Positions 1 through 64,000 of a stretch of DNA of 64,000 nt are shown here, in pieces; position 1 is the first letter of the stretch, and every line of letters starts with the position of its first letter. This stretch comes from Alphaproteobacteria bacterium (GTDB lineage Bacteria; Pseudomonadota; Alphaproteobacteria; Sphingomonadales; Sphingomonadaceae). Where the stretch lies: contig JAUHWC010000005.1 of NCBI GenBank assembly GCA_030424845.1, positions 51,001 through 115,000 of the forward strand. The letters are read 5' to 3'. Position numbers and translations under genes: made by a program. Under the pieces are notes generated by a model. The model saw nothing but the letters and a program-made list of their open reading frames with translations, ran no database searches and was not told where the DNA came from.

Positions 1-333
1 GTCGATACCATGCACCAGCGCAAGCAGGCCTTCACCGACCTTTCGGACGGTTTCGTAACCCTGCCCGGCGGGGTCGGCACGATGGACGAATTGTGGGAAG
101 CGGTCAGCTGGGCGCAACTGGGCTATCACACGAAACCCGTGGGCCTTCTCAATGCTTTCGGCTATTATGACGGGCTGCTGGCCTTCAACAGGCAGATGGC
201 GGAAACCGGCTTCGTACGCGAGGCCCATCGCGGTATCATCCTTGATGCCGGGACGATCGGGGGGCTGTTGGACAAGATGGCGAATTACACGCCCATCACC
301 ACCGTGCTGCAGATGCGGCGCGAGGACCTGTGA
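1..333 (+). CDS. LOG family protein (partial, 5' end outside window)
   Basis: C-terminal part of a LOG/TIGR00730 protein, a family of nucleotide 5'-monophosphate phosphoribohydrolases related to plant cytokinin-activating enzymes. The frame is open to the window edge, so the start lies upstream. The family signature is visible: an MHxRK stretch at the beginning, followed about 20 residues later by PGGVGTMDELWE, which binds the ribose-phosphate and holds the catalytic Glu. Its TGA stop overlaps the GTG start of crtB by 3 nt, so the two are probably co-transcribed and translationally coupled. Family assignment is firm. Whether it acts on cytokinin-like nucleotides or in general purine nucleotide salvage cannot be told from sequence. 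Confidence 0.88.
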   Translation, partial: VDTMHQRKQAFTDLSDGFVTLPGGVGTMDELWEAVSWAQLGYHTKPVGLLNAFGYYDGLLAFNRQMAETGFVREAHRGIILDAGTIGGLLDKMANYTPITTVLQMRREDL

Positions 334-1415
334 AGCGGCCGCGCACGCTGATCCCTTCGCGCCACGTGCGCGAAACTCCGCGGCAAAGCGGTGGCGGCCG
401 CCCGCGCGAGGACCTGGTGAGGCTGGCCCGCGAATCCATCCAGAAGGGATCGAAGAGCTTTTCCGCCGCGTCGATGCTGTTCGATCGCGACACGCGAGAC
501 CGCGCCCACCTGCTTTACGCCTGGTGCCGCCGCTGCGATGATATTGCCGACGGGCAGGACCATGGCGGCGAACTGAAGCTGGACGGCAGCGATCCGCGTG
601 ACCGGGTGGAAGCCATCCGCGTGCTGACCCATCGCGCGCTGGATGGCCAGCCGACTGCCGATGTCGCCTTCGACGCGCTGGGACAGGTGGCGGCCGAGTG
701 CAAGCTGACGCGTGAAATGGCTGATGACGTGATTGACGGCTTCGCCCTCGATGCAGCTGACTGGCGCCCGCGCACCGAGGGGGACCTGATGCGCTATTGC
801 TTCCACGTGGCAGGGGCCGTCGGGGTGATGATGGCAAGGGTGATGGGTGTTCCCGCCAATGATCACGAGACGATGGACCGGGCCTGCGACCTGGGCCTGG
901 CGTTCCAGCTGTCCAACATTGCCCGCGATATATGGGAGGATGATGCCGCAGGGCGCTGCTACCTGCCGCTGGAATGGCTGGTGGAGGCCGACATTCCGCC
1001 GGGCCAGCACATGAAGCCGCAGTTCCGCCCGCAGCTGGCTGCCATGGCCGCCCGGCTGGTGGACCTTGCCGAACAGCATGAAGCCGCCGCCCGGCTGGGT
1101 GCCGCGCAGCTCAGGTTCCGCCATCGCTGGGCAGTTCTGTCTGCCGCCAACATCTATGGCGCGATCGGGCGCGAGGTGCGCGAACGGGGCGAGGCTGCGT
1201 GGGACCACCGGGTACACACTTCCACCGCCGACAAGGTCAGGTTCCTGTGGCAGGGCCTGCGCGAGGCGCTGCGCGATCCGCAGCCAGTCGATCCCATGCC
1301 GAGGTGGACCCGCGGAGACCTGATGGTGATGGCGCGCATGGATGCCCCGCCCGCCCCCATGCCGACAACGCCGCTGCGTGACGAGGAAGTGCGCCCGGCG
1401 CGGCCGAGGGACTAG
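330..1415 (+). CDS. crtB: Phytoene synthase
   Basis: Squalene/phytoene synthase family enzyme of 361 residues that condenses two geranylgeranyl diphosphates to phytoene, the first committed carotenoid step. Both Asp-rich Mg-diphosphate motifs are present: RRCDDIADG near residue 70 and NIARDIWEDDAAGRCYLP near residue 195. The start is GTG, overlapping the LOG stop. The N-terminal 25 residues are basic and not part of the fold, and the total is longer than the roughly 300 residues of many CrtB proteins. The sequence around YAWCRRCDDIADGQDHG is of the erythrobacter CrtB type rather than hopanoid HpnC/HpnD. No other carotenoid genes are in the window. The gene converges on glpD. Confidence 0.88.
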   Translation: MKRPRTLIPSRHVRETPRQSGGGRPREDLVRLARESIQKGSKSFSAASMLFDRDTRDRAHLLYAWCRRCDDIADGQDHGGELKLDGSDPRDRVEAIRVLTHRALDGQPTADVAFDALGQVAAECKLTREMADDVIDGFALDAADWRPRTEGDLMRYCFHVAGAVGVMMARVMGVPANDHETMDRACDLGLAFQLSNIARDIWEDDAAGRCYLPLEWLVEADIPPGQHMKPQFRPQLAAMAARLVDLAEQHEAAARLGAAQLRFRHRWAVLSAANIYGAIGREVRERGEAAWDHRVHTSTADKVRFLWQGLREALRDPQPVDPMPRWTRGDLMVMARMDAPPAPMPTTPLRDEEVRPARPRD

Positions 1416-1435
1416 GCCCCGGCGGGCAGGCCTAG
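1412..1435. terminator. Inverted repeat spanning the crtB and glpD stop codons
   Basis: CTAGGCC and GGCCTAG arms (1412-1418 and 1429-1435) face each other across a 10-nt loop and include the TAG stops of the two convergent genes. It could end transcription from both sides, but no U-tract follows on either strand, so it is only a weak terminator candidate. Confidence 0.4.
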
Positions 1436-2916
1436 CCGCCCATGAATTCTGCCAGCGCGGCCTGTTCGTCTGCGTCCATGTGCAGGCCCAGCTTGGTGCG
1501 CCGCCACAGCACGTCTTCGGCCGTTTCGGCCCATTCGACTTCGCGCAAGTGCCTTACCTCCGCTTCGCTGAGGCCAGCGCCGAAATTGCGGCCCAGGTCC
1601 GCCCAGCTCCCGGCATCGCCCAGCCAGTTGATCGCATCGAGGCCATAGGCACGGGCGATGCGCGTGGCATCGCTGCGCATGAGGAAGGGATATTCACGCA
1701 GCAGTTCACCCACCAGCAGGCCTTGCGCATCGCGCGGGAAATCGCCGCCCGGCAAAGGCTCGCTGTCGGTCCAGCCCTTGCCCTCGAGCACCGGCAGGCG
1801 CTTGGCCAGCAAGTCCACCACCTCCTCTGCCACATGGCGATAGGAGGTGATCTTGCCGCCATAAATGCCCAGCAGGGGTGCACCTGCTTCCTTTTCGCTC
1901 AGCACCAGCCGGTATCCGCGCGTGGCGGCTTCGGGGCGGCCTTCACCGAAATCGACCAGGGCACGCACCCCGGCGTATGACCAGACGACATCGGCAGGCG
2001 TGATGTTGTGCGTGAAATAGCGGTTCACCGCGTCGCACAGGTAGCGGATCTCCTCCTTGTCCGCCTGCACGTCATCCAGCGACCCGTCATGTTCGGCATC
2101 GGTGGTGCCGATCAGGGTGAATTCGTCCTCATAGGGAATGGCAAAGCAGATGCGCGTGTCGGGCTGCTGGAAGATATAGGCAAAATCGTGGTCGAACAGC
2201 TTGCGCACCACGATATGCGACCCCCGCACGCGGCGGATACCGTATTTCGGGGTGAGGCCGGCCAGCTTCGCCAGGTCATCTGCCGCAGGTCCGGCGGCAT
2301 TGACCACTGCATGGGCGCAAAAGCGTTCCCCGCCCGCCGTGACGTTCCACAGATCGCCCACGCGTTCCAGCGAAGTCACCGGGCAACGGGTGCGCACTTC
2401 CGCCCCGCGCTGCCGGGCATCAAGGGCGTTCAGCACCACCAGCCGGGCATCGTCCACCCAGCCGTCGGAATATTCGAAACCCCTGGTGCAATTGCCCTTC
2501 AGCGGCTCGCCCGCCGGGTGGCTGGAGAGGTTCACCGCATCGCTGTCCGGCAAGGTGCCCTTGCCGCCGATATGGTCATAGAGGAACAGCCCGGCGCGCA
2601 ACTTCCAGTGCGCGCGCATCGCCTTGTTCACCGGCAGCACGAAGCGCATCGGGCGAATGATGTGCGGGGCGATTTCCCACAAGGTCTCCCGCTCGCCCAG
2701 CGCCTCGCGGACAAGGCCGAATTCCATGTATTCGAGATAGCGCAGCCCGCCATGCACCAGCTTGGTGGACTTGGACGAGGTGCCGCTGGCCAGGTCGCCC
2801 GCTTCCAGCAGCAGCACCCTGGCACCGCGCCCCGCGGCATCGCGGGCAACCCCTGCGCCGTTCACCCCGCCACCGATCACGATCAGGTCGAACGGGGTAT
2901 TCGCGGCAGTGGTCAC
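1432..2916 (-). CDS. glpD: Aerobic glycerol-3-phosphate dehydrogenase
   Basis: FAD-dependent membrane-associated dehydrogenase (494 residues) that oxidises sn-glycerol 3-phosphate to dihydroxyacetone phosphate and passes electrons to quinone. The N-terminal dinucleotide site IVIGGGVNGAGVARDAAGRG, the DAO-type motif SSKSTKLVHGGLRYLE and the C-terminal DAO_C region are all present at family length. The start is GTG, with AAGGAG about 10 nt upstream, and it overlaps the stop of the upstream MFS gene (GTGA), so the two genes form an operon. No glpK or glpF is in the window. DHAP produced here could connect with the fba/dhaKL operon at 39924-43252, but that is inference. Confidence 0.92.
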   Translation of the reverse strand: MTTAANTPFDLIVIGGGVNGAGVARDAAGRGARVLLLEAGDLASGTSSKSTKLVHGGLRYLEYMEFGLVREALGERETLWEIAPHIIRPMRFVLPVNKAMRAHWKLRAGLFLYDHIGGKGTLPDSDAVNLSSHPAGEPLKGNCTRGFEYSDGWVDDARLVVLNALDARQRGAEVRTRCPVTSLERVGDLWNVTAGGERFCAHAVVNAAGPAADDLAKLAGLTPKYGIRRVRGSHIVVRKLFDHDFAYIFQQPDTRICFAIPYEDEFTLIGTTDAEHDGSLDDVQADKEEIRYLCDAVNRYFTHNITPADVVWSYAGVRALVDFGEGRPEAATRGYRLVLSEKEAGAPLLGIYGGKITSYRHVAEEVVDLLAKRLPVLEGKGWTDSEPLPGGDFPRDAQGLLVGELLREYPFLMRSDATRIARAYGLDAINWLGDAGSWADLGRNFGAGLSEAEVRHLREVEWAETAEDVLWRRTKLGLHMDADEQAALAEFMGG

Positions 2917-4172
2917 GGTACGATACGCTCCTTGGGAGGCTTCACATTCAGGCGGCGGAACAGCACGCCCTTTTCACTGTAGAGCACGAAAAGCAGCGCC
3001 AGGGTAGAACTGATCAGCAAGGAAAGCGCGAACGGCTTTGCCGTGCCATCGAAAGCCTGCCCGATCACAAGGCCCACCATCGCTGCGCCGAACATGCGGA
3101 AGAAGCTCTGCACACTGGAGGCAGCACCCGCGATATGTGCGAAGGGCTGCATCGCGATGGAGCCGAAATTGGCACCGAGGAAACCCAGCAGGCCGAGGTT
3201 CAGCGCCGTCAGCGGCAGGAACCACGAAAGGTCCCCCGGGCGGTAATGGCTTGCCCAGACCTGCACGGCGGAAACGGTAATGAAGATCAGCACGCCGGTA
3301 TGCGACACGCGGCGCGCGCCGAAACGCATGACGATGCGCGAATTGGTGAGGTTGGCCACCGCCATCATCGCGGCCGTGCTGCCGAAGACGATGGGGAAAC
3401 TGGCATCGCTGACACCGAAATGTTCGGAATAGAGCTGCTGTGCGGTGTTCACGTAACCGAACACGCCGCCCATCACCAGCATGGTGCCGATGACGTATCC
3501 GATGGACTGCCGGTTCACCAACGCATCATGCATGTTGCGGGCGATCACCGGGATGTTGATCTCCTGCCGGTTCTCAGGCGCGAGCGTTTCCGGCAAGCGG
3601 TAATAGACCCATATCGCCGCCAGCGCGCCGACAGCGGCAAGCGCCACGAAGATCCAGCGCCAGCCCGCCACCAGCTGCACGGCCTGCCCCATGCTGGGCG
3701 CGATCACCGGAACGGTGATGAATACCGCGGCAATCACGCTCATCAGCCGGGCCATGGCATCGCCTTCGTAAAGGTCGCGCACGATCGCCATCGGCGCCAC
3801 CATCAGCCCGGCAGCCATCAGCCCGCCGATACCGCGCGCAAGCAGCACGAATTCGAAATTGTGGAGTAGCGCCACCAACAGGGAAAAGGCGGCGTAGAAG
3901 CCGAGCGACATCAGCAGGATCGGACGGCGGCCGTACCTGTCGGCATAGGAGCCGGGGATCAGGCAACCGATACCCATGGTGATCGAATAGACCGCCACCA
4001 CCAGCTGGCGGCTGTTGCCTTCCATCGCGCCCAGTTCGCGCGCCATGTCGTCCAGCGCCGGCAACATCGCGTCGATGGACAGTCCATTCAGGCTCATCAG
4101 CAAGGCCAGCAGCACGATCAGTTCGCGCTTGCCCATCGGCATTGAATCAAGCGGGTCGGCGGTGCTGGTCAT
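2913..4172 (-). CDS. MFS transporter, Bcr/CflA drug-resistance type
   Basis: Twelve-helix major facilitator of 419 residues. The N-terminal region (KRELIVLLALLMSLNGLSIDAMLPAL) and the motif A loop GSYADRYGRRPILL are typical of the Bcr/CflA family of proton-driven multidrug or sulfonamide exporters in the inner membrane. The last codons overlap the GTG start of glpD, so this gene is the first of a two-gene operon. That pairing is odd, because no glycerol-phosphate transporter signature is apparent. The substrate is unknown. It diverges from dinB across a 117-nt spacer. Confidence 0.8.
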   Translation of the reverse strand: MTSTADPLDSMPMGKRELIVLLALLMSLNGLSIDAMLPALDDMARELGAMEGNSRQLVVAVYSITMGIGCLIPGSYADRYGRRPILLMSLGFYAAFSLLVALLHNFEFVLLARGIGGLMAAGLMVAPMAIVRDLYEGDAMARLMSVIAAVFITVPVIAPSMGQAVQLVAGWRWIFVALAAVGALAAIWVYYRLPETLAPENRQEINIPVIARNMHDALVNRQSIGYVIGTMLVMGGVFGYVNTAQQLYSEHFGVSDASFPIVFGSTAAMMAVANLTNSRIVMRFGARRVSHTGVLIFITVSAVQVWASHYRPGDLSWFLPLTALNLGLLGFLGANFGSIAMQPFAHIAGAASSVQSFFRMFGAAMVGLVIGQAFDGTAKPFALSLLISSTLALLFVLYSEKGVLFRRLNVKPPKERIVP

Positions 4173-4289
4173 GCAGCGCCTCTAGACAAAGCCACTGGCC
4201 GGGAAAAGGCCAATTGCGGGCAACATATCCGGTCGCGGTGCCCCATTTCGCGGGATGACGGGCTGTGCGCCAAGCCCTAGATTGCCGGC

Positions 4290-5420
4290 ATGGCAGAGCT
4301 TGCAGGTGACAATGGCGATGACGAGGAGGCCATCCTGGGCCTGCGCAAGATCATCCATGTCGACATGGATGCCTTCTTTGCTAGCGTTGAGCAGCGCGAC
4401 AATCTCGAATTGCGCGGCAAGCCCGTGGCCGTGGGCGGTGCCGGCGGGCGCGGCGTGGTGGCTGCCGCCAGCTATGAAGCGCGCAAGTTCGGCGTGCGCA
4501 GCGCCATGCCGTCCGTCACGGCCAGGCGCAAATGCCCTGACCTGATCTTCGTACGCCACCGTTTCGAGGTGTATCGCGAGGTGTCGAACCAGATCCGCGG
4601 GATCTTCCGCCACTACACGCCGCATGTCGAACCCCTGAGCCTGGACGAGGCCTATCTGGACGTGACCGAGGATATCCGCGGCATCGGTTCGGCAACCCGC
4701 ATCGCCGAGCTGATCCGGCAGAAGATCCGCGAGGAGACCGGCCTGACAGCCAGCGCGGGCTTGTCCTACAACAAGTTCCTGGCCAAGCTGGCGAGCGACC
4801 AGAACAAGCCTGACGGGCTGTGCGTGATCCGCCCGGGACAAGGCGCGGCCTTCGTCCAGTCGCTGCCCGTGCGCCGCTTCCACGGCATCGGTCCCAAGGG
4901 CGCGGACAAGATGGCCCGCCTCGGCATCGAGACCGGGGCGGATCTTGCCGCCAAGGATGCCGAATGGCTGCGCCAGCACTTCGGCAGCTTCGGCGATTAC
5001 CTTTACCGCGCGGCCCGCGGCATCGACTTGCGCCCGGTACGCGCCAACCGCATCCGCAAGTCCATCGGCGGCGAGCGCACCTTCGGCGAGGATATCTCGG
5101 ACGAGGATGCCTTGCGCGATACGCTGGAGCGGATCATCACCATCGTTTGGGACAGGATTGCCGAGAAGAAGGCGCGCGGGCGCACGGTGACGCTGAAGCT
5201 GAAATACAATGATTTCCAGCTGGCCACCCGCTCACGATCCCTGCCCCGGCCGGTCACGGACAAGCAGCTCTTTGCCGAAACGGCCCGCGCCATTCTGGAA
5301 GACGAAATGCCCCTGCCCATGCCGATCCGGCTGATGGGCCTGACGATCAGCAACCTGGAGCGCGACGGCAAGCCGCAGGAAGAACCGCCAAGGGACGATG
5401 CGCAATTGTCGCTGCTCTAG
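4290..5420 (+). CDS. dinB: DNA polymerase IV
   Basis: Y-family translesion polymerase of 376 residues. The palm motif HVDMDAFFASVEQ (metal-binding Asp) and the catalytic SLDEAYLDVT are intact, followed by the HhH thumb region and the little finger. The C-terminal QLSLL is a beta-clamp binding motif, so the protein ends as a functional Pol IV should. The annotated start gives about 20 residues before the palm; the ribosome site is weak, so the start is less certain than the frame. No LexA-type box was recognised upstream. A 10-bp tandem repeat covers the stop codon. Confidence 0.93.
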   Translation: MAELAGDNGDDEEAILGLRKIIHVDMDAFFASVEQRDNLELRGKPVAVGGAGGRGVVAAASYEARKFGVRSAMPSVTARRKCPDLIFVRHRFEVYREVSNQIRGIFRHYTPHVEPLSLDEAYLDVTEDIRGIGSATRIAELIRQKIREETGLTASAGLSYNKFLAKLASDQNKPDGLCVIRPGQGAAFVQSLPVRRFHGIGPKGADKMARLGIETGADLAAKDAEWLRQHFGSFGDYLYRAARGIDLRPVRANRIRKSIGGERTFGEDISDEDALRDTLERIITIVWDRIAEKKARGRTVTLKLKYNDFQLATRSRSLPRPVTDKQLFAETARAILEDEMPLPMPIRLMGLTISNLERDGKPQEEPPRDDAQLSLL

Positions 5421-5445
5421 GCAGCTCTAGGCAGCTCTAGGCAGC
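5411..5445 (+). repeat. 10-bp tandem repeat at the dinB stop
   Basis: GCTGCTCTAG is followed by two exact copies of GCAGCTCTAG and a partial fourth GCAGC. The dinB stop TAG lies in the first unit and each complete unit repeats a TAG. It fills the short gap to the convergent NUDIX gene. Confidence 0.85.
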
Positions 5446-5446
5446 G

Positions 5447-5923
5447 CTATTCCTCGTCCCAGATCAGCAGCGCCAGCCTGCGCGAGACCATCGGCGCGGT
5501 ATCATGCGGCAACTCGTGGCGATGGAAGAAGCCGACCTCCACGATCTCGCGCATGTCCGGTCTCGGCGCACCCTTCACCTGCCCCACCACCACATGCACC
5601 TGGTTGCTGCCGCCGTAATAGGGCTCCTGCAACCGGGTGAGGAAGCGCGGCTCGTGCAGCGAACAATCCAGCTCCTCGGCAATCTCGCGCAAGGCAGTGC
5701 GGACCGGGTCCTCGCCCTTGCGCATACCGCCACCGGGCACCGTCCATTGCGGCGTGCCATAGGAATGGCGCACCAGCAGGATGCGCCGCTGTTCGTCCAG
5801 CGCGACGATGGAACAGCCGGTCAATTCCGCATTGAAGGTCCGCACCAGAACGGACCGCACGGTGAAGGCAAGGCGATAGAGCGCGCGGTGAAGCGGCTTG
5901 GGAATGGCCGACAGCAAGCTCAA
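5447..5923 (-). CDS. NUDIX hydrolase
   Basis: Protein of 158 residues with a complete NUDIX box, GGMRKGEDPVRTALREIAEELD (G-x5-E-x7-REUxEExGU pattern), near residues 65-87, preceded by PQWTVPGG. The box binds Mg and hydrolyses a nucleoside-diphosphate-linked substrate. The N-terminal 25 residues (LHRALYRLAFTVRSVLVRTF) are amphipathic and basic. Its start overlaps the stop of the upstream 6-phosphogluconolactonase gene (ATGA), so it is translated from the same message. Substrate cannot be predicted. Confidence 0.87.
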   Translation of the reverse strand: MSLLSAIPKPLHRALYRLAFTVRSVLVRTFNAELTGCSIVALDEQRRILLVRHSYGTPQWTVPGGGMRKGEDPVRTALREIAEELDCSLHEPRFLTRLQEPYYGGSNQVHVVVGQVKGAPRPDMREIVEVGFFHRHELPHDTAPMVSRRLALLIWDEE

Positions 5924-6540
5924 GTGAAACAGGTGACAGGCTGTTGCGCCGCGCCCAGCAGGCGGGCGATGGGCAAGTCATGTTCGCCGGCCACCGCCGC
6001 ATCGAACACTGCACGCTTGTCATCCCCGCGGATCACGAAGACCAGCGCATCGCTGTCAAGAAGTGCCGGGATCGTCAGCGTGATCCGGTCGAAAGGCGCT
6101 TCTGGCGGCAGCGGGTCGGGCGTCAGGCGGCGCACCGCTTGCGGATCTGCCGGATCGGGATCGGTATTGGGAAACAGGCTGGCGATATGCCCGTCCGCTC
6201 CCATGCCGAGCCAGCTGACCGCGAAATGCGGCGGCTGGGCATCTTCGCCAAGCGCCACGACGCGCGCTCCGACAGGCTCGAGCAAGGCGCGGATCTTGCC
6301 GGTGTTGCTGGCCGCATGGTCTTCCGGAACCAGCCGGTCATCGCCAGGCCATACGGCAATGCGCGAAAAGTCGAGCTCGCGCCTCGCCAGTTCCTCGAAG
6401 ATCGGGAACGGGGTGGAGCCGCCCGGAACGGTGATCGCCACTTCGCCATCGCTGGCAGCAAGGGCCGCGGCGAGGCGGGTTTCCAGCCAGTCCGCAATGG
6501 CGGCCGCGCTGGCATTCTCGACAAAGCTGATGGTGGTCAT
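5920..6540 (-). CDS. pgl: 6-phosphogluconolactonase
   Basis: Hydrolyses 6-phosphoglucono-delta-lactone to 6-phosphogluconate, feeding the pentose phosphate and Entner-Doudoroff routes used by sphingomonads. Family features are TVPGGSTPFPIFEEL near the N terminus, a WPGDDRLVPEDHAASN segment and the LGMGADGHIASLFPN signature with its catalytic region. The ORF track starts at 6552, but the ATG at 6540 (MTTISFVENA) matches the usual N terminus better. The predicted product of 206 residues is slightly shorter than most DevB-type enzymes (about 230). It overlaps the NUDIX gene by 4 nt. No zwf or edd lies nearby. Confidence 0.87.
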   Translation of the reverse strand: MTTISFVENASAAAIADWLETRLAAALAASDGEVAITVPGGSTPFPIFEELARRELDFSRIAVWPGDDRLVPEDHAASNTGKIRALLEPVGARVVALGEDAQPPHFAVSWLGMGADGHIASLFPNTDPDPADPQAVRRLTPDPLPPEAPFDRITLTIPALLDSDALVFVIRGDDKRAVFDAAVAGEHDLPIARLLGAAQQPVTCFT

Positions 6541-6558
6541 GCAGCCAGCCATAACGCA

Positions 6559-6599
6559 AAGGCCGCCGGGACGCGATGGTCTCCGGCGGCCTTCTTTTT
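6559..6599 (-). terminator. Hairpin between dps and pgl
   Basis: An 11-bp perfect stem, AAGGCCGCCGG with CCGGCGGCCTT, lies just after the dps end when read on the minus strand. The U-run following it on the minus strand is poor (TTTGCGTT), while a better T-run CTTTTT lies on the plus strand. It most likely ends dps transcripts. Confidence 0.65.
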
Positions 6600-6652
6600 A
6601 CCGCACCCCGTGGAGGGGGAAGGGGATCAGGGTGCGGCGGGGATCAATCCGG

Positions 6653-7114
6653 TCAGTGCAGCATGCTGGAGAGGAACCACACGCGTTCCTCTGCCTGGTC
6701 GGTCCAATCATCGATCATTCCGTCGGTCGCGTTGTCGCCGGCCTTGTCGGCATGCTCCTTCAACGCCTTCAGCCGCGTGACCAACCCGGCATTGTCATCG
6801 CGCAGTTCGGCGATCATTTCTTCGGCAGAAAGGCCGGTATTGTCCTGGTCGGCAATGCTGGTGTGCGAGACGACCGAGCCGATCGAGGTCAGCGTGTTCG
6901 CACCGTTCTTGCGCACGCGCTCGCCGATGGCATCGATCTGGCCCTGGATTTCCAGCGCCTGCTCGTCAAAGGCAAGGTGCAGGTCGCGGAAACGCGGCCC
7001 CTTCACATGCCAGTGGAAATTCTTGGTCTTGAAATATAGCGCGAGGTGATCGGCCAACAGGCCATTGAGGCCTTCGATCAGTGCGGTTTTCGAATTGTCG
7101 CCAGTGGTGGCCAT
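6653..7114 (-). CDS. dps: Dps-family ferritin-like DNA-protection protein
   Basis: Ferritin-like mini-dodecamer subunit (153 residues) that oxidises and stores iron, consuming hydrogen peroxide and shielding DNA in stress. The Dps ferroxidase ligands, shared between subunits, are visible in KTKNFHWHVKGPRFRDLHLAFDEQ (His, His, Asp, Glu). The ORF track begins at 7132, but the ATG at 7114 (MATTGDNSK) has AAAGGGGA 6 nt upstream and is preferred. Monocistronic, with a hairpin after it. An inverted repeat about 85 nt upstream may be a regulator site. Confidence 0.9.
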   Translation of the reverse strand: MATTGDNSKTALIEGLNGLLADHLALYFKTKNFHWHVKGPRFRDLHLAFDEQALEIQGQIDAIGERVRKNGANTLTSIGSVVSHTSIADQDNTGLSAEEMIAELRDDNAGLVTRLKALKEHADKAGDNATDGMIDDWTDQAEERVWFLSSMLH

Positions 7115-7199
7115 GAGAAATCCCCTTTGCATTCGTGTTCGTGTTCACCCAACCAACGGCTGGAAACAGATCGAGTTTCACAAAAGGAAATGGTCAGTT

Positions 7200-7218
7200 T
7201 GATCGATTTTATCGATTG
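7200..7218. repeat. Inverted repeat GATCGAT-TTT-ATCGATT upstream of dps
   Basis: GATCGAT and ATCGATT arms are separated by TTT, between the stop of the membrane protein at 7220 and the dps leader. It could be an operator for dps or a processing hairpin. Its core resembles but is not the island operator CAATCGATTG. Confidence 0.35.
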
Positions 7219-7219
7219 A

Positions 7220-7780
7220 TTACAGGATGCCCCGTGCAGACAGGCCCAGGATGATGGCAATCAGGGCCGGCACGCCGGCAAGACCATAGGACAGCAGTTT
7301 CTGCGGAACGCGGGCTTCCCATTCACTCCCCGCCATGACGGCGGCGGTCAAGGCCAGCGCGCTGCCGATCGCACCGCCGGCGGCAGCCAGCACCGGCTCG
7401 CCTGTCTGCAAGGTCAGCGCAACGACCAGGAAGCGCGCAGCATCGGTCAGCTGGGCGGCAAAGATCACGATCGCGATCGCTCCGGCAGAGCGGGTGGGTT
7501 CCCTCGGCGCAGGGCCTGCACGCAGGAAGGCCAGCTCCAGCGCGGACAGCAGCAGCGCGATGGCCACGAACATCTGCTTGGTTTGCGGTGCGAGCATGGG
7601 GGCCAGCAGGGTTCCCGCCCACGCCGCGATGGCGGATGTGGCAATGGCACTGGCCCAGATGATCGCCAGCAATATGCCGCCCTTGCCCAGCGCCCCGGAA
7701 AGCCGCGCTGTGCGCACCTGCTCGCGCCCGGCAAGGGTCACGACAAGGCAGGCCATCAGGGTTAGGAAGAAGGCGGGCAT
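7220..7780 (-). CDS. Small polytopic membrane protein, possibly a diverged TMEM165/GDT1-like protein
   Basis: Protein of 186 residues with about six hydrophobic segments and almost no soluble part. It has two similar halves: LACLVVTLAGREQVRTARL at the N terminus and IVIFAAQLTDAARFLVVAL in the middle. Their position and spacing recall the paired E-x-G-D-K-T motifs of GDT1/TMEM165 cation transporters (AE[IL]GDKTQ), but most of the acidic and Lys residues are replaced. If related, transport function may be altered or lost. This is a weak match by eye, so it should be treated as a conserved hypothetical membrane protein. It is the last chromosomal gene before the island. Confidence 0.5.
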   Translation of the reverse strand: MPAFFLTLMACLVVTLAGREQVRTARLSGALGKGGILLAIIWASAIATSAIAAWAGTLLAPMLAPQTKQMFVAIALLLSALELAFLRAGPAPREPTRSAGAIAIVIFAAQLTDAARFLVVALTLQTGEPVLAAAGGAIGSALALTAAVMAGSEWEARVPQKLLSYGLAGVPALIAIILGLSARGIL

Positions 7781-7855
7781 GGCCCCTGTCTAGCGCCAAT
7801 GGCCGATCATGGAAGCCCGTCGCTCAGTCAGCGAAGCAGCAGGACGACGCACAAA

Positions 7856-7873
7856 CTGGAGCGGTGAAGGGAA
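7856..7873. repeat. attL/R-like copy of the tRNA-Gly 3' end (left)
   Basis: CTGGAGCGGTGAAGGGAA matches CTGGAGCGGGTGAAGGGAA at 35170-35188 except for one missing G. The right copy is the last 14 nt of the tRNA plus its encoded CCA. This fits a duplicated integration core with a later 1-nt deletion. Confidence 0.7.
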
Positions 7874-7931
7874 GCCAATAGAACTAGCAAGCAATTGAAT
7901 ACAAATAATTTTCTGAAACTGACAAATTCAA

Positions 7932-7953
7932 TGGCCCCCAATCTGGCCCCCAG
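7932..7953. repeat. Integrase arm-type repeats, left end
   Basis: Two direct copies, TGGCCCCCAAT (7932-7942) and TGGCCCCCAG (7944-7953), lie about 65 nt inside the left core. Four more copies lie inside the right core, so these are likely binding sites for the N-terminal domain of the island integrase. Confidence 0.55.
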
Positions 7954-8352
7954 CGCTCCGCGCTTCTGTGGAAAAAGACGAGGCGAGCCGAAACCATCTC
8001 GCCTTTCGTAGAGGCTGGCGTTTGGCATTGCGAACAATGGTTGGGCATGGCCAGTGAGAGCAAATCACCCACGAGCAAAGTGCCGCCACGGCACATCAAG
8101 GCAGAGGAAATTTTTCGGATCGCGGACAACTCGCAGCCGTCAACACGGCCGGAAAGGAACGGGTTGCCGTCCTCAGCTGACCTGGTTCAGGACTGTTCGC
8201 GGAGAAAGCCGGATGGGTATCAGGTGCGGGTCTGAAGGTTAGCTATTGCGGGTTTCGAGTTTGGTGCTCAAGAGCATCTGCACAATTGAGACCTATTCAT
8301 GAAACTCTCCGGTGTTTGGTATCCGCTGATTTCTGATATTGGGAGACTATGG

Positions 8353-9384
8353 GTGGAAAGAACTGATCGGCCCATTCGCGTGACTTCCTTCGACGTAGCT
8401 GAAAAGGCCGGCGTCAACCAATCGACTGTCTCAAGAGCGTTGAACGACGATCCTGCAATAAAGGATTCCACAAAAGCGAAGGTCCGGACTGCTGCCGAGG
8501 CGCTTGGCTACTACGTCGACACCCGCGCATCGGCCCTGAGGCGGGACCGCACGGGCACGCTGGCAATCGTCGTCATCGGACGTCCAGGCACAGATGCACA
8601 CGCAATCAATCCTTTCCACTACAGCCTGCTGGGAAGTATTTGCGCCGCGGCTGCCGGAAGGGGTTATCAGTCGCTGGTCTCTTTCCAGTCCGAGCCCACA
8701 GACTTTTCCGACCACTTCGTGCGCAGTCGCCAGGCTGACGGCCTGATCCTGATCGGCACGAGAAACAACGATGAGGCATGGGAATTCCATCGAGGCGGCG
8801 CCAACGCCGGCAAGGTCGCGATCTGGGGTTCGACGCTCGATGATCCCGGCAGCATTGCTTCCGACAATGTCACAGCTGGAAAACTGGCGGCGGAAAGACT
8901 GTTGGCTGCGGGACGCAAGCGGCTTCTCTTCGTCGGCGATATCGACGATCCGCAGCGCCAGTTTCGTGAGCGTTATTCGGGCTTTTGCGATTATCTTCGC
9001 GCGACAGGCCACACCGTTACCGATCCCGTCTTCGCAGACGGGCAGACGCGGTTCGATCAGGGCCGCGCTTCTGTCGCCCGGCTACTGGCTTCGAAATGCG
9101 AGTTCGATGCCCTCTTCTGCTGCTGCGATTCTCTGGCGCTGGGCGTATTGGATGGGCTGCGAAGCGCAAAGGTTCGCGTGCCGGAAGACGTCAGCGTGAT
9201 CGGCTTTGACGGACTGGAAAGCGGCCTGCACTGCATACCGCCGCTGGCGACTATCCAGCCGGATTTTGGGGCAGCTGGCGTCATGCTGGTGGATGCGGCA
9301 TTGGGCAGCATCGCGCCCGGCGAACAGCAACGGGTTCCGGTGAAATTGATAGAGCGTGCAAGTGCAGGGCCAGTTGCAAAGTGA
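8353..9384 (+). CDS. LacI-family transcriptional regulator (island regulator 1)
   Basis: LacI/GalR regulator. The N-terminal helix-turn-helix reads TSFDVAEKAGVNQSTVSRALN, the hinge is SALRRDRTGTLA, and a periplasmic-binding-like sugar domain follows to residue 343. The ORF track starts at 8299, but that adds 18 residues before the HTH. The GTG at 8353 has GGGAG about 10 nt upstream and gives a normal LacI start (MERTDRPIRVTS). It is followed 46 nt later by an aldo/keto reductase in the same direction, a likely target. No copy of CAATCGATTG lies near it, so its operator is probably different from that of the second LacI protein at 17737. Confidence 0.88.
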   Translation: MERTDRPIRVTSFDVAEKAGVNQSTVSRALNDDPAIKDSTKAKVRTAAEALGYYVDTRASALRRDRTGTLAIVVIGRPGTDAHAINPFHYSLLGSICAAAAGRGYQSLVSFQSEPTDFSDHFVRSRQADGLILIGTRNNDEAWEFHRGGANAGKVAIWGSTLDDPGSIASDNVTAGKLAAERLLAAGRKRLLFVGDIDDPQRQFRERYSGFCDYLRATGHTVTDPVFADGQTRFDQGRASVARLLASKCEFDALFCCCDSLALGVLDGLRSAKVRVPEDVSVIGFDGLESGLHCIPPLATIQPDFGAAGVMLVDAALGSIAPGEQQRVPVKLIERASAGPVAK

Positions 9385-9430
9385 TCGATCTCCCGCGAAA
9401 CTTCGGACATCGCCATGGCAAGAAGGGACA

Positions 9431-10342
9431 ATGCTGATGCGTGGCGCAGGATTACGGCGAACACTGGCTCAATCCGGGATCGAGATTTCGCCCCTGGCAT
9501 GGGGCATGTGGCGCACCACGGATACCGGGCAGCGCATCGAAGATATCGACCGGCTCCTGCACGCGGCGCTGGATTCACGCATTAACCTCGTCGACACTGC
9601 TGACATCTATGGCTTCGATGGTAGGTCTGGGTTCGGCTCGGCAGAGGAACTGCTCGGGCAGGTCCTGGCGGGATCTGCGGGATTGCGGAATCGCATTGTT
9701 TTGGCGACCAAGGGCGGGATCAGGCCGGGGTCCCCATACGATCAGTCACCCGCTTACCTGAAAGATGCGATCGATGCCTCGCTGCGCCGGTTGCGCATCG
9801 ATCACATCGACATCTACCAGATTCATCGGCCCGATATCCTCGCCCATCCGCAGGAAACTGCGCGTGTCCTTGAAGACGGGCTGGCGAGCGGCAAGATCCG
9901 TGCCCTCGGGGTTTCCAACCACACGCCTTCGCAGATCGAGGCGCTGGCCGGTTTCCTTGATGCATCCCTCACCGTTACACAGCCCGAGATCAGCGCCCTG
10001 CGCATTGATTGTTTCGAGAACGGCGAGCTGGACCAAGCTATGGGCATGGGCCTCACGCCGCTGGCGTGGTCGCCGCTTGGCGGCGGGCGGTTGCTCAATC
10101 CGCAAAACGAACGCGAGCTTGCCGTTGCCAGCTCTCTCGATCGCTTTGCCCACGACCGCAATGTGAGCCTGCCCGTCGCGGCCTATAGCTGGCTGATGGC
10201 GCATCCGGCGGGCATTGTACCCATTATCGGATCACAAAATGCGGATCGGATTGCCGAAGCGGTGCAGGCGCTCGACGTGGAATGGTCTCGCGGTGAATGG
10301 TATGAGGTGTTCACCGCAGCGCGCGGGGCGCCCTTACCCTGA
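9431..10342 (+). CDS. Aldo/keto reductase
   Basis: NAD(P)-dependent (beta/alpha)8 oxidoreductase of 303 residues. The catalytic tetrad is visible as DTADIYGF (Asp, Tyr), LATKGG (Lys) and QIHRPD (His), and GVSNHTPSQ is the usual strand-7 motif. The sequence resembles the YdhF-type subgroup. The start at 9431 (MLMRGAG) follows an AAGGGA site 2-8 nt upstream; the track start at 9356 would overlap the lacI gene. In this sugar island it may oxidise or reduce a free sugar or sugar derivative, including galactose to its lactone, but an SDR at 32559 is the better candidate for that step. The 3' end overlaps the convergent GH13 gene by 9 nt. Confidence 0.85.
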   Translation: MLMRGAGLRRTLAQSGIEISPLAWGMWRTTDTGQRIEDIDRLLHAALDSRINLVDTADIYGFDGRSGFGSAEELLGQVLAGSAGLRNRIVLATKGGIRPGSPYDQSPAYLKDAIDASLRRLRIDHIDIYQIHRPDILAHPQETARVLEDGLASGKIRALGVSNHTPSQIEALAGFLDASLTVTQPEISALRIDCFENGELDQAMGMGLTPLAWSPLGGGRLLNPQNERELAVASSLDRFAHDRNVSLPVAAYSWLMAHPAGIVPIIGSQNADRIAEAVQALDVEWSRGEWYEVFTAARGAPLP

Positions 10343-11971
10343 AGGCCCGCCGGACGCCGATGTGGCGAGGATGGTCCAGCCATAACCGTCCAGATACAAA
10401 GCCTCGTCTGCCTGCGCGGCCCCTTCGCCGAAGAGCAAGCTTGAACCGGAGAAATCGGCCATGCAGTCGTCCAGCCGCTTCTTCGCCCTGCTAAAGTTGA
10501 AGACGCAAAACAGCCTGTCTTCTCCGTCCGAGAGGCTCCAGGCGAGGACGTCACGGTCAGTCTCCAGCAGCGCAAGACTGCCCGTTCGCACACATCGACA
10601 ATTGCGGCGCCATGCGAGCAGTCTGCGATAGAGGTTTAACAATGATCCTTCGTCGCCGGTCTGCTGGTCAGCGGCCTTATCGACATGCGCATCGCCAATC
10701 GGCAACCAGGTCTTCCCCGCCTCGCTGAACCCTGCATTCGTGCGTCCCGCCTCCCACACCATCGGTGTGCGACAACCGTCGCGGCCCTTGCCCCTTGGCC
10801 ACATGGCGATGCCTTCAGGATCGCGCAGTTCCTCGAAGGTCAGTTCGACCTGCTCAAGTCCCAGTTCTTCGCCCTGATAGATGCAGATCGGCCCCGGCAG
10901 GCAGGCGTGAAAAGCTGCAAACATGCGCAATTGCGCGGGATCGGGCTGTCCGCCGGTCCACCGCGTAGCAACGCGCGGCACGTCGTGGTTTCCGATAGCC
11001 CAGACAGGAGTCCCCTCGCCTGCTTCGATCCATGTCTGCAGGATGGCGCGCAGGCGTTCGGGTGAAGCGTCGGGCGTGAGCAGGTCGAAACTGTAGGCCA
11101 TGTGCAACAGCCCGTCCCCGGCGGTGTACTCGATCTGGCGCTCCATGCCCTTGTCGTCGCCAATCTCGCCCAGCAGCAATCGGCCACCGTAACACTCCGC
11201 AAGCTGGCGCAGCCGGGCGAGGAAAGGAAGATTTTCGGGTTGGCTGCGGCAATGGACATGCGCTTGCCAGTCGTGCGGCTTGGCCCCCTGCCAGCCGTCC
11301 TTGCGCACCGGATTGTCCTCCAGACCCGGACTGTGAAAGTAGAAGTTGCAGACGTCGAGACGGAAGCCGTCGACCCCAAGATCGAACCAGAAGCGAGCAA
11401 TGTCCAGAACGGCGTCCTGCACCTGCGGGTTGTGGAAGTTTAGGTCCGGCTGCGAGGCTAGGAAGTTGTGCAGGAAATACTGGTGGCGACCGGAGTCCCA
11501 GGTCCACGCAGGACCGCCAAAGACCGAGAGCCAGTTGTTCGGCGGTGAGCCATCCGGTTTTGCATCGGCCCAGACGTACCAGTCGGCCCTTGGGTTGCTG
11601 CCGTCCGCCCTGCTCTGCACGAACCATGGGTGCTGGTCCGACGTATGTGACCAGACGTGGTCGATGATCACTTTCAGCCCCGCAGAATGGCATTCGGCGA
11701 GCAAGTTGCGGAAATCGTCCAGCGTACCGAAGATCGGATCGACGTCGCGGTAGTTCGCAACATCATAGCCAAAGTCCTTCATCGGACTGGGGTAGAAGGG
11801 CGAAATCCAGACAGCGTCCACGCCCAGCGCGGCAATGTAGTCAAGACGCTGGCGGATCCCTTCGAGGTCGCCGATACCGTCGCCGTTGCTGTCGTGGAAA
11901 GAGCGCGGGTAAATCTGGTAAATGGAACAGCCGTCGAACCATCGGCTCAGGCCAGGACCTTTCCCCTTCAT
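10334..11971 (-). CDS. GH13 alpha-glucosidase (oligo-1,6-glucosidase / sucrase type)
   Basis: Cytoplasmic glycoside hydrolase of 545 residues, no signal peptide. The N-terminal WFDGCSIYQIYPRSFHDSNGDGIGDL and GVDAVWISPFYPSPMKDFGYDV are hallmarks of the GH13 alpha-glucosidases. The catalytic triad is present: nucleophile Asp in DGFRLDV, acid/base Glu in LLLGEIGDD, and Asp in AIGNHDVPR. In sphingomonads and xanthomonads such enzymes hydrolyse sucrose, maltose or isomalto-oligosaccharides entering through an MFS permease. Its start overlaps the stop of the Gfo/Idh gene (ATGA), so both are in one operon transcribed away from the CAATCGATTG operator at 13041. Exact linkage specificity is not readable. 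Confidence 0.88.
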   Translation of the reverse strand: MKGKGPGLSRWFDGCSIYQIYPRSFHDSNGDGIGDLEGIRQRLDYIAALGVDAVWISPFYPSPMKDFGYDVANYRDVDPIFGTLDDFRNLLAECHSAGLKVIIDHVWSHTSDQHPWFVQSRADGSNPRADWYVWADAKPDGSPPNNWLSVFGGPAWTWDSGRHQYFLHNFLASQPDLNFHNPQVQDAVLDIARFWFDLGVDGFRLDVCNFYFHSPGLEDNPVRKDGWQGAKPHDWQAHVHCRSQPENLPFLARLRQLAECYGGRLLLGEIGDDKGMERQIEYTAGDGLLHMAYSFDLLTPDASPERLRAILQTWIEAGEGTPVWAIGNHDVPRVATRWTGGQPDPAQLRMFAAFHACLPGPICIYQGEELGLEQVELTFEELRDPEGIAMWPRGKGRDGCRTPMVWEAGRTNAGFSEAGKTWLPIGDAHVDKAADQQTGDEGSLLNLYRRLLAWRRNCRCVRTGSLALLETDRDVLAWSLSDGEDRLFCVFNFSRAKKRLDDCMADFSGSSLLFGEGAAQADEALYLDGYGWTILATSASGGPSG

Positions 11972-12963
11972 GTGGCTTGCTCATCGCTGTCGGGCGCCTC
12001 GAACTTGCTGCAAACCATATCCATGGCACGCTGCTGGCGAAGGATCGCCTCGCCTTCTGTTGGTAGCGGTGTGCCATCCGTAATCGCCTCGCAGACCGCT
12101 TTCAGCTGGTGCGCGAAGGTCGTGCCCGAACCCAGATCGAACGTCGCTATCTGCTTTCCGTTGAGCACGATACGACTGCCATCGTGCGGCGCGAGCGGGT
12201 TGGCGAAATCCAGCACGCCGCGCGAGCCCGTAACCCGCAGGCTGCGAACAAGCGGCTGCCCCGGTGCGATGGATGTGCGAAACCGACCGACGACACCTGA
12301 GGCAAAACGCAACTGCCCGGATACCGTCTCGTCCACCCCCGAAGCTGCTTTCGCGACCTCCACCTCCAGATGCGCAATCGATGTCGGATCGACGCTTTGC
12401 AGCCAGTGCAGCGGGTAGCATCCCAGATCGCGCATCGCGCCGCCACCAAGTTCGGGATTACGCTGAATCAACCCCTGATCGACCGGCAATTCGAGACTGA
12501 ATTCGGCGTCGACTTCCTCGATCTCGCCCAGCTCGCCGCGGCCGAGGACTTCAAGGAAACGGGCGAACGCCGGGTGATAGCGATGGTGCAGCGCCTCCAC
12601 GATCCGGACGCCGTTCTCCCTGCCCGCATTCAACATCGACTTCGCTTCGTCTGCGTTCATGGCGAAGGATTTTTCAACCAGCACGTGCTTGCCTGCCTGC
12701 GCAGCCGCGATGGTCCATTGTGCATGGTGAGTGATCGGCAGCGCGACATAGACGATGTCGACATCCGGCGAATTGATTACCGCCTCGTATCTCTCGCAGG
12801 CCTGGGGAATATCGTGACGTAGCGCAAAAGCCCGTGCCGTGTCGCCGGATCGCGCGCCGATGGCGGTGACGCGCGCCCGCTCCAGATCACGCGATGGCTC
12901 GATGATCGCACTCGGCGCGATCTTCGCGGCTCCTAGGATGCCAATCCGTAGTGCGTTCGTCAT
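11968..12963 (-). CDS. Gfo/Idh/MocA-family oxidoreductase
   Basis: NAD(P)-dependent sugar dehydrogenase of 331 residues. The Rossmann start is LRIGILGAAKIAPSAI, followed by the family motif KHVLVEKSFAMN (EKP-like, with the active-site Lys) and the substrate-domain segment GGGAMRDLGCYPLHWL. The ATG at 12963 has AGGGA 5 nt upstream and is preferred over 12987. The overall sequence resembles the glucose-fructose oxidoreductase / D-xylose dehydrogenase branch, and one known galactose dehydrogenase of pseudomonads belongs to this fold, so it is an alternative candidate for galactose oxidation. It forms an operon with the GH13 gene and faces the MFS gene across a shared operator. Confidence 0.82.
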   Translation of the reverse strand: MTNALRIGILGAAKIAPSAIIEPSRDLERARVTAIGARSGDTARAFALRHDIPQACERYEAVINSPDVDIVYVALPITHHAQWTIAAAQAGKHVLVEKSFAMNADEAKSMLNAGRENGVRIVEALHHRYHPAFARFLEVLGRGELGEIEEVDAEFSLELPVDQGLIQRNPELGGGAMRDLGCYPLHWLQSVDPTSIAHLEVEVAKAASGVDETVSGQLRFASGVVGRFRTSIAPGQPLVRSLRVTGSRGVLDFANPLAPHDGSRIVLNGKQIATFDLGSGTTFAHQLKAVCEAITDGTPLPTEGEAILRQQRAMDMVCSKFEAPDSDEQAT

Positions 12964-13040
12964 GCCGTCCCTGCCTCGCTCTCTCATCCCAAGCCAGCAG
13001 CCGCGCCGACAGCCTTCGGAGTAGCAACGGCACAGGTTTA

Positions 13041-13056
13041 TTGCAATCGATTGTAA
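13041..13056. promoter_or_regulatory. LacI-type operator, Gfo/Idh-MFS divergent promoter
   Basis: TTGCAATCGATTGTAA, a near-perfect 16-bp palindrome centred on CAATCGATTG, sits between the divergent Gfo/Idh (start 12963) and MFS (start 13092) genes. The same sequence (minus strand) occurs upstream of the island TonB receptor, so one regulator likely controls both. Confidence 0.75.
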
Positions 13057-13091
13057 TTTCGCTTACCCGAGGCAATCGGGAGAGAGAATCA

Positions 13092-14468
13092 ATGCTAGAC
13101 GATCGCAAGCCACACCTGCCTATCCGGCAGATTCTGAGCATGAATCTGGGGTTCTTGGGCCTGCAGTTCAGCTTCGGGCTGCAGCAGGGCAACATGGCAC
13201 CGATCTACTCGTTCCTCGGAGCGCAGGAGAGCGAGTTGCCGATGCTGCAACTGGCCGGACCTATTACTGGCCTCGTGATCCAGCCAATTGTCGGGGCGCT
13301 CAGCGACCGCACCCTGTCACGCTTCGGGCGCCGCACCCCCTATTTCCTGATCGGTGCAATCATGTGCGCGGTGGGCCTGTTCTTCATGCCGCTGTCAGCC
13401 TCGATCATGTCAGCAATGATCTGGTTGTGGATCCTCGATGCCGGCAACAACACCACCATGGAACCCTATCGCGCCTATGTTGCAGACCGGCTCAACCCCG
13501 AACAGCGACAGACGGGCTTCCTCACCCAAAGCGCCTTTACCGGCCTCGCCCAGATGCTGGCCTTCCTGACACCCTCGTTTCTCGTGCTGCTCGGCATGGA
13601 TCGCGACTGGGTGGACGAGCACAACATTCCCTATACCGTGCGCTCCGTCTTCTGGTTCGGAGCGGCGCTCTCGCTGATAACTATCGCCTGGTCGGTTTGG
13701 CGCGTTCCTGAACTACCGCTCACCACCAAAGAGCGCGAATGGATCAAGGAACAGCCCAAGGGCTTTGGCGCGACTTTCAAAGAAATAGGCTCGGCAATCC
13801 GCGAAATGCCCTCCCCCATGCGCAAGCTGGGGGTGATGATGCTTTTCCAGTGGTTCGCCATGTCGGGCTATTGGGGTTATGTCATCTATTCCATCAGCCG
13901 CAGCGTCTACGACACTTCTGATCCCACCAGCGACGGGTTCCGCCAGGCAGTGCTGACCAATGGCGAGATGGCAGCATTCTATAATGGTATCGCCTTCCTT
14001 GGCGCATTCGCCATGGTTCCGATTGCCAAGCGTATCGGAGCAGGCCCGCTGCATGCCCTGGCGCTCGTTGCTGGCGGCGTCAGCATGTTGCTGCTGCCGG
14101 AAGTATCCGACAAGGCCATACTGTTTGCGGTGATCCTCGGAGTGGGGCTTGCCTGGGGCAGCATCATGGGCAACCCCTACGTCATCCTCTCCAACTCAAT
14201 CCCGGATGAGCGGGTTGGTGTCTACATGGGAATCTTCAACATGATGATCGTCCTGCCGATGCTGCTGTTCGCATTCATCATGAGCTCGCTCAACCTCGGG
14301 ATCATCAACATCGGGCTCGGCGTGTATGAGAATGTTTTGGGCAACGATCCGCGCAATGTCCTGCGCGTTTCCGGCGTCTGCATGTTCGTGGCCGCTTTTG
14401 CCGTGCTCTGGGTACGCGAAGGCTGGCGCAAGGTTGCTGACGATCAAACCAGCGAGGCAGCAGCCTGA
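13092..14468 (+). CDS. MFS sugar transporter (SLC45/SuxC-like)
   Basis: Inner-membrane carrier of 458 residues with about 12 helices. The N-terminal NLGFLGLQFSFGLQQGNMAPIYSFLGA and the loop GALSDRTLSRFGRRTPYFLIG match the group of MFS carriers paired with alpha-glucosidases in proteobacterial sucrose/maltose loci. The ATG at 13092 follows GGGAGAGAG at good spacing; the track start at 12951 runs back over the operator and the divergent gene. It is the first gene of an operon with GH36 and GH68 enzymes, so its substrate is probably the intact oligosaccharide (sucrose, melibiose or raffinose). The operator is 36 nt upstream of the start. Confidence 0.85.
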   Translation: MLDDRKPHLPIRQILSMNLGFLGLQFSFGLQQGNMAPIYSFLGAQESELPMLQLAGPITGLVIQPIVGALSDRTLSRFGRRTPYFLIGAIMCAVGLFFMPLSASIMSAMIWLWILDAGNNTTMEPYRAYVADRLNPEQRQTGFLTQSAFTGLAQMLAFLTPSFLVLLGMDRDWVDEHNIPYTVRSVFWFGAALSLITIAWSVWRVPELPLTTKEREWIKEQPKGFGATFKEIGSAIREMPSPMRKLGVMMLFQWFAMSGYWGYVIYSISRSVYDTSDPTSDGFRQAVLTNGEMAAFYNGIAFLGAFAMVPIAKRIGAGPLHALALVAGGVSMLLLPEVSDKAILFAVILGVGLAWGSIMGNPYVILSNSIPDERVGVYMGIFNMMIVLPMLLFAFIMSSLNLGIINIGLGVYENVLGNDPRNVLRVSGVCMFVAAFAVLWVREGWRKVADDQTSEAAA

Positions 14469-14471
14469 ACC

Positions 14472-16604
14472 ATGTCGAAGTTCCACGTTCTTCACAGCCA
14501 TGAGGCCAGCCTTGTTGTCGAGCAGGGCGAAGATGGTTCACTGATCTGGCGCCATTGCGGGGCACGGGTCGATCCTGATGGCATAGTGCCGTTGGCAGAT
14601 GCACGCGGACCGGCCTCGTTCTCGCTTGATTGCGATGTGCCGCCGATGGGCGTCCTGCCCGGCGGAATCGGGAGTTTCGGGCCCTCCGCTCTTGCGTTGC
14701 GGGGCACGGACGGCGTGGCGCTCACTCTCGCGCATGGCCCGTTCGAGGTGATTGCTGACGAAGGCTCGCTGGAATTCACCGCCACTGACCCGGCCAGCGG
14801 GGCGTGTTTCCGGCAGGAAATCGCCGTATTGGAAGGCGGCGCTTTCCGCTTCGTCGCCGAAGTGCGCAACGATGGCAGTGAGCCGCTGGTGGTGGACAGC
14901 CTTGCGAGCGTCACCCTGCCGCTGCCTGCGCAATCGCGCCAGCTCGTCTCGTGGCGCGGGCGGCACAATGCCGAACTGGTCGAATGTATCGAGGTTATGC
15001 CTCAGCATCGCTGGGAACGCCGCACGCGGCGTGGGATCAGCGGGCATGGCGGCCCACCCGGCGTCTACGTCCTGGGCGAGGATGCCGGCTGGCATTCCGG
15101 GCTCGCCATCGCGGCGCAGCTCGTCTGGTCGGGCGACAGCAGCCTTGCCGTTGAGCGCGACGATGAAGGCTTCTGGACGATCTCCGCCCGCGCAAGCCTT
15201 GCCGGGGGAGAGATCGTGTTGGCGCCCGGCAAGGTATACCGGACGCCTGCTGCGCTCGTTGCGATTTCCAGCCGTGGCCGCAACGGTGCGATGGCGCAGC
15301 AGCACGGTGCCGTGAGGGGACTGATGAACTGGCCGAGCGGCGAAATGCGCCCTCGCCCTGTCCACCTCAACAGCTGGGAAGCCTGCTATTTCGACCACAA
15401 CCATGCGCGGATCATGCAACTGGCGAAGGCCGGCGCCGACATCGGTATCGAGCGCTTCGTGCTGGACGATGGCTGGTTCAAGGGACGGCGTGATGACACC
15501 GCCGGGCTTGGCGACTGGGAGGTTGATCGCGCCATTTATCCGGACGGCCTCGTGCCGCTCGCGCAGGAGATAGAGCAGCTGGGCCTCGAGTTCGGCCTGT
15601 GGGTCGAGCCCGAGATGATCAACCCCGATAGCGACCTTTACCGGGCACACCCCGATTGGGCGCTGGCACAGCGCGGCACTGCCGGGCCGACCGCACGCAA
15701 CCAGTTGGTGCTGGACATGCGCAAGCCCAAGGTGCGCGATCACTTGTTCGAGCGTCTGGACGCGATCCTGCGCGAAGTGCCGGTTGGATACCTGAAGTGG
15801 GACCACAACCGCGATCACACGCCGTCGGGCGGGACAGCGCAGACGCTGGGTACTTACGACCTGCTGCAACGCCTGCGCGCTGCGCATCCAGCCGTCGAGA
15901 TCGAAGGCTGCGCGGGCGGCGGCGGACGCAGCGATGCGGGCATGGCGCAATATGTGCACCGCTTCTGGACCAGCGACACCATCGACGGGGTCTCGCGTGT
16001 TACCATGCAGCGGGGCTTTCTCGCCTTCCTGCCGCCGGAGATCATGGGCTCGCACGTCGGTGCCAGCCCCGCGCATGCCACCGGGCGCAGCCAGTCGATG
16101 GCGTTCCGCTGTGCCATGGCCGCAATGGGACACCTTGGTGTCGAGCTTGATCCTGCTTCGGTTCCTGAGACGGATCGCATCGAACTCGCCGAGTGGATCG
16201 CCTTCTACAAGCAATGGCGCGACCTGCTGCATGGACAGCAGGTGATGCTGGGCACCGGCAGTGACGGGCTCGTCTGGCAGGCGCAGGGCAATGCCGAGCG
16301 AAAACTGTTGTTCTGTATTCGCACCGATCCGCCACAAGACCGACGGCCGCAGCCGCTCACCCTGCCATTTGCGGCACAGCAGGACAGGTGGAACGTGTCG
16401 CTGCTGAAGATTGCCGAAACACCGGAGCACCAGCCCCCACGGGCAAACATGTTCGCGCCATTACCGAGCAAGCCTGTGCCCCTTTCCGGAAGCTGGCTGG
16501 CCGAGGCCGGACTGCCGATCCCCGCCATGAAGGCCGAGAGCGTCGCCGTCTTCCTGCTGGAAGCCTCCACTTTACCAACCAAGAATAGCAAAGCCTGCCA
16601 GTGA
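14472..16604 (+). CDS. GH36 alpha-galactosidase
   Basis: Removes terminal alpha-galactose from melibiose, raffinose or stachyose. It is 710 residues long, the length of bacterial tetrameric GH36 enzymes (AgaA/RafA type), with an N-terminal beta-supersandwich, a TIM barrel and a C-terminal beta domain. The barrel contains VLDDGWFKGRRDD, LWVEPEMINPDS, the nucleophile in YLKWDHNRD and the acid/base Asp in FWTSDTIDGVSR. No signal peptide, so it acts in the cytoplasm after uptake. It starts 3 nt after the MFS gene and overlaps the GH68 gene at its end. This is the enzyme that links the oligosaccharide half of the island to the galactose pathway. Confidence 0.93.
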   Translation: MSKFHVLHSHEASLVVEQGEDGSLIWRHCGARVDPDGIVPLADARGPASFSLDCDVPPMGVLPGGIGSFGPSALALRGTDGVALTLAHGPFEVIADEGSLEFTATDPASGACFRQEIAVLEGGAFRFVAEVRNDGSEPLVVDSLASVTLPLPAQSRQLVSWRGRHNAELVECIEVMPQHRWERRTRRGISGHGGPPGVYVLGEDAGWHSGLAIAAQLVWSGDSSLAVERDDEGFWTISARASLAGGEIVLAPGKVYRTPAALVAISSRGRNGAMAQQHGAVRGLMNWPSGEMRPRPVHLNSWEACYFDHNHARIMQLAKAGADIGIERFVLDDGWFKGRRDDTAGLGDWEVDRAIYPDGLVPLAQEIEQLGLEFGLWVEPEMINPDSDLYRAHPDWALAQRGTAGPTARNQLVLDMRKPKVRDHLFERLDAILREVPVGYLKWDHNRDHTPSGGTAQTLGTYDLLQRLRAAHPAVEIEGCAGGGGRSDAGMAQYVHRFWTSDTIDGVSRVTMQRGFLAFLPPEIMGSHVGASPAHATGRSQSMAFRCAMAAMGHLGVELDPASVPETDRIELAEWIAFYKQWRDLLHGQQVMLGTGSDGLVWQAQGNAERKLLFCIRTDPPQDRRPQPLTLPFAAQQDRWNVSLLKIAETPEHQPPRANMFAPLPSKPVPLSGSWLAEAGLPIPAMKAESVAVFLLEASTLPTKNSKACQ

Positions 16605-17740
16605 ACATGCAAACAGACCTTGAAGCAGGCCCGGCGGCACGGCCCGCCATTTCGCGCTGGCACATTGCGAAGCCCTGGCAGGCTGCGGAATTGCCGGTCA
16701 TTTCGGCAGCGGATGTCGCGCCAATCATTCCGGGGATCGACCTGTGGGATTGCTGGCCGCTGCAAAACGAAGACGGTTCGACGGCCCAGATCGGTGGCGC
16801 GCAGTTCTGGTTCTTCCTCGCGGCCCCTTGCTTCGATGATCCGGTGGAACGCCACTTCCATGCCCGCATTCGCCTGCTGAAACGGCACGACGGCGTGTGG
16901 ACCGATCTGGGCAATGCCATGCCCGACGGCTTCTCGCCCGGTCATGCCGAATGGGCCGGATCGTGCATGCTGGATGCGGACGGAAAAGGCGTCACGCTGT
17001 ACTTCACCACCGCCGGCTACCGCGGGCAAGGACCCGGCTTTCAGCAGCGCATGTTTGCCAGCCGGGGCACGCTGGATGCGTCAACCGGTCCGGGAAACTG
17101 GCAGGAATGCATCGAGCTTTTCCGTCCAGACGGCATGCTGTTCCAGCCTGCCAACAAGGCGGAAGGCGCACCCGGCACGATCAAGGCCTTTCGCGATCCG
17201 GCCTGGTTTCGTGACCCCGCTGACGGACAGGCCTACGTGCTGTTCACCGGCAGCGCGGGGTGGAGCGATGATCCCTTCAACGGGCTGGTCGGATTTGCCA
17301 GCGAGACTGACCATGGCTGGGAACTGGGCCAGCCGCTGATCGAGGCGGTGGGCGTCAACAACGAGCTGGAACGCCCGCACATCGTGATGCGAGGCGGCCT
17401 GTACTACCTGTTCTGGTCAACCCAGCGGCACACCTTTTCTCCCGAGGTCACAGCCGGTCCCAATGGCCTTTATGGCGCGGTGGCAGACAGCTTCACAGGT
17501 GAGTGGCGGCCGATCAACGGCAACGGGCTGGTGGTCGCCAATCCGGCCAGCGAACCGACGCAATCCTACAGCTGGTGGGTGACCGGCGAAGGCGAGGTGT
17601 GGAGCTTTATCGACTATTGGGGAATGCGCGGCCGCACGCTGGGCGACCATCCCGAATTGCTGCGCAGCCAGTTCGGGGGGACTCCAGCCCCGCGCTTCAG
17701 GCTGGCGTTCGATGGGAACAGCGTAACCCTTGCCGCCTAG
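16601..17740 (+). CDS. GH68 fructosidase/levansucrase-family enzyme
   Basis: Family 68 glycoside hydrolase of 379 residues. The conserved blocks appear in order: DLWDCWPLQ (nucleophile Asp), EWAGSCML, KAFRDPAWF (transition-state Asp) and NNELERPHIV (acid/base Glu). GH68 proteins split sucrose and either hydrolyse or transfer fructose; many are secreted. This one lacks a signal peptide, although some Gram-negative GH68 enzymes are exported without one. Its place directly after an MFS carrier and alpha-galactosidase suggests hydrolysis of sucrose inside the cell. The start is GTG overlapping the GH36 stop (GTGA); an ATG two codons later is possible. It abuts the lacI gene tail to tail. Confidence 0.87.
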   Translation: MNMQTDLEAGPAARPAISRWHIAKPWQAAELPVISAADVAPIIPGIDLWDCWPLQNEDGSTAQIGGAQFWFFLAAPCFDDPVERHFHARIRLLKRHDGVWTDLGNAMPDGFSPGHAEWAGSCMLDADGKGVTLYFTTAGYRGQGPGFQQRMFASRGTLDASTGPGNWQECIELFRPDGMLFQPANKAEGAPGTIKAFRDPAWFRDPADGQAYVLFTGSAGWSDDPFNGLVGFASETDHGWELGQPLIEAVGVNNELERPHIVMRGGLYYLFWSTQRHTFSPEVTAGPNGLYGAVADSFTGEWRPINGNGLVVANPASEPTQSYSWWVTGEGEVWSFIDYWGMRGRTLGDHPELLRSQFGGTPAPRFRLAFDGNSVTLAA

Positions 17741-18774
17741 GCGCTGGCCCTGACGATAAGTTCTGGCGACATGACAAGCGCCTCTGCCTCCGTCCCGGCG
17801 AGCCTTTGCATCAACCGTTCGACCATTTCCGCTGCGCCACCGGCGATGTTCTGACGTATCGTTGTCAGTTGAGGTACCGTGTGGCTGGCAAGCGGCAAGT
17901 CATCGAAGCCGATCACCGCGACATCGTCGGGCACCTTGATGCCGCGCTGGTCCAGCAGTCGGATCGCGCCCGTCGCGATCGTATCTGAAGCTGCAATGAT
18001 ACCATCGACACCCCGCTCGAGAGCCGCGAGGATTGCCGTCAGTTCATCGCTCATCTCTTCCATGGAAAGGTGGACGGGCAACTGCCGAAGATCCCCAAAT
18101 CCGTGATCGGCAACAAGGGCCGCTGCGCCGTGATAGCGTTCCTCGATTTCGATACCGGTGGTGTCCCCCAGGAACAGCAGGTTGCTCCGCCCCTTGCCGA
18201 TAAGGAATTCTGCGGCAAGCTGACCACCCGCTCGGTTGTCCGAACCGACGCTGCAATGAACCTGCCCGTCGCGATGACTGCCCCAAACCACCAGTGGGCG
18301 ATACTCGCCAGCAACCTCCTCAATGACGTCGAACTGGTCCGACTGGCCGATCATCAGCACGCCATCAATCATGCCCGAACTCACGATCCGCTCCAGCCAT
18401 GCAGGATCGTCCTGCGGAATGGCGCGCGACAGCATCAGGTCATAACCCCGTTCGGTCAGCTCGTCCGCCAGCGCGCCGAGCAAGGTCATGAAGAAGGGGT
18501 CCGAAACATGCTGTCGCCGATCATGGCCAAGCGGGATCACCACGGCGATCACACCGGTCTCCTGCCGCCGCAGCTTGCTGGCCATCTGGTTGACCCTGAA
18601 GCCATGCTCTCGCGCAAGGGCCTGTATCCGGTCCCGCGTCTTGGCATTCACCACCGACTTGTTGGCAAGCGCCCGCGACACCGTCCCCGCCGAAACGCCG
18701 GCGATGGCAGCCAGTTCGGCGATGTTGCGAATGCGCTTTGGCGAGGAACTGCGGTTATCAGAGGTATCTGTCAT
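17737..18774 (-). CDS. LacI-family transcriptional regulator (island regulator 2)
   Basis: Regulator of 345 residues. The DNA-binding domain is RNIAELAAIAGVSAGTVSRALANKSVV, the hinge helix ASKLRRQETGVIAVV, followed by a sugar-binding periplasmic-binding fold. An additional basic tail (SSSPKRIR) precedes the HTH. ACGGGG lies about 6 nt before the ATG. It is divergent from the GH32 gene, and the 18-bp perfect palindrome GCCACAATCGATTGTGGC lies in the shared promoter. It is therefore the likely owner of the CAATCGATTG operators, autoregulated and controlling uptake and hydrolysis genes. The inducer is probably sucrose, fructose or a raffinose-family sugar (inference). Confidence 0.9.
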   Translation of the reverse strand: MTDTSDNRSSSPKRIRNIAELAAIAGVSAGTVSRALANKSVVNAKTRDRIQALAREHGFRVNQMASKLRRQETGVIAVVIPLGHDRRQHVSDPFFMTLLGALADELTERGYDLMLSRAIPQDDPAWLERIVSSGMIDGVLMIGQSDQFDVIEEVAGEYRPLVVWGSHRDGQVHCSVGSDNRAGGQLAAEFLIGKGRSNLLFLGDTTGIEIEERYHGAAALVADHGFGDLRQLPVHLSMEEMSDELTAILAALERGVDGIIAASDTIATGAIRLLDQRGIKVPDDVAVIGFDDLPLASHTVPQLTTIRQNIAGGAAEMVERLMQRLAGTEAEALVMSPELIVRASA

Positions 18775-18819
18775 CTTGCCCCGTGACTAAAACACTTGGC
18801 CGATAATTGCACTGGTTTT

Positions 18820-18837
18820 GCCACAATCGATTGTGGC
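18820..18837. promoter_or_regulatory. LacI-type operator, perfect 18-bp palindrome
   Basis: GCCACAATCGATTGTGGC, a perfect palindrome with core CAATCGATTG, lies between the divergent lacI gene (start 18774) and the GH32 gene (start about 18872). The track start at 18818 would place the operator inside the coding sequence, which is one reason to choose the later start. Confidence 0.8.
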
Positions 18838-18871
18838 ATTATCGAACCTTGCGATTGCACGAGAGAAAGCC

Positions 18872-20188
18872 TTGCGCCCCAGCTACCATTTCACGCCCGA
18901 GAAGAACTGGCTGAGCGATCCGAATGGCCTGGTTCACGACGGGCGGGACTGGCACATGTTCTACCAGTACAACCCCAATGACGAGGATTGGGGCGACATG
19001 TCCTGGGGCCATGCAATGAGCGCGGACCTTGCCAGCTGGCAAGAGCTTGAACCGGCGCTATTGTGCGATGACCGGGAGATGGTTTTCTCCGGCAGCGCCG
19101 TGATGGACCCAACCGGAACCGCCGGACTGGGCCATGATGCAATGATCGCCCTGTACACGGCGTGTTCTCGGGCGGAGCCGGTGCGACAGACGCAGGCTCT
19201 CGCGTGGAGCAATGACCTTGGCCAGAACTGGCAACAGCTTCAGTCCAATCCTGTCCTCGACTTAGGCCTTGCCGATTTTCGCGACCCCTTCGTCTTTCGC
19301 CACGCCGCAAGTCGGAGCTGGATCATGGTGGTCGCCCGGTCGACCGAGCAGGCGGCTGAGGTGTATCGCTCGCCCGACCTCCAGAATTGGGAACTGGCCT
19401 CAACGATCTCCGGCATGAGTGCAACCGGTCGCGTGTGGGAATGCCCGACCCTTATCGAACTTCCGGTCATCGGGACGAACCGCTCCCGCTGGCTGTTCAA
19501 GGTGGACGCGCTGCACGATGCACTGGGTTCTGGTGCGCTCTACCGTGTGGGCGATTTCGACGGTCGCAACTTCATTCCCGACGGCGACTGGCAAGTCCTC
19601 GACCATGGGCGGGATTTCTATGCTGCCATCGGCTGGAACGGCCCAAGAGACGATCAATCGCGGCCCGCATGGATTGGGTGGATGGGCAACCACGCCTACC
19701 AGGCGCGTCTTCCCAGGAAGGGCTGGCGTGGCGTGATGAGCCTGCCGCGCCGGATGGAACTGCGCGAAAGCGGCAACGAATTGCGCCTTGCCCAGACGGT
19801 CGAACCTTCGATCTGCAACCTGTTCGCTGATCCCGTTGCGATGACGGGCGACGAGACGACGGTGCCGGTCGCGTGCCGGATCGATCTGGCTGGCGACTTC
19901 CATGGCCAGTTGCATCTGGACGACAGCGGAGACAGCCGATTCACGGCGTTGGCGGACAACCAGCGATGGCAATTGCTGCGCGAGGACACGGCCCTCCCGT
20001 TCCTCGATGCCCGATCAGAAATGCAGCGCAGCGATGACGGGTTGAGCCTCTGGATCGACAGCGAAACGATTGAAGCGATCAGCTATGACGGCACGCAATG
20101 CGCCAGCTTCCAGCATCGTCCTGCCAGCGCGGCGCTGACCCTCGCCACAGACTGTCCGCAATGCGTTTCAATCGCCCGGCTGCGCTGA
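18872..20188 (+). CDS. GH32 beta-fructofuranosidase (sucrase/levanase type)
   Basis: Five-bladed propeller fructosidase of about 438 residues plus a C-terminal beta-sandwich. The three catalytic blocks are NWLSDPNGL (nucleophile Asp), FRDPFVF (transition-state Asp) and RVWECPTL (acid/base Glu). No signal peptide, so it is cytoplasmic, fitting hydrolysis of sucrose or of kestose-type fructans after uptake. The TTG at 18872 (LRPSYHFTPEKNW) has GAGAGA about 6 nt upstream; it gives a standard GH32 N terminus. It is controlled from the perfect operator just upstream. The 3' end overlaps the convergent fructokinase gene by 21 nt. Confidence 0.9.
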   Translation: MRPSYHFTPEKNWLSDPNGLVHDGRDWHMFYQYNPNDEDWGDMSWGHAMSADLASWQELEPALLCDDREMVFSGSAVMDPTGTAGLGHDAMIALYTACSRAEPVRQTQALAWSNDLGQNWQQLQSNPVLDLGLADFRDPFVFRHAASRSWIMVVARSTEQAAEVYRSPDLQNWELASTISGMSATGRVWECPTLIELPVIGTNRSRWLFKVDALHDALGSGALYRVGDFDGRNFIPDGDWQVLDHGRDFYAAIGWNGPRDDQSRPAWIGWMGNHAYQARLPRKGWRGVMSLPRRMELRESGNELRLAQTVEPSICNLFADPVAMTGDETTVPVACRIDLAGDFHGQLHLDDSGDSRFTALADNQRWQLLREDTALPFLDARSEMQRSDDGLSLWIDSETIEAISYDGTQCASFQHRPASAALTLATDCPQCVSIARLR

Positions 20189-21082
20189 AGTGGCGCGCCG
20201 CCCGAGTTCGATGGCGCCGGTGATCCCGGCATCGTCACCCAGGCCCGGCACGACGATGTAGTCGCTCAGACCCGGTATGAGGCGCGGATGTTGGAGATAT
20301 CCGCCTAGCCGCACTTCCACTTGCCGCCGGACCTCCTCGATCAGGCCCGGCGCCTTCATCACCCCGCCACCGAAGATCAGACGATCCGGCATGTGAAGGA
20401 GCACCAGCGTCTTGGCGAAATCGGTCAGATAGGAAGCAATCAGCGGCACGGCATCGCTGTTCTTGTTGCTGACCTGATCAAGCGATGTGCCCCAACGATC
20501 AATGATCGCCGGACCGCAGACCAGCCCTTCCAGGCAATCACCATGAAACGGGCAGCGCCCGGCAAAGGGATCGCGCACCGTGTCATGGGGAACATGGATA
20601 TGCCCCGCCTCAAGGTGCGAAATGCCGCCCCGCGCCTGTCCGCGGTGGAGGATGCCGGTGCCGACGCCCGTGCCCACCGTGGTATAGGCCAGCGTATCGC
20701 ATCCTTGCCCTGCTCCTGAGAGCCACTCGCCAAGCGCAGCGCCGTTTACGTCGGTCTCGACCATGATCGGGGCATCGAATGGCTCAAGCGCATCATGGAA
20801 GCGCGCGCCGCTCCAGCCCGGCTTGGGGGTGGTGGTGAAGGTTCCGTAGGCGGGCGAGGACGGATCGATATCGATCGGGCCGAAGCTGGCGATGCCGAAT
20901 CCGGCAATCGGGCCATGCCGATCCTGCGCGGACATGAAGAACTGCCGCACATCGGGAAATGTCTCGGCAGCGCTGCGGGTATCGATCCTTGCGCGTTCGA
21001 CGATGGTGCCATCCGCACGCGCCAGCGCCAGGACGAACTTCGTACCACCCGCTTCGATGGCGCCGATAAGCTGCTGCGTCAT
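20168..21082 (-). CDS. ROK-family fructokinase
   Basis: Phosphorylates fructose released by the GH32/GH68 enzymes to fructose 6-phosphate. The 304-residue ROK protein begins GAIEAGGTKFVLALA (ATP phosphate loop), has the catalytic Asp in VETDVNGAALGEW, and the zinc site of fructokinases HDTVRDPFAGRCPFHGDCLEG. Its resemblance is closer to YdhR/GmuE fructokinases than to NagC-type glucokinases. The start overlaps the stop of the 2OG oxygenase gene (ATGA), so it is the last gene of the TonB receptor operon. It is convergent with the GH32 gene. Confidence 0.87.
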   Translation of the reverse strand: MTQQLIGAIEAGGTKFVLALARADGTIVERARIDTRSAAETFPDVRQFFMSAQDRHGPIAGFGIASFGPIDIDPSSPAYGTFTTTPKPGWSGARFHDALEPFDAPIMVETDVNGAALGEWLSGAGQGCDTLAYTTVGTGVGTGILHRGQARGGISHLEAGHIHVPHDTVRDPFAGRCPFHGDCLEGLVCGPAIIDRWGTSLDQVSNKNSDAVPLIASYLTDFAKTLVLLHMPDRLIFGGGVMKAPGLIEEVRRQVEVRLGGYLQHPRLIPGLSDYIVVPGLGDDAGITGAIELGRRATSAQPGD

Positions 21083-22458
21083 GCGGCACCTCCTATCCCG
21101 GGGTCACCAGGTGCGACGTCGAAAGCAATGGTCAAACGCTCTTCTCCTTCAAAGGGTATCGTCCCGTGCCAGCTGGTGGAGGGAAACAGCGCCAGCCGTG
21201 CAGGCTTTGGCGTGATGTAGTGCAATGGCTCCAGCCCAAGGCCAAGTTCCGGCGGAGGCAGGCCGATTGCCAGATCCCCAGCATGGTCCTCTCCCATCTG
21301 CCGGGGCAGCGCCACATACAAAGCCGAGCTGGCCCAGCCGCGTGGATGTGTGTGGGCACTGTGGTGTCCTCCACTCGCCAGCCGCACCGACCAGCTGCCG
21401 GTGAAACGGATATTGCCCGGCTTGCGACCGAGGAGCGGATGCCCGGCATCGTCAGGCGGCAGCCTGTCGCGCCAGCCTTTCACAGCCTTTTCGATCTTTC
21501 CACGCAGCGCGCCGATAACCGGATCGTGATGCAGCAAAAGGTTCCTGTCGGTCTGGGTTCCGCCGCGAACGGACTGCTCGGGATAAGGCGCATCCATATT
21601 GTGCAGATCCCGCAGGAACGCAGCCAGCTTGCCAAGTGCGTTTTCGCCTAGCGGCAGGTCGACATGGCTCGCGAATAGCGGCTCTCCTTCCAGCCAGCCT
21701 TGCCGGGTATCCTCGGTCAACCTCCAGGCCAGGCTGCAATATGGCCAGAACTGGGGCGCCGCCGGTGTCGAGAGCCGCCGTTCGGCAATTGCCGCGGCCA
21801 GGCCGGGTTCACCGTTGCGCAGGTAGTGCCTGACGCGGAGCAGGTCGAAGCCCGGATCGTCGATCTTCTCCAGTCCGGCGAAAACCGCATCATCGCCTGC
21901 CGCCTGGCCGCTTTCGCAGGAAAGGTATGCCCGGGTCAGGTGTACACCTGACGCATCCGGAAAACGCGCTTCCATCAATTGCTGAACGCGTTCCGCACGC
22001 TCCCATTCATGCGCTGTCGCCAAACGGTGAAACCACGCGATATGTAGTGACAGGTTGCCGGGTTGCGCCACACAGGCGGAAGCATAGGCGCGTTCAGGAT
22101 CGTCATCGCCGCGCGTTGCCCGCAATGTGGCAAGTGTTGACTGCCCCTCCAGCCATGCAGGATCGCGTTCAAGCAAGGCCGTCAGCAGCTTCTCGGCACG
22201 GGCGCCCTGCCCTTCGGAAACCAGCGCGAGCAGGAAATTTCGCAGCACCTCGCGGTTGCCGGGGTTGAGCTGCACAGCCCGCTCGAACAATTCTACCGCC
22301 GGTCGCCAGCTTTCGTAGGCAATCTGTGCCCGCATGAAAGCCGCCAGCGGGTGATCGGGTGCCTTGCGGGTCGCGTCGGTGATTGCTCGCCAGCCTGCCT
22401 CGAGATCCTGCGCAGCGTAGGCAATCCGCGCCCGCTCGAGCAATCGCTCCGTGTCCAT
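21079..22458 (-). CDS. TPR protein with C-terminal 2OG-Fe(II) oxygenase domain
   Basis: About 459 residues. The N-terminal two thirds are TPR-like helical repeats (for example DHPLAAFMRAQIAYESWRPAVELFERAVQLNPGN). The C-terminal 200 residues resemble the putative 2OG-FeII_Oxy_5 family, with the iron ligands readable as HTHPRGWASSALYVALP and a distal His in STSWHGTIPFEGEERLTIAFDV, where the Arg would bind 2-oxoglutarate. The ATG at 22458 (MDTERLLERA) lies 17 nt after the halogenase stop and is preferred over 22575, which is inside the halogenase. It sits between halogenase and fructokinase in the TonB receptor operon. No function is known for this family; a hydroxylation of a peptide or sugar is possible. 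Confidence 0.75.
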   Translation of the reverse strand: MDTERLLERARIAYAAQDLEAGWRAITDATRKAPDHPLAAFMRAQIAYESWRPAVELFERAVQLNPGNREVLRNFLLALVSEGQGARAEKLLTALLERDPAWLEGQSTLATLRATRGDDDPERAYASACVAQPGNLSLHIAWFHRLATAHEWERAERVQQLMEARFPDASGVHLTRAYLSCESGQAAGDDAVFAGLEKIDDPGFDLLRVRHYLRNGEPGLAAAIAERRLSTPAAPQFWPYCSLAWRLTEDTRQGWLEGEPLFASHVDLPLGENALGKLAAFLRDLHNMDAPYPEQSVRGGTQTDRNLLLHHDPVIGALRGKIEKAVKGWRDRLPPDDAGHPLLGRKPGNIRFTGSWSVRLASGGHHSAHTHPRGWASSALYVALPRQMGEDHAGDLAIGLPPPELGLGLEPLHYITPKPARLALFPSTSWHGTIPFEGEERLTIAFDVAPGDPGIGGAA

Positions 22459-22475
22459 GGCAACCTTGCCGACGT

Positions 22476-24008
22476 TCACACCGGAGGAGCCTTGCAGTGC
22501 CTGTCGATGAACTGCTGGTGGGTCGGCTGTTTGGCTGCCTCGGCCGTCATCGCCGCTCGCAGCTTGCCCAGCCATTCACCAGCGGGCTGGTCTCGATATC
22601 CTGCAACAGGATCGAAGCGTTCGGGCACATTACCCTGGCCGATATGCACGGCGTGCCAGCTGGGAGGGCCAAAAAGATCCATGTCCCGGGCGATATGACG
22701 GCCATAGCGGCGGAAATGCTCGATTTTGAACGCGAGCGTGTCGGGAATCTCCATGTCCCGACAGTAACGCCAAAGCTCGCTGTCATCGCGCTCTGTCAAC
22801 TTGTAGTGCAGCACCAGAAAGTCACGGATTCGCTCGAATTCGGTGCGGGCAATGTAATTGTACTCGTCGCGCACCATCGGATCGAAATCGCGATCCGGAA
22901 ACAGCGCGAGAAGTTTGGAAATGCCCGCCTGGATCAGGTGCAGGCTAGTCGATTCCAGCGGTTCCATGAATCCACTGGAAAGCCCGATGGCGATAACGTT
23001 TCGGTCCCAGAACTTGCGCCGCATGCCGGTAGTGAAACGCAACAGGTTCGGGTCCGCCAACGGCTCGCCATCGAGATTGGCCCGCAATGTCTCCAAAGCG
23101 CCATCGTCATCGATGAACTTGCTGCAATAGACATAGCCATTGCCGATTCGATGCTGGAGCGGAATGCGCCATTGCCAGCCCGCCTCGCGCGCCGTCGAAC
23201 GGGTGTAGGGCGTGAACTCGCCGCCATGCGTGCACGGCATGGCCACAGCCCGATCACATGGGAGCCAGTGCGTCCAGTCTTCGTAACCCGCTTTCAATGC
23301 GCCTTCGATCAACAGCCCGCGAAAGCCGGAGCAGTCGATAAACAGGTCTGCGGACAGTTCGCGGCCGTCCTCCATGGTCACATGGGTGACGAAGCCAGTC
23401 TCGCCATCGAGTGCGACGTCACCGATCTTGCCTTCCACCCGTGTGACGCCGCGCTGCTCCGAATAGCCGCGCAGATACCGGGCATAGCGGCCCGCGTCGA
23501 AATGGAAGGCGTAGTCAAAAGTCGACATGACATTGCGCGGATCGCTGCCGGGAATAGTGAAACGGCCCTCGCGCGCGAGGTTCCAGGCCATCGACAGGGT
23601 ATCGAATTCCCCCGCATCACCCTCGCTGCGGGCCTGCAACCACAGCTGGTGAACGTCGCGGATGTCGAAGGGTTTTCCATGCGGACCGAAGGGATGGAAG
23701 TAGCGGCTGTCTTGCCGCCCCCAGCCGACGAATTCGATCCCAAGCTTGAAAGTCCCCTGCGTCTCCCGCACGAACTCCCGCTCGTCGATGCCCAACATGG
23801 TGTTGAAGGTGCGGATCGGCGGGATCGTCGCCTCGCCTACGCCCACCGTCCCAATGGCTTCGGATTCGACCAGCGTGATCTGGCAGCCCTTTGGCAAGGC
23901 ATTGCACAGCGCCGCCGCCGTCATCCATCCTGCCGAGCCGCCGCCAACCACAAGGATCGAACGGATGGCGTTATCGTCGAGCGGAGCGTTGGAGGCTTTC
24001 GTCATCAC
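22476..24008 (-). CDS. Flavin-dependent tryptophan-halogenase family protein
   Basis: FAD-dependent halogenase homologue of 510 residues. It has the flavin site [25 protein letters not shown], the active-site Lys in [11 protein letters not shown], the WxWxIP signature as [10 protein letters not shown], and the catalytic Glu-Ser in [15 protein letters not shown]. All residues needed for HOCl formation and transfer appear intact. Relatives sit beside TonB receptors in sugar loci of Caulobacterales, Xanthomonadales and Sphingomonadales, and some halogenate free indole in vitro, but the natural substrate is unknown. It is the second gene of the receptor operon, separated from it by two hairpins, and no flavin reductase partner is nearby. 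Confidence 0.88.
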
Positions 24009-24024
24009 ATCACCTTAGGACCAA

Positions 24025-24059
24025 GAAAAAGGGACCGGTAGCTTGGAGCCACCGGTCCC
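24025..24059 (-). terminator. Intrinsic terminator between TonB receptor and halogenase
   Basis: On the minus strand the stem GGGACCGGT / ACCGGTCCC (24051-24059 with 24031-24039, 11-nt loop) is followed by TTTTTC. It lies after the receptor stop and before the halogenase start. It should reduce read-through, giving much receptor and little of the downstream enzymes. Confidence 0.75.
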
Positions 24060-24068
24060 CGTGGATTT

Positions 24069-24099
24069 CCCGGACGCTGGGAGGAGCCGTGCGTCCGGG
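24069..24099. repeat. Second hairpin after the TonB receptor gene
   Basis: CCCGGACGC and GCGTCCGGG arms (24069-24077, 24091-24099) form a 9-bp perfect stem immediately upstream of the terminator on the minus strand, without its own U-tract. It may stabilise the 3' end of the receptor mRNA. Confidence 0.6.
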
Positions 24100-24120
24100 A
24101 TGGTAGACATCCTTGCGGGA

Positions 24121-26652
24121 TCAGAAGCTCAGGCGAACCGAACCGCTGACATAACGACCGGGCACAGGCGTACCGCTGATGATGGCGGGATTTGCGCCAC
24201 CATCGACCAGGTTGGCACCGTTGCCGCGCAGGTCGTATTCGTTGAAGAGGTTGTAGACGTTGAGCCCGAACTCGAGGTTGTCGATCGGAGTGAAGCGGAT
24301 GGAACCGTTCACGGTCGTGCCACCATCGAATTCACGCCCTGCTTCGTCCACCACGCTGGTCTGGCCGGTTGCGGACAGGCCAAGCGTGACGAGGTCGGCA
24401 AAGTCATAGCTGGCGGACAGCGAATAGCTCAGGTCCGGCAGACGGGGTGCCTTGATGAAGTTTGCCGCACCCGCGCCGCGCTGTTGCGCATCCGAGTAGG
24501 TGGCATTGGCCACCAACAGCAGGCCACCGTTGCGATAGGTGCCGAAGAATTCAAAGCCCTTCGACTCATATTCGCTGTCGATCACGCAGCCACCGGCACC
24601 GCCGGGACAACGGGTTGCCGACAGCTCGAACGTGCTCTGGCTGAAGTCACCCATTAGCAAGGTCAGTTCCGCCGTCCAGGCACCACCACCCAGATCGCCG
24701 CGAGCCTTGGCACCCAGTTCGTACTGGCTGACGAAGTCGACCGAAGGGGTCACGCCATCTGCCGAACAACCGTTGGTGCCAGCAAGAGCTTCTGAACCGG
24801 TGCACAGCGAACCGTCATCGGCGATCTTGCCGCCAAGCGTCTGGCGGTCGGCATTGAAGCGACCACCGCGCGATGCACGGGCGAAAAGCGAGATGTCGTC
24901 AGATGCCTTGAACAGGCCACCCACCGACCAGCTGGTGTAGCTGCGGCTGTAATCGAGCAGTTCACGGTTGCCGTTGGCAGTGATTGCTTCGATCTGCAGG
25001 CCGGGATTGCTCGGATCCGGGCTGACGAGGAAGGTGTTGCCACCGGCAATGGCATAGCCGCTGGCGCTCACCCGCTCAAAGCGGATCGAGGCATCGATGT
25101 TGAACAGGTCGTGGTCGAAAACCAGCTGCGCATATGGCGCGGTGTTGGTGTAGCCGAGATCATAGTCACGGGCACAGCAATCACCCCAGTTGTTGTTGTA
25201 GCCGGAGATGCCCTGGTAGGTGAGCTGGTTGCCGGCAGCGTCGAAGAGATCGAGCTGAGCCGGATTGTCACCTGAGAGTTCACGCGTTGACTTGTTCACG
25301 TGCCAGTCCATCGCAATGGTCTGGTCCATATAGAAGAAGCCGGCACGCGCCGTGATCTGAGAACCTGCGCCGACATCGAATTCGCCCGCCAGGACCAGGT
25401 CGTTCACGAATGCGCCAAGGTCGCGCATGTTGGTGGTCACGTTGACGTTGTTGTCGAGATACTGGCCGGTGAAGGTTTGGCCGGCATTGGGGCCATCGGC
25501 ATAACGGATTTCCGCGACGGTCGAGCCGTTTACCGTGGAACCGATCACGCTGGCAGCCGTGCCCACGTTCATGAACGGCGAGGAGAAGCTGCCGCTGACG
25601 TCAGAGTAACGCGCACGGTTGTCGACGGAGAAGTTGTCGGCAAACTCGAAGTGGAGGTGTGCACCGACATATTGCTGGTCGGTCGAGATACCGTTGATGC
25701 CAACGCGCTCGAACACGCCTTCACGGTTCAGGATCAGCTGTTCCTGGTTGAAGATCGAGTAGTTGGTCTGGCTGCGACCGTCGAATCCCGGGAAGGGACG
25801 CAGGTTGCTGATGTTGGTGCCATCGAAATCGGCCAGCGCCGGAGCACCGGTGTAGTTGATGCCCTGCGTATCGGCGACCTTGAAGAACAGGCGCAGGAAG
25901 GAAGCGCCGTCAGCGAATTCCTTGGTCAGGTTGCCGCGGACCTGAAGGCTGTCGTTGATGGTGTAGCCAACGCCCAGCGCATCGTCGCCGCGCTGGAAGA
26001 AGCCGCCGACGTGGAAATAGAGATCGTCAGCAAGCGGTCCACCATAGCGGAAGTCGAGACGCGTGTCGTTGTAATCGATGCCGCGGTTAAGCTGCACATG
26101 GCCGCCTTCGCGAGCACCGGTGTGGCTGATGTAGTTGATGACCGCACCCGGAGCCTGACTGGCAAAGGTCGTGGCAGAGCCGCCGCGAACCGCTTCCACG
26201 GAAGCAACAGTGGCGTCGAAACGGGTGAAGTAGTCGTTGTTGCCGAACTGGATATCGCCGAACAGCACCAGCGGCAGGCCGTCTTCCTGCAACTGCACGA
26301 ACGGGGCACCACCGGTCGCAACCGGCAGACCGCGCACGGCAATGTTGGCGTTACCGCCTGGGCCTGCGGTGCCCGGGGTCTGGATGCCCGGCAGCAGGCG
26401 CAGGAGCTCTGCTTCCGAGGCAGGCTGGAAGTTGTCGATGATCGAATCGTCGAGCGTGGTGACCGAGATCGAGCTCTCGAGCTGCGACTGGTTGCCAGCC
26501 GAGGCCGTGACCACGATCGTGTTCAGGCCACTGTATTCCCCTTCGGATTCCCCGGCGTCCGAGGTGTCCTGGGCCAAGGCCGGCATGGCGAAAGGCAGTG
26601 CGACGCTCAGGGCGAGCGCAGACGCACAGCTGCGATAGATAGACTTACTCAT
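24121..26652 (-). CDS. TonB-dependent receptor (oligosaccharide uptake)
   Basis: Outer-membrane receptor of 843 residues. The signal peptide SKSIYRSCASALALSVALPFAMPALAQ is followed by a TonB-box-like stretch (LNTIVVTAS), a plug domain (LLRLLPGIQTPGTAGPGGNANIAVRGLP) and a 22-strand beta barrel ending in YVSGSVRLSF with the terminal Phe. The ATG at 26652 has GGGAGAGG 5 nt upstream; the track start is 15 nt earlier. Two CAATCGATTG operators lie upstream. It is the first gene of the operon with halogenase, 2OG oxygenase and fructokinase, and by context imports sucrose or raffinose-family oligosaccharides. Substrate is inferred from neighbours only. Confidence 0.9.
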   Translation of the reverse strand: MSKSIYRSCASALALSVALPFAMPALAQDTSDAGESEGEYSGLNTIVVTASAGNQSQLESSISVTTLDDSIIDNFQPASEAELLRLLPGIQTPGTAGPGGNANIAVRGLPVATGGAPFVQLQEDGLPLVLFGDIQFGNNDYFTRFDATVASVEAVRGGSATTFASQAPGAVINYISHTGAREGGHVQLNRGIDYNDTRLDFRYGGPLADDLYFHVGGFFQRGDDALGVGYTINDSLQVRGNLTKEFADGASFLRLFFKVADTQGINYTGAPALADFDGTNISNLRPFPGFDGRSQTNYSIFNQEQLILNREGVFERVGINGISTDQQYVGAHLHFEFADNFSVDNRARYSDVSGSFSSPFMNVGTAASVIGSTVNGSTVAEIRYADGPNAGQTFTGQYLDNNVNVTTNMRDLGAFVNDLVLAGEFDVGAGSQITARAGFFYMDQTIAMDWHVNKSTRELSGDNPAQLDLFDAAGNQLTYQGISGYNNNWGDCCARDYDLGYTNTAPYAQLVFDHDLFNIDASIRFERVSASGYAIAGGNTFLVSPDPSNPGLQIEAITANGNRELLDYSRSYTSWSVGGLFKASDDISLFARASRGGRFNADRQTLGGKIADDGSLCTGSEALAGTNGCSADGVTPSVDFVSQYELGAKARGDLGGGAWTAELTLLMGDFSQSTFELSATRCPGGAGGCVIDSEYESKGFEFFGTYRNGGLLLVANATYSDAQQRGAGAANFIKAPRLPDLSYSLSASYDFADLVTLGLSATGQTSVVDEAGREFDGGTTVNGSIRFTPIDNLEFGLNVYNLFNEYDLRGNGANLVDGGANPAIISGTPVPGRYVSGSVRLSF

Positions 26653-26721
26653 GAATTCCTCTCCCATGATCGACGCCGACTCTTACCTGCCGCGTCCGAC
26701 TCGAGACTTGAATACAAAACC

Positions 26722-26736
26722 TACAATCGATTGCAA
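26722..26736. promoter_or_regulatory. LacI-type operator 1 upstream of the TonB receptor
   Basis: TACAATCGATTGCAA (core 26724-26733). On the minus strand it reads TTGCAATCGATTGTA, identical over 15 nt to the operator at 13041. It lies about 70 nt upstream of the receptor start. Confidence 0.75.
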
Positions 26737-26744
26737 TCCAAAAT

Positions 26745-26759
26745 TTCAATCGATTGCAA
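26745..26759. promoter_or_regulatory. LacI-type operator 2 upstream of the TonB receptor
   Basis: TTCAATCGATTGCAA (core CAATCGATTG, 26747-26756), 23 nt centre to centre from operator 1, roughly two helical turns, which would allow cooperative binding of two dimers on one DNA face. Confidence 0.72.
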
Positions 26760-26887
26760 TCGCGCTCGTTCAAGATGTTGCCGTTCTCCGTGGCATGGTC
26801 CGAAAAATCAGTTTGACGTGGAAACTGCGAACATCCCGAGCTCGACGCAGCATACCGGCGAATCCCCGCCGTAGCTTGATCGAACAC

Positions 26888-26904
26888 ATATTATCATATA
26901 ATTG
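26888..26904. promoter_or_regulatory. FadR/GntR-type operator upstream of the keto-deoxy sugar kinase
   Basis: ATATTATCATATAATTG matches the palindrome CAATTATCATATAATTG at 28651 in 15 of 17 positions. It lies 32 nt before the kinase ATG, a position fit for repression. Confidence 0.68.
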
Positions 26905-26935
26905 AGTCGCATGGTTGTCCAGTAGGGTTTTTGCA

Positions 26936-27946
26936 ATGGCGCGAATCGTTTGTTTTGGTGAGATTTTGTTGCGCCTTGCAAGCGCGCCGGAACAATTGTT
27001 GTTGCAAGACAACCGGTTGGAATCCACGTTTTGCGGGGCTGAAGCCAATGTCGGTATTGCCCTTGCAGGTTTCGGGCACGACTGCGCTATGGCTTCGGTC
27101 TTGCCCGACAATGCATTGGGGAAGGCGGCAACGGCCGAGTTGCGCCGGCATGGCATGGACGTTTCGGCCCTCGCTACAGGATACGGAAGGATGGGCCTGT
27201 ATTTCCTGTCCCCGGGCGCAATGGCCCGCACATCCCGCGTTACCTACGATCGGCAGGGGTCCGCGTTTGCGCTCTGCGAAACGGGTCGCTTCGATTGGCC
27301 AAAGCTTCTCCAGGGAGCTGATGTGCTGTTCGTAAGCGGCATCACCCCGGCGCTGGGCACAGGGCCGGACAAGGCACTCTCTGATGCCATTAATTGGGCA
27401 CGTGACGCCGGAGTGAAAGTTGCCTTCGACAGCAATTTCCGCCCTGCCCTGTGGCAAGGCCGCGAAGCCGAGGCTGCCATACGATTGCGCGAGCTGGCTG
27501 AACTGTCGGACGTGGTATTTGCCGGACGCCGTGCCATCGGACTTATGCTGGGTCGGACATTCGACCATCCCGATGGCGACACTGCCTTTGCTGAAGCGAC
27601 CGAGGCGATGTTCGATGCTGCGCCGGATATTCGCCACATCGCCGCGACCCGCCGGACGATCATTTCAAGCGATCACCATCAGTTGACAGCACTATTGGCA
27701 GCCCGTGATGGCGTCTCCCGGTCAAGGACAGTGGACCTTCACCAGATCGTCGACCGGGTCGGAACCGGAGATGCTTTCGCCGCCGGGATCGTTCATGGAC
27801 TAAGCCAGCACCTGCCCGGTAGCGAAATCGTGGAATTTGCCCTTGCCTGCTCGCGATGGGCGCACTCCATCAAAGGGGATTTCCTGCGCGCCGACCTCGC
27901 GGATATCGACACGATGATGGCAGGTAGCAGCGACGTATCGCGCTAA
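26936..27946 (+). CDS. PfkB-family 2-dehydro-3-deoxygluconate/galactonate kinase
   Basis: Ribokinase-fold sugar kinase of 336 residues. It starts MARIVCFGEILLRLASAPE, has the glycine-rich FCGAEANVGIALAGFG of KdgK proteins and the catalytic anion-hole motif DRVGTGDAFAAGIVHG with the base Asp. It phosphorylates 2-keto-3-deoxy-galactonate (or -gluconate) at C6. E. coli uses an unrelated DgoK for this step, so this would be a functional replacement. The ATG at 26936 is chosen over 26915. A FadR/GntR-type operator lies just upstream and the gene converges on dgoA with 2 nt between stops, so it sits inside the galactonate regulon. Confidence 0.86.
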   Translation: MARIVCFGEILLRLASAPEQLLLQDNRLESTFCGAEANVGIALAGFGHDCAMASVLPDNALGKAATAELRRHGMDVSALATGYGRMGLYFLSPGAMARTSRVTYDRQGSAFALCETGRFDWPKLLQGADVLFVSGITPALGTGPDKALSDAINWARDAGVKVAFDSNFRPALWQGREAEAAIRLRELAELSDVVFAGRRAIGLMLGRTFDHPDGDTAFAEATEAMFDAAPDIRHIAATRRTIISSDHHQLTALLAARDGVSRSRTVDLHQIVDRVGTGDAFAAGIVHGLSQHLPGSEIVEFALACSRWAHSIKGDFLRADLADIDTMMAGSSDVSR

Positions 27947-27948
27947 CA

Positions 27949-28608
27949 CTATCCCTGCAGCTGCGCCTGCGCAGCCCGGAACGCGGCGACAATTTCGCGC
28001 GCATCTGCAGCGACGTCTTCCACCGGTTTGCCGGGCTTGAAGAGCGCGCTGCCCAGGCCGAAGCCCGTCGCACCTGCCTTCAAATAGTCCGCCATGTTGC
28101 CTGCATTGACTCCGCCAACGACAAACACCGGAAGCTCCGGCGGCAACACCGCGCGCACGGCCTTCACCGCAGCCGGAGTAAAGAGTTCTGCCGGGAAGAT
28201 CTTGAGGCCCGCAGCTCCGCTCTCGATGGCGGCGAACATCTCTGTCGGGGTCATGACACCGGGCAAGGCCAGCATGCCAAGGGCATCCGCACGCGCGATT
28301 ATGCGGTCATCGCAATTGGGGGCTACGACCAGGCTGGCGCCCAGTTGCGCAAGATCATCGACGGTCTTGACCGTCATGACGGTTCCGGCGCCGATCATGG
28401 CGCGCGCGTCGAATGCCTCGATGATGGCCGCAATGCTGCGCAGCGGCTCGGGCGAATTCATCGGAACCTCGATCAGTTCGATCCCGGCGTCGATCAGCAC
28501 CTGCGCGATTGCAACCGCCCGCTCAGGCTCCAAACCACGCAGGATTGCGACCAGCGGCAGGCAACGCGAAAAACGATCCCGGACATCCATTCGTTGTTGT
28601 TCCACCAT
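27949..28608 (-). CDS. dgoA: 2-dehydro-3-deoxy-6-phosphogalactonate aldolase
   Basis: Class I aldolase of 219 residues that splits KDPGal into pyruvate and glyceraldehyde 3-phosphate, the last step of the De Ley-Doudoroff pathway. LPLVAILRGLEP, ELIEVPMNSPEP (catalytic Glu), AMIGAGTVM and the Schiff-base Lys in GAAGLKIFPAELF are all visible. The Asn-Ser-Pro after the Glu motif is the DgoA variant rather than the Eda (KDPG) variant TLRT. The start may be 28608 or the ATG at 28590 (MDVRDRF). It is transcribed divergently from the lactonase operon across the palindrome at 28651. Confidence 0.9.
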   Translation of the reverse strand: MVEQQRMDVRDRFSRCLPLVAILRGLEPERAVAIAQVLIDAGIELIEVPMNSPEPLRSIAAIIEAFDARAMIGAGTVMTVKTVDDLAQLGASLVVAPNCDDRIIARADALGMLALPGVMTPTEMFAAIESGAAGLKIFPAELFTPAAVKAVRAVLPPELPVFVVGGVNAGNMADYLKAGATGFGLGSALFKPGKPVEDVAADAREIVAAFRAAQAQLQG

Positions 28609-28650
28609 AGATTCCGCCTCTCCGGCTCATGAAGTCGATTGCCTATCTTC

Positions 28651-28667
28651 CAATTATCATATAATTG
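28651..28667. promoter_or_regulatory. FadR/GntR-type operator in the dgoA-lactonase promoter
   Basis: CAATTATCATATAATTG has perfect 7-bp half sites (CAATTAT, ATAATTG) around a 3-bp centre. It lies between divergent dgoA (start 28608) and the lactonase operon, and nearly the same site lies before the kinase gene. It is the likely target of the GntR protein at 29670. Confidence 0.75.
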
Positions 28668-28755
28668 CAAGCCACAGAGAGAGGAAGGCGAGAATCAGTC
28701 TGATGGCACAGTTCACGATTGCATCTTTCGCCCTGCCGTGCGGGGACAGAACCTG

Positions 28756-29673
28756 ATGTCACCTCGGCTCAATCCAAGCATAGCATTCACCATCGATGTC
28801 GCCTGCACGCTTGGCGAAGGACCTGTCTGGGACGATCGCCTGCAGTGCCTGTGGTGGACCGACATAGCCGAACAGCGCCTCTATCGATGGAACTGGCATG
28901 ATCGCACGACGACCTGCCTCGACCTGCCCGAAAGGCTTGGCTCTCTCGGCCTCACGAGCGATCAGGAATGGCTTGTCTGCGCCTTTGCCAGCGGCTTTGC
29001 ACTGTTCAACCCGCAAACCGGGGAACATGACTGGCTGCACCAGGCCGAGCCGCACTATCGCGGCATTCGCATGAACGATGGTCGGGTCGATAACCGAGGC
29101 AATTTCTGGGCCGGTAGCATGGTCGAAGATGCCGCCCTTGCCGGTGATGCGAGGGGAACGCTCTACAGGCTTTCGCCAGATGGAACGGTCACGCACCATC
29201 GCGAAGGCATAGGCATCAGCAACGCGATCTGCTTTCCTCCCCACGGAAACTCTCTCTATTTTGCCGACACGCCGACCGGAGAAATACGGGAGTTGCCCTT
29301 GAATGACGATGACACCGTAGGGCCTGCCGCGCCGTTTGCTTCGGTGCAGGGCGCGGGACATCCCGATGGCGCGATTATCGACGCGGAAGGCTGTCTCTGG
29401 AACGCCGAGTGGGGCGCATCGCAGCTGACCGCCTACTGGCCCGACGGGTCGATCCGCCACCATATGCCGTTGCCCGTTTCCCAACCTACGTGCATGGCCT
29501 TCGGCGGACCTGACCTCGACCTGCTCTTTGTCACATCGGCGCGCGAGAATCTGGACGAAGCCGCACTTCGCCAGCAGCCCGATGCGGGCAAGGTGCTCGT
29601 CCTGGCGCAGGCTGGCCGGGGCATTCCGACAGCGCGCTTCCCGCTCGACCAATTGCGAGGACAGATCCGATGA
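28756..29673 (+). CDS. SMP-30/gluconolactonase-family lactonase (galactonolactonase)
   Basis: Six-bladed propeller lactonase of about 305 residues that opens the sugar lactone to the aldonate. The divalent-metal ligands of the family are present: Glu in TLGEGPVWDD, Asn in GIRMNDGRVDNRGNFW and ISNAICF, and Asp in GAGHPDGAIIDAEG. The ATG at 28756 has GGGGA 9 nt upstream; an in-frame ATG at 28702 is possible but gives an atypical N terminus. It is the first gene of a tightly overlapping operon (lactonase, GntR regulator, galM, dgoD, SDR), so galactono-lactone is the expected substrate. Confidence 0.85.
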   Translation: MSPRLNPSIAFTIDVACTLGEGPVWDDRLQCLWWTDIAEQRLYRWNWHDRTTTCLDLPERLGSLGLTSDQEWLVCAFASGFALFNPQTGEHDWLHQAEPHYRGIRMNDGRVDNRGNFWAGSMVEDAALAGDARGTLYRLSPDGTVTHHREGIGISNAICFPPHGNSLYFADTPTGEIRELPLNDDDTVGPAAPFASVQGAGHPDGAIIDAEGCLWNAEWGASQLTAYWPDGSIRHHMPLPVSQPTCMAFGGPDLDLLFVTSARENLDEAALRQQPDAGKVLVLAQAGRGIPTARFPLDQLRGQIR

Positions 29674-30395
29674 CATCCAGCACCGAAAACACGGAAAAGA
29701 CCGGCAACCTGACGCGCCGCATCGCCGACCAGATCGGCCGGGCCATCGTCGCGGGCGAATATGGTGACCGCCCCTTCCCTATCGAAGCGGATATTTCCGA
29801 GCAGTTCGATGCCAGCCGCAGCGTCACCCGCGAAGCGATCAAGATGCTCACGGCCAAGGGGCTGATCGCTTCACGCCCGCGTCGGGGCACTAGCGTTGCT
29901 CCCGAAGCGGACTGGAACTTCCTCGATCCCGATGTGCTGCGCTGGCTTCTCGGAAGGGGTTTCTCGCTCGACCTGCTGAGCGAATTTACCGCCTTTCGCA
30001 GTGCTATCGAGCCGCAAGCCGCATTGCAGGCGATCCGTCGCAATGATCCCGAGGCGCTTGTTCGTATCGAAGCCGCCATCGAACGGATGGAGAGCGTCAG
30101 CGCTGACGACCGCGAGGCAACCCTGGCTGCCGACATCGAATTCCACGTCGCCATCCTGCTGGCCAGCGGCAATCGCTTCATGATCCAGTGCTGCGACCTG
30201 GTGGAAACTGCCTTGCGCTATTCAATCCAGCTGACCGACCTTGAGAAAGGCGTGGCCGCAGCGGACATCGACGCTCACCGGGTCATCGCCAATGCCATTC
30301 TCGCAGGGGATGCGGCCCGCGCGGTAACGGCCAGTCAGGACCTGCTGAACGAAGCGGCCATGCTGATCGAGCGCGCACGACGGGCTGCGGGATGA
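29670..30395 (+). CDS. FadR/GntR-family regulator (DgoR-like)
   Basis: GntR protein of 241 residues with the winged helix at residues 15-75 (LPIEADISEQFDASRSVTREAIKMLTAKGLIASRPRRGTSV pattern) and an all-helical FCD effector domain. The FCD metal ligands fit IEFHVAILLASGN and DIDAHRVIANAI. Family members such as DgoR sense galactonate and repress the dgo genes. The start overlaps the lactonase stop (ATGA) and the stop overlaps galM, so it is expressed from the operon it probably represses. Two CAATTAT-N3-ATAATTG sites in the island are its expected targets. Confidence 0.9.
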   Translation: MTSSTENTEKTGNLTRRIADQIGRAIVAGEYGDRPFPIEADISEQFDASRSVTREAIKMLTAKGLIASRPRRGTSVAPEADWNFLDPDVLRWLLGRGFSLDLLSEFTAFRSAIEPQAALQAIRRNDPEALVRIEAAIERMESVSADDREATLAADIEFHVAILLASGNRFMIQCCDLVETALRYSIQLTDLEKGVAAADIDAHRVIANAILAGDAARAVTASQDLLNEAAMLIERARRAAG

Positions 30396-31423
30396 TGCAA
30401 GGCTCGGTAGTGGCTGCGCCGTTCGGCACGCTGTCGGACGGATCGCGGGCGATGTCATACAGCCTGTCGCTCGACAATGGCGTGGCTGCCATGCTGACCG
30501 ACTTCGGTGCCAGCCTGATCGGCTGGCGCGTGCCGGACCGCCACGGAAGGCTCGACGATGTCGTGCTGGGTTGCGACGACGTATCCGCATTGGCGCAACA
30601 AACCGCCTATCTCGGTGCTGCGGTTGGGCGCGTTGCGGGCCGTGTGCGCGCTGCACGCTTCCCGCTTGATGACCGTGAATATCACGTGGCCGCCAACAGT
30701 GCGCCGCACCATCTGCATGGCGGTGTTCGCGGTTTCAGCTATCGCCTCTGGTCTGCCGAGGTGCTCGACGACGACTTGCCCGCCGTGCGTTTCACCATCA
30801 CCAGCGAGGATGGCGACGAGGGCTATTCCGGCGAAGTGCAGGCAAGCCTCACCTACCGCCTCGAACCGCCTGCCCGCCTTGTCCTGACATTCGAAGCGGT
30901 AGCCAGTCGGCCCACACCGTTCAGCCCCACCTGCCACGCCTATTTCAATCTGGATGGCCACGGCGCCGGTAGCCTCGCCAGTCACACCCTGCACCTCCCA
31001 GCCTCGCGCTACACACCGGTCGATGAAGCGCTGATCCCAACCGGCGAGATCGCGCCCGTAAACGGCACGCCGATGGATTTCGGGGAGCCGAAGGGGTTCG
31101 CCCAAGAATATGACCACAACTTCGTCATCGATGAGCCGCCGGGCCAATTGCGGCACGCGGCGAGCCTTGTTTCCCATACTTCGGGGCGCGCGCTGTCCAT
31201 ATCGACGGATCGCCCCTGCATCCACCTCTACACCGGCGCAGGACTGGACATTCCCGGTGGCAAGCAGGGCACCAGCTATGGCCCCTTCAGCGGCCTTGCG
31301 CTTGAGACGCAGGGGTTTCCGGACGCCCTAAACCACGAGCTCTTCACCGCCAATGTCCTTCGCCCGGGCGAAACATTCCGCAGCCAGACAGTCTTTGAAT
31401 TTATCCAGGAACCAACACCGTGA
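30392..31423 (+). CDS. galM: Aldose 1-epimerase (galactose mutarotase)
   Basis: Interconverts alpha and beta anomers of the galactose released by the alpha-galactosidase, supplying the beta anomer used by galactose dehydrogenases. The 343-residue protein has the GalM landmarks GRVAGRVRAARFPLDD, HHLHGGVRGFSYRLW, the catalytic His in TCHAYFNLDGHG and the catalytic Glu in ALETQGFPDALNH. No signal peptide, so it is cytoplasmic. Its start (ATGATG) overlaps the regulator stop and its stop overlaps the GTG of dgoD. Confidence 0.92.
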   Translation: MMQGSVVAAPFGTLSDGSRAMSYSLSLDNGVAAMLTDFGASLIGWRVPDRHGRLDDVVLGCDDVSALAQQTAYLGAAVGRVAGRVRAARFPLDDREYHVAANSAPHHLHGGVRGFSYRLWSAEVLDDDLPAVRFTITSEDGDEGYSGEVQASLTYRLEPPARLVLTFEAVASRPTPFSPTCHAYFNLDGHGAGSLASHTLHLPASRYTPVDEALIPTGEIAPVNGTPMDFGEPKGFAQEYDHNFVIDEPPGQLRHAASLVSHTSGRALSISTDRPCIHLYTGAGLDIPGGKQGTSYGPFSGLALETQGFPDALNHELFTANVLRPGETFRSQTVFEFIQEPTP

Positions 31424-32565
31424 ATGCAATACAATCCATCGAGACATTTCTTGTCCCGCCGCGCTGGCTCTTTGTCCGTGTCGAGACTTCCGAAGGCCTG
31501 ATCGGCTGGGGCGAAGCCAGCCTTGAAGGGCATGGCGAGGCGGTTATTGGAGCGTTTGCTTCACTGCGCGATCGCTTTGTCGGCGCGAATGCGGATCGCA
31601 TTGAGGACACCTGGCAGACCGCCTATCGCCTCGGGTTCTACCGCGGCGGTCCGGTGCTGATGTCGGCGCTTTCGGGGCTCGACCAAGCGCTGTGGGACAT
31701 CAAGGGCAAGACCCTGGGCGTGCCCGTCGCGCAGCTGCTGGGCGGCGAAGTACGGGATGCGATCCGGGTCTATAGCTGGATTGGCGGTGACGACCCGGCC
31801 TCGGTGAAAGAGGAGGCCGAGGTGCGCAAGGCGCAAGGCTTCGACACGGTGAAGATGAACGCCACCGGCGCACTCGCCCGGCTAGACAGTCGCACAGCGC
31901 TTGACGGCGTTGTCGAGCGCGTTTCTCTGGTGCGCGAAGCGGGCATGGACGTGGCGGTGGACTTCCACGGCAGGGTCCACAAGCCGATGGCAAAGCAGCT
32001 GGCCCAGGCGCTCGAGCCGCTGGCCCCGCTGTTCATCGAGGAGCCGCTGCTGAGCGAACAACCCGCTGAAATCGCCGAACTGGCGCGGCGGACCAACCTG
32101 CCGATTGCTCTGGGCGAGCGGCTCTACAGCCGCTGGGACTTCCGCCCATTCTTCGAAAGTTGTGCGATCGACGTTGCCCAACCCGACCTCTCGCACGCTG
32201 GCGGCCTGTCCGAGTGCCGCCGCATCGCCAATATGGCAGAGGCCTACGACGTCGCTATCGCCCCTCATTGCCCCTTGGGGCCGATTGCGCTCGCCGCCTG
32301 CTTCCAACTGGCCGCCGCAACACCCAACTTCGTGATTCAGGAGATGTCGCTGGGCATCCACTACAACCAGGACGGCCATGACCTGCTGAGCTATCTGGTG
32401 GAGCCTGACGTGTTCCGTGTCGACAACGGTCTGGTCGAGACCCTGAAGGCGCCCGGCCTCGGTATTGCCATTGACGAGGAGAAGGTGCGCCACCTTGCGG
32501 AAAGCCCGCACAGCTGGCGCAATCCGGTATGGCGCGGCCGGGATGGAGGGCTGAGTGAATGGTGA
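31420..32565 (+). CDS. dgoD: D-galactonate dehydratase
   Basis: Enolase-superfamily enzyme of 381 residues that dehydrates D-galactonate to 2-keto-3-deoxy-galactonate. Metal ligands and catalytic His match E. coli DgoD very closely: AVDFHGRVHKPMAK (Asp-x-His), FIEEPLLSEQ (Glu), ALGERLYSRWDF (Glu) and IAPHCPLGPIALAA (His). The C-terminal IHYNQDGHDLLSYL and SWRNPVWRGRDG also follow the family. The start is GTG overlapping galM (GTGA); it overlaps the SDR gene by 7 nt. This is the most diagnostic gene for the De Ley-Doudoroff route in the island. Confidence 0.95.
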   Translation: MNAIQSIETFLVPPRWLFVRVETSEGLIGWGEASLEGHGEAVIGAFASLRDRFVGANADRIEDTWQTAYRLGFYRGGPVLMSALSGLDQALWDIKGKTLGVPVAQLLGGEVRDAIRVYSWIGGDDPASVKEEAEVRKAQGFDTVKMNATGALARLDSRTALDGVVERVSLVREAGMDVAVDFHGRVHKPMAKQLAQALEPLAPLFIEEPLLSEQPAEIAELARRTNLPIALGERLYSRWDFRPFFESCAIDVAQPDLSHAGGLSECRRIANMAEAYDVAIAPHCPLGPIALAACFQLAAATPNFVIQEMSLGIHYNQDGHDLLSYLVEPDVFRVDNGLVETLKAPGLGIAIDEEKVRHLAESPHSWRNPVWRGRDGGLSEW

Positions 32566-33302
32566 AACATGATTTTGCAGGCAGCGTCGTCCTGATAACC
32601 GGGGCGATCGGCGGGATTGGCAAGGCCACGGCGAGCGCGTTTGCCCGGGGTGGCGCATCTCTCGTCCTGGTCGATCTGGCAGAAGCAGAAGAAACAGAGT
32701 GCGCGCGCCTCATTGGGCTTGGCGCCGAGGTAGCCGCCAGCCTATCCTGCGACATCAGCGATGAGGCCGCCATTGCAGGCCTCGTCGATAAGGTGCTCGA
32801 AAAGTTCGGCAGGATTGACGTGATCGTCAATATCGCTGGTGCCATGATCTACCGTCCTGTGGCGGAAATGAGCGCTGACGACTGGAACAGGATGCTGGCG
32901 ATCAACCTCGTCGGCCCCGCCCTGCTGACCGGCGCTGGCCTGCGGCATATGCGTTCCGGCGGCTCCATCGTGAATATCGCATCGATCCACGCCCGGCAGA
33001 CGACCGCCGAAGTGGCTGGCTACGCGGCGGCAAAAGCCGGGATCTGCAGCGTGACAAGGACGGCGGCGATCGAAGGCAAGGCAAAGGGAATCCGGGTGAA
33101 TGCCGTTCTCCCGGGAGCGATAGACACGCCGATGCTGTGGAACAGTCCGACTATCAAATCGGGGGCCGAGAAACTCGATCCGTCGCAGGTCGGCAGGCCT
33201 GAGGACATCGCGGAAGTCGTTTGCTTTCTTGCGAGTGACTCGGCCGCTTTCATTACAGGCGAAGAGCTTATGGCTGACGGCGGCAGGATCGCGAGCCTTT
33301 AA
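32559..33302 (+). CDS. SDR-family dehydrogenase, candidate galactose 1-dehydrogenase
   Basis: Classical short-chain dehydrogenase of 247 residues: cofactor motif VVLITGAIGGIGKA, NIAGAM, catalytic Ser in NIASIHARQ and YAAAKAG (Tyr-x3-Lys). The acidic VDLAEAEE after beta-2 suggests NAD preference. Every other step from galactose to pyruvate plus triose phosphate is assigned in this operon and the neighbouring genes, so oxidation of galactose at C1 is the missing activity, and one known rhizobial galactose dehydrogenase is an SDR. This is inference by elimination; the Gfo/Idh and AKR proteins are alternatives. Last gene of the operon. Confidence 0.8.
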   Translation: MVKHDFAGSVVLITGAIGGIGKATASAFARGGASLVLVDLAEAEETECARLIGLGAEVAASLSCDISDEAAIAGLVDKVLEKFGRIDVIVNIAGAMIYRPVAEMSADDWNRMLAINLVGPALLTGAGLRHMRSGGSIVNIASIHARQTTAEVAGYAAAKAGICSVTRTAAIEGKAKGIRVNAVLPGAIDTPMLWNSPTIKSGAEKLDPSQVGRPEDIAEVVCFLASDSAAFITGEELMADGGRIASL

Positions 33303-33738
33303 GGATGCCAGAAAAGTGATCTGACCGAACCTTGCTGCCCTCGCGCAACCCGTACCGCCAAGGGGTTTGTCCTGAAACAGTCTTGCTGAACGCGACATTC
33401 GCGAGAAGCGGTCGTTTCTGGGACGAAATTTGCCTCAAGCGCCAGCGAGGCTCAAGATCCGCCCGCATGCAGAATCCAGCCCCGTTGACATCTTGTCTCG
33501 CCTTTCTGGGCTCTCCGCCGCAACTGGAAACCAAAGCACACCCTACCCCGCGATTTCGGGACCTATCTACCTAATATCATTGCGATATTGTGGTTTGGGC
33601 GAAAGTCACCCGTCTGCGAGTTGAGCGGGTTTGCACCGATCCGCAAGCAACTCAGTTTCCGATAACCCTCCGTAATTGCGCGGTATTTCGTGCCACTTGC
33701 GTGGGTCGTAGAAGAGTTACGGATTTTGGCGCAATCGG
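33303..33738. other. Intergenic region between the galactonate operon and the integrase
   Basis: This 436-nt stretch has no supported gene; short ORFs on both strands lack domains and ribosome sites. No terminator hairpin was seen after the SDR gene. The only clear element is an inverted repeat AATATC-N5-GATATT at 33573-33589. Confidence 0.5.
33573..33589. repeat. Inverted repeat AATATC-N5-GATATT
   Basis: Six-bp arms AATATC (33573-33578) and GATATT (33584-33589) around ATTGC in an AT-richer patch of the gene-free region. It could be an operator or a binding site of an island protein; nothing else supports it. Confidence 0.4.
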
Positions 33739-34968
33739 TCAGCGCTTCGCCGTTTTGATCGGCACCACCTGAGCCCCCGCTCGCAGCCTATCGAGGTAAT
33801 CGCTCCACCATTGCGCCATCTTCACGCGCTCCTTCCAATGGGCACCGCGATGATAGGCGGCGCGGACCTTGTCGCTGTCGCCGTGGGCCAGGGCGCGTTC
33901 TATGGCGTCGGGATTCCACTTGCCGCTTTCGTTCAGCAAGGTGGAGGCCATCGCGCGGAAGCCGTGGGCGGTCATTTCATCGGTGGTATAGCCGAGGCGG
34001 CGCAGGCCAGCGTTGATTGTGTTGTCACTCATCGGACGCCTGCGAGTGCGGACTGACGGGAATACAAAGCCAGTGGGACCGGTCAGTTGCTGCGCCTCGG
34101 CAAGGATCGCAATGGCCTGGCGCGAGAGCGGAACGAGGTGATCCTTGCGCATCTTCGTTTTGCTTGCCGGGATCGTCCATAACGCTCCATCAAAGTCGAA
34201 TTCGCTCCATTCTGCATGGCGAAGCTCGCCCGGCCTGACAAACACATGTGGAGCGAGTTGCATTGCCAGCTTGGTGATCGGTTGGCCTTCGTAGCCATCG
34301 ATTGCTCGAAGCAACGCCCCAGCCCCGTCAGGATCAAGGACCGCGCCGTAATGCGTCACGGTAGGGTTCATCAGTGCACCCCTCAAATCGCGTGTGGGAT
34401 CGGATTTGAGGCGCGCTGTGGCGACCGCATAGCGAAAGACCGAACCTGCCAGTTGCAGAGTCCGTTTAGCGCTCTCCAGCCTGCCCTTGCTCTCAATGCG
34501 GCGAACGGCGGTCAGGATGTCGGCAGGCTCGATGTCTGCAATCGGCAGATTGCCAATCGAGCTGTTAAGTACCGAGAGCAGATATTCGCAGCGCTTCGCC
34601 GTGGCAGGTGCCCATGCCCGTGAACCATCATTCCGGCGCTTCTCGCAGAACTCGGCAGCCAAGGCAGCAAAGGTATTCTCGGCATCCAGCCTCGCACGCG
34701 CCTTCTCACGCTGTTTTTCGCGCGACGGGTCCTTGCCCTTTGCCATCTGCTCTCGCGCCGCATCGCGCCTTCTCCGAGCCTCAGCCAACCCAACTTCCGG
34801 GTAAGTTCCGAGACCCAGTTTCTTTTCGCGGCCATCGACGCGGTACTTCATTCGCCACAGTTTTCCGCCGCTTGGCTGCACCAGGAGGAAGAGGCCTGAC
34901 GAGTCGCCCATTTTGTAGGGTTTCGGACCGGCCTTTGCTTTACGAATTGAAACGTCTGTTAGCGCCAT
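33739..34968 (-). CDS. P4-type tyrosine site-specific integrase
   Basis: Tyrosine recombinase of 409 residues. The N-terminal DUF4102 arm-binding domain starts ALTDVSIRKAKAGPKPYKMGDSSGLFLLV. A core-binding SAM-like domain follows, and the catalytic domain shows RPGELRHAEW (Arg I), HGFRAMASTLLNE (His-x-x-Arg) and the nucleophile Tyr in DKVRAAYHRG. It appears intact. It lies about 200 nt inside the tRNA-Gly 3' end and reads into the island, the standard arrangement for elements that integrate at tRNA genes. It is the gene that mobilises the island. Confidence 0.95.
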   Translation of the reverse strand: MALTDVSIRKAKAGPKPYKMGDSSGLFLLVQPSGGKLWRMKYRVDGREKKLGLGTYPEVGLAEARRRRDAAREQMAKGKDPSREKQREKARARLDAENTFAALAAEFCEKRRNDGSRAWAPATAKRCEYLLSVLNSSIGNLPIADIEPADILTAVRRIESKGRLESAKRTLQLAGSVFRYAVATARLKSDPTRDLRGALMNPTVTHYGAVLDPDGAGALLRAIDGYEGQPITKLAMQLAPHVFVRPGELRHAEWSEFDFDGALWTIPASKTKMRKDHLVPLSRQAIAILAEAQQLTGPTGFVFPSVRTRRRPMSDNTINAGLRRLGYTTDEMTAHGFRAMASTLLNESGKWNPDAIERALAHGDSDKVRAAYHRGAHWKERVKMAQWWSDYLDRLRAGAQVVPIKTAKR

Positions 34969-34992
34969 GATTTCAGAGCCTTACCCGGTATG

Positions 34993-35059
34993 TGGCCCCC
35001 AGGCTGGGGGCCACTCGAATTGGCGGAAACCCATTAGGCCCCCAAAGTGGCCCCCAATT
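34993..35059. repeat. Integrase arm-type repeats, right end
   Basis: Four copies of the TGGCCCCCA element: a perfect inverted pair TGGCCCCCAG/CTGGGGGCCA (34993-35013), AGGCCCCCAAA (35036-35046) and TGGCCCCCAATT (35048-35059). They lie between the integrase start and the tRNA and match the two copies at the left end. Confidence 0.6.
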
Positions 35060-35169
35060 CAGCGGGATTTGGCGAGACTAGCCGAGCAAATGCAGGACAA
35101 TCACACGCCAGAAACCCTCGGATTTCCAACGTTTTTATAGCGTTTCCGGGATGTTTTGGGAAGGCGGCG

Positions 35170-35188
35170 CTGGAGCGGGTGAAGGGAA
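35170..35188. repeat. Island attachment core within tRNA-Gly (right)
   Basis: CTGGAGCGGGTGAAGGGAA covers the encoded CCA and the 3' acceptor and T-stem bases of the tRNA. It matches 7856-7873 except for one extra G. Confidence 0.7.
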
Positions 35189-35244
35189 TCGAACCCTCGT
35201 CGTCAGCTTGGGAAGCTGCTGCTCTACCATTGAGCTACACCCGC
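35171..35244 (-). tRNA. tRNA-Gly (anticodon CCC)
   Basis: On the minus strand it folds as a standard 70-nt body plus TCCA. The acceptor is GCGGGTG/CACCCGC, the D-arm GCTC-AATGGTA-GAGC, the anticodon arm has loop TTCCCAA, the variable loop CGAC and the T-arm GAGGG-TTCGATT-CCCTT. The anticodon is CCC. The top pair of the anticodon stem is G-A. CCA is encoded. It is nearly superimposable on E. coli glyU. Its 3' end is the integration site of the island and remains intact. Confidence 0.95.
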
Positions 35245-35349
35245 AAGGTGTTGTGAAACCGTGGCAAATCGCCTGTTCCCGTCCCGCGGTCCAGACCATC
35301 ACCAGCCATCCGACCGGCGCTTGCCACGATTGCGCGGGATTGGTCAACA

Positions 35350-35385
35350 CTTGCCCTTGCCTGCCATGTGGCAAGCAGGGGCAAG
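35350..35385 (-). terminator. Long stem-loop downstream of pal
   Basis: CTTGCCCTTGCCTGCC pairs with GGCAAGCAGGGGCAAG (14 of 16 positions) around a 4-nt loop, about 45 nt after the pal stop. No U-tract, so it may be a weak terminator or a 3' stabilising hairpin between pal and the tRNA. Confidence 0.5.
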
Positions 35386-35431
35386 CAGGAAGGTCCCGGC
35401 GCCACGCCTGCCGCGTGCCGCCGGTCCGCAA

Positions 35432-35950
35432 TCAGTCGATGGTGATGGTCACCGCACGGCGGTTCTGTGCCCATGCGGCTTCATTCGACGCCGTGGCCGC
35501 AGGGCGTTCCTCGCCATAGCTCAACACCGTGATGCGTGTTTCGCTGATGCCGAGGCTCACCAGATAGTTCTTGGCAGCATTGGCGCGGCGCTCGCCCAGG
35601 GCGAGGTTGTATTCGCGCGTGCCGCGTTCGTCGGCATGGCCTTCCACCCGGGCGCGCTTCTCGGGATATCGCGCCAGCCATTCGGCCTGGGCGCGCAGGG
35701 CCGCAGCATCCTCGCTGTCGATATTGTACCGGTCGGTATCAAAGAAGATCGTGTCCCGTCCGCTCATCTGGTTGACGAAATCCGCCTGGCTGCCGGGCAC
35801 GATGCGGGCCGGCGCGGCCGGCTGTTGCGTCGCTGCGGAAGGAGCGGTCTGGACCGCAGGTGGTGGAAGGGTTTCCGGCGCCTTCTTGGAGCAGGCCGAT
35901 ACGGAAACCGCGATGATGCAGCCTGCTGCCAGACCCAAATACTTGTTCAT
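35432..35950 (-). CDS. pal: Peptidoglycan-associated lipoprotein
   Basis: Outer-membrane lipoprotein of the Tol-Pal system (172 residues). The lipobox VSAC is near residue 20. A Pro/Ala-rich linker and an OmpA domain follow, with FDTDRYNIDSE and the peptidoglycan-binding motif GHADERGTREYNLALGERRANA. The ATG at 35950 (MNKYLGLAAG) has GGAG at 8-9 nt; the upstream ATG at 35959 is too close to it. tolQRAB and ybgF are not in the window, so pal is separated from its usual operon or the operon lies beyond the right neighbour genes. Confidence 0.93.
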   Translation of the reverse strand: MNKYLGLAAGCIIAVSVSACSKKAPETLPPPAVQTAPSAATQQPAAPARIVPGSQADFVNQMSGRDTIFFDTDRYNIDSEDAAALRAQAEWLARYPEKRARVEGHADERGTREYNLALGERRANAAKNYLVSLGISETRITVLSYGEERPAATASNEAAWAQNRRAVTITID

Positions 35951-36042
35951 TGCATTCACTCCAGATTGGCCGAGCGTTTCCCCACGACCGGCATTGGAGC
36001 TTTGATAGCGGGGGATTCCCGCCGCATGTTACAATGGCTTTT

Positions 36043-36735
36043 TTACGACCCATCCGGTGCAGTCACGCTGAGGCGATAGCCGACGCCGGGTTCGGTCAGG
36101 ATCAGTTCCGGTTCCGACGGGTCATACTCCAGCTTCTGCCGCAGGAGCGCCATGTAGCTGCGCAGGTACTGGTTGTCGGCATGGGGATCGTTCCAGCCGG
36201 CAACCAGGAGGCGCCGCTGGGTCACGACCTGACCGGCGCGCCGGCACAGTGCTTCGAGCAGTGCGAATTCCTTTGGCGAGAGCCTGACGCTTTCGCCCAG
36301 CAACAGCACTTCCCTGGTGCGAAAATCCACCTGCAACTCTTTCGACCTGAAGACGGAAACCTGTCCTTCTTCCTGTGTCCTGCCACGGCGTTCCGCCGCG
36401 CGGATGCGGGCGAGCAGTTCTTCGATGCCGAAGGGTTTGTTGACCTAGTCATCCGCACCCTCATCGAGCGCGCGGACCTTGTCCGCTTCCAGGTGGCGGG
36501 CGGAGAGGATGATCACCGCCGCATCCGAGAGTTCCTTGCATTTCGCGATAAGTTCGATGCCGTCAATGTCCGGCAAGCCAAGGTCGAGCAGGACCAGGCT
36601 AAAGCTTCCGGCGGAAAGCGTGGCCAAGGCAGTCCTGCCGTCGGTTGCGGTAACCACCTCGTGGCCCTGACTGGAAATGACCGGGGCCAGCGAATCGAGG
36701 ATCACCTCCTCGTCATCAACCAGCAGCACTCTCAT
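36043..36735 (-). pseudogene. KdpE-like response regulator broken by an in-frame amber codon
   Basis: An OmpR/KdpE-type regulator split by one TAG at 36445-36447. The receiver domain (MRVLLVDDEEVILDSLAPVI, phospho-acceptor Asp in LVLLDLGLPDIDG) runs to DEGADD. After the stop the same frame continues VNKPFGIEELLARI and a complete winged-helix domain (SPKEFALLEALCRRAGQVV... GVGYRL). Relatives read GADDY[VL]TKPF, so TAG replaces the conserved Tyr codon. Nothing else is damaged. Either it is a recent pseudogene, a sequencing error, or the truncated receiver (97 residues) is all that is made. The start overlaps the kinase stop (ATGA). Confidence 0.87.
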
Positions 36736-38240
36736 TGTGCGGTTTCCTGCGTCAGGCTCTGTTCGGAAAGGGGCAGGCGGATGAACACGGCCGTTCCTTT
36801 TCCGGCCAGCACCGGGCTGAACAGCTCGATGGTGCCGTCGAACGCCTTGACGAAACCTTTCGCGATATACAGGCCAAGGCCGCTGCCGCCGCGATCGCTG
36901 CGATCCGATGCCTTGTAGAACCGATCGAAGATATGCGGCTGGTCGGACGGCCTTATGCCGGGGCCGTAATCCGTGACCTCGAGTACGGCCCAAGCGCCGT
37001 CATGATAGAGCCGCACCTGTAGCGGCTCGTTCACTCCGCCATGCACCACGGCATTCTCCATGATGTTGTAGACGGCTTGCTCCAGCATCACCGCATTGGC
37101 GAAGACGACTGCCATCTTGATGTTGTAGTCCTTGTTGATCGCCTGTTCGGGATATTTCCGGCGGATCCGGCCAATCACGACACCGACGATCTCGATCAGA
37201 TCGACCTTTTCGAAGCCGCTGGTGCTGATGCCGGACTGGATCCTGCCCATGTCGAGCAGGTTGGCCGTGTAACGGTTCAGCTGTTCGCATTGCTGCTCGA
37301 TGGTCAGCAGCATCTTCATCCGCTGTGCGTTGGAGAGGTTCTCGCCATAGGAACGCAGGCTACTCGCAGCAGCTTCTATCGCGGTCAAAGGCGTGCGAAG
37401 GTCATGGGAGACGGAGGACAGGATCGCGCTCTTCAATTCTTCTGATCGTTGCGCAGCACGCCCCTCCGCCAGTTCCTCAAGCAGGAGGCAGCGGTCCACC
37501 GCCAGGCCGAGCAGGTTGGCGATGGCCTTCAGTTCGGGCAGTTCGCCGCTCATCCAGCTGCGCTCGCGAAACACGAATTTCACGACACCGACTTCGCGAT
37601 CCACTCCCATCAGCGGAAGGACCTGGAAGCTCATGGTTTCCGAGCCGCTCGGCGCATCGGCCGGCATGAGGGCCATCACCCCATCGACAGGCAGATCGCC
37701 CTCATCGCCCGGAGCCCACAGCTCGCCATCGCGGGAGATGTAGATTTCCAGCTGGCTGAGACCCTGAACAGGGAGGAAATTCTGTGCGATCCGTTCGACA
37801 TCGGCGACGCGCAAGGCCTGCTGCAAACCATCGCTGATGCGCAACAGCAAGGCGCTCTTGGCCTCCGCGATGTTGGCCAGCTTCTCGCTGTCCCGCAAAC
37901 GGCCTGCCGCGGTGCCGGAAACGATGGCACTGATATTGAAGGCGATAAGCGGGACAACCTCGTCAGCGGAGGTCAATCCGAGGCGGAAGGCAGGCTCGCT
38001 CAGGAAGAAATTGTAGATGAAGGAGGCGCCCAGCGCGCCAAGCAACCCTGCAAGAAGGCCGGATCGCGCACCGATCAACACGACACCCGTGACGTAGATG
38101 AGCACCGCGGTGATGGGGCGGTCAGCGGCCTGTGCCAGGTAGACGGTCCCTGTCGCCAGGGCAAAAATCAACAGGTTGCCGAGAGGGCCCCTGAACACAT
38201 CGCGCGCAAGGTTCCAGATGCTTTGCAGTTTCATGGCCAT
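36732..38240 (-). CDS. KdpD-like sensor histidine kinase lacking the KdpD/USP N-terminal domains
   Basis: Histidine kinase of about 502 residues. The N terminus has four membrane helices of the DUF4118 (KdpD transmembrane) type (LLIFALATGTVYLAQAADRPITAVLIYVTGVVLIGARSGLLAGLLGALGASFIYNFF). A GAF-like segment follows, then HisKA with the phospho-His in SSVSHDLRTPLTAIE, and HATPase with NIMENAVVHG and GGSGLGLYIAKGF. The 350-residue cytoplasmic KdpD and Usp domains that sense potassium signals in full KdpD are absent. It is coupled to the broken regulator gene, and no kdpFABC is in the window, so the system may be an orphan. The start is uncertain (38240 or 38234). Confidence 0.85.
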   Translation of the reverse strand: MAMKLQSIWNLARDVFRGPLGNLLIFALATGTVYLAQAADRPITAVLIYVTGVVLIGARSGLLAGLLGALGASFIYNFFLSEPAFRLGLTSADEVVPLIAFNISAIVSGTAAGRLRDSEKLANIAEAKSALLLRISDGLQQALRVADVERIAQNFLPVQGLSQLEIYISRDGELWAPGDEGDLPVDGVMALMPADAPSGSETMSFQVLPLMGVDREVGVVKFVFRERSWMSGELPELKAIANLLGLAVDRCLLLEELAEGRAAQRSEELKSAILSSVSHDLRTPLTAIEAAASSLRSYGENLSNAQRMKMLLTIEQQCEQLNRYTANLLDMGRIQSGISTSGFEKVDLIEIVGVVIGRIRRKYPEQAINKDYNIKMAVVFANAVMLEQAVYNIMENAVVHGGVNEPLQVRLYHDGAWAVLEVTDYGPGIRPSDQPHIFDRFYKASDRSDRGGSGLGLYIAKGFVKAFDGTIELFSPVLAGKGTAVFIRLPLSEQSLTQETAQ

Positions 38241-38445
38241 GCAATAACAGATCGGCGCCATCGACGAGTGCATGGAATTTTGACACGCCAACGGCCTTGT
38301 CCCCTCGCACCCGTAAAAGAAGCGCAGCAGCCTCTGCAGGCGAGCGTCAAGCGCCCGGGGACAGCCGGTTTGACCGGGCTGCGATGCAAACCATTGATCC
38401 CATTTGCAATCAGCCTATCGTGTCGGTCCTGGATCGGGAGGGAAC

Positions 38446-39744
38446 ATGCGTCATTTGCCATTGCTTGTCGGCATCGCGACCGTGCTGGTGCTGGCCGCGC
38501 TGCCGGCAGCGGCGCAGGATTCGCCCGAGTTGAGGGACATGCAGCTCCCGCCCGAAGCGTCTCAGGTGCGTCCGGAACCGCCGATCATGATCGTGAGCGA
38601 CAGGCCCGCGCCCGCCCGGCCCGATTACGAACCGCTGCCGATCGAGGCGGAGAATGCACCCCAGCCGGATTCCCTGCCTGTGGTGGGATCGCTGGTAAAT
38701 CGCGCAAACAACCTGGCGGACGAAGGCAAATACGATGAAGCGCTGGCAGAACTGGATGCCGCCATCGCGATCGACCGCAACGATGTGTGGGCTTGGGCCA
38801 ACCGCGGCACCACCCTGCTCATGATGAACCGCCTAGAAGAAGCCGAGCAGGCTTTCGACAGGGCCGATGCCATTGCGCCCGGCAATTACGTGGCTTTGCG
38901 CGGACGCGGTTACGTGGTGCTGCAGCGCGACCGCGACTATGACCGGGCAACCTACCTGTTCAATCGCTCGCTCGAACTGGTCCCTGACAACGCCTGGGCC
39001 CATTTCTATCGCGGTGCCGCCCATTACGGGAACATGCATTTCAGCGCGGCACTCGCCGATGCGGAACGGGCCATCGCGCTCAGCCCGACGTGGGGGATGC
39101 CCTACACCATGCAGTTCACGCTGTTGCAGGTGCTGGGGCGCAAGGAGGATGCGATCGCGGCGGTGGATGTGATGCTGTCTGCCTTCCCCGACAACCCGGC
39201 CATGCAGGCTGCCGGGGGCGAGATGCTGCGACAGATCGGCGAATACGAGAGGGCCGATGCGCTCAATGCCCAATCGCTGGAAGGCGAGGAAACCCCGATG
39301 GGCCTGCTGAACCTCGCGCGCAGCCGCGAGATCGACGAGTTCGACCAGAAAATGCGCGAGATCAACCGTGCGCTGGAACTGGAGCCCGATTTCGTACCCG
39401 CCCTGATGGAACGCGGCGAGACGCTGTGGGCGGACTACAAGCTGCGCGAGGCGCTGGCCGATGCGGACCGGGTGATCGAACTCGCTCCCAACTGGCTCCC
39501 TGCCTATTACCTGCGCGGCAATATCCTGAAGGACATGGATCGCGATGCCGAAGTGGCACGCATGGCCGGCGAGCTGGTGGACGCCCATGCCGACGATCCG
39601 GATGTGCTGGGCATCGCGATGGTCCTTTACGACATGATCGACTACCGCACGCGGGCCGGCGAGGTGCGCGAACAGCTCAAGGCCATCGCTCCCGATCACC
39701 CCATGGCCAATGCGCCCGGGCCCATCACCATCGCCATAGACTGA
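38446..39744 (+). CDS. Exported tetratricopeptide-repeat protein
   Basis: Protein of 432 residues. A signal peptide (RHLPLLVGIATVLVLAALPAAAQ) ends at about residue 23, followed by a Pro-rich linker and then TPR units from about residue 85 to 400 (for example KYDEALAELDAAIAIDRNDVWAWANRGTTLL and REALADADRVIELAPNWLPAYYLRG). The ATG at 38446 follows GGGAGGGA. It probably works in the periplasm as a protein-binding scaffold; no enzyme domain is visible. It is divergent from the KdpD-like gene and monocistronic. Confidence 0.8.
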   Translation: MRHLPLLVGIATVLVLAALPAAAQDSPELRDMQLPPEASQVRPEPPIMIVSDRPAPARPDYEPLPIEAENAPQPDSLPVVGSLVNRANNLADEGKYDEALAELDAAIAIDRNDVWAWANRGTTLLMMNRLEEAEQAFDRADAIAPGNYVALRGRGYVVLQRDRDYDRATYLFNRSLELVPDNAWAHFYRGAAHYGNMHFSAALADAERAIALSPTWGMPYTMQFTLLQVLGRKEDAIAAVDVMLSAFPDNPAMQAAGGEMLRQIGEYERADALNAQSLEGEETPMGLLNLARSREIDEFDQKMREINRALELEPDFVPALMERGETLWADYKLREALADADRVIELAPNWLPAYYLRGNILKDMDRDAEVARMAGELVDAHADDPDVLGIAMVLYDMIDYRTRAGEVREQLKAIAPDHPMANAPGPITIAID

Positions 39745-39832
39745 CCCGCCGCAGCGCCGAATCCGCGCAATAATCATCCCTTCGGGCCAAAATTCGCGCA
39801 CCAATTGCAAATCTCTCGCAATGACGGGTGGC

Positions 39833-39901
39833 GGGCGCTGCCGAGTCTGGCTAAGGAGCCGAGTCGAAGGACCGCCCGGCTGGGGAGCATCGCGGGCGCC
39901 C
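39833..39901 (+). promoter_or_regulatory. Structured 5' leader of fba (candidate)
   Basis: GGGCGC (39833-39838) can pair with GCGCCC (39896-39901), enclosing a hairpin GGCT-AAGG-AGCC (39849-39860) and a further GC-rich part. It ends shortly before a strong AAGGAG site and the fba ATG. It matches no riboswitch class known to me. Confidence 0.3.
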
Positions 39902-39923
39902 GGATCAAAAAGGAGCTTTATTC

Positions 39924-40802
39924 ATGCCGCTGGTCAACATGAAACCGCTGCTGCGTCATGCCATGGACAATGGCTATGCCGTCGCTGCATTCAATCTCGT
40001 CGATTACAACTCCACCAAGGCAATGGTGAAGGCCGCAGAGGCGCTGGACGCCCCGGTCATCTGCCAGACGAGTTCCAAGACCATCGATTACTACAGCCAC
40101 GAGGAAATCGTTTCCTGGGTCCGCACCGTGGCAGACAATTCGCCCGTGCCCGTGGTGCTGCACCTCGACCACTGCAAGAACATCGAGATGATCGAGAAGT
40201 GCGCCCAGACCGGCTGGACCTCGATCATGATCGACGCGTCGGAATTCCCGTTCGAAGAGAACCTGGAAATGTCCAAGCGCGTGCGCGAGATCGCCGAGAA
40301 GTACAACGTCGGCATGGAAGCCGAACTGGGCCAGATCATGGGCGTGGAAGACGACATGGTCGTGGCCGAGGAAGACAGCGTGCTGACCGATCCTGAAGAT
40401 GCCAAGATCTTCTGCGATGCGCTGGACCTGTCCGCCTTCGCATGCGCCGTGGGCACCGCACACGGCTTCTACAAGGGCGAGCCGAAGGTCGATTTTGACC
40501 GGATCGCCGCGATCAACGCTGCCACCGGCACCCCGATGGCGCTGCACGGCGGCACCGGCCTTTCGGACGAGACTTTCGCCAAGGCCATCGCCCGGGGTTC
40601 GGCCAAGGTGAACATCTCCACCAACCTCAAGCATGTCTTCATCGAAAGCTTCGAGGAATATCGCCGCGCCAACCCGGACGATTACGAGCCGCTGCGCGTG
40701 ATCGATGCCCAGTACCAGGCCTGCAAGAACCTGTTCTCCGGCTTCATCGAGAAGTTCGGCGGCAAGGGCCAGGGTTCCGCCTTCCTCGCGAGCCAGAAGT
40801 AA
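39924..40802 (+). CDS. Class II fructose-bisphosphate aldolase family protein
   Basis: Zinc-dependent aldolase of 292 residues. Zinc ligands are His in LHLDHCKN, His in AVGTAHGFYKGEPKVDF and His in ALHGGTGLSDE; the DHAP phosphate site is the HGGTG/NISTN pair. AAAAAGGAG lies 8 nt before the ATG, predicting strong translation. It is first in a four-gene operon with a HAD phosphatase and the two dihydroxyacetone kinase subunits. It could be the glycolytic/gluconeogenic FBP aldolase, or cleave another ketose phosphate to DHAP; the operon context makes the second possibility worth testing. Confidence 0.85.
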   Translation: MPLVNMKPLLRHAMDNGYAVAAFNLVDYNSTKAMVKAAEALDAPVICQTSSKTIDYYSHEEIVSWVRTVADNSPVPVVLHLDHCKNIEMIEKCAQTGWTSIMIDASEFPFEENLEMSKRVREIAEKYNVGMEAELGQIMGVEDDMVVAEEDSVLTDPEDAKIFCDALDLSAFACAVGTAHGFYKGEPKVDFDRIAAINAATGTPMALHGGTGLSDETFAKAIARGSAKVNISTNLKHVFIESFEEYRRANPDDYEPLRVIDAQYQACKNLFSGFIEKFGGKGQGSAFLASQK

Positions 40803-40824
40803 GCGCGAGGGAGCACAGAACACA

Positions 40825-41550
40825 ATGATCAAGGCACTGATTTTCGATTGTGACGGCGTCCTGGTGGATACCGAACGCGATGCCCACCGCGTGGGCTTCA
40901 ACCTGGCCTTCAAGCAATTCGGCATCGACGCGGAATGGAGCGTGGAATTCTATGCCAAGATGCTGCTGGTTGCCGGCGGCAAGGAACGCATGACCGCCTA
41001 TTTCGACGAGTTCGGCTGGCCGGAAGCGCAGGTGGCGGAACACGGCGGCAAGGCAGAGCTGATCCTGGCGCTGCACAAGACCAAGACCGCCCTCGTCTCC
41101 GACATCGTCAAGGACCTGCCGGTTCGCCCCGGTATCCTGCGCATCATCGACGAAGCGATGGCAGCGGGCGTGCGGCTGGGCGTGTGCACCACATCCAACC
41201 CCAAGTTCATCGACGCGGTGATGGACCTGTTCGGGCCGGAACGCAAAGCCGCCTTCGAATTCGTCCATGCGGGCGACGTGGTGTCGAAGAAGAAGCCGGA
41301 CCCGGAAATCTACAACCTTGCGCTGGAAACGCTGGGCCTGCCCGCATCCGATTGCATGGTTGTGGAAGACAGCCGCAACGGGCTGCGCGCATCGCACGGC
41401 GCGGGCATTCCCACGATCATCACCACCAGCACCTACACCGCGGAGGAGGACTTCTCCGAAGCCGTGAAGGTTGTGCCGGAACTGGGCGATGATCCCGTAT
41501 TGATCACACTGGAAGACCTGAACGCGCTCAACGCTGCGGCCGCAGCCTGA
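40825..41550 (+). CDS. HAD-IA hydrolase (CbbY/beta-phosphoglucomutase-like)
   Basis: HAD-superfamily phosphatase of 241 residues. Motif I is FDCDGVLVDTE (nucleophile Asp and general acid Asp), motif II GVCTTSNP, motif III Lys in VVSKKKPDPEIY and motif IV VVEDSRNGL. A helical cap lies between motifs I and II, as in CbbY and sugar-phosphate phosphatases. The start at 40825 follows GAGGGAG; the track start lies inside the aldolase gene. Located between aldolase and DhaL, it may remove phosphate from a sugar or triose phosphate of the same pathway. Exact substrate unknown. Confidence 0.85.
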   Translation: MIKALIFDCDGVLVDTERDAHRVGFNLAFKQFGIDAEWSVEFYAKMLLVAGGKERMTAYFDEFGWPEAQVAEHGGKAELILALHKTKTALVSDIVKDLPVRPGILRIIDEAMAAGVRLGVCTTSNPKFIDAVMDLFGPERKAAFEFVHAGDVVSKKKPDPEIYNLALETLGLPASDCMVVEDSRNGLRASHGAGIPTIITTSTYTAEEDFSEAVKVVPELGDDPVLITLEDLNALNAAAAA

Positions 41551-41571
41551 CGCGCCAAAGGGGAGGAAAAC

Positions 41572-42234
41572 ATGTCTACACTTTCTAGCGACCAGATTGC
41601 CAAGGCCATCGATGTCACTTGTGACACGGTGATCGCGAACGAGAAGTACTTCTCCGACCTTGACGGCCTGGCCGGCGACGGTGACTTCGGCACCTCGCTC
41701 GCCACCGGCTTCAAGGTCATCAAGAAGGAACTTCCCGAGATCGACAAGAGCGCCGTGGGCGCAATGCTGCTGAAGATCTCGATGATCTGTTCCAAGCATG
41801 TCGGTGGTTCGTCCGGCCCCATCTGGGGCACCGGCTTCATGCGGGCCGGCATGGCATCCAAGGGGCTGGAAGAAGTCACCTATGAACAGCTGACCGAAAT
41901 GCTCGGCTCCGCCATCGAAGGCATCGTGGCCCGCGGCGGCGCAAAGCGCGGCGACAAGACGCTGCTCGATGCGCTGTGGCCGATCCACGAGAAGATGCAG
42001 GAAATGGACGGTTCGGACCTCGGCGCCGTGCTGGCCGCCGTGGCTGCCGAAGCCGACAAGGCGATCGACGAGACCCGCTCGGCCGTGGCCCATCGCGGCC
42101 GCGCCAGCCAGGTGGGTGAACGCAGCGCCAACACGCCCGATCCGGGCATCGTTGGTGTCGCCACCATCCTCAAGGACTGGTGCGCGCACTATGGTGTTGA
42201 CTTTGTCCCGCAGGCAGCGGAACTCAAGCGTTAA
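41572..42234 (+). CDS. dhaL: Dihydroxyacetone kinase subunit DhaL
   Basis: Nucleotide-binding subunit of dihydroxyacetone kinase (220 residues), an all-helical barrel that holds ADP/ATP and two Mg ions. The metal-binding Asp cluster is in DGLAGDGDFGTSLATGF, and MICSKHVGGSSGPIWGTGF and GDKTLLDALWP follow the family. GGGGAGGAAA precedes the ATG. No DhaM phosphotransferase subunit is in the operon, so the enzyme either uses ATP directly or recruits phosphate from elsewhere. DhaL precedes dhaK by 25 nt. Confidence 0.92.
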   Translation: MSTLSSDQIAKAIDVTCDTVIANEKYFSDLDGLAGDGDFGTSLATGFKVIKKELPEIDKSAVGAMLLKISMICSKHVGGSSGPIWGTGFMRAGMASKGLEEVTYEQLTEMLGSAIEGIVARGGAKRGDKTLLDALWPIHEKMQEMDGSDLGAVLAAVAAEADKAIDETRSAVAHRGRASQVGERSANTPDPGIVGVATILKDWCAHYGVDFVPQAAELKR

Positions 42235-42259
42235 CAGAGATTCGAGGGAGAGAGCTCTA

Positions 42260-43252
42260 ATGAAGAAGTTCGTAAACGATCCGGAAAACTTCGTTCCGGA
42301 ATTCATGGCCGGTGTGATCGCCGCCAATCCTGACCTGCTGGAAGCCATGCCGGAATTCCAGCTGATCAAGCGCAAGAACGTGGATGCCAGCAAGGTTGCC
42401 ATCGTCCAGGGTTCGGGCTCCGGCCACGAACCGGCGCACGTCATGGCCGTTGGCCCGGGCATGCTGACCGCCGCCTGCCAGGGCCCGGTCTTCGCCGCTC
42501 CCCCGGTCGATGCCTGCTATGAAACGATCAAGTCGGTTGCCACCGATGCCGGCGTGCTGGTGCTGGTCAACAACTACCAGGGTGACCGCATGGCATGGGA
42601 CATGGCCTGCGAAATGGCCGAAGCCGAAGGCATCAAGCTGAAGCAGTTCATCATCAATGATGACGTCGCCGTGCAGGACAGCCTCTACACCGTGGGCCGT
42701 CGCGGCGTGGCCGGCAACTTCTTCGTGATGAAGGCTTGCGGCGCTGCTGCTGAAGCCGGTGCCGACCTGGATGCCCTCTATGCAGTGGCTGACAAGGTCA
42801 ACTCCAACGTCCGCACGATGGGCCTGGCGCTGACCAGCTGCATCCCGCCGGCAAAGGGCGATCCCATCTTCGACATCGGCGACGATGAAATGGAAGTGGG
42901 CGTGGGCATCCACGGCGAACCCGGCCGCGAGCGCACCAAGATCAAGCCGGCTGACGAGATCACCGAGCTGCTGTTCGAAGCCGTCGCCAACGACCTGCCC
43001 TACAATTCGGGTGACCGCGTGGCGCTGATGATCAACGGCCTTGGCGGCACCCCGCCGGCAGAGCTTTACGTGCTCTACAACAAGGCTGCCCAGCTGTGCG
43101 CCGATCGCGGCCTGACGATCGCGCGCAACTATGTCGGCGAATATTGCACCGCCATCGAAATGGCCGGCTGCTCGCTGACCCTGCTGAAGCTGGATGACGA
43201 GCTGGAAAAGCTGCTGGCTGCTCCGGCCGAGACCGCTTGCCGCATCTTCTGA
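42260..43252 (+). CDS. dhaK: Dihydroxyacetone kinase subunit DhaK
   Basis: Substrate-binding subunit (330 residues). [32 protein letters not shown] and NDDVAVQ form the ketose site, and the His of [12 protein letters not shown] is the residue that binds the substrate covalently as a hemiaminal. It works with DhaL to phosphorylate dihydroxyacetone or a related short ketose such as erythrulose. Last gene of the fba operon, followed by a strong terminator. Confidence 0.93.
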
Positions 43253-43273
43253 TCTGACGGTCAGTCCCAAGGA

Positions 43274-43317
43274 AAAGGCCCGGCCCTCCACCTCGGAGGG
43301 CCGGGCCTTTCTTCTTG
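43274..43317. terminator. Bidirectional intrinsic terminator between dhaK and the TauD gene
   Basis: A 16-bp perfect stem AAAGGCCCGGCCCTCC / GGAGGGCCGGGCCTTT with a 5-nt loop, followed by CTTCTT on the plus strand and by TTTCC on the minus strand. It ends both convergent transcripts. Confidence 0.92.
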
Positions 43318-43339
43318 GCCGATCGCCGTGCCTTGCGCC

Positions 43340-44299
43340 TTACCGCCCGGCGTCCCGTGCCGAGTTGATATCCACCGCTTTCGGGCTGCGTGCGAACAGC
43401 GCGGTATAGGGATCATCGCCCGTATCCATCGTGTGGGGTTCGGTGCCTTCGCGCACCGTCGTGCGGCGCATGTCGCGCTTGTAGGCGGTGTAATCATATT
43501 CCGCGCCGCGATGCATGGTGCACAGATTGTCCCAGATCACCATGTCGCCTGGGTTCCAGGCCACCTTGAAGGTATACTTGTCCTGCGTGATGTGGGCGAT
43601 CAGGTCCTCGATCAGCTGCCGGCCTTCGGGGCCTTCCATGCCTTCGATGTCCATCGTGTGCGCGGCGATGAAGATCGCCTTGCGGCCCGACCCCTTGTGG
43701 GTATGCACGATGGGATGGCGCGCCAGCGGACGTTCGAGGATTTCCTCCTCGCTGACATCGGCGCCCGCCTTCTTGCGGCTCCACCAAAGCGAATTGATGC
43801 TCACCAGGCCCTCGATCCTGTCCTTCATTTCCTGCGACAGGTCGTCATAGGCGGTGCGCGTGTCGGCAAACCACGTCTCGCCGCCTACGCCCGGGGGCGG
43901 GGTGATATGGGCCAGCAGCAGCGAATAGGAGGTGCGCTTTTCGAGGAAGGCGCTGTCGGTATGCCACAGCCGGTCACCCTTGCGGTATTCGACCGCTGCC
44001 GGGTCGGTGGTGATCTCGCCTTCCAGGTTGAGGTTGGAAGCATCGAACAGCTCGCGATAGGGCAAGCGCATCTTCTGCCCGTCCGGGCGCTTGGGCACGC
44101 GCTCCAGGTAACCGAAGTTGCGGCTGAACTCGACATGCTGCTCGTCCGTCAGTCCGGTGTTGCGCCACACGGTGACGCCCCACTTGTCCATCGCGTCCGT
44201 CACCTCTTTCAGCTCTTCGGCGGAAAGCGGCTTGGTCAGGTCCAGCCCGGAACACTCGGCTCCGAAATGAGGCAGGATGGGTTCAACTTTCAACGCCAT
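43340..44299 (-). CDS. TauD/TfdA-family 2-oxoglutarate-dependent dioxygenase
   Basis: Non-haem iron oxygenase of 319 residues. The iron triad is His-x-Asp in RLWHTDSAF and His in CTMHRGAEYD; the Arg of KRDMRRTTV binds 2-oxoglutarate. The N terminus VEPILPHFGAECSGLDLTKPL resembles TfdA and the phenoxypropionate dioxygenases more than TauD. Likely reactions are hydroxylation of a carboxylic or phenoxy acid leading to cleavage, or of a sulfonate. It is monocistronic with no transporter or regulator next to it, so the substrate is open. Confidence 0.85.
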   Translation of the reverse strand: MALKVEPILPHFGAECSGLDLTKPLSAEELKEVTDAMDKWGVTVWRNTGLTDEQHVEFSRNFGYLERVPKRPDGQKMRLPYRELFDASNLNLEGEITTDPAAVEYRKGDRLWHTDSAFLEKRTSYSLLLAHITPPPGVGGETWFADTRTAYDDLSQEMKDRIEGLVSINSLWWSRKKAGADVSEEEILERPLARHPIVHTHKGSGRKAIFIAAHTMDIEGMEGPEGRQLIEDLIAHITQDKYTFKVAWNPGDMVIWDNLCTMHRGAEYDYTAYKRDMRRTTVREGTEPHTMDTGDDPYTALFARSPKAVDINSARDAGR

Positions 44300-44476
44300 G
44301 TCATTCTCCGCATTTCCCGAAGGGCCGGCGTGTCAGGCACCGCCGCCCCTACTCTTCGATTGTCTCACGGCACGAGGCAGCGCATAGTCGGCTTGAGCGC
44401 TGGCGCAGCTTCGCACATCATGCGAAGCCCTCTAGCCGTTTGGAACGAAGAAAGATAGCACGCTAATTTATTCGTC

Positions 44477-44800
44477 ATGACAAAAAAGACTTTCCTGCTC
44501 GCTCCCGCAGTCGCGCTGGCCTTGCCGCTGGCGGCTTGCGCAACCACCACGCCTGCCACCGACACAGAGGATGAGTACCGCGTCCGCGAACCTGAAGGCG
44601 AATGCGATGCCTCCGGGGTGCAGGACCTTGTCGGGCAGCAAGCCACGCAGGAACTTGGCGCGCGCTTGCTGGAACGCACCGGCGCGCGTGTCTTGCGCTG
44701 GGTGCCGCCGAATACCGCAGTGACCATGGATTACCGTCTGGACAGGCTGACCGTTTCTTATGATGCAGACATGGTGATCGAGAGGATTTCCTGTGGCTGA
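44477..44800 (+). CDS. I78-family peptidase inhibitor, lipoprotein
   Basis: Small protein of 107 residues with a lipoprotein signal (LALPLAACATTT; lipobox LAAC near residue 21). The mature part follows the I78 pattern: Cys in GECDASGVQDLVGQ, VLRWVPPNTAVTMDYRLDRLTVSYD, and the terminal Cys-Gly in ERISCG, suggesting one disulfide. Members inhibit serine proteases in the periplasm or at the outer membrane. Its end overlaps the GTG start of the RidA gene, so the two are coupled. Confidence 0.82.
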   Translation: MTKKTFLLAPAVALALPLAACATTTPATDTEDEYRVREPEGECDASGVQDLVGQQATQELGARLLERTGARVLRWVPPNTAVTMDYRLDRLTVSYDADMVIERISCG

Positions 44801-45206
44801 CACCATCGGGCCGAATGACGGCCGCCAGCGCATCCCGCCGCTTTCCCCCTTCGAGGAAGCTGCAAAGTTCACCCGTGCCATCCGCGTGGGTGACCGAATC
44901 ATCGTGTCCGGCAATATCGGTGTCGAAGCCGACGGCAGCATCTCGCAGGATGCCGGGCGGCAGGCCGAACGCTGCTTCGAACAGATCATCGACTATATCC
45001 AGCAACTGGGTGGCCAGTCGGGTGACCTCGTTCGCGTGCGCATGTTCGTGACCGACATTGCCGATGCAGAGGCGGTGACCGCCGCTTTCACCAAGTTCTG
45101 CGGCCATGCGCGGCCCACCGGAACACTGATCGGCATTTCCGCCCTTGCCGGCCCCGGCTTCAAGGTGGAGATCGAGGCCGAGGCGATTGTCGGCGCGGGG
45201 CAGTAA
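44793..45206 (+). CDS. RidA/YjgF-family protein
   Basis: Trimeric enamine/imine deaminase-like protein of 137 residues. The fold markers SGNIGVEADGSISQDAGRQAERCFEQI and VRVRMFVTDI, and the segment ARPTGTLIGISALAGPGFKVEIEAEAI are visible. The catalytic Arg of RidA corresponds to the ARPTGTLIG segment. It probably removes reactive imines formed by PLP enzymes, or belongs to a Rid subgroup with a special substrate. The start is GTG within the end of the I78 gene; the next gene begins directly after its stop. Confidence 0.85.
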   Translation: MADTIGPNDGRQRIPPLSPFEEAAKFTRAIRVGDRIIVSGNIGVEADGSISQDAGRQAERCFEQIIDYIQQLGGQSGDLVRVRMFVTDIADAEAVTAAFTKFCGHARPTGTLIGISALAGPGFKVEIEAEAIVGAGQ

Positions 45207-46250
45207 TTGGGCGAGATACTGACAGTTCGCGAAGGTTCTGCCGGGCGTATTTCGTTGAACCGCCCGCGCGCCCTCAACTCCCTTTCCCATGCCATGTGCC
45301 AGGGCATGACCGATGCCCTGCTGCAATGGCGGAACGATCCGTCCATTGAAGCCGTCATCATCGACCACAGCGGGACGCGCGGCTTCTGTGCCGGCGGGGA
45401 CGTGGTGGCCGTGCGCCGTTCGGTGCTGGACGATGGCGGGAAGGCAGGCCGCGCCTTCTTCATGGCGGAATATCGCCTGAACCACCTGCTGTTCACCTAT
45501 CCCAAGCCGGTGATCACCTTCATGGACGGGGTGACCATGGGCGGCGGCGTGGGCATTTCCATGCCTGCCACATACCGCGTGGCGACCGAGAACACGCTGT
45601 TTTCCATGCCCGAAGGCGCGATCGGCCTGTTTCCCGATGTGGGCGCGGGCTATTACCTGCCGCGCCTGCCGGGGCAGTTGGGCAAGTTCCTGGCGCTGAC
45701 GGCAGCAAGGCTCGACGGGTCCGAGTGCCTGTGGGCCGGCATCGCCACCCACTATCTCGACAGCAATGACCTGGACGAGGCGAAGGAACTGATCGCCGGG
45801 GAGCCGGCCGCAGCGGACGAGATACTGCGCGATCTTGCCACTACTCCCGCCAGGCCCCGGCTTGAGGGCAATGCCGCCGCCATCGACAAGCTGTTCGCGC
45901 CCGATACGCTGGAAGGCATCATCGAGGCCTTGCGGGCCGATGACAGCAGCTGGGCGGAAAAGGAATGGAAGGCCGTGACCGCCAAGTGCCCCACCACCGC
46001 CAAGGTGGCGCTGCGCCAAATGGCCAACGCACCCGATGATTTCGCCGCGGAAATGGCCATCGAATATGGTCTTGCAGCGCGCATGATCGCGCGTCCGGAC
46101 TTTGCCGAAGGCGTGCGCGCGGTTCTGGTGGACAAGGACAACAAGCCGCGCTGGAAGCCGGCAAGGCCCCGGGATGTTGCCGAAGACATGCTGGATGCCA
46201 TCTTCGCACCGCTGCCGGAAGGCGAGCGCTGGAGCCCGATCACGGGTTGA
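45207..46250 (+). CDS. 3-hydroxyisobutyryl-CoA hydrolase / enoyl-CoA hydratase family
   Basis: Crotonase-fold protein of 347 residues. The oxyanion-hole segments are GFCAGGDVVAVRRS and VTMGGGVGIS, and the HIBCH-specific active site PEGAIGLFPDVGAGYYLPRLPG carries the Glu and Asp expected for the thioester hydrolase of valine degradation. Length fits HIBCH (about 350) rather than simple hydratases (260). The start is TTG immediately after the RidA stop; no better ATG gives the complete domain. It is the last gene of a three-gene overlapping group. Confidence 0.85.
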   Translation: MGEILTVREGSAGRISLNRPRALNSLSHAMCQGMTDALLQWRNDPSIEAVIIDHSGTRGFCAGGDVVAVRRSVLDDGGKAGRAFFMAEYRLNHLLFTYPKPVITFMDGVTMGGGVGISMPATYRVATENTLFSMPEGAIGLFPDVGAGYYLPRLPGQLGKFLALTAARLDGSECLWAGIATHYLDSNDLDEAKELIAGEPAAADEILRDLATTPARPRLEGNAAAIDKLFAPDTLEGIIEALRADDSSWAEKEWKAVTAKCPTTAKVALRQMANAPDDFAAEMAIEYGLAARMIARPDFAEGVRAVLVDKDNKPRWKPARPRDVAEDMLDAIFAPLPEGERWSPITG

Positions 46251-46328
46251 TTTTGCAGCCCTGAAAGAAATTCTCACAACTACGCAGTCTTGCTATGCTG
46301 CATTGCAACAGGCATGGCACGGGGCAAT

Positions 46329-47240
46329 ATGAAGAAGCTGACTCATCTCCAGCGGCTTGAAGCCGAGAGCATCCACATCATGCGCGAGGTCGCCGCAGAG
46401 GCGCAGAAGCCGGTGATGCTCTATTCCATCGGCAAGGACAGCGCCGTGATGCTGCACCTTGCCAAGAAGGCCTTCTACCCCTCGCCCCCGCCCTTCCCGC
46501 TAATGCATGTCGACACCACCTGGAAGTTCAAGGACATGTATGCCCTGCGCGAAAAGAGCGCGAAGGATGCCGGGATGGAACTGATCGTCCACCAGAACCC
46601 GGAAGCGGCCGAACGCGGCATCAACCCGTTCGACCACGGCCCGCTGCATACCGACATGTGGAAGACCGAGGGGCTGAAGCAGGCGCTTGACCTTTATGGC
46701 TTCGATGCCGCTTTCGGCGGCGCGCGCCGTGACGAGGAGAAGAGCCGCGCGAAGGAGCGCATCTTCTCCTTCCGTACCGCCACCCATGCCTGGGATCCGA
46801 AGAACCAGCGCCCCGAGTTGTGGAACGTCTACAACACGCGCAAGGCCAAGGGGGAAAGCATCCGCGTCTTCCCGCTGTCCAACTGGACCGAGCTGGACAT
46901 CTGGCAGTACATCATGGCCGAGAATATCGAGATCGTGCCGCTCTATTTCGCGGCGGAGCGTCCCACCTATGAACACGAGGGCGGGCTGTTCATGGCTGAC
47001 GATATCGACAGGCTGGAAAAGGTGATGGGCAAGAAGCCGGACATCACCATGAAGTCCGTCCGCTTCCGCACACTGGGTTGCTTCCCGCTGACCGGCGCTG
47101 TCGAAAGCGAGGCCTCCACCTTGTCCGAAGTGGTGCAGGAAATGCTGCTGACCACCACCAGCGAACGGCAGGGCCGCGTGATCGACAAGGATGCAGGAGA
47201 CGGTTCGATGGAGAAGAAGAAGCAGGAGGGCTATTTCTGA
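46329..47240 (+). CDS. cysD: Sulfate adenylyltransferase subunit 2
   Basis: ATP-PPi-loop subunit (303 residues) that forms adenosine 5'-phosphosulfate from sulfate and ATP with CysN. PP-loop [33 protein letters not shown] and [15 protein letters not shown] are characteristic. The ATG at 46329 ([17 protein letters not shown]) is the family start; the track start is 39 nt earlier. The 78-nt gap before it should hold the promoter, but no CysB-like site was identified. Its TGA overlaps the ATG of cysNC. Confidence 0.95.
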
Positions 47241-49201
47241 TGGCTGACGCTTCCACCACCAACCATCCGGTCTACGAAACCGACGCGCTGATTGCCGAGG
47301 ATATCGAGGCCTATCTGGAAACCCACCAGAACAAGACGCTGCTGCGCTTCATCACCTGCGGCAGCGTGGATGACGGCAAGAGCACGCTTATCGGCCGCCT
47401 GCTGTATGATTCCAAGATGATCTTCGAGGACCAGCTGGCCGCGCTGGAGGCAGACAGCAAGCGCGTGGGCACGCAGGGACAGGAGATCGACTTCGCCCTG
47501 CTGGTCGATGGCCTTTCCGCAGAGCGCGAACAGGGCATCACGATCGACGTTGCCTATCGCTTCTTCGCCACCGAAAAGCGCAAGTTCATCGTGGCCGACA
47601 CGCCGGGGCACGAGCAATATACCCGCAACATGGTGACGGGCGCCTCCACGGCCGACCTTGCCGTGATCCTGGTCGATGCGCGCAAGGGCGTGCTGACGCA
47701 GACACGCCGCCACTCCTTCCTCGCCCACCTCGTCGGCATCCGCCACATCGTGCTGGCGGTGAACAAGATGGACCTTGTCGACTACGACCAGTCCACCTTC
47801 GATCGCATCGTCGCCGACTATCGCGATTTCGCGAAGGAAATCGGCATCAGCGAGTTCACCCCGATCCCGATTTCGGGCTTCAAGGGCGACAACATCACCA
47901 CCGCGCCGAGCGACAATACCGCGTGGTACAAGGGCCCCAGCCTGATCGACCACCTCGAGAGCGTGGAAGTGGCCAACACCGCGGCGCAGGAACGCAGCTT
48001 CCGCATGCCGGTGCAATGGGTGAACCGCCCCAACCTCGATTTCCGCGGCTTTTCCGGCCTCATCACCTCGGGCACCGTGAAGCCGGGCGATGCCGTGCGC
48101 ATCGTGCCTTCGGGCAAGACCAGCACGGTCAGCCGCATTGTGACGATGAACGGCGACCTCGACGAAGCGGTGGCTGGCGAAGCCGTGACCATCTGCCTTG
48201 CCGACGAGGTGGACGTGAGCCGGGGCAGCGTGATCGCCGCTTCTGACGATCCGCCCGAGAGCGCCGACCAGTTCGAAGCCAACATCATCTGGATGAGCGA
48301 GGAGGACCTGATCCCCGGCCGCGCCTACTGGCTGAAGCTGGCAACGCAGACGGTTTCCGCCACCATCCAGCACCCCAAGTACGAGATCGACGTCAACAGC
48401 CTCGATCACCTCGCGGCCAAGACGCTGTCCCTGAATGGCATCGGCGTTGCCGAAGTCACCACCGACAAGCCGATAACCTTCGAATCCTATGACAGCAGCC
48501 GCGCGCTGGGCGGGTTCATCCTGATCGACAAGCTGACCAATTCCACCGTGGGTGCAGGCACGATCAACTTCAGCCTGCGCCGGGCGCAGAACGTGCACTG
48601 GCAGTCTGTCGACATCACCCGCGAACAGCATGCCGCGCTGAAGAACCAGAAGCCTGCCGTGCTGTGGTTCACCGGCCTTTCCGGTTCGGGCAAGTCGACC
48701 ATCGCCAACATCGTGGAAAAGAAGCTGCACCGGATGAACCGGCACACCTTCCTGCTCGATGGTGACAACGTGCGCCACGGCCTCAACAAGGACCTGGGCT
48801 TCACCGAAAGCGACCGGATCGAGAATATCCGCCGCGTGGGCGAGGTGGCCAAGCTGATGGCCGATGCCGGCCTGATCGTGATCACCGCCTTCATCAGCCC
48901 CTTCCGCGCAGAGCGGCAGATGGTGCGTGACATGCTGCCCGAAGGCGAATTCATCGAAGTGCACGTCGACACCCCGCTGGAAGTGGCCGAAGCGCGCGAC
49001 GTGAAGGGCCTCTACAAGAAGGCACGTTCGGGCGAGTTGAAGAACTTCACCGGGATCGACAGCCCTTACGAGGAGCCGGAAAGCCCGGAAATCCGCGTCG
49101 ACACCACGGCGATCACGCCCGAGGAAGCAGCTGACATCATCATCGACAGGTTGCTGGGCGACGCCGGAGCAGGGAGGCCCCGCGGCCATGAGCATGACTG
49201 A
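47240..49201 (+). CDS. cysNC: Bifunctional sulfate adenylyltransferase subunit 1 / adenylylsulfate kinase
   Basis: CysN-CysC fusion of 653 residues. Residues 1-450 form the GTPase that drives APS synthesis with Cys[14 protein letters not shown] (P-loop), [12 protein letters not shown] and NKMDLVDY. Residues 460-650 are APS kinase, with P-loop [14 protein letters not shown] and [15 protein letters not shown], making PAPS. The fusion is common in alphaproteobacteria. The start at 47240 overlaps cysD (TGATG). The 3' end overlaps cysQ by 14 nt. Confidence 0.95.
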
Positions 49202-49952
49202 CGCAGAACTCGCCGCACACCTTGCTGAAGTGGCAGGCCGCATTCTGCTGGAAGTGCGCGCCAGCGGCATGTTCGCCAATGACCCCAAGGGCAAGGCGCT
49301 GGGCAAGGCGGGCGACCAGACGGCCAACCAGTTCCTGGTCCACGCGCTTCGCCAGCAGCGCCCGGATGACGGCCTTCTTTCCGAAGAGAGCAAGGACACG
49401 AGGGAGCGCCTCGACAAGAGCCGCGTGTGGATCGTCGATCCGGTCGACGGCACGCGCGAATATGGCGAGGAACGCAGCGACTGGGCGGTGCATGTCGGCC
49501 TGGCCATCGATGGCGTTGCCACGGTCGGCGCGGTTGCCCTGCCCGGTCTCGATGGCGGCGTGGTGCTGCGCACTGACCAGCCGCAGCCGCTTCCGGAGCC
49601 GGCCGACAAGCCCCGCCTCGTTGTCAGCCGCACGCGGCCTGCGGCAGAAGCGGTAGCCGTGGCGGAAAAGCTGGGCGGCGAACTGGTGGCCATGGGCAGC
49701 GCCGGCGCCAAGGCCATGGCGGTGGTTCGCGGCGAGGCGGAAATCTATCTGCATTCCGGCGGCCAGTATGAGTGGGACAGCTGCGCACCCGTGGCCGTGG
49801 CTGCCGCACACGGCCTGCATTGCAGCCGCATCGATGGCAGCCCGATGCGCTACAACATGGAAGACACCTGGCTGCCGGACCTGCTCATCTGTCGCCCGGA
49901 ATGGGCGGAGGCCGCGCTGGCGGAAGTGCGCGCGATGGCGGTTACCAGCTGA
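49188..49952 (+). CDS. cysQ: 3'(2'),5'-bisphosphate nucleotidase
   Basis: Inositol-monophosphatase-fold enzyme of 254 residues that removes the 3'-phosphate of PAP, the by-product of PAPS use. The lithium-sensitive phosphatase motifs [20 protein letters not shown] and [16 protein letters not shown] bind the metal ions. It starts inside the end of cysNC (MSMTDAEL; an ATG two codons later is possible), so the three sulfate genes are one operon. It balances PAPS made by CysC. Confidence 0.92.
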
Positions 49953-49965
49953 GCCGGCGCCGCGG

Positions 49966-50748
49966 GTGGATTTCACCTATTCCCTGGCCGGCATCTTCGT
50001 CGGCTTCCTGGTCGGGTTGACCGGCGTTGGCGGGGGGTCGCTGATGGCACCGCTGCTGATCCTCCTGTTCGGCATCAACCCGGCTGTCGCCATCGGCACG
50101 GACCTGTGGTTCGCCGCGATTACCAAGACCGTTGGCGGCGCGATCCATCATCGGCTGGGTTTGGCCGACTGGCAGATCGTCAAGCGGCTGGCACTGGGCA
50201 GTATCCCGGCAGCGGTGATCACGGTGCTGTGGCTGTCCTTCTTCCATGACGGGCAGCTTCATTCCGATCTCTTGATGACACTGCTGGGGGCAGCGCTACT
50301 GCTGACGGCCATCCTGATTCTGGCAAAACAGCGCATCACCGCGCCGCTCAAGAAGTTGCACCGGAAGCTGACGCCCGCCATCGAGCGACGACAATTGCTG
50401 GCAACCATGGGGGGCGGCGCGGCCGTGGGCGTGCTGGTCACGCTGACCTCTGTAGGCGCAGGCGCGCTGGTCGCGGTGATGTTGGCGATGATCTATCCGC
50501 TACGGCTGAACGCCAAGACTATCGTCGGGACGGATATCATCCACGCTGTGCCGCTGACGCTTGTCGCAGCGCTGGGCCACAGCTGGCTGGGTAATGCCGA
50601 CATGTGGCTGCTCGCCAGCCTGCTAGTCGGCTCAATCCCCGGCATCGTGGTGGGATCACTCGCCGCAGGCAAGATGAACGATACGCTGGTGCGCTATGCC
50701 CTTGCCGCCATGCTGGCGGTGTCCGCGGTGAAGATGATCTGGAGCTGA
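49966..50748 (+). CDS. Sulfite exporter TauE/SafE family protein
   Basis: Membrane protein of about 260 residues with roughly eight helices and the two TauE repeats GFLVGLTGVGGGSLMAPLLILLFG and AVGVLVTLTSVGAGALVAVML. Family members are proposed to export sulfite, sulfoacetate or related anions. It follows cysQ by 13 nt and begins with GTG at 49966 (VDFTYSLAGIF), since no ATG precedes the first helix; the track start at 49768 is inside cysQ. Placement at the end of the sulfate-activation operon suits a role in sulfate or sulfite traffic. Confidence 0.85.
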   Translation: MDFTYSLAGIFVGFLVGLTGVGGGSLMAPLLILLFGINPAVAIGTDLWFAAITKTVGGAIHHRLGLADWQIVKRLALGSIPAAVITVLWLSFFHDGQLHSDLLMTLLGAALLLTAILILAKQRITAPLKKLHRKLTPAIERRQLLATMGGGAAVGVLVTLTSVGAGALVAVMLAMIYPLRLNAKTIVGTDIIHAVPLTLVAALGHSWLGNADMWLLASLLVGSIPGIVVGSLAAGKMNDTLVRYALAAMLAVSAVKMIWS

Positions 50749-50789
50749 AGCGTGAGCTCCTGCTTTCGCAGGAGGTCCTTGTTGCAGTT

Positions 50790-51030
50790 CTTCTACCAAA
50801 ACTTTTGCCGCCGCGTGAACATCGGCCCAGGTGACTGCGAAGCCCTCGTCTCCGCCGTAATAGGGGTCAGCCACGGCCTAGCCCTCGCGGCCCGACACAA
50901 GGTCGAGCAGCAAACACACTTGCGCCGTTGCATCATACGGTATCATCGCGCTGATTGCATCGAGATTGTCGTGATCCATCGCGAAGATATGCGTGAAGCC
51001 TGCAAAATCGCCGTGCGAGAACTGGCGCGC
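50790..51030 (-). pseudogene. Relic of a low-molecular-weight protein-tyrosine phosphatase
   Basis: The minus strand encodes the C-terminal half of an LMW-PTP: SHGDFAGFTHIFAMDHDNLD, then DLVSGREG, a TAG stop, then in the same frame AVADPYYGGDEGFAVTW and DVHAAAKVLVEEL. DPYYGG is the family Asp/Tyr loop. The N-terminal half with the catalytic C-x5-R loop is missing; the PhoX gene ends there instead. The in-frame stop and the truncation show it is dead. It follows PhoX in the same direction, so it may be the former last gene of the phosphate operon. Confidence 0.8.
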
Positions 51031-51041
51031 GGATCAAAGTG

Positions 51042-52361
51042 TCAGAGCCATTTCCACGGCCCGGTAATGGCCAGCGTACGCGTGGGTGCATAGGCATTGA
51101 CGAACAGCGTGCGGCCATCGGGCGAGAAACACGCCCCGGCAGGTTCTGTCTGCAAGCGCAGCCGCGCGAAGGCATAAGCCTCGCCCTGCGGAGTAATGGC
51201 GCGCAGGTGGTTGTTCACCGTGTCGGTATACTGGTCCTCGCACACGATCAGGTGGCCGTCTGGCGCGATGGTCAAATTGTCGCCGAAGCTGTAGGTATCC
51301 CGGTCGGTGCTTTCATAGAACAGCTCCAGCGCGTCCGGCCCGTGCAGGCCGGGGCGCAAGCGGAAGATCTGCCCTTCCTTTGCCGCGCCGCCGCTGGTGC
51401 AGGTAAAGAACAGCTCGCCCTCGCCCATCCAGATGCCTTCGCCGCGCGCAAAAATGGCTGCGCCAGCCGCTGCGCCGCGCTGGCGCAGATCGTCTTCGGG
51501 AGCTTCGACATTGTCGAGCGTGATCCAGCGGCCTGCGATTGGCTGACTCACGGCGACGCTAACGGCGTCCCAGTTGCGGGTATCGGCCACCCCATCCAGA
51601 ACCAGCGCCTGCAGCGTGCCGCCGCGAGCAAGTTCACCCGGATAGATGGGAATAAAGCGGTAGAGCAGCGAATCGTTGCGGTCTTCGGTGAGGTAGACAA
51701 TCCCGGTCGCCGGATCGACGCAGGCCGCCTCATGCATGAAGCGGCCCATGGCGGTGAGCGCCACCGGCTCCACCTGCCGTTCGGTATTGGCAGGCACTTC
51801 GAACACCCAGCCGTGGTCCTTGTTGATGCGGCCGTCCGCCTTGGAGACATCTTCCTCGCAGGTCAGCCAGCTGCCCCACGGGGTAACGCCGCCAGCGCAA
51901 TTGCGGATCGTCCCGGCCAGCGAACGGTACTGGCGCTTCACGTCCAGCGTTGCAGCATCCAGCACCACGGTGGTGGTGCCGCCCGGAAGCGGGCGAAGGC
52001 TCCGTGCCACGGTGTCGAACGCAGCGCCGCTCGCGTCGCCGTCACTGTCTCCGGGGCGAAGCTCATGGTTGCGAACCAGCGCCAATTCGCCATTGCCAAG
52101 GTCGAAACAACCCATGCCATCGGCCTTGTCCGGCACGGTGCCGCCATCGTCCATCGCATCTCCCAGCGCGGAGATCACGCGGTAGGAAAAGCCGCGCGGC
52201 AGGTCGAGGATGCCGTCCGGGTCAGGCACCAGCGCGCCGTAGCTTTCGGCAATGGGAGCAGCAGCGGCGGGTGCCGTGGTGCGGCCTGCGCAACCGGCAG
52301 CGGCAAGCGCGGCGAAGGCGCTGCCCGTGCGGCGCAGGAACTGGCGACGATCATGTGGCAT
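51042..52361 (-). CDS. PhoX-family alkaline phosphatase
   Basis: Exported phosphatase of 439 residues that frees phosphate from organic esters with Ca/Fe cofactors. A twin-arginine signal DRRQFLRRTGSAFAALAAAGC starts the protein and may end in a lipobox (AAGC). DUF839/PhoX landmarks are ALVRNHELRPG, WGSWLTCEEDV, MGRFMHEAACVDPATGIVYLTEDR and HLIVCEDQYTD with the acidic metal ligands. It lies 62 nt after the phytase and the same way, so it acts on the lower phosphate esters left by phytase or on other esters. The C terminus GPWKWL is intact. Confidence 0.9.
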   Translation of the reverse strand: MPHDRRQFLRRTGSAFAALAAAGCAGRTTAPAAAAPIAESYGALVPDPDGILDLPRGFSYRVISALGDAMDDGGTVPDKADGMGCFDLGNGELALVRNHELRPGDSDGDASGAAFDTVARSLRPLPGGTTTVVLDAATLDVKRQYRSLAGTIRNCAGGVTPWGSWLTCEEDVSKADGRINKDHGWVFEVPANTERQVEPVALTAMGRFMHEAACVDPATGIVYLTEDRNDSLLYRFIPIYPGELARGGTLQALVLDGVADTRNWDAVSVAVSQPIAGRWITLDNVEAPEDDLRQRGAAAGAAIFARGEGIWMGEGELFFTCTSGGAAKEGQIFRLRPGLHGPDALELFYESTDRDTYSFGDNLTIAPDGHLIVCEDQYTDTVNNHLRAITPQGEAYAFARLRLQTEPAGACFSPDGRTLFVNAYAPTRTLAITGPWKWL

Positions 52362-52423
52362 TTACAAATCCTTTCCAGCGCTTATGCCTCGCCCAATAGG
52401 GCCAAGGCAAGCACGGTAACGGC

Positions 52424-53449
52424 TCAATCCAGCCCCAGCGCGGCTTTGACATCAGCCCAGCTGACGAGTTTGAAGTTCTGCGCTTCAGCACCGTTCTGGC
52501 CGTCCTGCGCGATGAACAGGCCTTGCGGATAATCCGGCCCGAAATCGCCCATGTGCAGTTCGATTCCGTCGGTCTCTTCAGTGGAGCCGAGAGCGCCCTC
52601 AGCGATACGGAAACGGCCCAAAGGGGTGACATCGGGCAGGCTGAAAACGGCGTAGGCATTGTCACCCTGCGAGGAGGCGATCAGATATCCGCCAACGGCG
52701 CCCACGGTCTGGATCGCGAGGCCCTCGACGTCCGCCACCAGCCACGCATTGTCGATCGGGGCAACGAGTTCGCCGGTGGTTGCGCCATCGCGGAAGCGCC
52801 AGATACCGGCCACTTCCTCGCCCACATAGAGCGTGCCGTCGCGGTCATCATAGACACAGCCTTCGGGCTGGCTGGGAACAGACATTTCCCGGACAAACGC
52901 GGCTTGCGGTGTTTCGTCCGGCACCCCTTCGGCGATTTCGTATTCGCGCAACCGGCCATCCTTGATCACCGCCAGCGCGGAAAGCCCGCCGTGCTGGCTC
53001 ATGCAGAAGCCGTATCCCTCACCCGGACCGCTGGCGATGCGGCCCAGCGGGGTGAGTTCGCCGCTGACCGTATCCAGCGTGAAGGTGGAGATGTGCGAGT
53101 TTTCAAGGTCAATCCGGTCACTGGCTGCAACCAGCACGGTGCCATCAGCCAGCGTGACAAGATCGACATTGTTGACCGCGCCGGCATCGATGAAGCTGCG
53201 GATCGCCCCGTCGAGGCCATAGACATAGAGCCCGGCCTTCTTGTCGGTCGCCACGATCAGGCTTTGCGACGGGTCAGCCGCATTGTGCCAGATCGCAGGA
53301 TCGTCTGCCGCGTCCTCATTAGTGGTGCCGACCGGCGCGGTTTCGGCTTTCGCCGTCACCGCCACCGGGGGCAGGCCCTGCGGCGTGGTGACGCAAGCCG
53401 CAAGGCCGGCCGCCGCCACCACACATGTTGCAAGCTTCAGGGCGCGCAT
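52424..53449 (-). CDS. Beta-propeller 3-phytase, lipoprotein
   Basis: Six-bladed propeller phytase of 341 residues that removes phosphates from Ca-phytate. The lipoprotein signal ALKLATCVVAAAGLAAC is followed by the family motifs EDAADDPAIWHNAADPSQSLIVATDKKAGLYVYGLDG, GYGFCMSQ, VGEEVAGIWRF and ELHMGDFGPDYPQGLFIAQDGQN. It should sit in the outer membrane or periplasm. The ATG overlaps the stop of the TonB receptor (ATGA), so receptor and enzyme are coupled, which supports phytate or a Ca-phytate complex as the receptor ligand. Confidence 0.92.
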   Translation of the reverse strand: MRALKLATCVVAAAGLAACVTTPQGLPPVAVTAKAETAPVGTTNEDAADDPAIWHNAADPSQSLIVATDKKAGLYVYGLDGAIRSFIDAGAVNNVDLVTLADGTVLVAASDRIDLENSHISTFTLDTVSGELTPLGRIASGPGEGYGFCMSQHGGLSALAVIKDGRLREYEIAEGVPDETPQAAFVREMSVPSQPEGCVYDDRDGTLYVGEEVAGIWRFRDGATTGELVAPIDNAWLVADVEGLAIQTVGAVGGYLIASSQGDNAYAVFSLPDVTPLGRFRIAEGALGSTEETDGIELHMGDFGPDYPQGLFIAQDGQNGAEAQNFKLVSWADVKAALGLD

Positions 53450-56328
53450 CAGAAGGTCACCCTCACGCCGCCCTTCATAGTCCAGCTGGAGAACTCGCTT
53501 TCATACACGTTCTGGCGGCCGCCATAGGTGTTGTAGGCGAAGAAATCCTCCTCGGTGATGTTGATCCACTCGTAGAAGACCTGGACGTTGTCGGTCACAC
53601 GATACTTGGCGCTGAAGTCCAGCTGGAAGTGATCGTCGATCAGGCGATCTGCCTCTGCCGAACCGCCCAGTTCATCAAGGAACATGTCGCGGTAGGTGCC
53701 TGCAAGGCGCAGCGAAAGCGGGCCCCATTCGTAACCCAGCACGGCGTTGAAGGTGTGCTTGGAGGTTGCCGGCAGCGAGATCGTGCGCGTGGCGGTGACG
53801 GCACCCAGAGTATCCGAAGCTGCATCGGGCACCGTGCCGGTGGCATCGGTGTAGGTGTAGTTGAACTGCGTCAGCAGGCCCGAAAGCGCACCGGGCAGCA
53901 TGGTCCACTGCTGGGCGAAGCCAAGTTCGATGCCCCACACTTCCGCGCTGTCACCGTTCAAGGGGATCACCGCCTCGTCAAAAGCGATGCCATTGAACAC
54001 CAGCCGCTCGGACGGGTCGATCACGTCGTTCCCGTTGAGGTCCTCGGCATTGTATTCCACGTCGACTACGAAGTTGCTGATGTCCTTGTAGAAGAACGCC
54101 GCCGTGATCGCGCCATTGCCGGAGAAATAATATTCAGCCGAAGCATCGAAGTTCCACGCATCATAAGGCTTCAGCGCCGGGTTGCCGAATTCACCTTCGA
54201 TCTCGTCAACATCGTTGATCTCGGTTGCAAAGCGCGGGGCGACCTTGGAGAACGGCGGCCGCACCACGGAGCGATAACCTGCGAGGCGCATCACGATATC
54301 GTCCTGCGGCTCGTAACGGATGTTCAGGCTGGGCAGCCAGTAGCCGTAGTTCTTCGGCGTGAAGCTGTCGGTCACGATCACCGTGTCGTCGGTCGCGGTG
54401 GAACCGTCCGGCAGGGTGCCGTCTTCTTCCACCAGCAGCACGTTGTTGCCGAAGATGTCCGTCTGCGTGTGCTCGAAGCGGACCCCGCCGATCACGCGCA
54501 GATTGTCGCTTTCCCAGCGGCCGAGCAGATATGCGGCGAGGATATCTTCCTCGATCACATAGTCCTCAACCGCGCTGTCGAACATGGTGTCCACGCCCTG
54601 GAGCTCGAAATCGGCGAAATTGTTCAGAAAGAACTCGGTGTGGCCGGTATAACTGGCCACGGGGCCGATATTGGCGCGGCGGAAAGTCTGCTCGCCCAGC
54701 ACATCAGCGAGGGTGTAGCTGCCAGGGCCGGCATATTCGTAGAATTCGACGTCGAGATTATAGCTCTTCTCGCGCCAGCGGCCCTTGAAGCCGGTCTGCA
54801 CGCTGAACAAACCGCTCTCCATCGGGAATTCACGGCCCACGTCGAAGCGGACGGCATATTCCTCGTCTTGCGCATCCGAGGTATCGACAAATTCTACATC
54901 CTTCAATTCGTATGTCGCCGGGTCAAGGAAATCAGCGACGCCGCTTGCCGCATAGAGCGGGGCGCGCGGATCAGAGAAATCCATGTCGAGTACAAGGCCT
55001 TCGCCCGAGAATTCGCGTTCGAACTGGGTCGGGTCGACATTGCCATCTTCAACTTCGGACGACTTGGCGTAGCTGGCCATGTATTCGATGGTCCACGGGC
55101 CAGTGAAGGTTTCGCCACCCAGCGCGAGCGACCAGGTGCGCTGGCGTTCAAAGCGATCCTTGATGTCCCGCTCGACCACAAGCTCGTCACCATCGGAGAA
55201 GCTGCCGGTGAAGCCGCTGCCAGAGATGTCGCCGTTCTTCAGCACCAGCGTGGTGCGGCGGCGGTATTCCTGGTCATCAAACTGGCTGAACAGGCCGCGG
55301 ACATAGAGCTCTGTGCTGTCAGAAGCGCGCACATCCAAGCCCAGCGTGGCGGACAAGCGCTCACGCTCCACGTCGTAATCGCGATACTGCACTTCTTCCG
55401 GGAAGATGAAGCCGTTGTCATCGTCCCAGTCGTCAGCCTCGATGGTATCGACTTCGTACTCGCGCTGGTAATAGCTGATGCCGCCTGACACGCCGACATT
55501 GTCGGCAAGGCGATAGGCGAAGTCCACGCTGCCCTTGGGGCCCAGCTCGCCGGAATAGTTGTTGTAGCTACCTTCGGCGCGCGCGGTCAGGTAGTTGCCG
55601 CGGCGGTCGAATGCGGAAACGGTGTTGATCTCGATGCTGGCGCCGATGGTGTCGGCATCCATGTCCGGTGTCAGCGACTTCTTCACCTCGATGCTTTCGA
55701 TGATGTCGCTGGAAACGACGTCCAGCGCCACTGCGCGAATGTCGCTCTCAGGCGCGGGAACGCGCACGCCGTTGATGGAGCTGGCGTTGAGGTTCGGATC
55801 AAGGCCGCGCACGGAAACGAAGCGGCCTTCGCCATGGTCATTCAGCACGTTGATGCCGGGCAGCCGACGCAGGCTTTCCGCCACGTTCTGGTCCGGGAAC
55901 TGGCCGATGGCATCGCGCGTCAGCACGTCGGATACGGTGTCCGAACCATATTTGCGCGACAGCGCGCTGGAAATGTTGGCGCCCTGGCCGATCACCAGGA
56001 TGCGCGAGGCATCGTCACCGCCCATGGAGAAGTTCAGCGTGACGGTGCCGGCTTCGGGCACGTCCACGGTCTGCGTGACATCGGGCGCACCGACATAGCG
56101 GGCAGTGATGGTGTAGGTGCCGGCAGGCAGGTCCGCGATGCGATAGGTGCCATCCCGGCCTGTCACGACCTGGCGGCCGAGTTCGGGAATGGTGATGGTG
56201 GCGGACTGCAGGTTCACCGTGGCGGTTTCGTCAACCACGGTGCCGGCGACATCGCCGGCGAATACGGGAGTGGCAGCCAGAGCGATTGCAGCAAGGCTGC
56301 TCGTGCCGAGAAGAATGTGGGATTTCAT
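53449..56328 (-). CDS. TonB-dependent receptor with N-terminal carboxypeptidase-regulatory domain (phytate-linked)
   Basis: Outer-membrane receptor of 959 residues of the TonB-Xanth-Caul (TIGR01782) type. Signal peptide SHILLGTSSLAAIALAATPVFAG, then a carboxypeptidase-regulatory-like beta domain (residues about 25-105), then the plug with VAESLRRLPGINVLNDHGEGRFVSVRGLDPNLNA... and the barrel ending GGVRVTF. GGAGGAAA lies 10 nt before the ATG. The upstream Pho-box-like repeat and coupled phytase and PhoX genes imply uptake of phytate or another organic phosphate under phosphate limitation. Ligand is by inference. Confidence 0.92.
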   Translation of the reverse strand: MKSHILLGTSSLAAIALAATPVFAGDVAGTVVDETATVNLQSATITIPELGRQVVTGRDGTYRIADLPAGTYTITARYVGAPDVTQTVDVPEAGTVTLNFSMGGDDASRILVIGQGANISSALSRKYGSDTVSDVLTRDAIGQFPDQNVAESLRRLPGINVLNDHGEGRFVSVRGLDPNLNASSINGVRVPAPESDIRAVALDVVSSDIIESIEVKKSLTPDMDADTIGASIEINTVSAFDRRGNYLTARAEGSYNNYSGELGPKGSVDFAYRLADNVGVSGGISYYQREYEVDTIEADDWDDDNGFIFPEEVQYRDYDVERERLSATLGLDVRASDSTELYVRGLFSQFDDQEYRRRTTLVLKNGDISGSGFTGSFSDGDELVVERDIKDRFERQRTWSLALGGETFTGPWTIEYMASYAKSSEVEDGNVDPTQFEREFSGEGLVLDMDFSDPRAPLYAASGVADFLDPATYELKDVEFVDTSDAQDEEYAVRFDVGREFPMESGLFSVQTGFKGRWREKSYNLDVEFYEYAGPGSYTLADVLGEQTFRRANIGPVASYTGHTEFFLNNFADFELQGVDTMFDSAVEDYVIEEDILAAYLLGRWESDNLRVIGGVRFEHTQTDIFGNNVLLVEEDGTLPDGSTATDDTVIVTDSFTPKNYGYWLPSLNIRYEPQDDIVMRLAGYRSVVRPPFSKVAPRFATEINDVDEIEGEFGNPALKPYDAWNFDASAEYYFSGNGAITAAFFYKDISNFVVDVEYNAEDLNGNDVIDPSERLVFNGIAFDEAVIPLNGDSAEVWGIELGFAQQWTMLPGALSGLLTQFNYTYTDATGTVPDAASDTLGAVTATRTISLPATSKHTFNAVLGYEWGPLSLRLAGTYRDMFLDELGGSAEADRLIDDHFQLDFSAKYRVTDNVQVFYEWINITEEDFFAYNTYGGRQNVYESEFSSWTMKGGVRVTF

Positions 56329-56384
56329 GTTCGGGTTTCCTCCATCGAAGTGATGGAGCGCTCGCTAGGCGGCCTATATGACGC

Positions 56385-56417
56385 GCCCCTTGCAGCTTCG
56401 TGTCAGTTTGGTGTCAG
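56385..56417 (-). promoter_or_regulatory. Pho-box-like PhoB operator of the phytate operon
   Basis: On the minus strand CTGACAC-CAAA-CTGACAC-GAAG-CTGCAAG: two exact 7-mers and a third weaker copy with 11-nt spacing, close to the PhoB consensus CTGTCAY-N4-CTGTCAY. A CATATAGG stretch follows about 9 nt downstream and could be the -10. The receptor ATG lies about 60 nt further on. Confidence 0.8.
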
Positions 56418-56449
56418 GCCCAGGCTGTTGCGGGAAGGACACGGATACT

Positions 56450-56572
56450 TCATCCAGCGCCGATCCAGCTCCTCAGGATAAGGGCCACCACGCCCAGCAC
56501 GGCAACGCTGGCAAACCAGATGCCCGCCATCCATGCCAAGCGTTTCCAAAGTGGGGATTCTTCCGGTTCCAT
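56450..56572 (-). CDS. DUF2474-type small membrane protein of cytochrome bd oxidase
   Basis: A 40-residue ORF below the track cutoff: [20 protein letters not shown] followed by a hydrophobic helix ([18 protein letters not shown]). The pattern PLWKRL..W..GIW..SV..LG..A is that of DUF2474 proteins, single-helix companions always found after cydB, comparable in place and size to CydX. It starts 82 nt after the cydB stop on the same strand; between them lies a tandem 36-nt repeat. It probably stabilises the oxidase. Confidence 0.8.
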
Positions 56573-56581
56573 GGTCGTTGT

Positions 56582-56660
56582 CCGCGCTACCGCTTCGCTG
56601 CTTGAATGCATCAATGAGCTATTGCCGCGCTACCGCTTCGCTGCTTGAGCGCATCAGTGA
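56582..56660. repeat. Tandem 36-nt direct repeat between cydB and the DUF2474 gene
   Basis: CCGCGCTACCGCTTCGCTGCTTGA-type units at 56582-56617 and 56625-56660, 33 of 36 positions identical, period 43. The second unit covers the cydB stop codon, so the repeat looks like a duplication of the cydB 3' junction. Confidence 0.85.
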
Positions 56661-57652
56661 TAACCCTCTCCGCCCACTTTGCCGCGGAACACCCAGTAAG
56701 CCCATGCAGTGTAGCCGACGATCAGCGGCAGGGTGAGCGCCACGCCGATCAGCATGAACACCTGGCTGCGCATCGGCGCGGCGGCATCCCAGATGGTGAT
56801 CGAAGGCGGCACGACATTGGGCCAGATCGTCACGCCGAGGCCCACCATGCCGAGCAGGAACAGGCCCAGCGCATACCAGAAGGGCGCGCTTTCGCCCCTG
56901 GCCAGCGAGCGCCACAGCAGCAGCGCAACAATCGCCGTGGCCATCGGCACCGGGGCCAGCCAGTAGACTTCGGGCGCGGTGAACCAGCGCGCGGCATATT
57001 CGGGGCGCAGTTCGAGGTTGTAGAGGCTGACCGCGCTCATCAGCGCAGCCGTTGCCAACGCCGCCTTGCGGGCCAGGCCGCGTGCCTTCTGCTGCACGTC
57101 CCCGTCCAGCCGCCAGACCAGCCATGTCGCGCCCAGCAGGGCATAGCCTGCCACCGTGCCAAGGCCGGTCAGCAGGGTGTAGGGTGTCAGCCAGTCGAAC
57201 CAGCTGCCGGCATAGGCGCGGTCGACCACGGTAATGCCTTGCAGCAGCGCGCCAAGGATCATGCCCTGGCTCATCGCGGCAACCAGCGATCCGCCCATGA
57301 AGGCCATGTCCCAGAAGGGGCGGTGCTTCTCGTCACGCCAGCGATATTCGAAAGCCACGCCGCGGAAGACGAGGCCCAGCAGCATGGCGATGACCAGCGG
57401 GTAGGTGGCAGGCAGGATGATGGCATAGGCCAGCGGGAAGGCCGCGAACAATCCGCCGCCACCCAGCACCAGCCATGTCTCGTTACCGTCCCAGAAGGGT
57501 GCGATGGAATTCATCGCCCGGTTGCGCCCCTCGCCCGGCTGGAAGCGCGGGAAAAGGATACCGATGCCAAGGTCGAACCCGTCCATCACCACATAGGCGA
57601 AGATACCGAAGGCGATGATCAGCGCCCATATCACGGTCAGGTCGATGCTCAT
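56654..57652 (-). CDS. cydB: Cytochrome bd ubiquinol oxidase subunit II
   Basis: Inner-membrane subunit of 332 residues with about nine helices. VVMDGFDLGIGILFP, FWDGNETWLVLGGGGLFAAFP and YAIILPATYPLVIAMLLGLVFRGVAFEYR are the CydB signatures. The start overlaps the cydA stop (ATGA). It pairs with CydA to reduce oxygen without pumping protons; the enzyme resists cyanide and sulfide, which fits the nearby sulfide genes. Confidence 0.93.
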   Translation of the reverse strand: MSIDLTVIWALIIAFGIFAYVVMDGFDLGIGILFPRFQPGEGRNRAMNSIAPFWDGNETWLVLGGGGLFAAFPLAYAIILPATYPLVIAMLLGLVFRGVAFEYRWRDEKHRPFWDMAFMGGSLVAAMSQGMILGALLQGITVVDRAYAGSWFDWLTPYTLLTGLGTVAGYALLGATWLVWRLDGDVQQKARGLARKAALATAALMSAVSLYNLELRPEYAARWFTAPEVYWLAPVPMATAIVALLLWRSLARGESAPFWYALGLFLLGMVGLGVTIWPNVVPPSITIWDAAAPMRSQVFMLIGVALTLPLIVGYTAWAYWVFRGKVGGEGYH

Positions 57653-59106
57653 TGGACCTCCTCCTTCTTCACCAGGACGCTCTGCGGCAGGGTATCCCCT
57701 TCGCCCGGGTTCTGGGTCGGCCCCGGGGTGATGCCGGCGGTGCGGATGGGCGTGTTCTCGCCCTGCTTCCCGCCTGCCCCATGCGGCTTGGGTACAGCGG
57801 CCATCAGCCGCAACAGATACCAGGTGCCGACAGAGAAGACCGCGAAATAGACCACCACGAAGGCCAGCAGCGATGCCGCCACGGCAGGCGCATCCAGCGG
57901 GCTCGCGGCATCGGCAGTGCGCAGCAGGCCATAGATCACGTAAGGCTGCCGCCCGACCTCGGTAGTGATCCAGCCGGCAATCACCGCCACGAAGCCCGAT
58001 GGCCCCATGACCAGCGCGGCACGGTGCAGCAGGCTCCAGTCATAGAGCCTGCCCTTCATTCGGGCGAACAGGCTCCACATGCCAAGGCCCATCATGGCAA
58101 CACCGATGGCGACCATGATGCGGAAGGCCCAGAACACCATGAAGACGGGCGGCTGCTCGTCATCGGCCACCGTGTCCAGCCCCTCGATCGGGGCATCGAG
58201 GTCATGCTTCAGGATCAGGCTGGAGAGCTTGGGAATGCCCACCGCATAATCCAGCCGCTGCTCCTCGTCATTGGGGATGCCGAAGAGATAGAACGGCGCA
58301 CCATCGGGATGGCTTTCGTAATGCCCTTCCATCGCCATCACCTTGGCCGGCTGGTGCTCCATGGTGTTGAGGCCGTGCATGTCGCCGACGAAGATCTGGA
58401 TCGGGGCCACGATGGCCGCCATCCACATCGCCATGGAAAACATCTTGCGGGCATGAGCATTGGCCTTGTCCTTCAGCAAGTGCCATGCTCCCACGGCGCC
58501 GACCACGAAGGCCGTCGTCAGGTAAGCTGCCGTCACGGTGTGGACCAGCCGGTAAGGGAAGCTGGGGTTGAAGATGATTTCGATCCAGCTCGGCCCGGGC
58601 AGGAACTGGCCGTTCGCGCCCAACTCGAAGCCGGTCGGGGTCTGCATCCAGCTGTTCACCGAGAGGATCCAGAACGCCGAGACGAATGTGCCCGCCGCCA
58701 CCATCAGCGTGGCGAAGAAGTGCAACTTCCTGCCCACCTTCTCCATGCCGAACAGCATCACGCCAAGGAAGCCCGCCTCGAGGAAGAAGGCAGTCAGCAC
58801 CTCGTATGCCATCAACGGGCCGATCACCGGGCCTGCAACGTCGGAAAAGACCGACCAGTTGGTGCCGAACTGGTAGGACATCACGATCCCGCTGACCACG
58901 CCCATGGCAAAGGCAATGGCGAAGATCTTCAGCCAGTACCTGAACAGGTCGAGGTAAACCGCCTTCCCGGTCTTCAACCACAGCCCTTCTAGCACCGCGA
59001 GATAGCTGGCCAGCCCGATCGAGAACGCCGGGAAGATGAAGTGGAAGCTTACCGTGAAGGCAAACTGGATGCGCGCCAGCAATATGGCATCAAGAGACTC
59101 AAACAT
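57649..59106 (-). CDS. cydA: Cytochrome bd ubiquinol oxidase subunit I (CIO type)
   Basis: Haem- and quinol-binding subunit of 485 residues. The haem b ligands lie in ARIQFAFTVSFHFIFPAFSIGL (His) and GDMHGLNTMEHQPAKVMAMEGHYES, and the active-site Glu pair in AYEVLTAFFLEAGFLGVMLFG. The Q loop is short and the signature is GRQPYVIYG, as in cyanide-insensitive CioA rather than the long-loop E. coli CydA. A soluble Pro/Gly-rich tail of about 50 residues ends the protein. It may be called cioA. Confidence 0.93.
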   Translation of the reverse strand: MFESLDAILLARIQFAFTVSFHFIFPAFSIGLASYLAVLEGLWLKTGKAVYLDLFRYWLKIFAIAFAMGVVSGIVMSYQFGTNWSVFSDVAGPVIGPLMAYEVLTAFFLEAGFLGVMLFGMEKVGRKLHFFATLMVAAGTFVSAFWILSVNSWMQTPTGFELGANGQFLPGPSWIEIIFNPSFPYRLVHTVTAAYLTTAFVVGAVGAWHLLKDKANAHARKMFSMAMWMAAIVAPIQIFVGDMHGLNTMEHQPAKVMAMEGHYESHPDGAPFYLFGIPNDEEQRLDYAVGIPKLSSLILKHDLDAPIEGLDTVADDEQPPVFMVFWAFRIMVAIGVAMMGLGMWSLFARMKGRLYDWSLLHRAALVMGPSGFVAVIAGWITTEVGRQPYVIYGLLRTADAASPLDAPAVAASLLAFVVVYFAVFSVGTWYLLRLMAAVPKPHGAGGKQGENTPIRTAGITPGPTQNPGEGDTLPQSVLVKKEEVQ

Positions 59107-59156
59107 TCGCTGATCCTCGCGTTCGGTCAGGGAGCCGGACAGGCTCTATGAAATGG

Positions 59157-59300
59157 CTACTTGGCGGTCGCCTTGCGCCAGCGGTAAAGCGTCTTTTCGG
59201 AGATGCCGTATTCACGGCAGCTTTCGGTCACGCCCTTGCCGGCTGCGATCATCTTTTCGATGGCGCGGCATTTCGCGTCCTTGTCGGGGATGGCGGTCAT
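59157..59300 (-). CDS. Small helix-turn-helix protein coupled to SulP
   Basis: A 47-residue ORF below the track cutoff: MTAIPDKDAKCRAIEKMIAA continuing to GVTESCREYGISEKTLYRWRKATAK. The second half is a transposase OrfA/HTH_Tnp-like helix-turn-helix (x-E-x-C-x-x-x-G-I-S-x-x-T-L-Y-R-W-R). No transposase remainder or inverted repeats flank it. Its ATG overlaps the SulP stop (ATGA), which argues for a real, translationally coupled gene, perhaps a domesticated DNA-binding regulator of the sulfur cluster. Function unknown. Confidence 0.65.
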   Translation of the reverse strand: MTAIPDKDAKCRAIEKMIAAGKGVTESCREYGISEKTLYRWRKATAK

Positions 59301-61057
59301 CAGATCAGTCCTCTTGCCATTTCATGGTCAGTAGGTTCGGGCGGCTCGCCATTGTCCCTGGCCAGTTCCGACCATGCGCGATCCTGTGACAGGAACACGC
59401 GGCCATTCAGCTCTTCGAGGAAATGGGTGCCATTGAGCCTGTCCATCACCGGCCCCTTCACCTCGGAAAGGTGCAGGCCGATGCCCCCGTCGGACAAGCG
59501 GTGGTTGATCGCCTCCAGGCTTTCGAGCCCGGTTGCGTCAATCGCGTTCACCGCGCTGCACATCAGGATCACGTGGCGCAGTTCGGGCCTTTCGGCCACG
59601 CGCTCCAGCACATATTCCTCCAGCCAGCGGGCGTTGAGATAGGTGAGGCTTTCATCGATGCGGATCGAAAGAAGGTGCGGCAGGGTGAGCACCTTGTGCC
59701 GCTCGACATTTCGGAAATGCTCGGTTTCCGGCACGCGGCCGACGATGGCGGCATGCGGGCGCGAGGCCTTCCAGAGATAGAGCAGCAGGCCAAGCAGCAC
59801 GCCCGCGATCACGCCCATTTCCACGCCCGCCAGCAGCGTGGCGATGATGGTGGCCATGTGAGCGGAAAAGTCCGCCTTGGAATAGTTCCACAAGCGGCCC
59901 GGTGTCTTCAGGTCCACAAGGCTCAGCACTGCAACGATGATGGTCGCTGCCAGAGTGGCAATCGGCAAGTGGAACAGCAGCGGGGTCAGGAACAGCGAGG
60001 CCAGCGCAATGCCGCCGGCGGTATAGGCCCCGGCAGCAGGCGTCTGCGCGCCGGCATCGAAGTTCACCACCGAACGGGCAAAGCCGCCCGTCACCGGATA
60101 TCCGCCCGAAAACGCCGAGGCGATGTTGGAAGCGCCAAGGCCCACCAGTTCCTGGTCAGGCGCGATGCGCTGGCGGCGCTTGGCAGCGAGCGTCTGGGCC
60201 ACGGAGACACTTTCGACAAAGCCGATGATGGAGATCAGCAGCGCGGGCACCCACAATTGGGCGATCAGGTCAGGATTCGTGCTCGGCAGCGCAAATGGCG
60301 GCAGGCCTTGCGGCACAGCGCCCACCAGCGCCACGTCCCTGCCGCCAAGGTCGAACACCAGCACGGCGAGGATGGTGACGGCAACCGCGATCACCGGCCC
60401 CGCCTTGGCGGCCATGCCCGCGCCCTTCTTCGTCATGCCCAGCTTTTCGAGCAGCGGGGCAAAGCCCTTGCGCACCCAGAACAGGAATGCGGTCGCCCCG
60501 GCACCGATGGCAAGCGTGTGGAAATTGGTATCCGGCAGGTTGGCAACGAGCGCGCCGAGCATGTCGGGCCAGTTGTCGCCGCCACCCGAAATGCCCAGCA
60601 GGTGGCGCAATTGGCTGGTCGCGATCAGCACGCCCGAAGCGGTGATGAAACCGGCGATCACCGGGTGCGACAGCAGGTTTGCCAGAAAGCCCAGGCGCAG
60701 GAAACCGAGCACCGCCAGCATCACCCCCGAAAGCGCGGCCAGCGTGATCGCGGCTTCAAGATATTCCGCCGTGCCTTGCGCTGCCACCGCGCCGGCCGCG
60801 CTGGCCGTCATCAGCGAGATGACGGCCACCGGGCCAACGGCCAGCGTCCGGCTGGTGCCGAAGACTGCATAGGCGACCAGGGGAAGGATCGAAGCATAAA
60901 GCCCCACCACCGGCGGCAATCCCGCGAGCAAGGCGTAAGCCAGGCTCTGCGGGATGAGCATGATGGTGACGATGACCGCCGCCAGCATGTCTGCCGTCAG
61001 GATTTCGCGGTTATATTGCGCGCCCCATTCGAGGATCGGAAAATAGCGGCGAAACAT
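59300..61057 (-). CDS. SulP-family anion transporter with STAS domain
   Basis: Inner-membrane transporter of 585 residues. The first 430 contain 10-14 helices with the sulfate-transporter signature AAVIVTIMLIPQSLAYALLAGLPPVVGLYASILP and VESVSVAQTLAAKRRQRIAPDQELVGLGASNI. A C-terminal STAS domain spans about 455-565 (ILMCSAVNAIDATGLESLEAI). Members carry sulfate, bicarbonate or other anions. It lies 63 nt after the SQR gene in the same direction, so sulfate or another oxidised sulfur anion is likely. Confidence 0.88.
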   Translation of the reverse strand: MFRRYFPILEWGAQYNREILTADMLAAVIVTIMLIPQSLAYALLAGLPPVVGLYASILPLVAYAVFGTSRTLAVGPVAVISLMTASAAGAVAAQGTAEYLEAAITLAALSGVMLAVLGFLRLGFLANLLSHPVIAGFITASGVLIATSQLRHLLGISGGGDNWPDMLGALVANLPDTNFHTLAIGAGATAFLFWVRKGFAPLLEKLGMTKKGAGMAAKAGPVIAVAVTILAVLVFDLGGRDVALVGAVPQGLPPFALPSTNPDLIAQLWVPALLISIIGFVESVSVAQTLAAKRRQRIAPDQELVGLGASNIASAFSGGYPVTGGFARSVVNFDAGAQTPAAGAYTAGGIALASLFLTPLLFHLPIATLAATIIVAVLSLVDLKTPGRLWNYSKADFSAHMATIIATLLAGVEMGVIAGVLLGLLLYLWKASRPHAAIVGRVPETEHFRNVERHKVLTLPHLLSIRIDESLTYLNARWLEEYVLERVAERPELRHVILMCSAVNAIDATGLESLEAINHRLSDGGIGLHLSEVKGPVMDRLNGTHFLEELNGRVFLSQDRAWSELARDNGEPPEPTDHEMARGLI

Positions 61058-61120
61058 CCTGTTGCGACCCGGAGGGTTCCTTCCAATTCGTGTTGCTGTC
61101 TGAGCGTTACTGTGTGAGCG

Positions 61121-62347
61121 TTATTGGGCGATCATGTTGCCGGGACCGGCCAGCCATTCACGGCCCTTGAGCATCCCGTTCCAGTAGATCCACGGCAGCG
61201 CGTCAGCCTTCAGCATCCAGCTGAGGCGCGCGGGCTTGGTGCCGTCCACCAACCAGGTGGGGAAGCTGGGCATCAGCTTTCCGCCATAACCGAATTCGGC
61301 GAGCACGATCTTGCCGCGTTCCACTGTCAGCGGGCAGGAGCCGTATCCGTCGTAAGCCACGGTCGGTTCCAGTCCGTCGAGCACGCGCAGCGCGTTGACC
61401 GCTACCACCGGGGCCTGCTTGCGGGCAGCGGCTGCAGTCTTGGCATTGGGCGCGCTGCACCCGTCACCCAGTCCGAAGACATTGGGGTATCTGTTGTGGC
61501 GCAGGCTGAACTGGTCGACATCGACAAAACCGCTTGTCGCGGCCAGCGGGCTGTTGCGAATGAAATCCGGTGCAACCTGCGGCGGGACGACATGCATCAT
61601 ATCGAACTCCACCTGCTCCTCGCCGTCCTTGCCCTTGAAGGTGGCGACCTTGCCGGGGCCATCGACGGCTACCAGATTGCTCTCCAGCTCCAGGTCGATG
61701 CCGTATTTCTCGACATAGCTCATCAGCGCGGGAACATAATCGGCCACCCCGAACAGCACGGCTCCGGCGTTGCGGAACTGCACTTCGATATCGCCGAGCA
61801 CGCCGCCGCGCAGCCAATGGTCGCAGGACAGGTACATGCTCTTTTGCGGAGCACCGGCGCATTTGATCGGCATGGGCGGCTGGGTGAAGAGCGCGCGGCC
61901 CTTCTTCATCTGCTGCACCAGCTGCCAGGTATAGGGCGAGGTATCCGCGCCATAGTTGGAGGTGACGCCGTTCTTGCCCAGCGTATCGCGCAGCCCCTCG
62001 ATCTGGTCCCAGTCCAGCTTGATGCCGGGGGCGACGACAAGCATGTCGTAGGACACGGTGTCGCCGCTGGCGGTGGTGAGGCTGTTGTTGTCCGGATCGA
62101 AACTGGCGACATGCTGGTTGATCCAGGTGGTGCCCTTGGGGATCACGCTGGACATCGGGCGGCCCGTCACCGCCACGTCGAACACGCCGCCGCCAACCAT
62201 GGTCCAGCCCGGCTGGTAGTAATGCTCGGTAGCGCCGTCGATCAGCACGATATCGAGGTCGGGGCGGCGCTTGAGCATGCTGGACGCCGTGGCGATACCC
62301 GCGGCCCCTGCTCCGACGATTGCGACCGTGTGCTTGTATTGTGCCAT
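61121..62347 (-). CDS. sqr: Sulfide:quinone oxidoreductase
   Basis: Flavoprotein of 408 residues that oxidises sulfide to persulfide/sulfane sulfur and reduces quinone at the inner membrane. Dinucleotide sites VAIVGAGAAGIATA and VFGLGDGCSAP; YYQPGWTMVGGG is typical. Two of the redox Cys can be placed at PIKCAGAPQKSMYLSC and YDGYGSCPLTV, the type II pattern. It sits between the YeeE/YedE genes and SulP, and electrons can reach the sulfide-resistant bd oxidase encoded next door. Confidence 0.9.
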   Translation of the reverse strand: MAQYKHTVAIVGAGAAGIATASSMLKRRPDLDIVLIDGATEHYYQPGWTMVGGGVFDVAVTGRPMSSVIPKGTTWINQHVASFDPDNNSLTTASGDTVSYDMLVVAPGIKLDWDQIEGLRDTLGKNGVTSNYGADTSPYTWQLVQQMKKGRALFTQPPMPIKCAGAPQKSMYLSCDHWLRGGVLGDIEVQFRNAGAVLFGVADYVPALMSYVEKYGIDLELESNLVAVDGPGKVATFKGKDGEEQVEFDMMHVVPPQVAPDFIRNSPLAATSGFVDVDQFSLRHNRYPNVFGLGDGCSAPNAKTAAAARKQAPVVAVNALRVLDGLEPTVAYDGYGSCPLTVERGKIVLAEFGYGGKLMPSFPTWLVDGTKPARLSWMLKADALPWIYWNGMLKGREWLAGPGNMIAQ

Positions 62348-62395
62348 TGTTTGCGATCCTCAGGGTTTGGACGGGCGAACGGGCATCGCCTCTTG

Positions 62396-62815
62396 TCAGG
62401 ATTTGCTGGTAGCCAGCCTGTGCAGCAGCATCCCGCCGACCATGGCGAGAACGAAGGTGCCGATCGCCGCGATGTCGGGTGCCGTGCCGAGCGAGGCGAT
62501 GGCAGGGCCAGGGCACAATCCGCCCAGGCCCCAACCTGCGCCGAACAGCACCGCGCCGCCCACCAGCTTGCCATCGATGTGGCGCGTGCCGGGAAGGTGG
62601 AAGGTCGTGTCGACAAGCGGCTTGACCATGCGCGGCTGGATCACCCATGCCACGGCCATCACCAGCAGTGCGCCGCCCATGACGAAGGCCAGCGTCGGGT
62701 CCCAGGCTCCGAACAGGTCCAGGAAACCGCGCACGCGCGCAGGATCGGTCATGCCGGAAACGGTCAGGCCGATGCCGAAGATCACGCCGGAAATCAGGGT
62801 CAGGATCTGTTTCAT
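62396..62815 (-). CDS. YeeE/YedE half-size membrane protein (DUF6691-like)
   Basis: Membrane protein of 139 residues with four helices: TLISGVIFGIGLTVSGMTDPARV at the N terminus and LGGLCPGPAIASLGT in the third helix, carrying the Cys expected for sulfur-compound transport. Its ATG overlaps the stop of the other half-size protein (ATGA), so the pair likely forms one thiosulfate/persulfide transporter, as PmpA and PmpB. The track start at 62923 lies in the neighbour and is not used. Confidence 0.85.
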   Translation of the reverse strand: MKQILTLISGVIFGIGLTVSGMTDPARVRGFLDLFGAWDPTLAFVMGGALLVMAVAWVIQPRMVKPLVDTTFHLPGTRHIDGKLVGGAVLFGAGWGLGGLCPGPAIASLGTAPDIAAIGTFVLAMVGGMLLHRLATSKS

Positions 62816-63261
62816 CACCACCCCCATCCCAGCGCATTGGCGATCGCGACGGTCACGATGCCGCTGGCCATGAACACCATGGTGGCGGTGATCGAACGAC
62901 GCGACAGGCGCGACATGCCGCACACGCCGTGGCCACTGGTGCAGCCAGAGCCCATGCGGGTGCCGAATCCAACCAGCAGTCCGGCCGCGGCGAGCAGAGG
63001 GAGGGAGGGGGAGTAGCTCACCGTGGCCGGACCGAAGACCAGTGCATAGGCCAGACCGCCCAGCACCAGCCCAACTATGAAATTCAACGCCATGATCCAG
63101 GGCGGACCGCTGTCGGCAATGCCGGTTGCGCGGGCCAGCAGGCCGCTGACACCGGCAATGCGGCCGGCACCCAGCAGCATGACTGCTGCCGAAATACCGA
63201 TCAGCACCCCGCCGATCAGGCCGCCGACGGGATCGGCATCAGGGAAACCGGGGATCGTCAT
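62815..63261 (-). CDS. YeeE/YedE half-size membrane protein
   Basis: Protein of 148 residues with four helices. The sulfur-transport signature is [23 protein letters not shown] with two Cys; [21 protein letters not shown] is the first half of the fold. It overlaps the MBL gene upstream and its partner downstream by 4 nt each, so three genes are translated as one coupled unit. Together they likely import or export sulfane sulfur for the neighbouring oxidising enzymes. Confidence 0.87.
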
Positions 63262-64000
63262 ACCGCGTTCACCGGAATCTTGATGTAGCTCACGCCATTG
63301 GATTCAGGCGCGGGCATGTGACCGCCGCGAATGTTCACCTGCACCGAAGGCATGATGAGTTCGGGCAGGTCGAGCGTGGCGTCGCGCTTGGTGCGCATGG
63401 CCACGAAGTCATCCTCGCTCACCCCGTCATGGACGTGCACATTGTTGTCGCGCTGTTCGCCCACGGTGGATTCCCAGGCGTAGACATCTCGGCCCGGCGC
63501 CTTGTAGTCATGGCACATGAACAGGCGCGTCTCGCGCGGCAGTTCCAGCAGGCGGCGGATGGACTTGAAGAGCTGGCGGGCATCGCCGCCGGGGAAGTCA
63601 GCCCTGGCCGTGCCGTAATCGGGCATGAACATCGTATCGCCCAGGAAGGCGGCATCACCGATGATATAGACCATGTCGGCAGGCGTATGGCCCGGCATAT
63701 GCAGCGAAATCGCCTTGATGTTGCCGATGTTGAAGGTGTGACCGTCCTCGAACAGGTGGTCGAACTGGGAACCGTCACGCTCGAAGTCGGTCCCGGCATT
63801 GAACAGTTTGCCGAAGACTTCCTGCACATGGGTTATCTGCTGGCCGATGGCGAGCTTACCACCGAGCTTTTCCTGCAGATAGGGCGCGGCAGAAAGATGG
63901 TCGGCATGTGCGTGGGTTTCGAGAAGCCACGTCACTTTCAGATTATGCGAAATGACATAGTCAATAACCGCGTCCGCCGAGGCAAAAGAGGTTCGGCCGG
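63258..64000 (-). CDS. MBL-fold persulfide dioxygenase-like protein (partial, 5' end outside window)
   Basis: Metallo-beta-lactamase-fold protein read from the window edge (about 247 codons; frame ASADAVIDYVISHNLKVTWLLETHAHADHLSA). The track start GTG at 63935 is internal. Metal ligands are THAHADHLSA, HMPGHTPADM, FLGDTMFMPDYG and CHDYKAPGRD. The ETHE1/Blh group oxidises persulfide to sulfite and is often run by the BigR repressor beside YeeE/YedE and SQR genes, as here. Identity as persulfide dioxygenase is by family and context. Confidence 0.88.
   Translation of the reverse strand, partial: GRTSFASADAVIDYVISHNLKVTWLLETHAHADHLSAAPYLQEKLGGKLAIGQQITHVQEVFGKLFNAGTDFERDGSQFDHLFEDGHTFNIGNIKAISLHMPGHTPADMVYIIGDAAFLGDTMFMPDYGTARADFPGGDARQLFKSIRRLLELPRETRLFMCHDYKAPGRDVYAWESTVGEQRDNNVHVHDGVSEDDFVAMRTKRDATLDLPELIMPSVQVNIRGGHMPAPESNGVSYIKIPVNAV

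Follow-up and report, generated by a model that had tools for sequence, protein, structure and literature searches.

In this work, we found that the 9-mer TGGCCCCCA, clustered just inside both ends of a tRNA-associated genomic island, very probably (roughly 95%) represents the arm-type sites of the island's own integrase. This reading comes from sequence comparisons within the window (i.e., the whole 64,000-nucleotide stretch of DNA analyzed) and across related elements. Nearly as much confidence is placed in the complete account, in which these sites would form one attP and their specificity would come from a few residues of a beta-sheet in the integrase. The earlier note had proposed that these repeats look like P and P' arms, and this proposal is well supported by an empty tRNA site, by the layout in related elements, and by covariation between the words and integrase residues.

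The island is inserted at the 3' end of a tRNA-Gly(CCC) gene (35171-35244, minus strand) with duplication of the core, and the core-to-core distance is 27.3 kb. The right core (35170-35188, plus strand; CTGGAGCGGGTGAAGGGAA) consists of the 3' end of the intact tRNA-Gly and one additional base, and the left core (7856-7873, plus strand; CTGGAGCGG-TGAAGGGAA) is a displaced tRNA-Gly 3' end that falls one base short of the right copy. In congeners, an uninterrupted tRNA-Gly(CCC) adjoins the left-flank gene of the window without any break. In the clearest of these (G417), the left flank is matched over 850 bp at 77% and is followed by an unbroken CTGGAGCGGGTGAAGGGAATCGAACCC. Therefore, the tRNA is whole at the right end of the island, its displaced 3' end lies at the left, and the ends assigned by the earlier note are borne out. 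The empty sites of the congeners G417, G422, G421, G405, and G420 have no word cluster beside the tRNA, indicating that the word is element-borne. The congener G404 has a partial copy of the tRNA-Gly 3' end (contig C1, ~2671.7-2690.4 kb; ~42 bp, 91% identity) ~18.5 kb from the intact gene, which suggests another island at the same tRNA.

The cargo (8299-33302) is for sugar uptake and breakdown. It includes genes for a GH13-like amylase, GH36, GH68, and GH32 proteins, a TonB receptor, an MFS transporter, a ROK kinase, two LacI-type regulators, and a KDPG aldolase. No transfer genes were recognized among the scanned proteins of this region. Next to the integrase gene, the ORFs between 33302 and 33739 include no convincing candidate for an AlpA/TorI-like recombination directionality factor (RDF). 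A GGG that is complete in the tRNA copy and in the empty site of the congener is one G short in the left core, and this loss may reflect decay after insertion or may limit excision. Given the lost base and the lack of a recognized RDF ORF beside int, the present-day mobility of the island is uncertain.

The integrase (409 aa; 33739-34968, minus strand) has an N-terminal arm-binding domain (PF13356; 90.6 bits, cut-off 27), a central domain (PF22022), and a catalytic domain (PF00589; 71 bits). R245, K272, H335, R338, H362, and Y372 are invariant over 32 relatives, and we take these to be the catalytic R-K-H-R-H-Y set of a tyrosine integrase. Judged by these domains and residues, the protein is an integrase of the IntSXT/P4 type. 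Its arm-binding domain has Q31, K41, and K50, and its arm-domain relatives in the PDB are 3ju0 and 3jtz (E-values of 1e-19 to 4e-22). None of the other four PF13356 integrases of the same genome uses TGGCCCCCA. One of these (L032; G000:C7, ~416 kb) has D31 and D50 and its own upstream array with four copies of TGGGGGTA. This array differs from TGGCCCCCA, so integrases with different arm words are present in one cell.

The window contains six exact copies of TGGCCCCCA, a number never reached in window shuffles (mean 1.12, maximum 4). On the left, two plus-strand copies spaced 12 bp apart (7932-7940 and 7944-7952), which we regard as P' arm-type sites, follow the core end at 7873 and confirm the earlier statement of two copies ~65 nt inside the left core. 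On the right, three exact copies lie upstream of int, at 34993-35001 (plus strand; offset -33 from the int start), 35005-35013 (minus strand; -45), and 35048-35056 (plus strand; -88). The remaining putative P arm-type site (35036-35044, plus strand; -76), 12 bp from the last of these, reads AGGCCCCCA with one mismatch to TGGCCCCCA, and several relatives have the exact word at this position. These right-hand sites (34993-35056) are 113-177 bp from the right core start at 35170. The earlier note had counted four copies 110-180 nt inside this core; the distance holds, but only three of the copies are exact. Its further statement that the word occurs only near the cores is correct for the island and not for the whole window, because one exact copy (7597-7605, minus strand) lies in a flanking ORF (7220-7780) that is not part of the island.

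In the 2.83-Mb genome, TGGCCCCCA occurs 29 times (16 and 13 by strand; ~1 per 98 kb), compared with eight occurrences (three and five by strand) of a reversed control pattern. Pairs of TGGCCCCCA no more than 100 bp apart number four against 0.03 expected (P ~3e-8), and all four lie at the ends of the island. Hence, it is precisely these ends that the word marks, though it is not unique to them. An equal density of the 9-mer over the chromosome, the observation that the earlier note had named as speaking against its reading, is thus ruled out. The genome count rejects a common chromosomal word, and the clustering together with the reversed-pattern control rejects a chance origin of the repeats.

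The same layout was found in a comparison set of 80 loci with related integrases. The word is present within 400 bp upstream of int in 43 of the 80, where it is 61-fold denser than in the remaining locus sequence, and close relatives have it at offsets and orientations (-88 minus, -76 minus, -45 plus, and -33 minus) identical to those of the window. The comparison with related integrases that the earlier note had suggested is thus in its favor. In a scan blind to integrases, the double word GGCCCCCANNNTGGCCCCCA had 44 copies in 28 of the 401 genomes of the order (reversed control: 0), and these were often paired on one strand at a distance of 10-27 kb. Relatives without TGGCCCCCA have another word in the same array (TGGGGGTAT, TGGGGGCCT, or TGGGGGCAT), with the forms T-GGGGG-TAT, T-GGGGG-CCT, or T-GGGGG-TAC/TC. 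A far-end pair with 12-bp spacing was observed in 16 related loci, where it is followed by a tRNA 3'-end remnant. In all 16, the class of this pair matches that of the near array (A-A in four, B-B in 10, D-D in one, and E-B in one, with E having the same TAT word). One close relative (L079/L183; 87%) has the -33 site alone; the stretch with the other three sites is apparently gone, int has an early stop, and the locus appears to be a decaying element.

The targets of these elements are nearly always tRNA-Gly(CCC) or tRNA-Gly(TCC), with a few at Cys, Leu, Val, and Thr. That the words were copied along with the tRNA target was rejected, because the word is independent of the tRNA used: CCA words occur at tRNA-Gly(CCC), Gly(TCC), and Cys, and CCT words occur at Gly, Leu, Val, and Thr. 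In phages with an intact attP, both site sets lie within ~280 bp upstream of int, and the far pair again has 12-bp spacing. Examples are Stenotrophomonas phage S1 (TGGGGGTAT at -262/-250, with more near int), Achromobacter phage AchV4 (TGTTGGCCT at -263/-251/-236/-41/-10), and Rhodobacter phage RcPeripeteia (TATGGTCT at -226/-214/-53/-18). This is the arrangement of P arm, core, and P' arm expected before integration. Many relatives (L065-L144; e.g., L112, L115, and L116) also have repeats like GCGTTCACCCGCGTTCGCATTCA between the core and the arm array, ~100-160 bp upstream of int. These resemble the TorI GTTCG/GTCCG sites of KplE1 and are possible RDF sites.

The arm word follows the arm-binding domain of the integrase and not the tRNA. 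Of ~400 integrase columns, column 31 has the strongest association with motif class, followed by column 50. A rule was fixed on the 80 loci and written down before unseen loci were read. For the first base after the G-run, K50 predicts C and L50 or A50 predicts T; for the third base, K50 predicts A with Q31 and T with E31, S31, or T31, and L50 with T31 predicts T. In the unseen loci, with those having fewer than two G5 sites left out of scoring, the rule was correct for the first base in 64 of 64 and for the third base in 51 of 53. Extra pairings seen there were R50 with CAT, R31/Q50 with TCA, and N31, R31, or K31 with CCT. A phage with an intact attP also conforms to the rule.

When 165 loci were pooled into 116 clusters (90% identity of the arm domain), K50 was found with CC in 69 of 74 clusters, L50 with TA in 24 of 24, and R50 with CA in eight of nine. 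Within the K50/CC clusters, all 40 with Q31 had A, and 28 of 29 with another residue at position 31 had T. In a leave-one-cluster-out analysis, in which each 75%-identity cluster was predicted from the others only, residue 50 alone gave the first two bases correctly in 80% (next column: 62%; majority class: about half) and residue 31 gave the third base in 92% (next column: 80%). Residue 50 thus appears to track the two bases that directly follow the G-run (CC for K, TA for L, and CA for R), and residue 31 appears to track the third (Q with A; T, E, S, N, R, and K mostly with T). Within the window integrase's own clade (99% support), E31 in place of Q31 goes with CCT in place of CCA. Close pairs that differ in Q31/E31 differ in CCA/CCT in 39 of 39 cases, and these pairs are not independent of each other. 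On the catalytic-domain tree, the well-supported independent pairs number one for residue 50 and two for residue 31; each of these fits the rule, with no such pair contradicting it. The phylogenetic evidence is therefore independent to a good degree across clusters and to a modest degree on the tree.

Exceptions to these pairings include L187 (Q31/K50 with CCT/CAC), L239 (a GGGGCTA word, left unscored), three loci without G5 arrays (L249, L252, and L261), and L357/L358 and L374/L375 (R50 without CA); several distant-group R50 integrases also deviate. In a post hoc comparison of a few loci from across the class and from phages, residue 41 varies with the central bases of the G-run (GG for K, AC for D, AT for N, and TT for A), so that this residue perhaps reads the middle of the site. 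Three loci with D41 (L269, L277, and L320) have TGACGGTA words in place of TGGGGGTA.

A predicted model of the arm domain has strands at 18-21, 26-30, 36-44, and 47-56 and a turn at 45-46. In this model, residues 41 and 50 form an opposed pair on the two strands of the hairpin, and residue 31 ends the preceding strand, which would place all three on one face of the sheet. The chemistry of these residues fits the pairings, with adenine matched to Gln, thymine to Leu, and a GG pair of the opposite strand to Lys. Residues 31 and 50 are probably the main specificity determinants. With somewhat less assurance, we favor a nearly modular code of sheet residues in P4/IntSXT-type integrases, in which residue 41 would correspond to the middle of the G-run, residue 50 to the next two bases, and residue 31 to the third. 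Arm-type sites are an already known kind of element. A text search of the literature for TGGCCCCCA with "integrase" returned nothing relevant, and a search on how arm-type sites are recognized yielded no residue-to-base rule within a literature from which most subscription papers were out of reach. Work by Szwagierczak in 2009 reportedly described the arm-domain structures of the HPI and HAI7 integrases without DNA and gave no such rule. The recognition rule appears to be undescribed in the searchable literature.

Among known systems, the attL of the KplE1 (CPS-53) prophage of E. coli K-12 resembles the window in having an integrase of the same family (IntS), a tRNA 3' end, and arm-type sites that recur immediately 5' of int. 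KplE1 differs in its word (GGGTAAAA, three copies upstream of int, vs. TGGGGGCCA in the window), its target (tRNA-Arg), and its known excisionase TorI. The experimentally studied arm sites of IntS share TAAA (PMC2951348). The arm domain of IntS can be aligned with that of the window integrase, and IntS has Ile at position 50; together with GGGTAAAA, this fits a pairing of a hydrophobic residue with TA. The structures 3JTZ and 3JU0 are those of the arm domains of the HPI and HAI7 island integrases (PMC8138268), which likewise have a homologous arm-binding domain and belong to tRNA-associated islands. The IntSXT subgroup shares the DUF4102/PF13356 arm, core-binding, and catalytic domains and occurs in islands, ICEs, and phages; the survey of this subgroup classifies the proteins, and its consulted passages give no arm-site words (PMC8138268). 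Lambda integrase is similarly heterobivalent, with its N-terminal domain on repeated arm sites that flank the core (PMC2951348), but its word is unrelated; the window is distinguished by its 12-bp-spaced far pair and predicted four-stranded sheet.

Other explanations of the repeats were also considered. It is very improbable that they are bound by an AlpA/TorI-type RDF or a host bending protein instead of the integrase. RDF sites do occur in att regions, the GTTCG-like TorI sites of KplE1 adjoin the IntS arm sites, and many relatives have GTTC-like repeats between the core and the arm array, but these repeats are an element separate from the arm words. The latter are found on both sides of the core and covary with integrase residues 31 and 50 in unseen data. 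We consider it just as improbable that the sites are solely an operator or an RNA hairpin controlling int. An 11-bp inverted repeat (34992-35014), perfect and with 1 nt between its halves, does lie in the int leader, but several relatives keep the direct pair without the inverted pair, and the far direct pair and its same-class match would be left unexplained. No terminator-like hairpin was found, and with the far pair unaccounted for, the hairpin/terminator reading was rejected. A second, regulatory role of arm-type sites is plausible because those of KplE1 overlap the int promoter and IntS represses its own gene (PMC2951348); by analogy, the near array of the window could serve in self-repression.

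More weight is given to the idea that residues 31 and 50 are mere lineage markers, with arm words tracking ancestry and not direct recognition, although we regard this as unlikely. In its favor, the catalytic-domain tree offers few independent changes with strict support, and further arm-domain columns differ between the classes. Against it, columns 50 and 31 are by far the best predictors across the 75%-identity clusters, and the Q31/E31 switches between CCA and CCT occur inside the well-supported clade that holds the window integrase.

As arm-type sites of the island's integrase, the copies of TGGCCCCCA would come together in the excised circle as one attP, with a P arm (the four sites by int), the core (the tRNA-Gly 3' end), and a P' arm (the two sites spaced 12 bp). 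The N-terminal domain (residues 1 to ~95; a predicted four-stranded sheet) would bind T-GGGGG-CCA and the catalytic domain would bind the core; the sites flanking it would thereby help assemble the recombining complex. The specificity would be set by a few sheet residues (50, 31, and perhaps 41). The site positions, the empty tRNA site, the conserved layout, the class match at both ends, and the residue-base association that predicts unseen loci are direct observations, and binding by the integrase, direct contacts between these residues and the bases, and the mobility of the island are inferences.

The place where the recombining complex assembles is set by the arm sites, which are usually found element by element through footprinting. 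In these islands and phages, the word, the layout, and two protein positions predict one another. This offers a simple route to both ends of such islands and a means of recognizing islands open to recombination by one another's integrases, and it lets single substitutions probe how a beta-sheet domain reads DNA. If the code is true, arm sites and hence both island ends would be predictable from the protein sequence, and specificity would be exchangeable by single substitutions.
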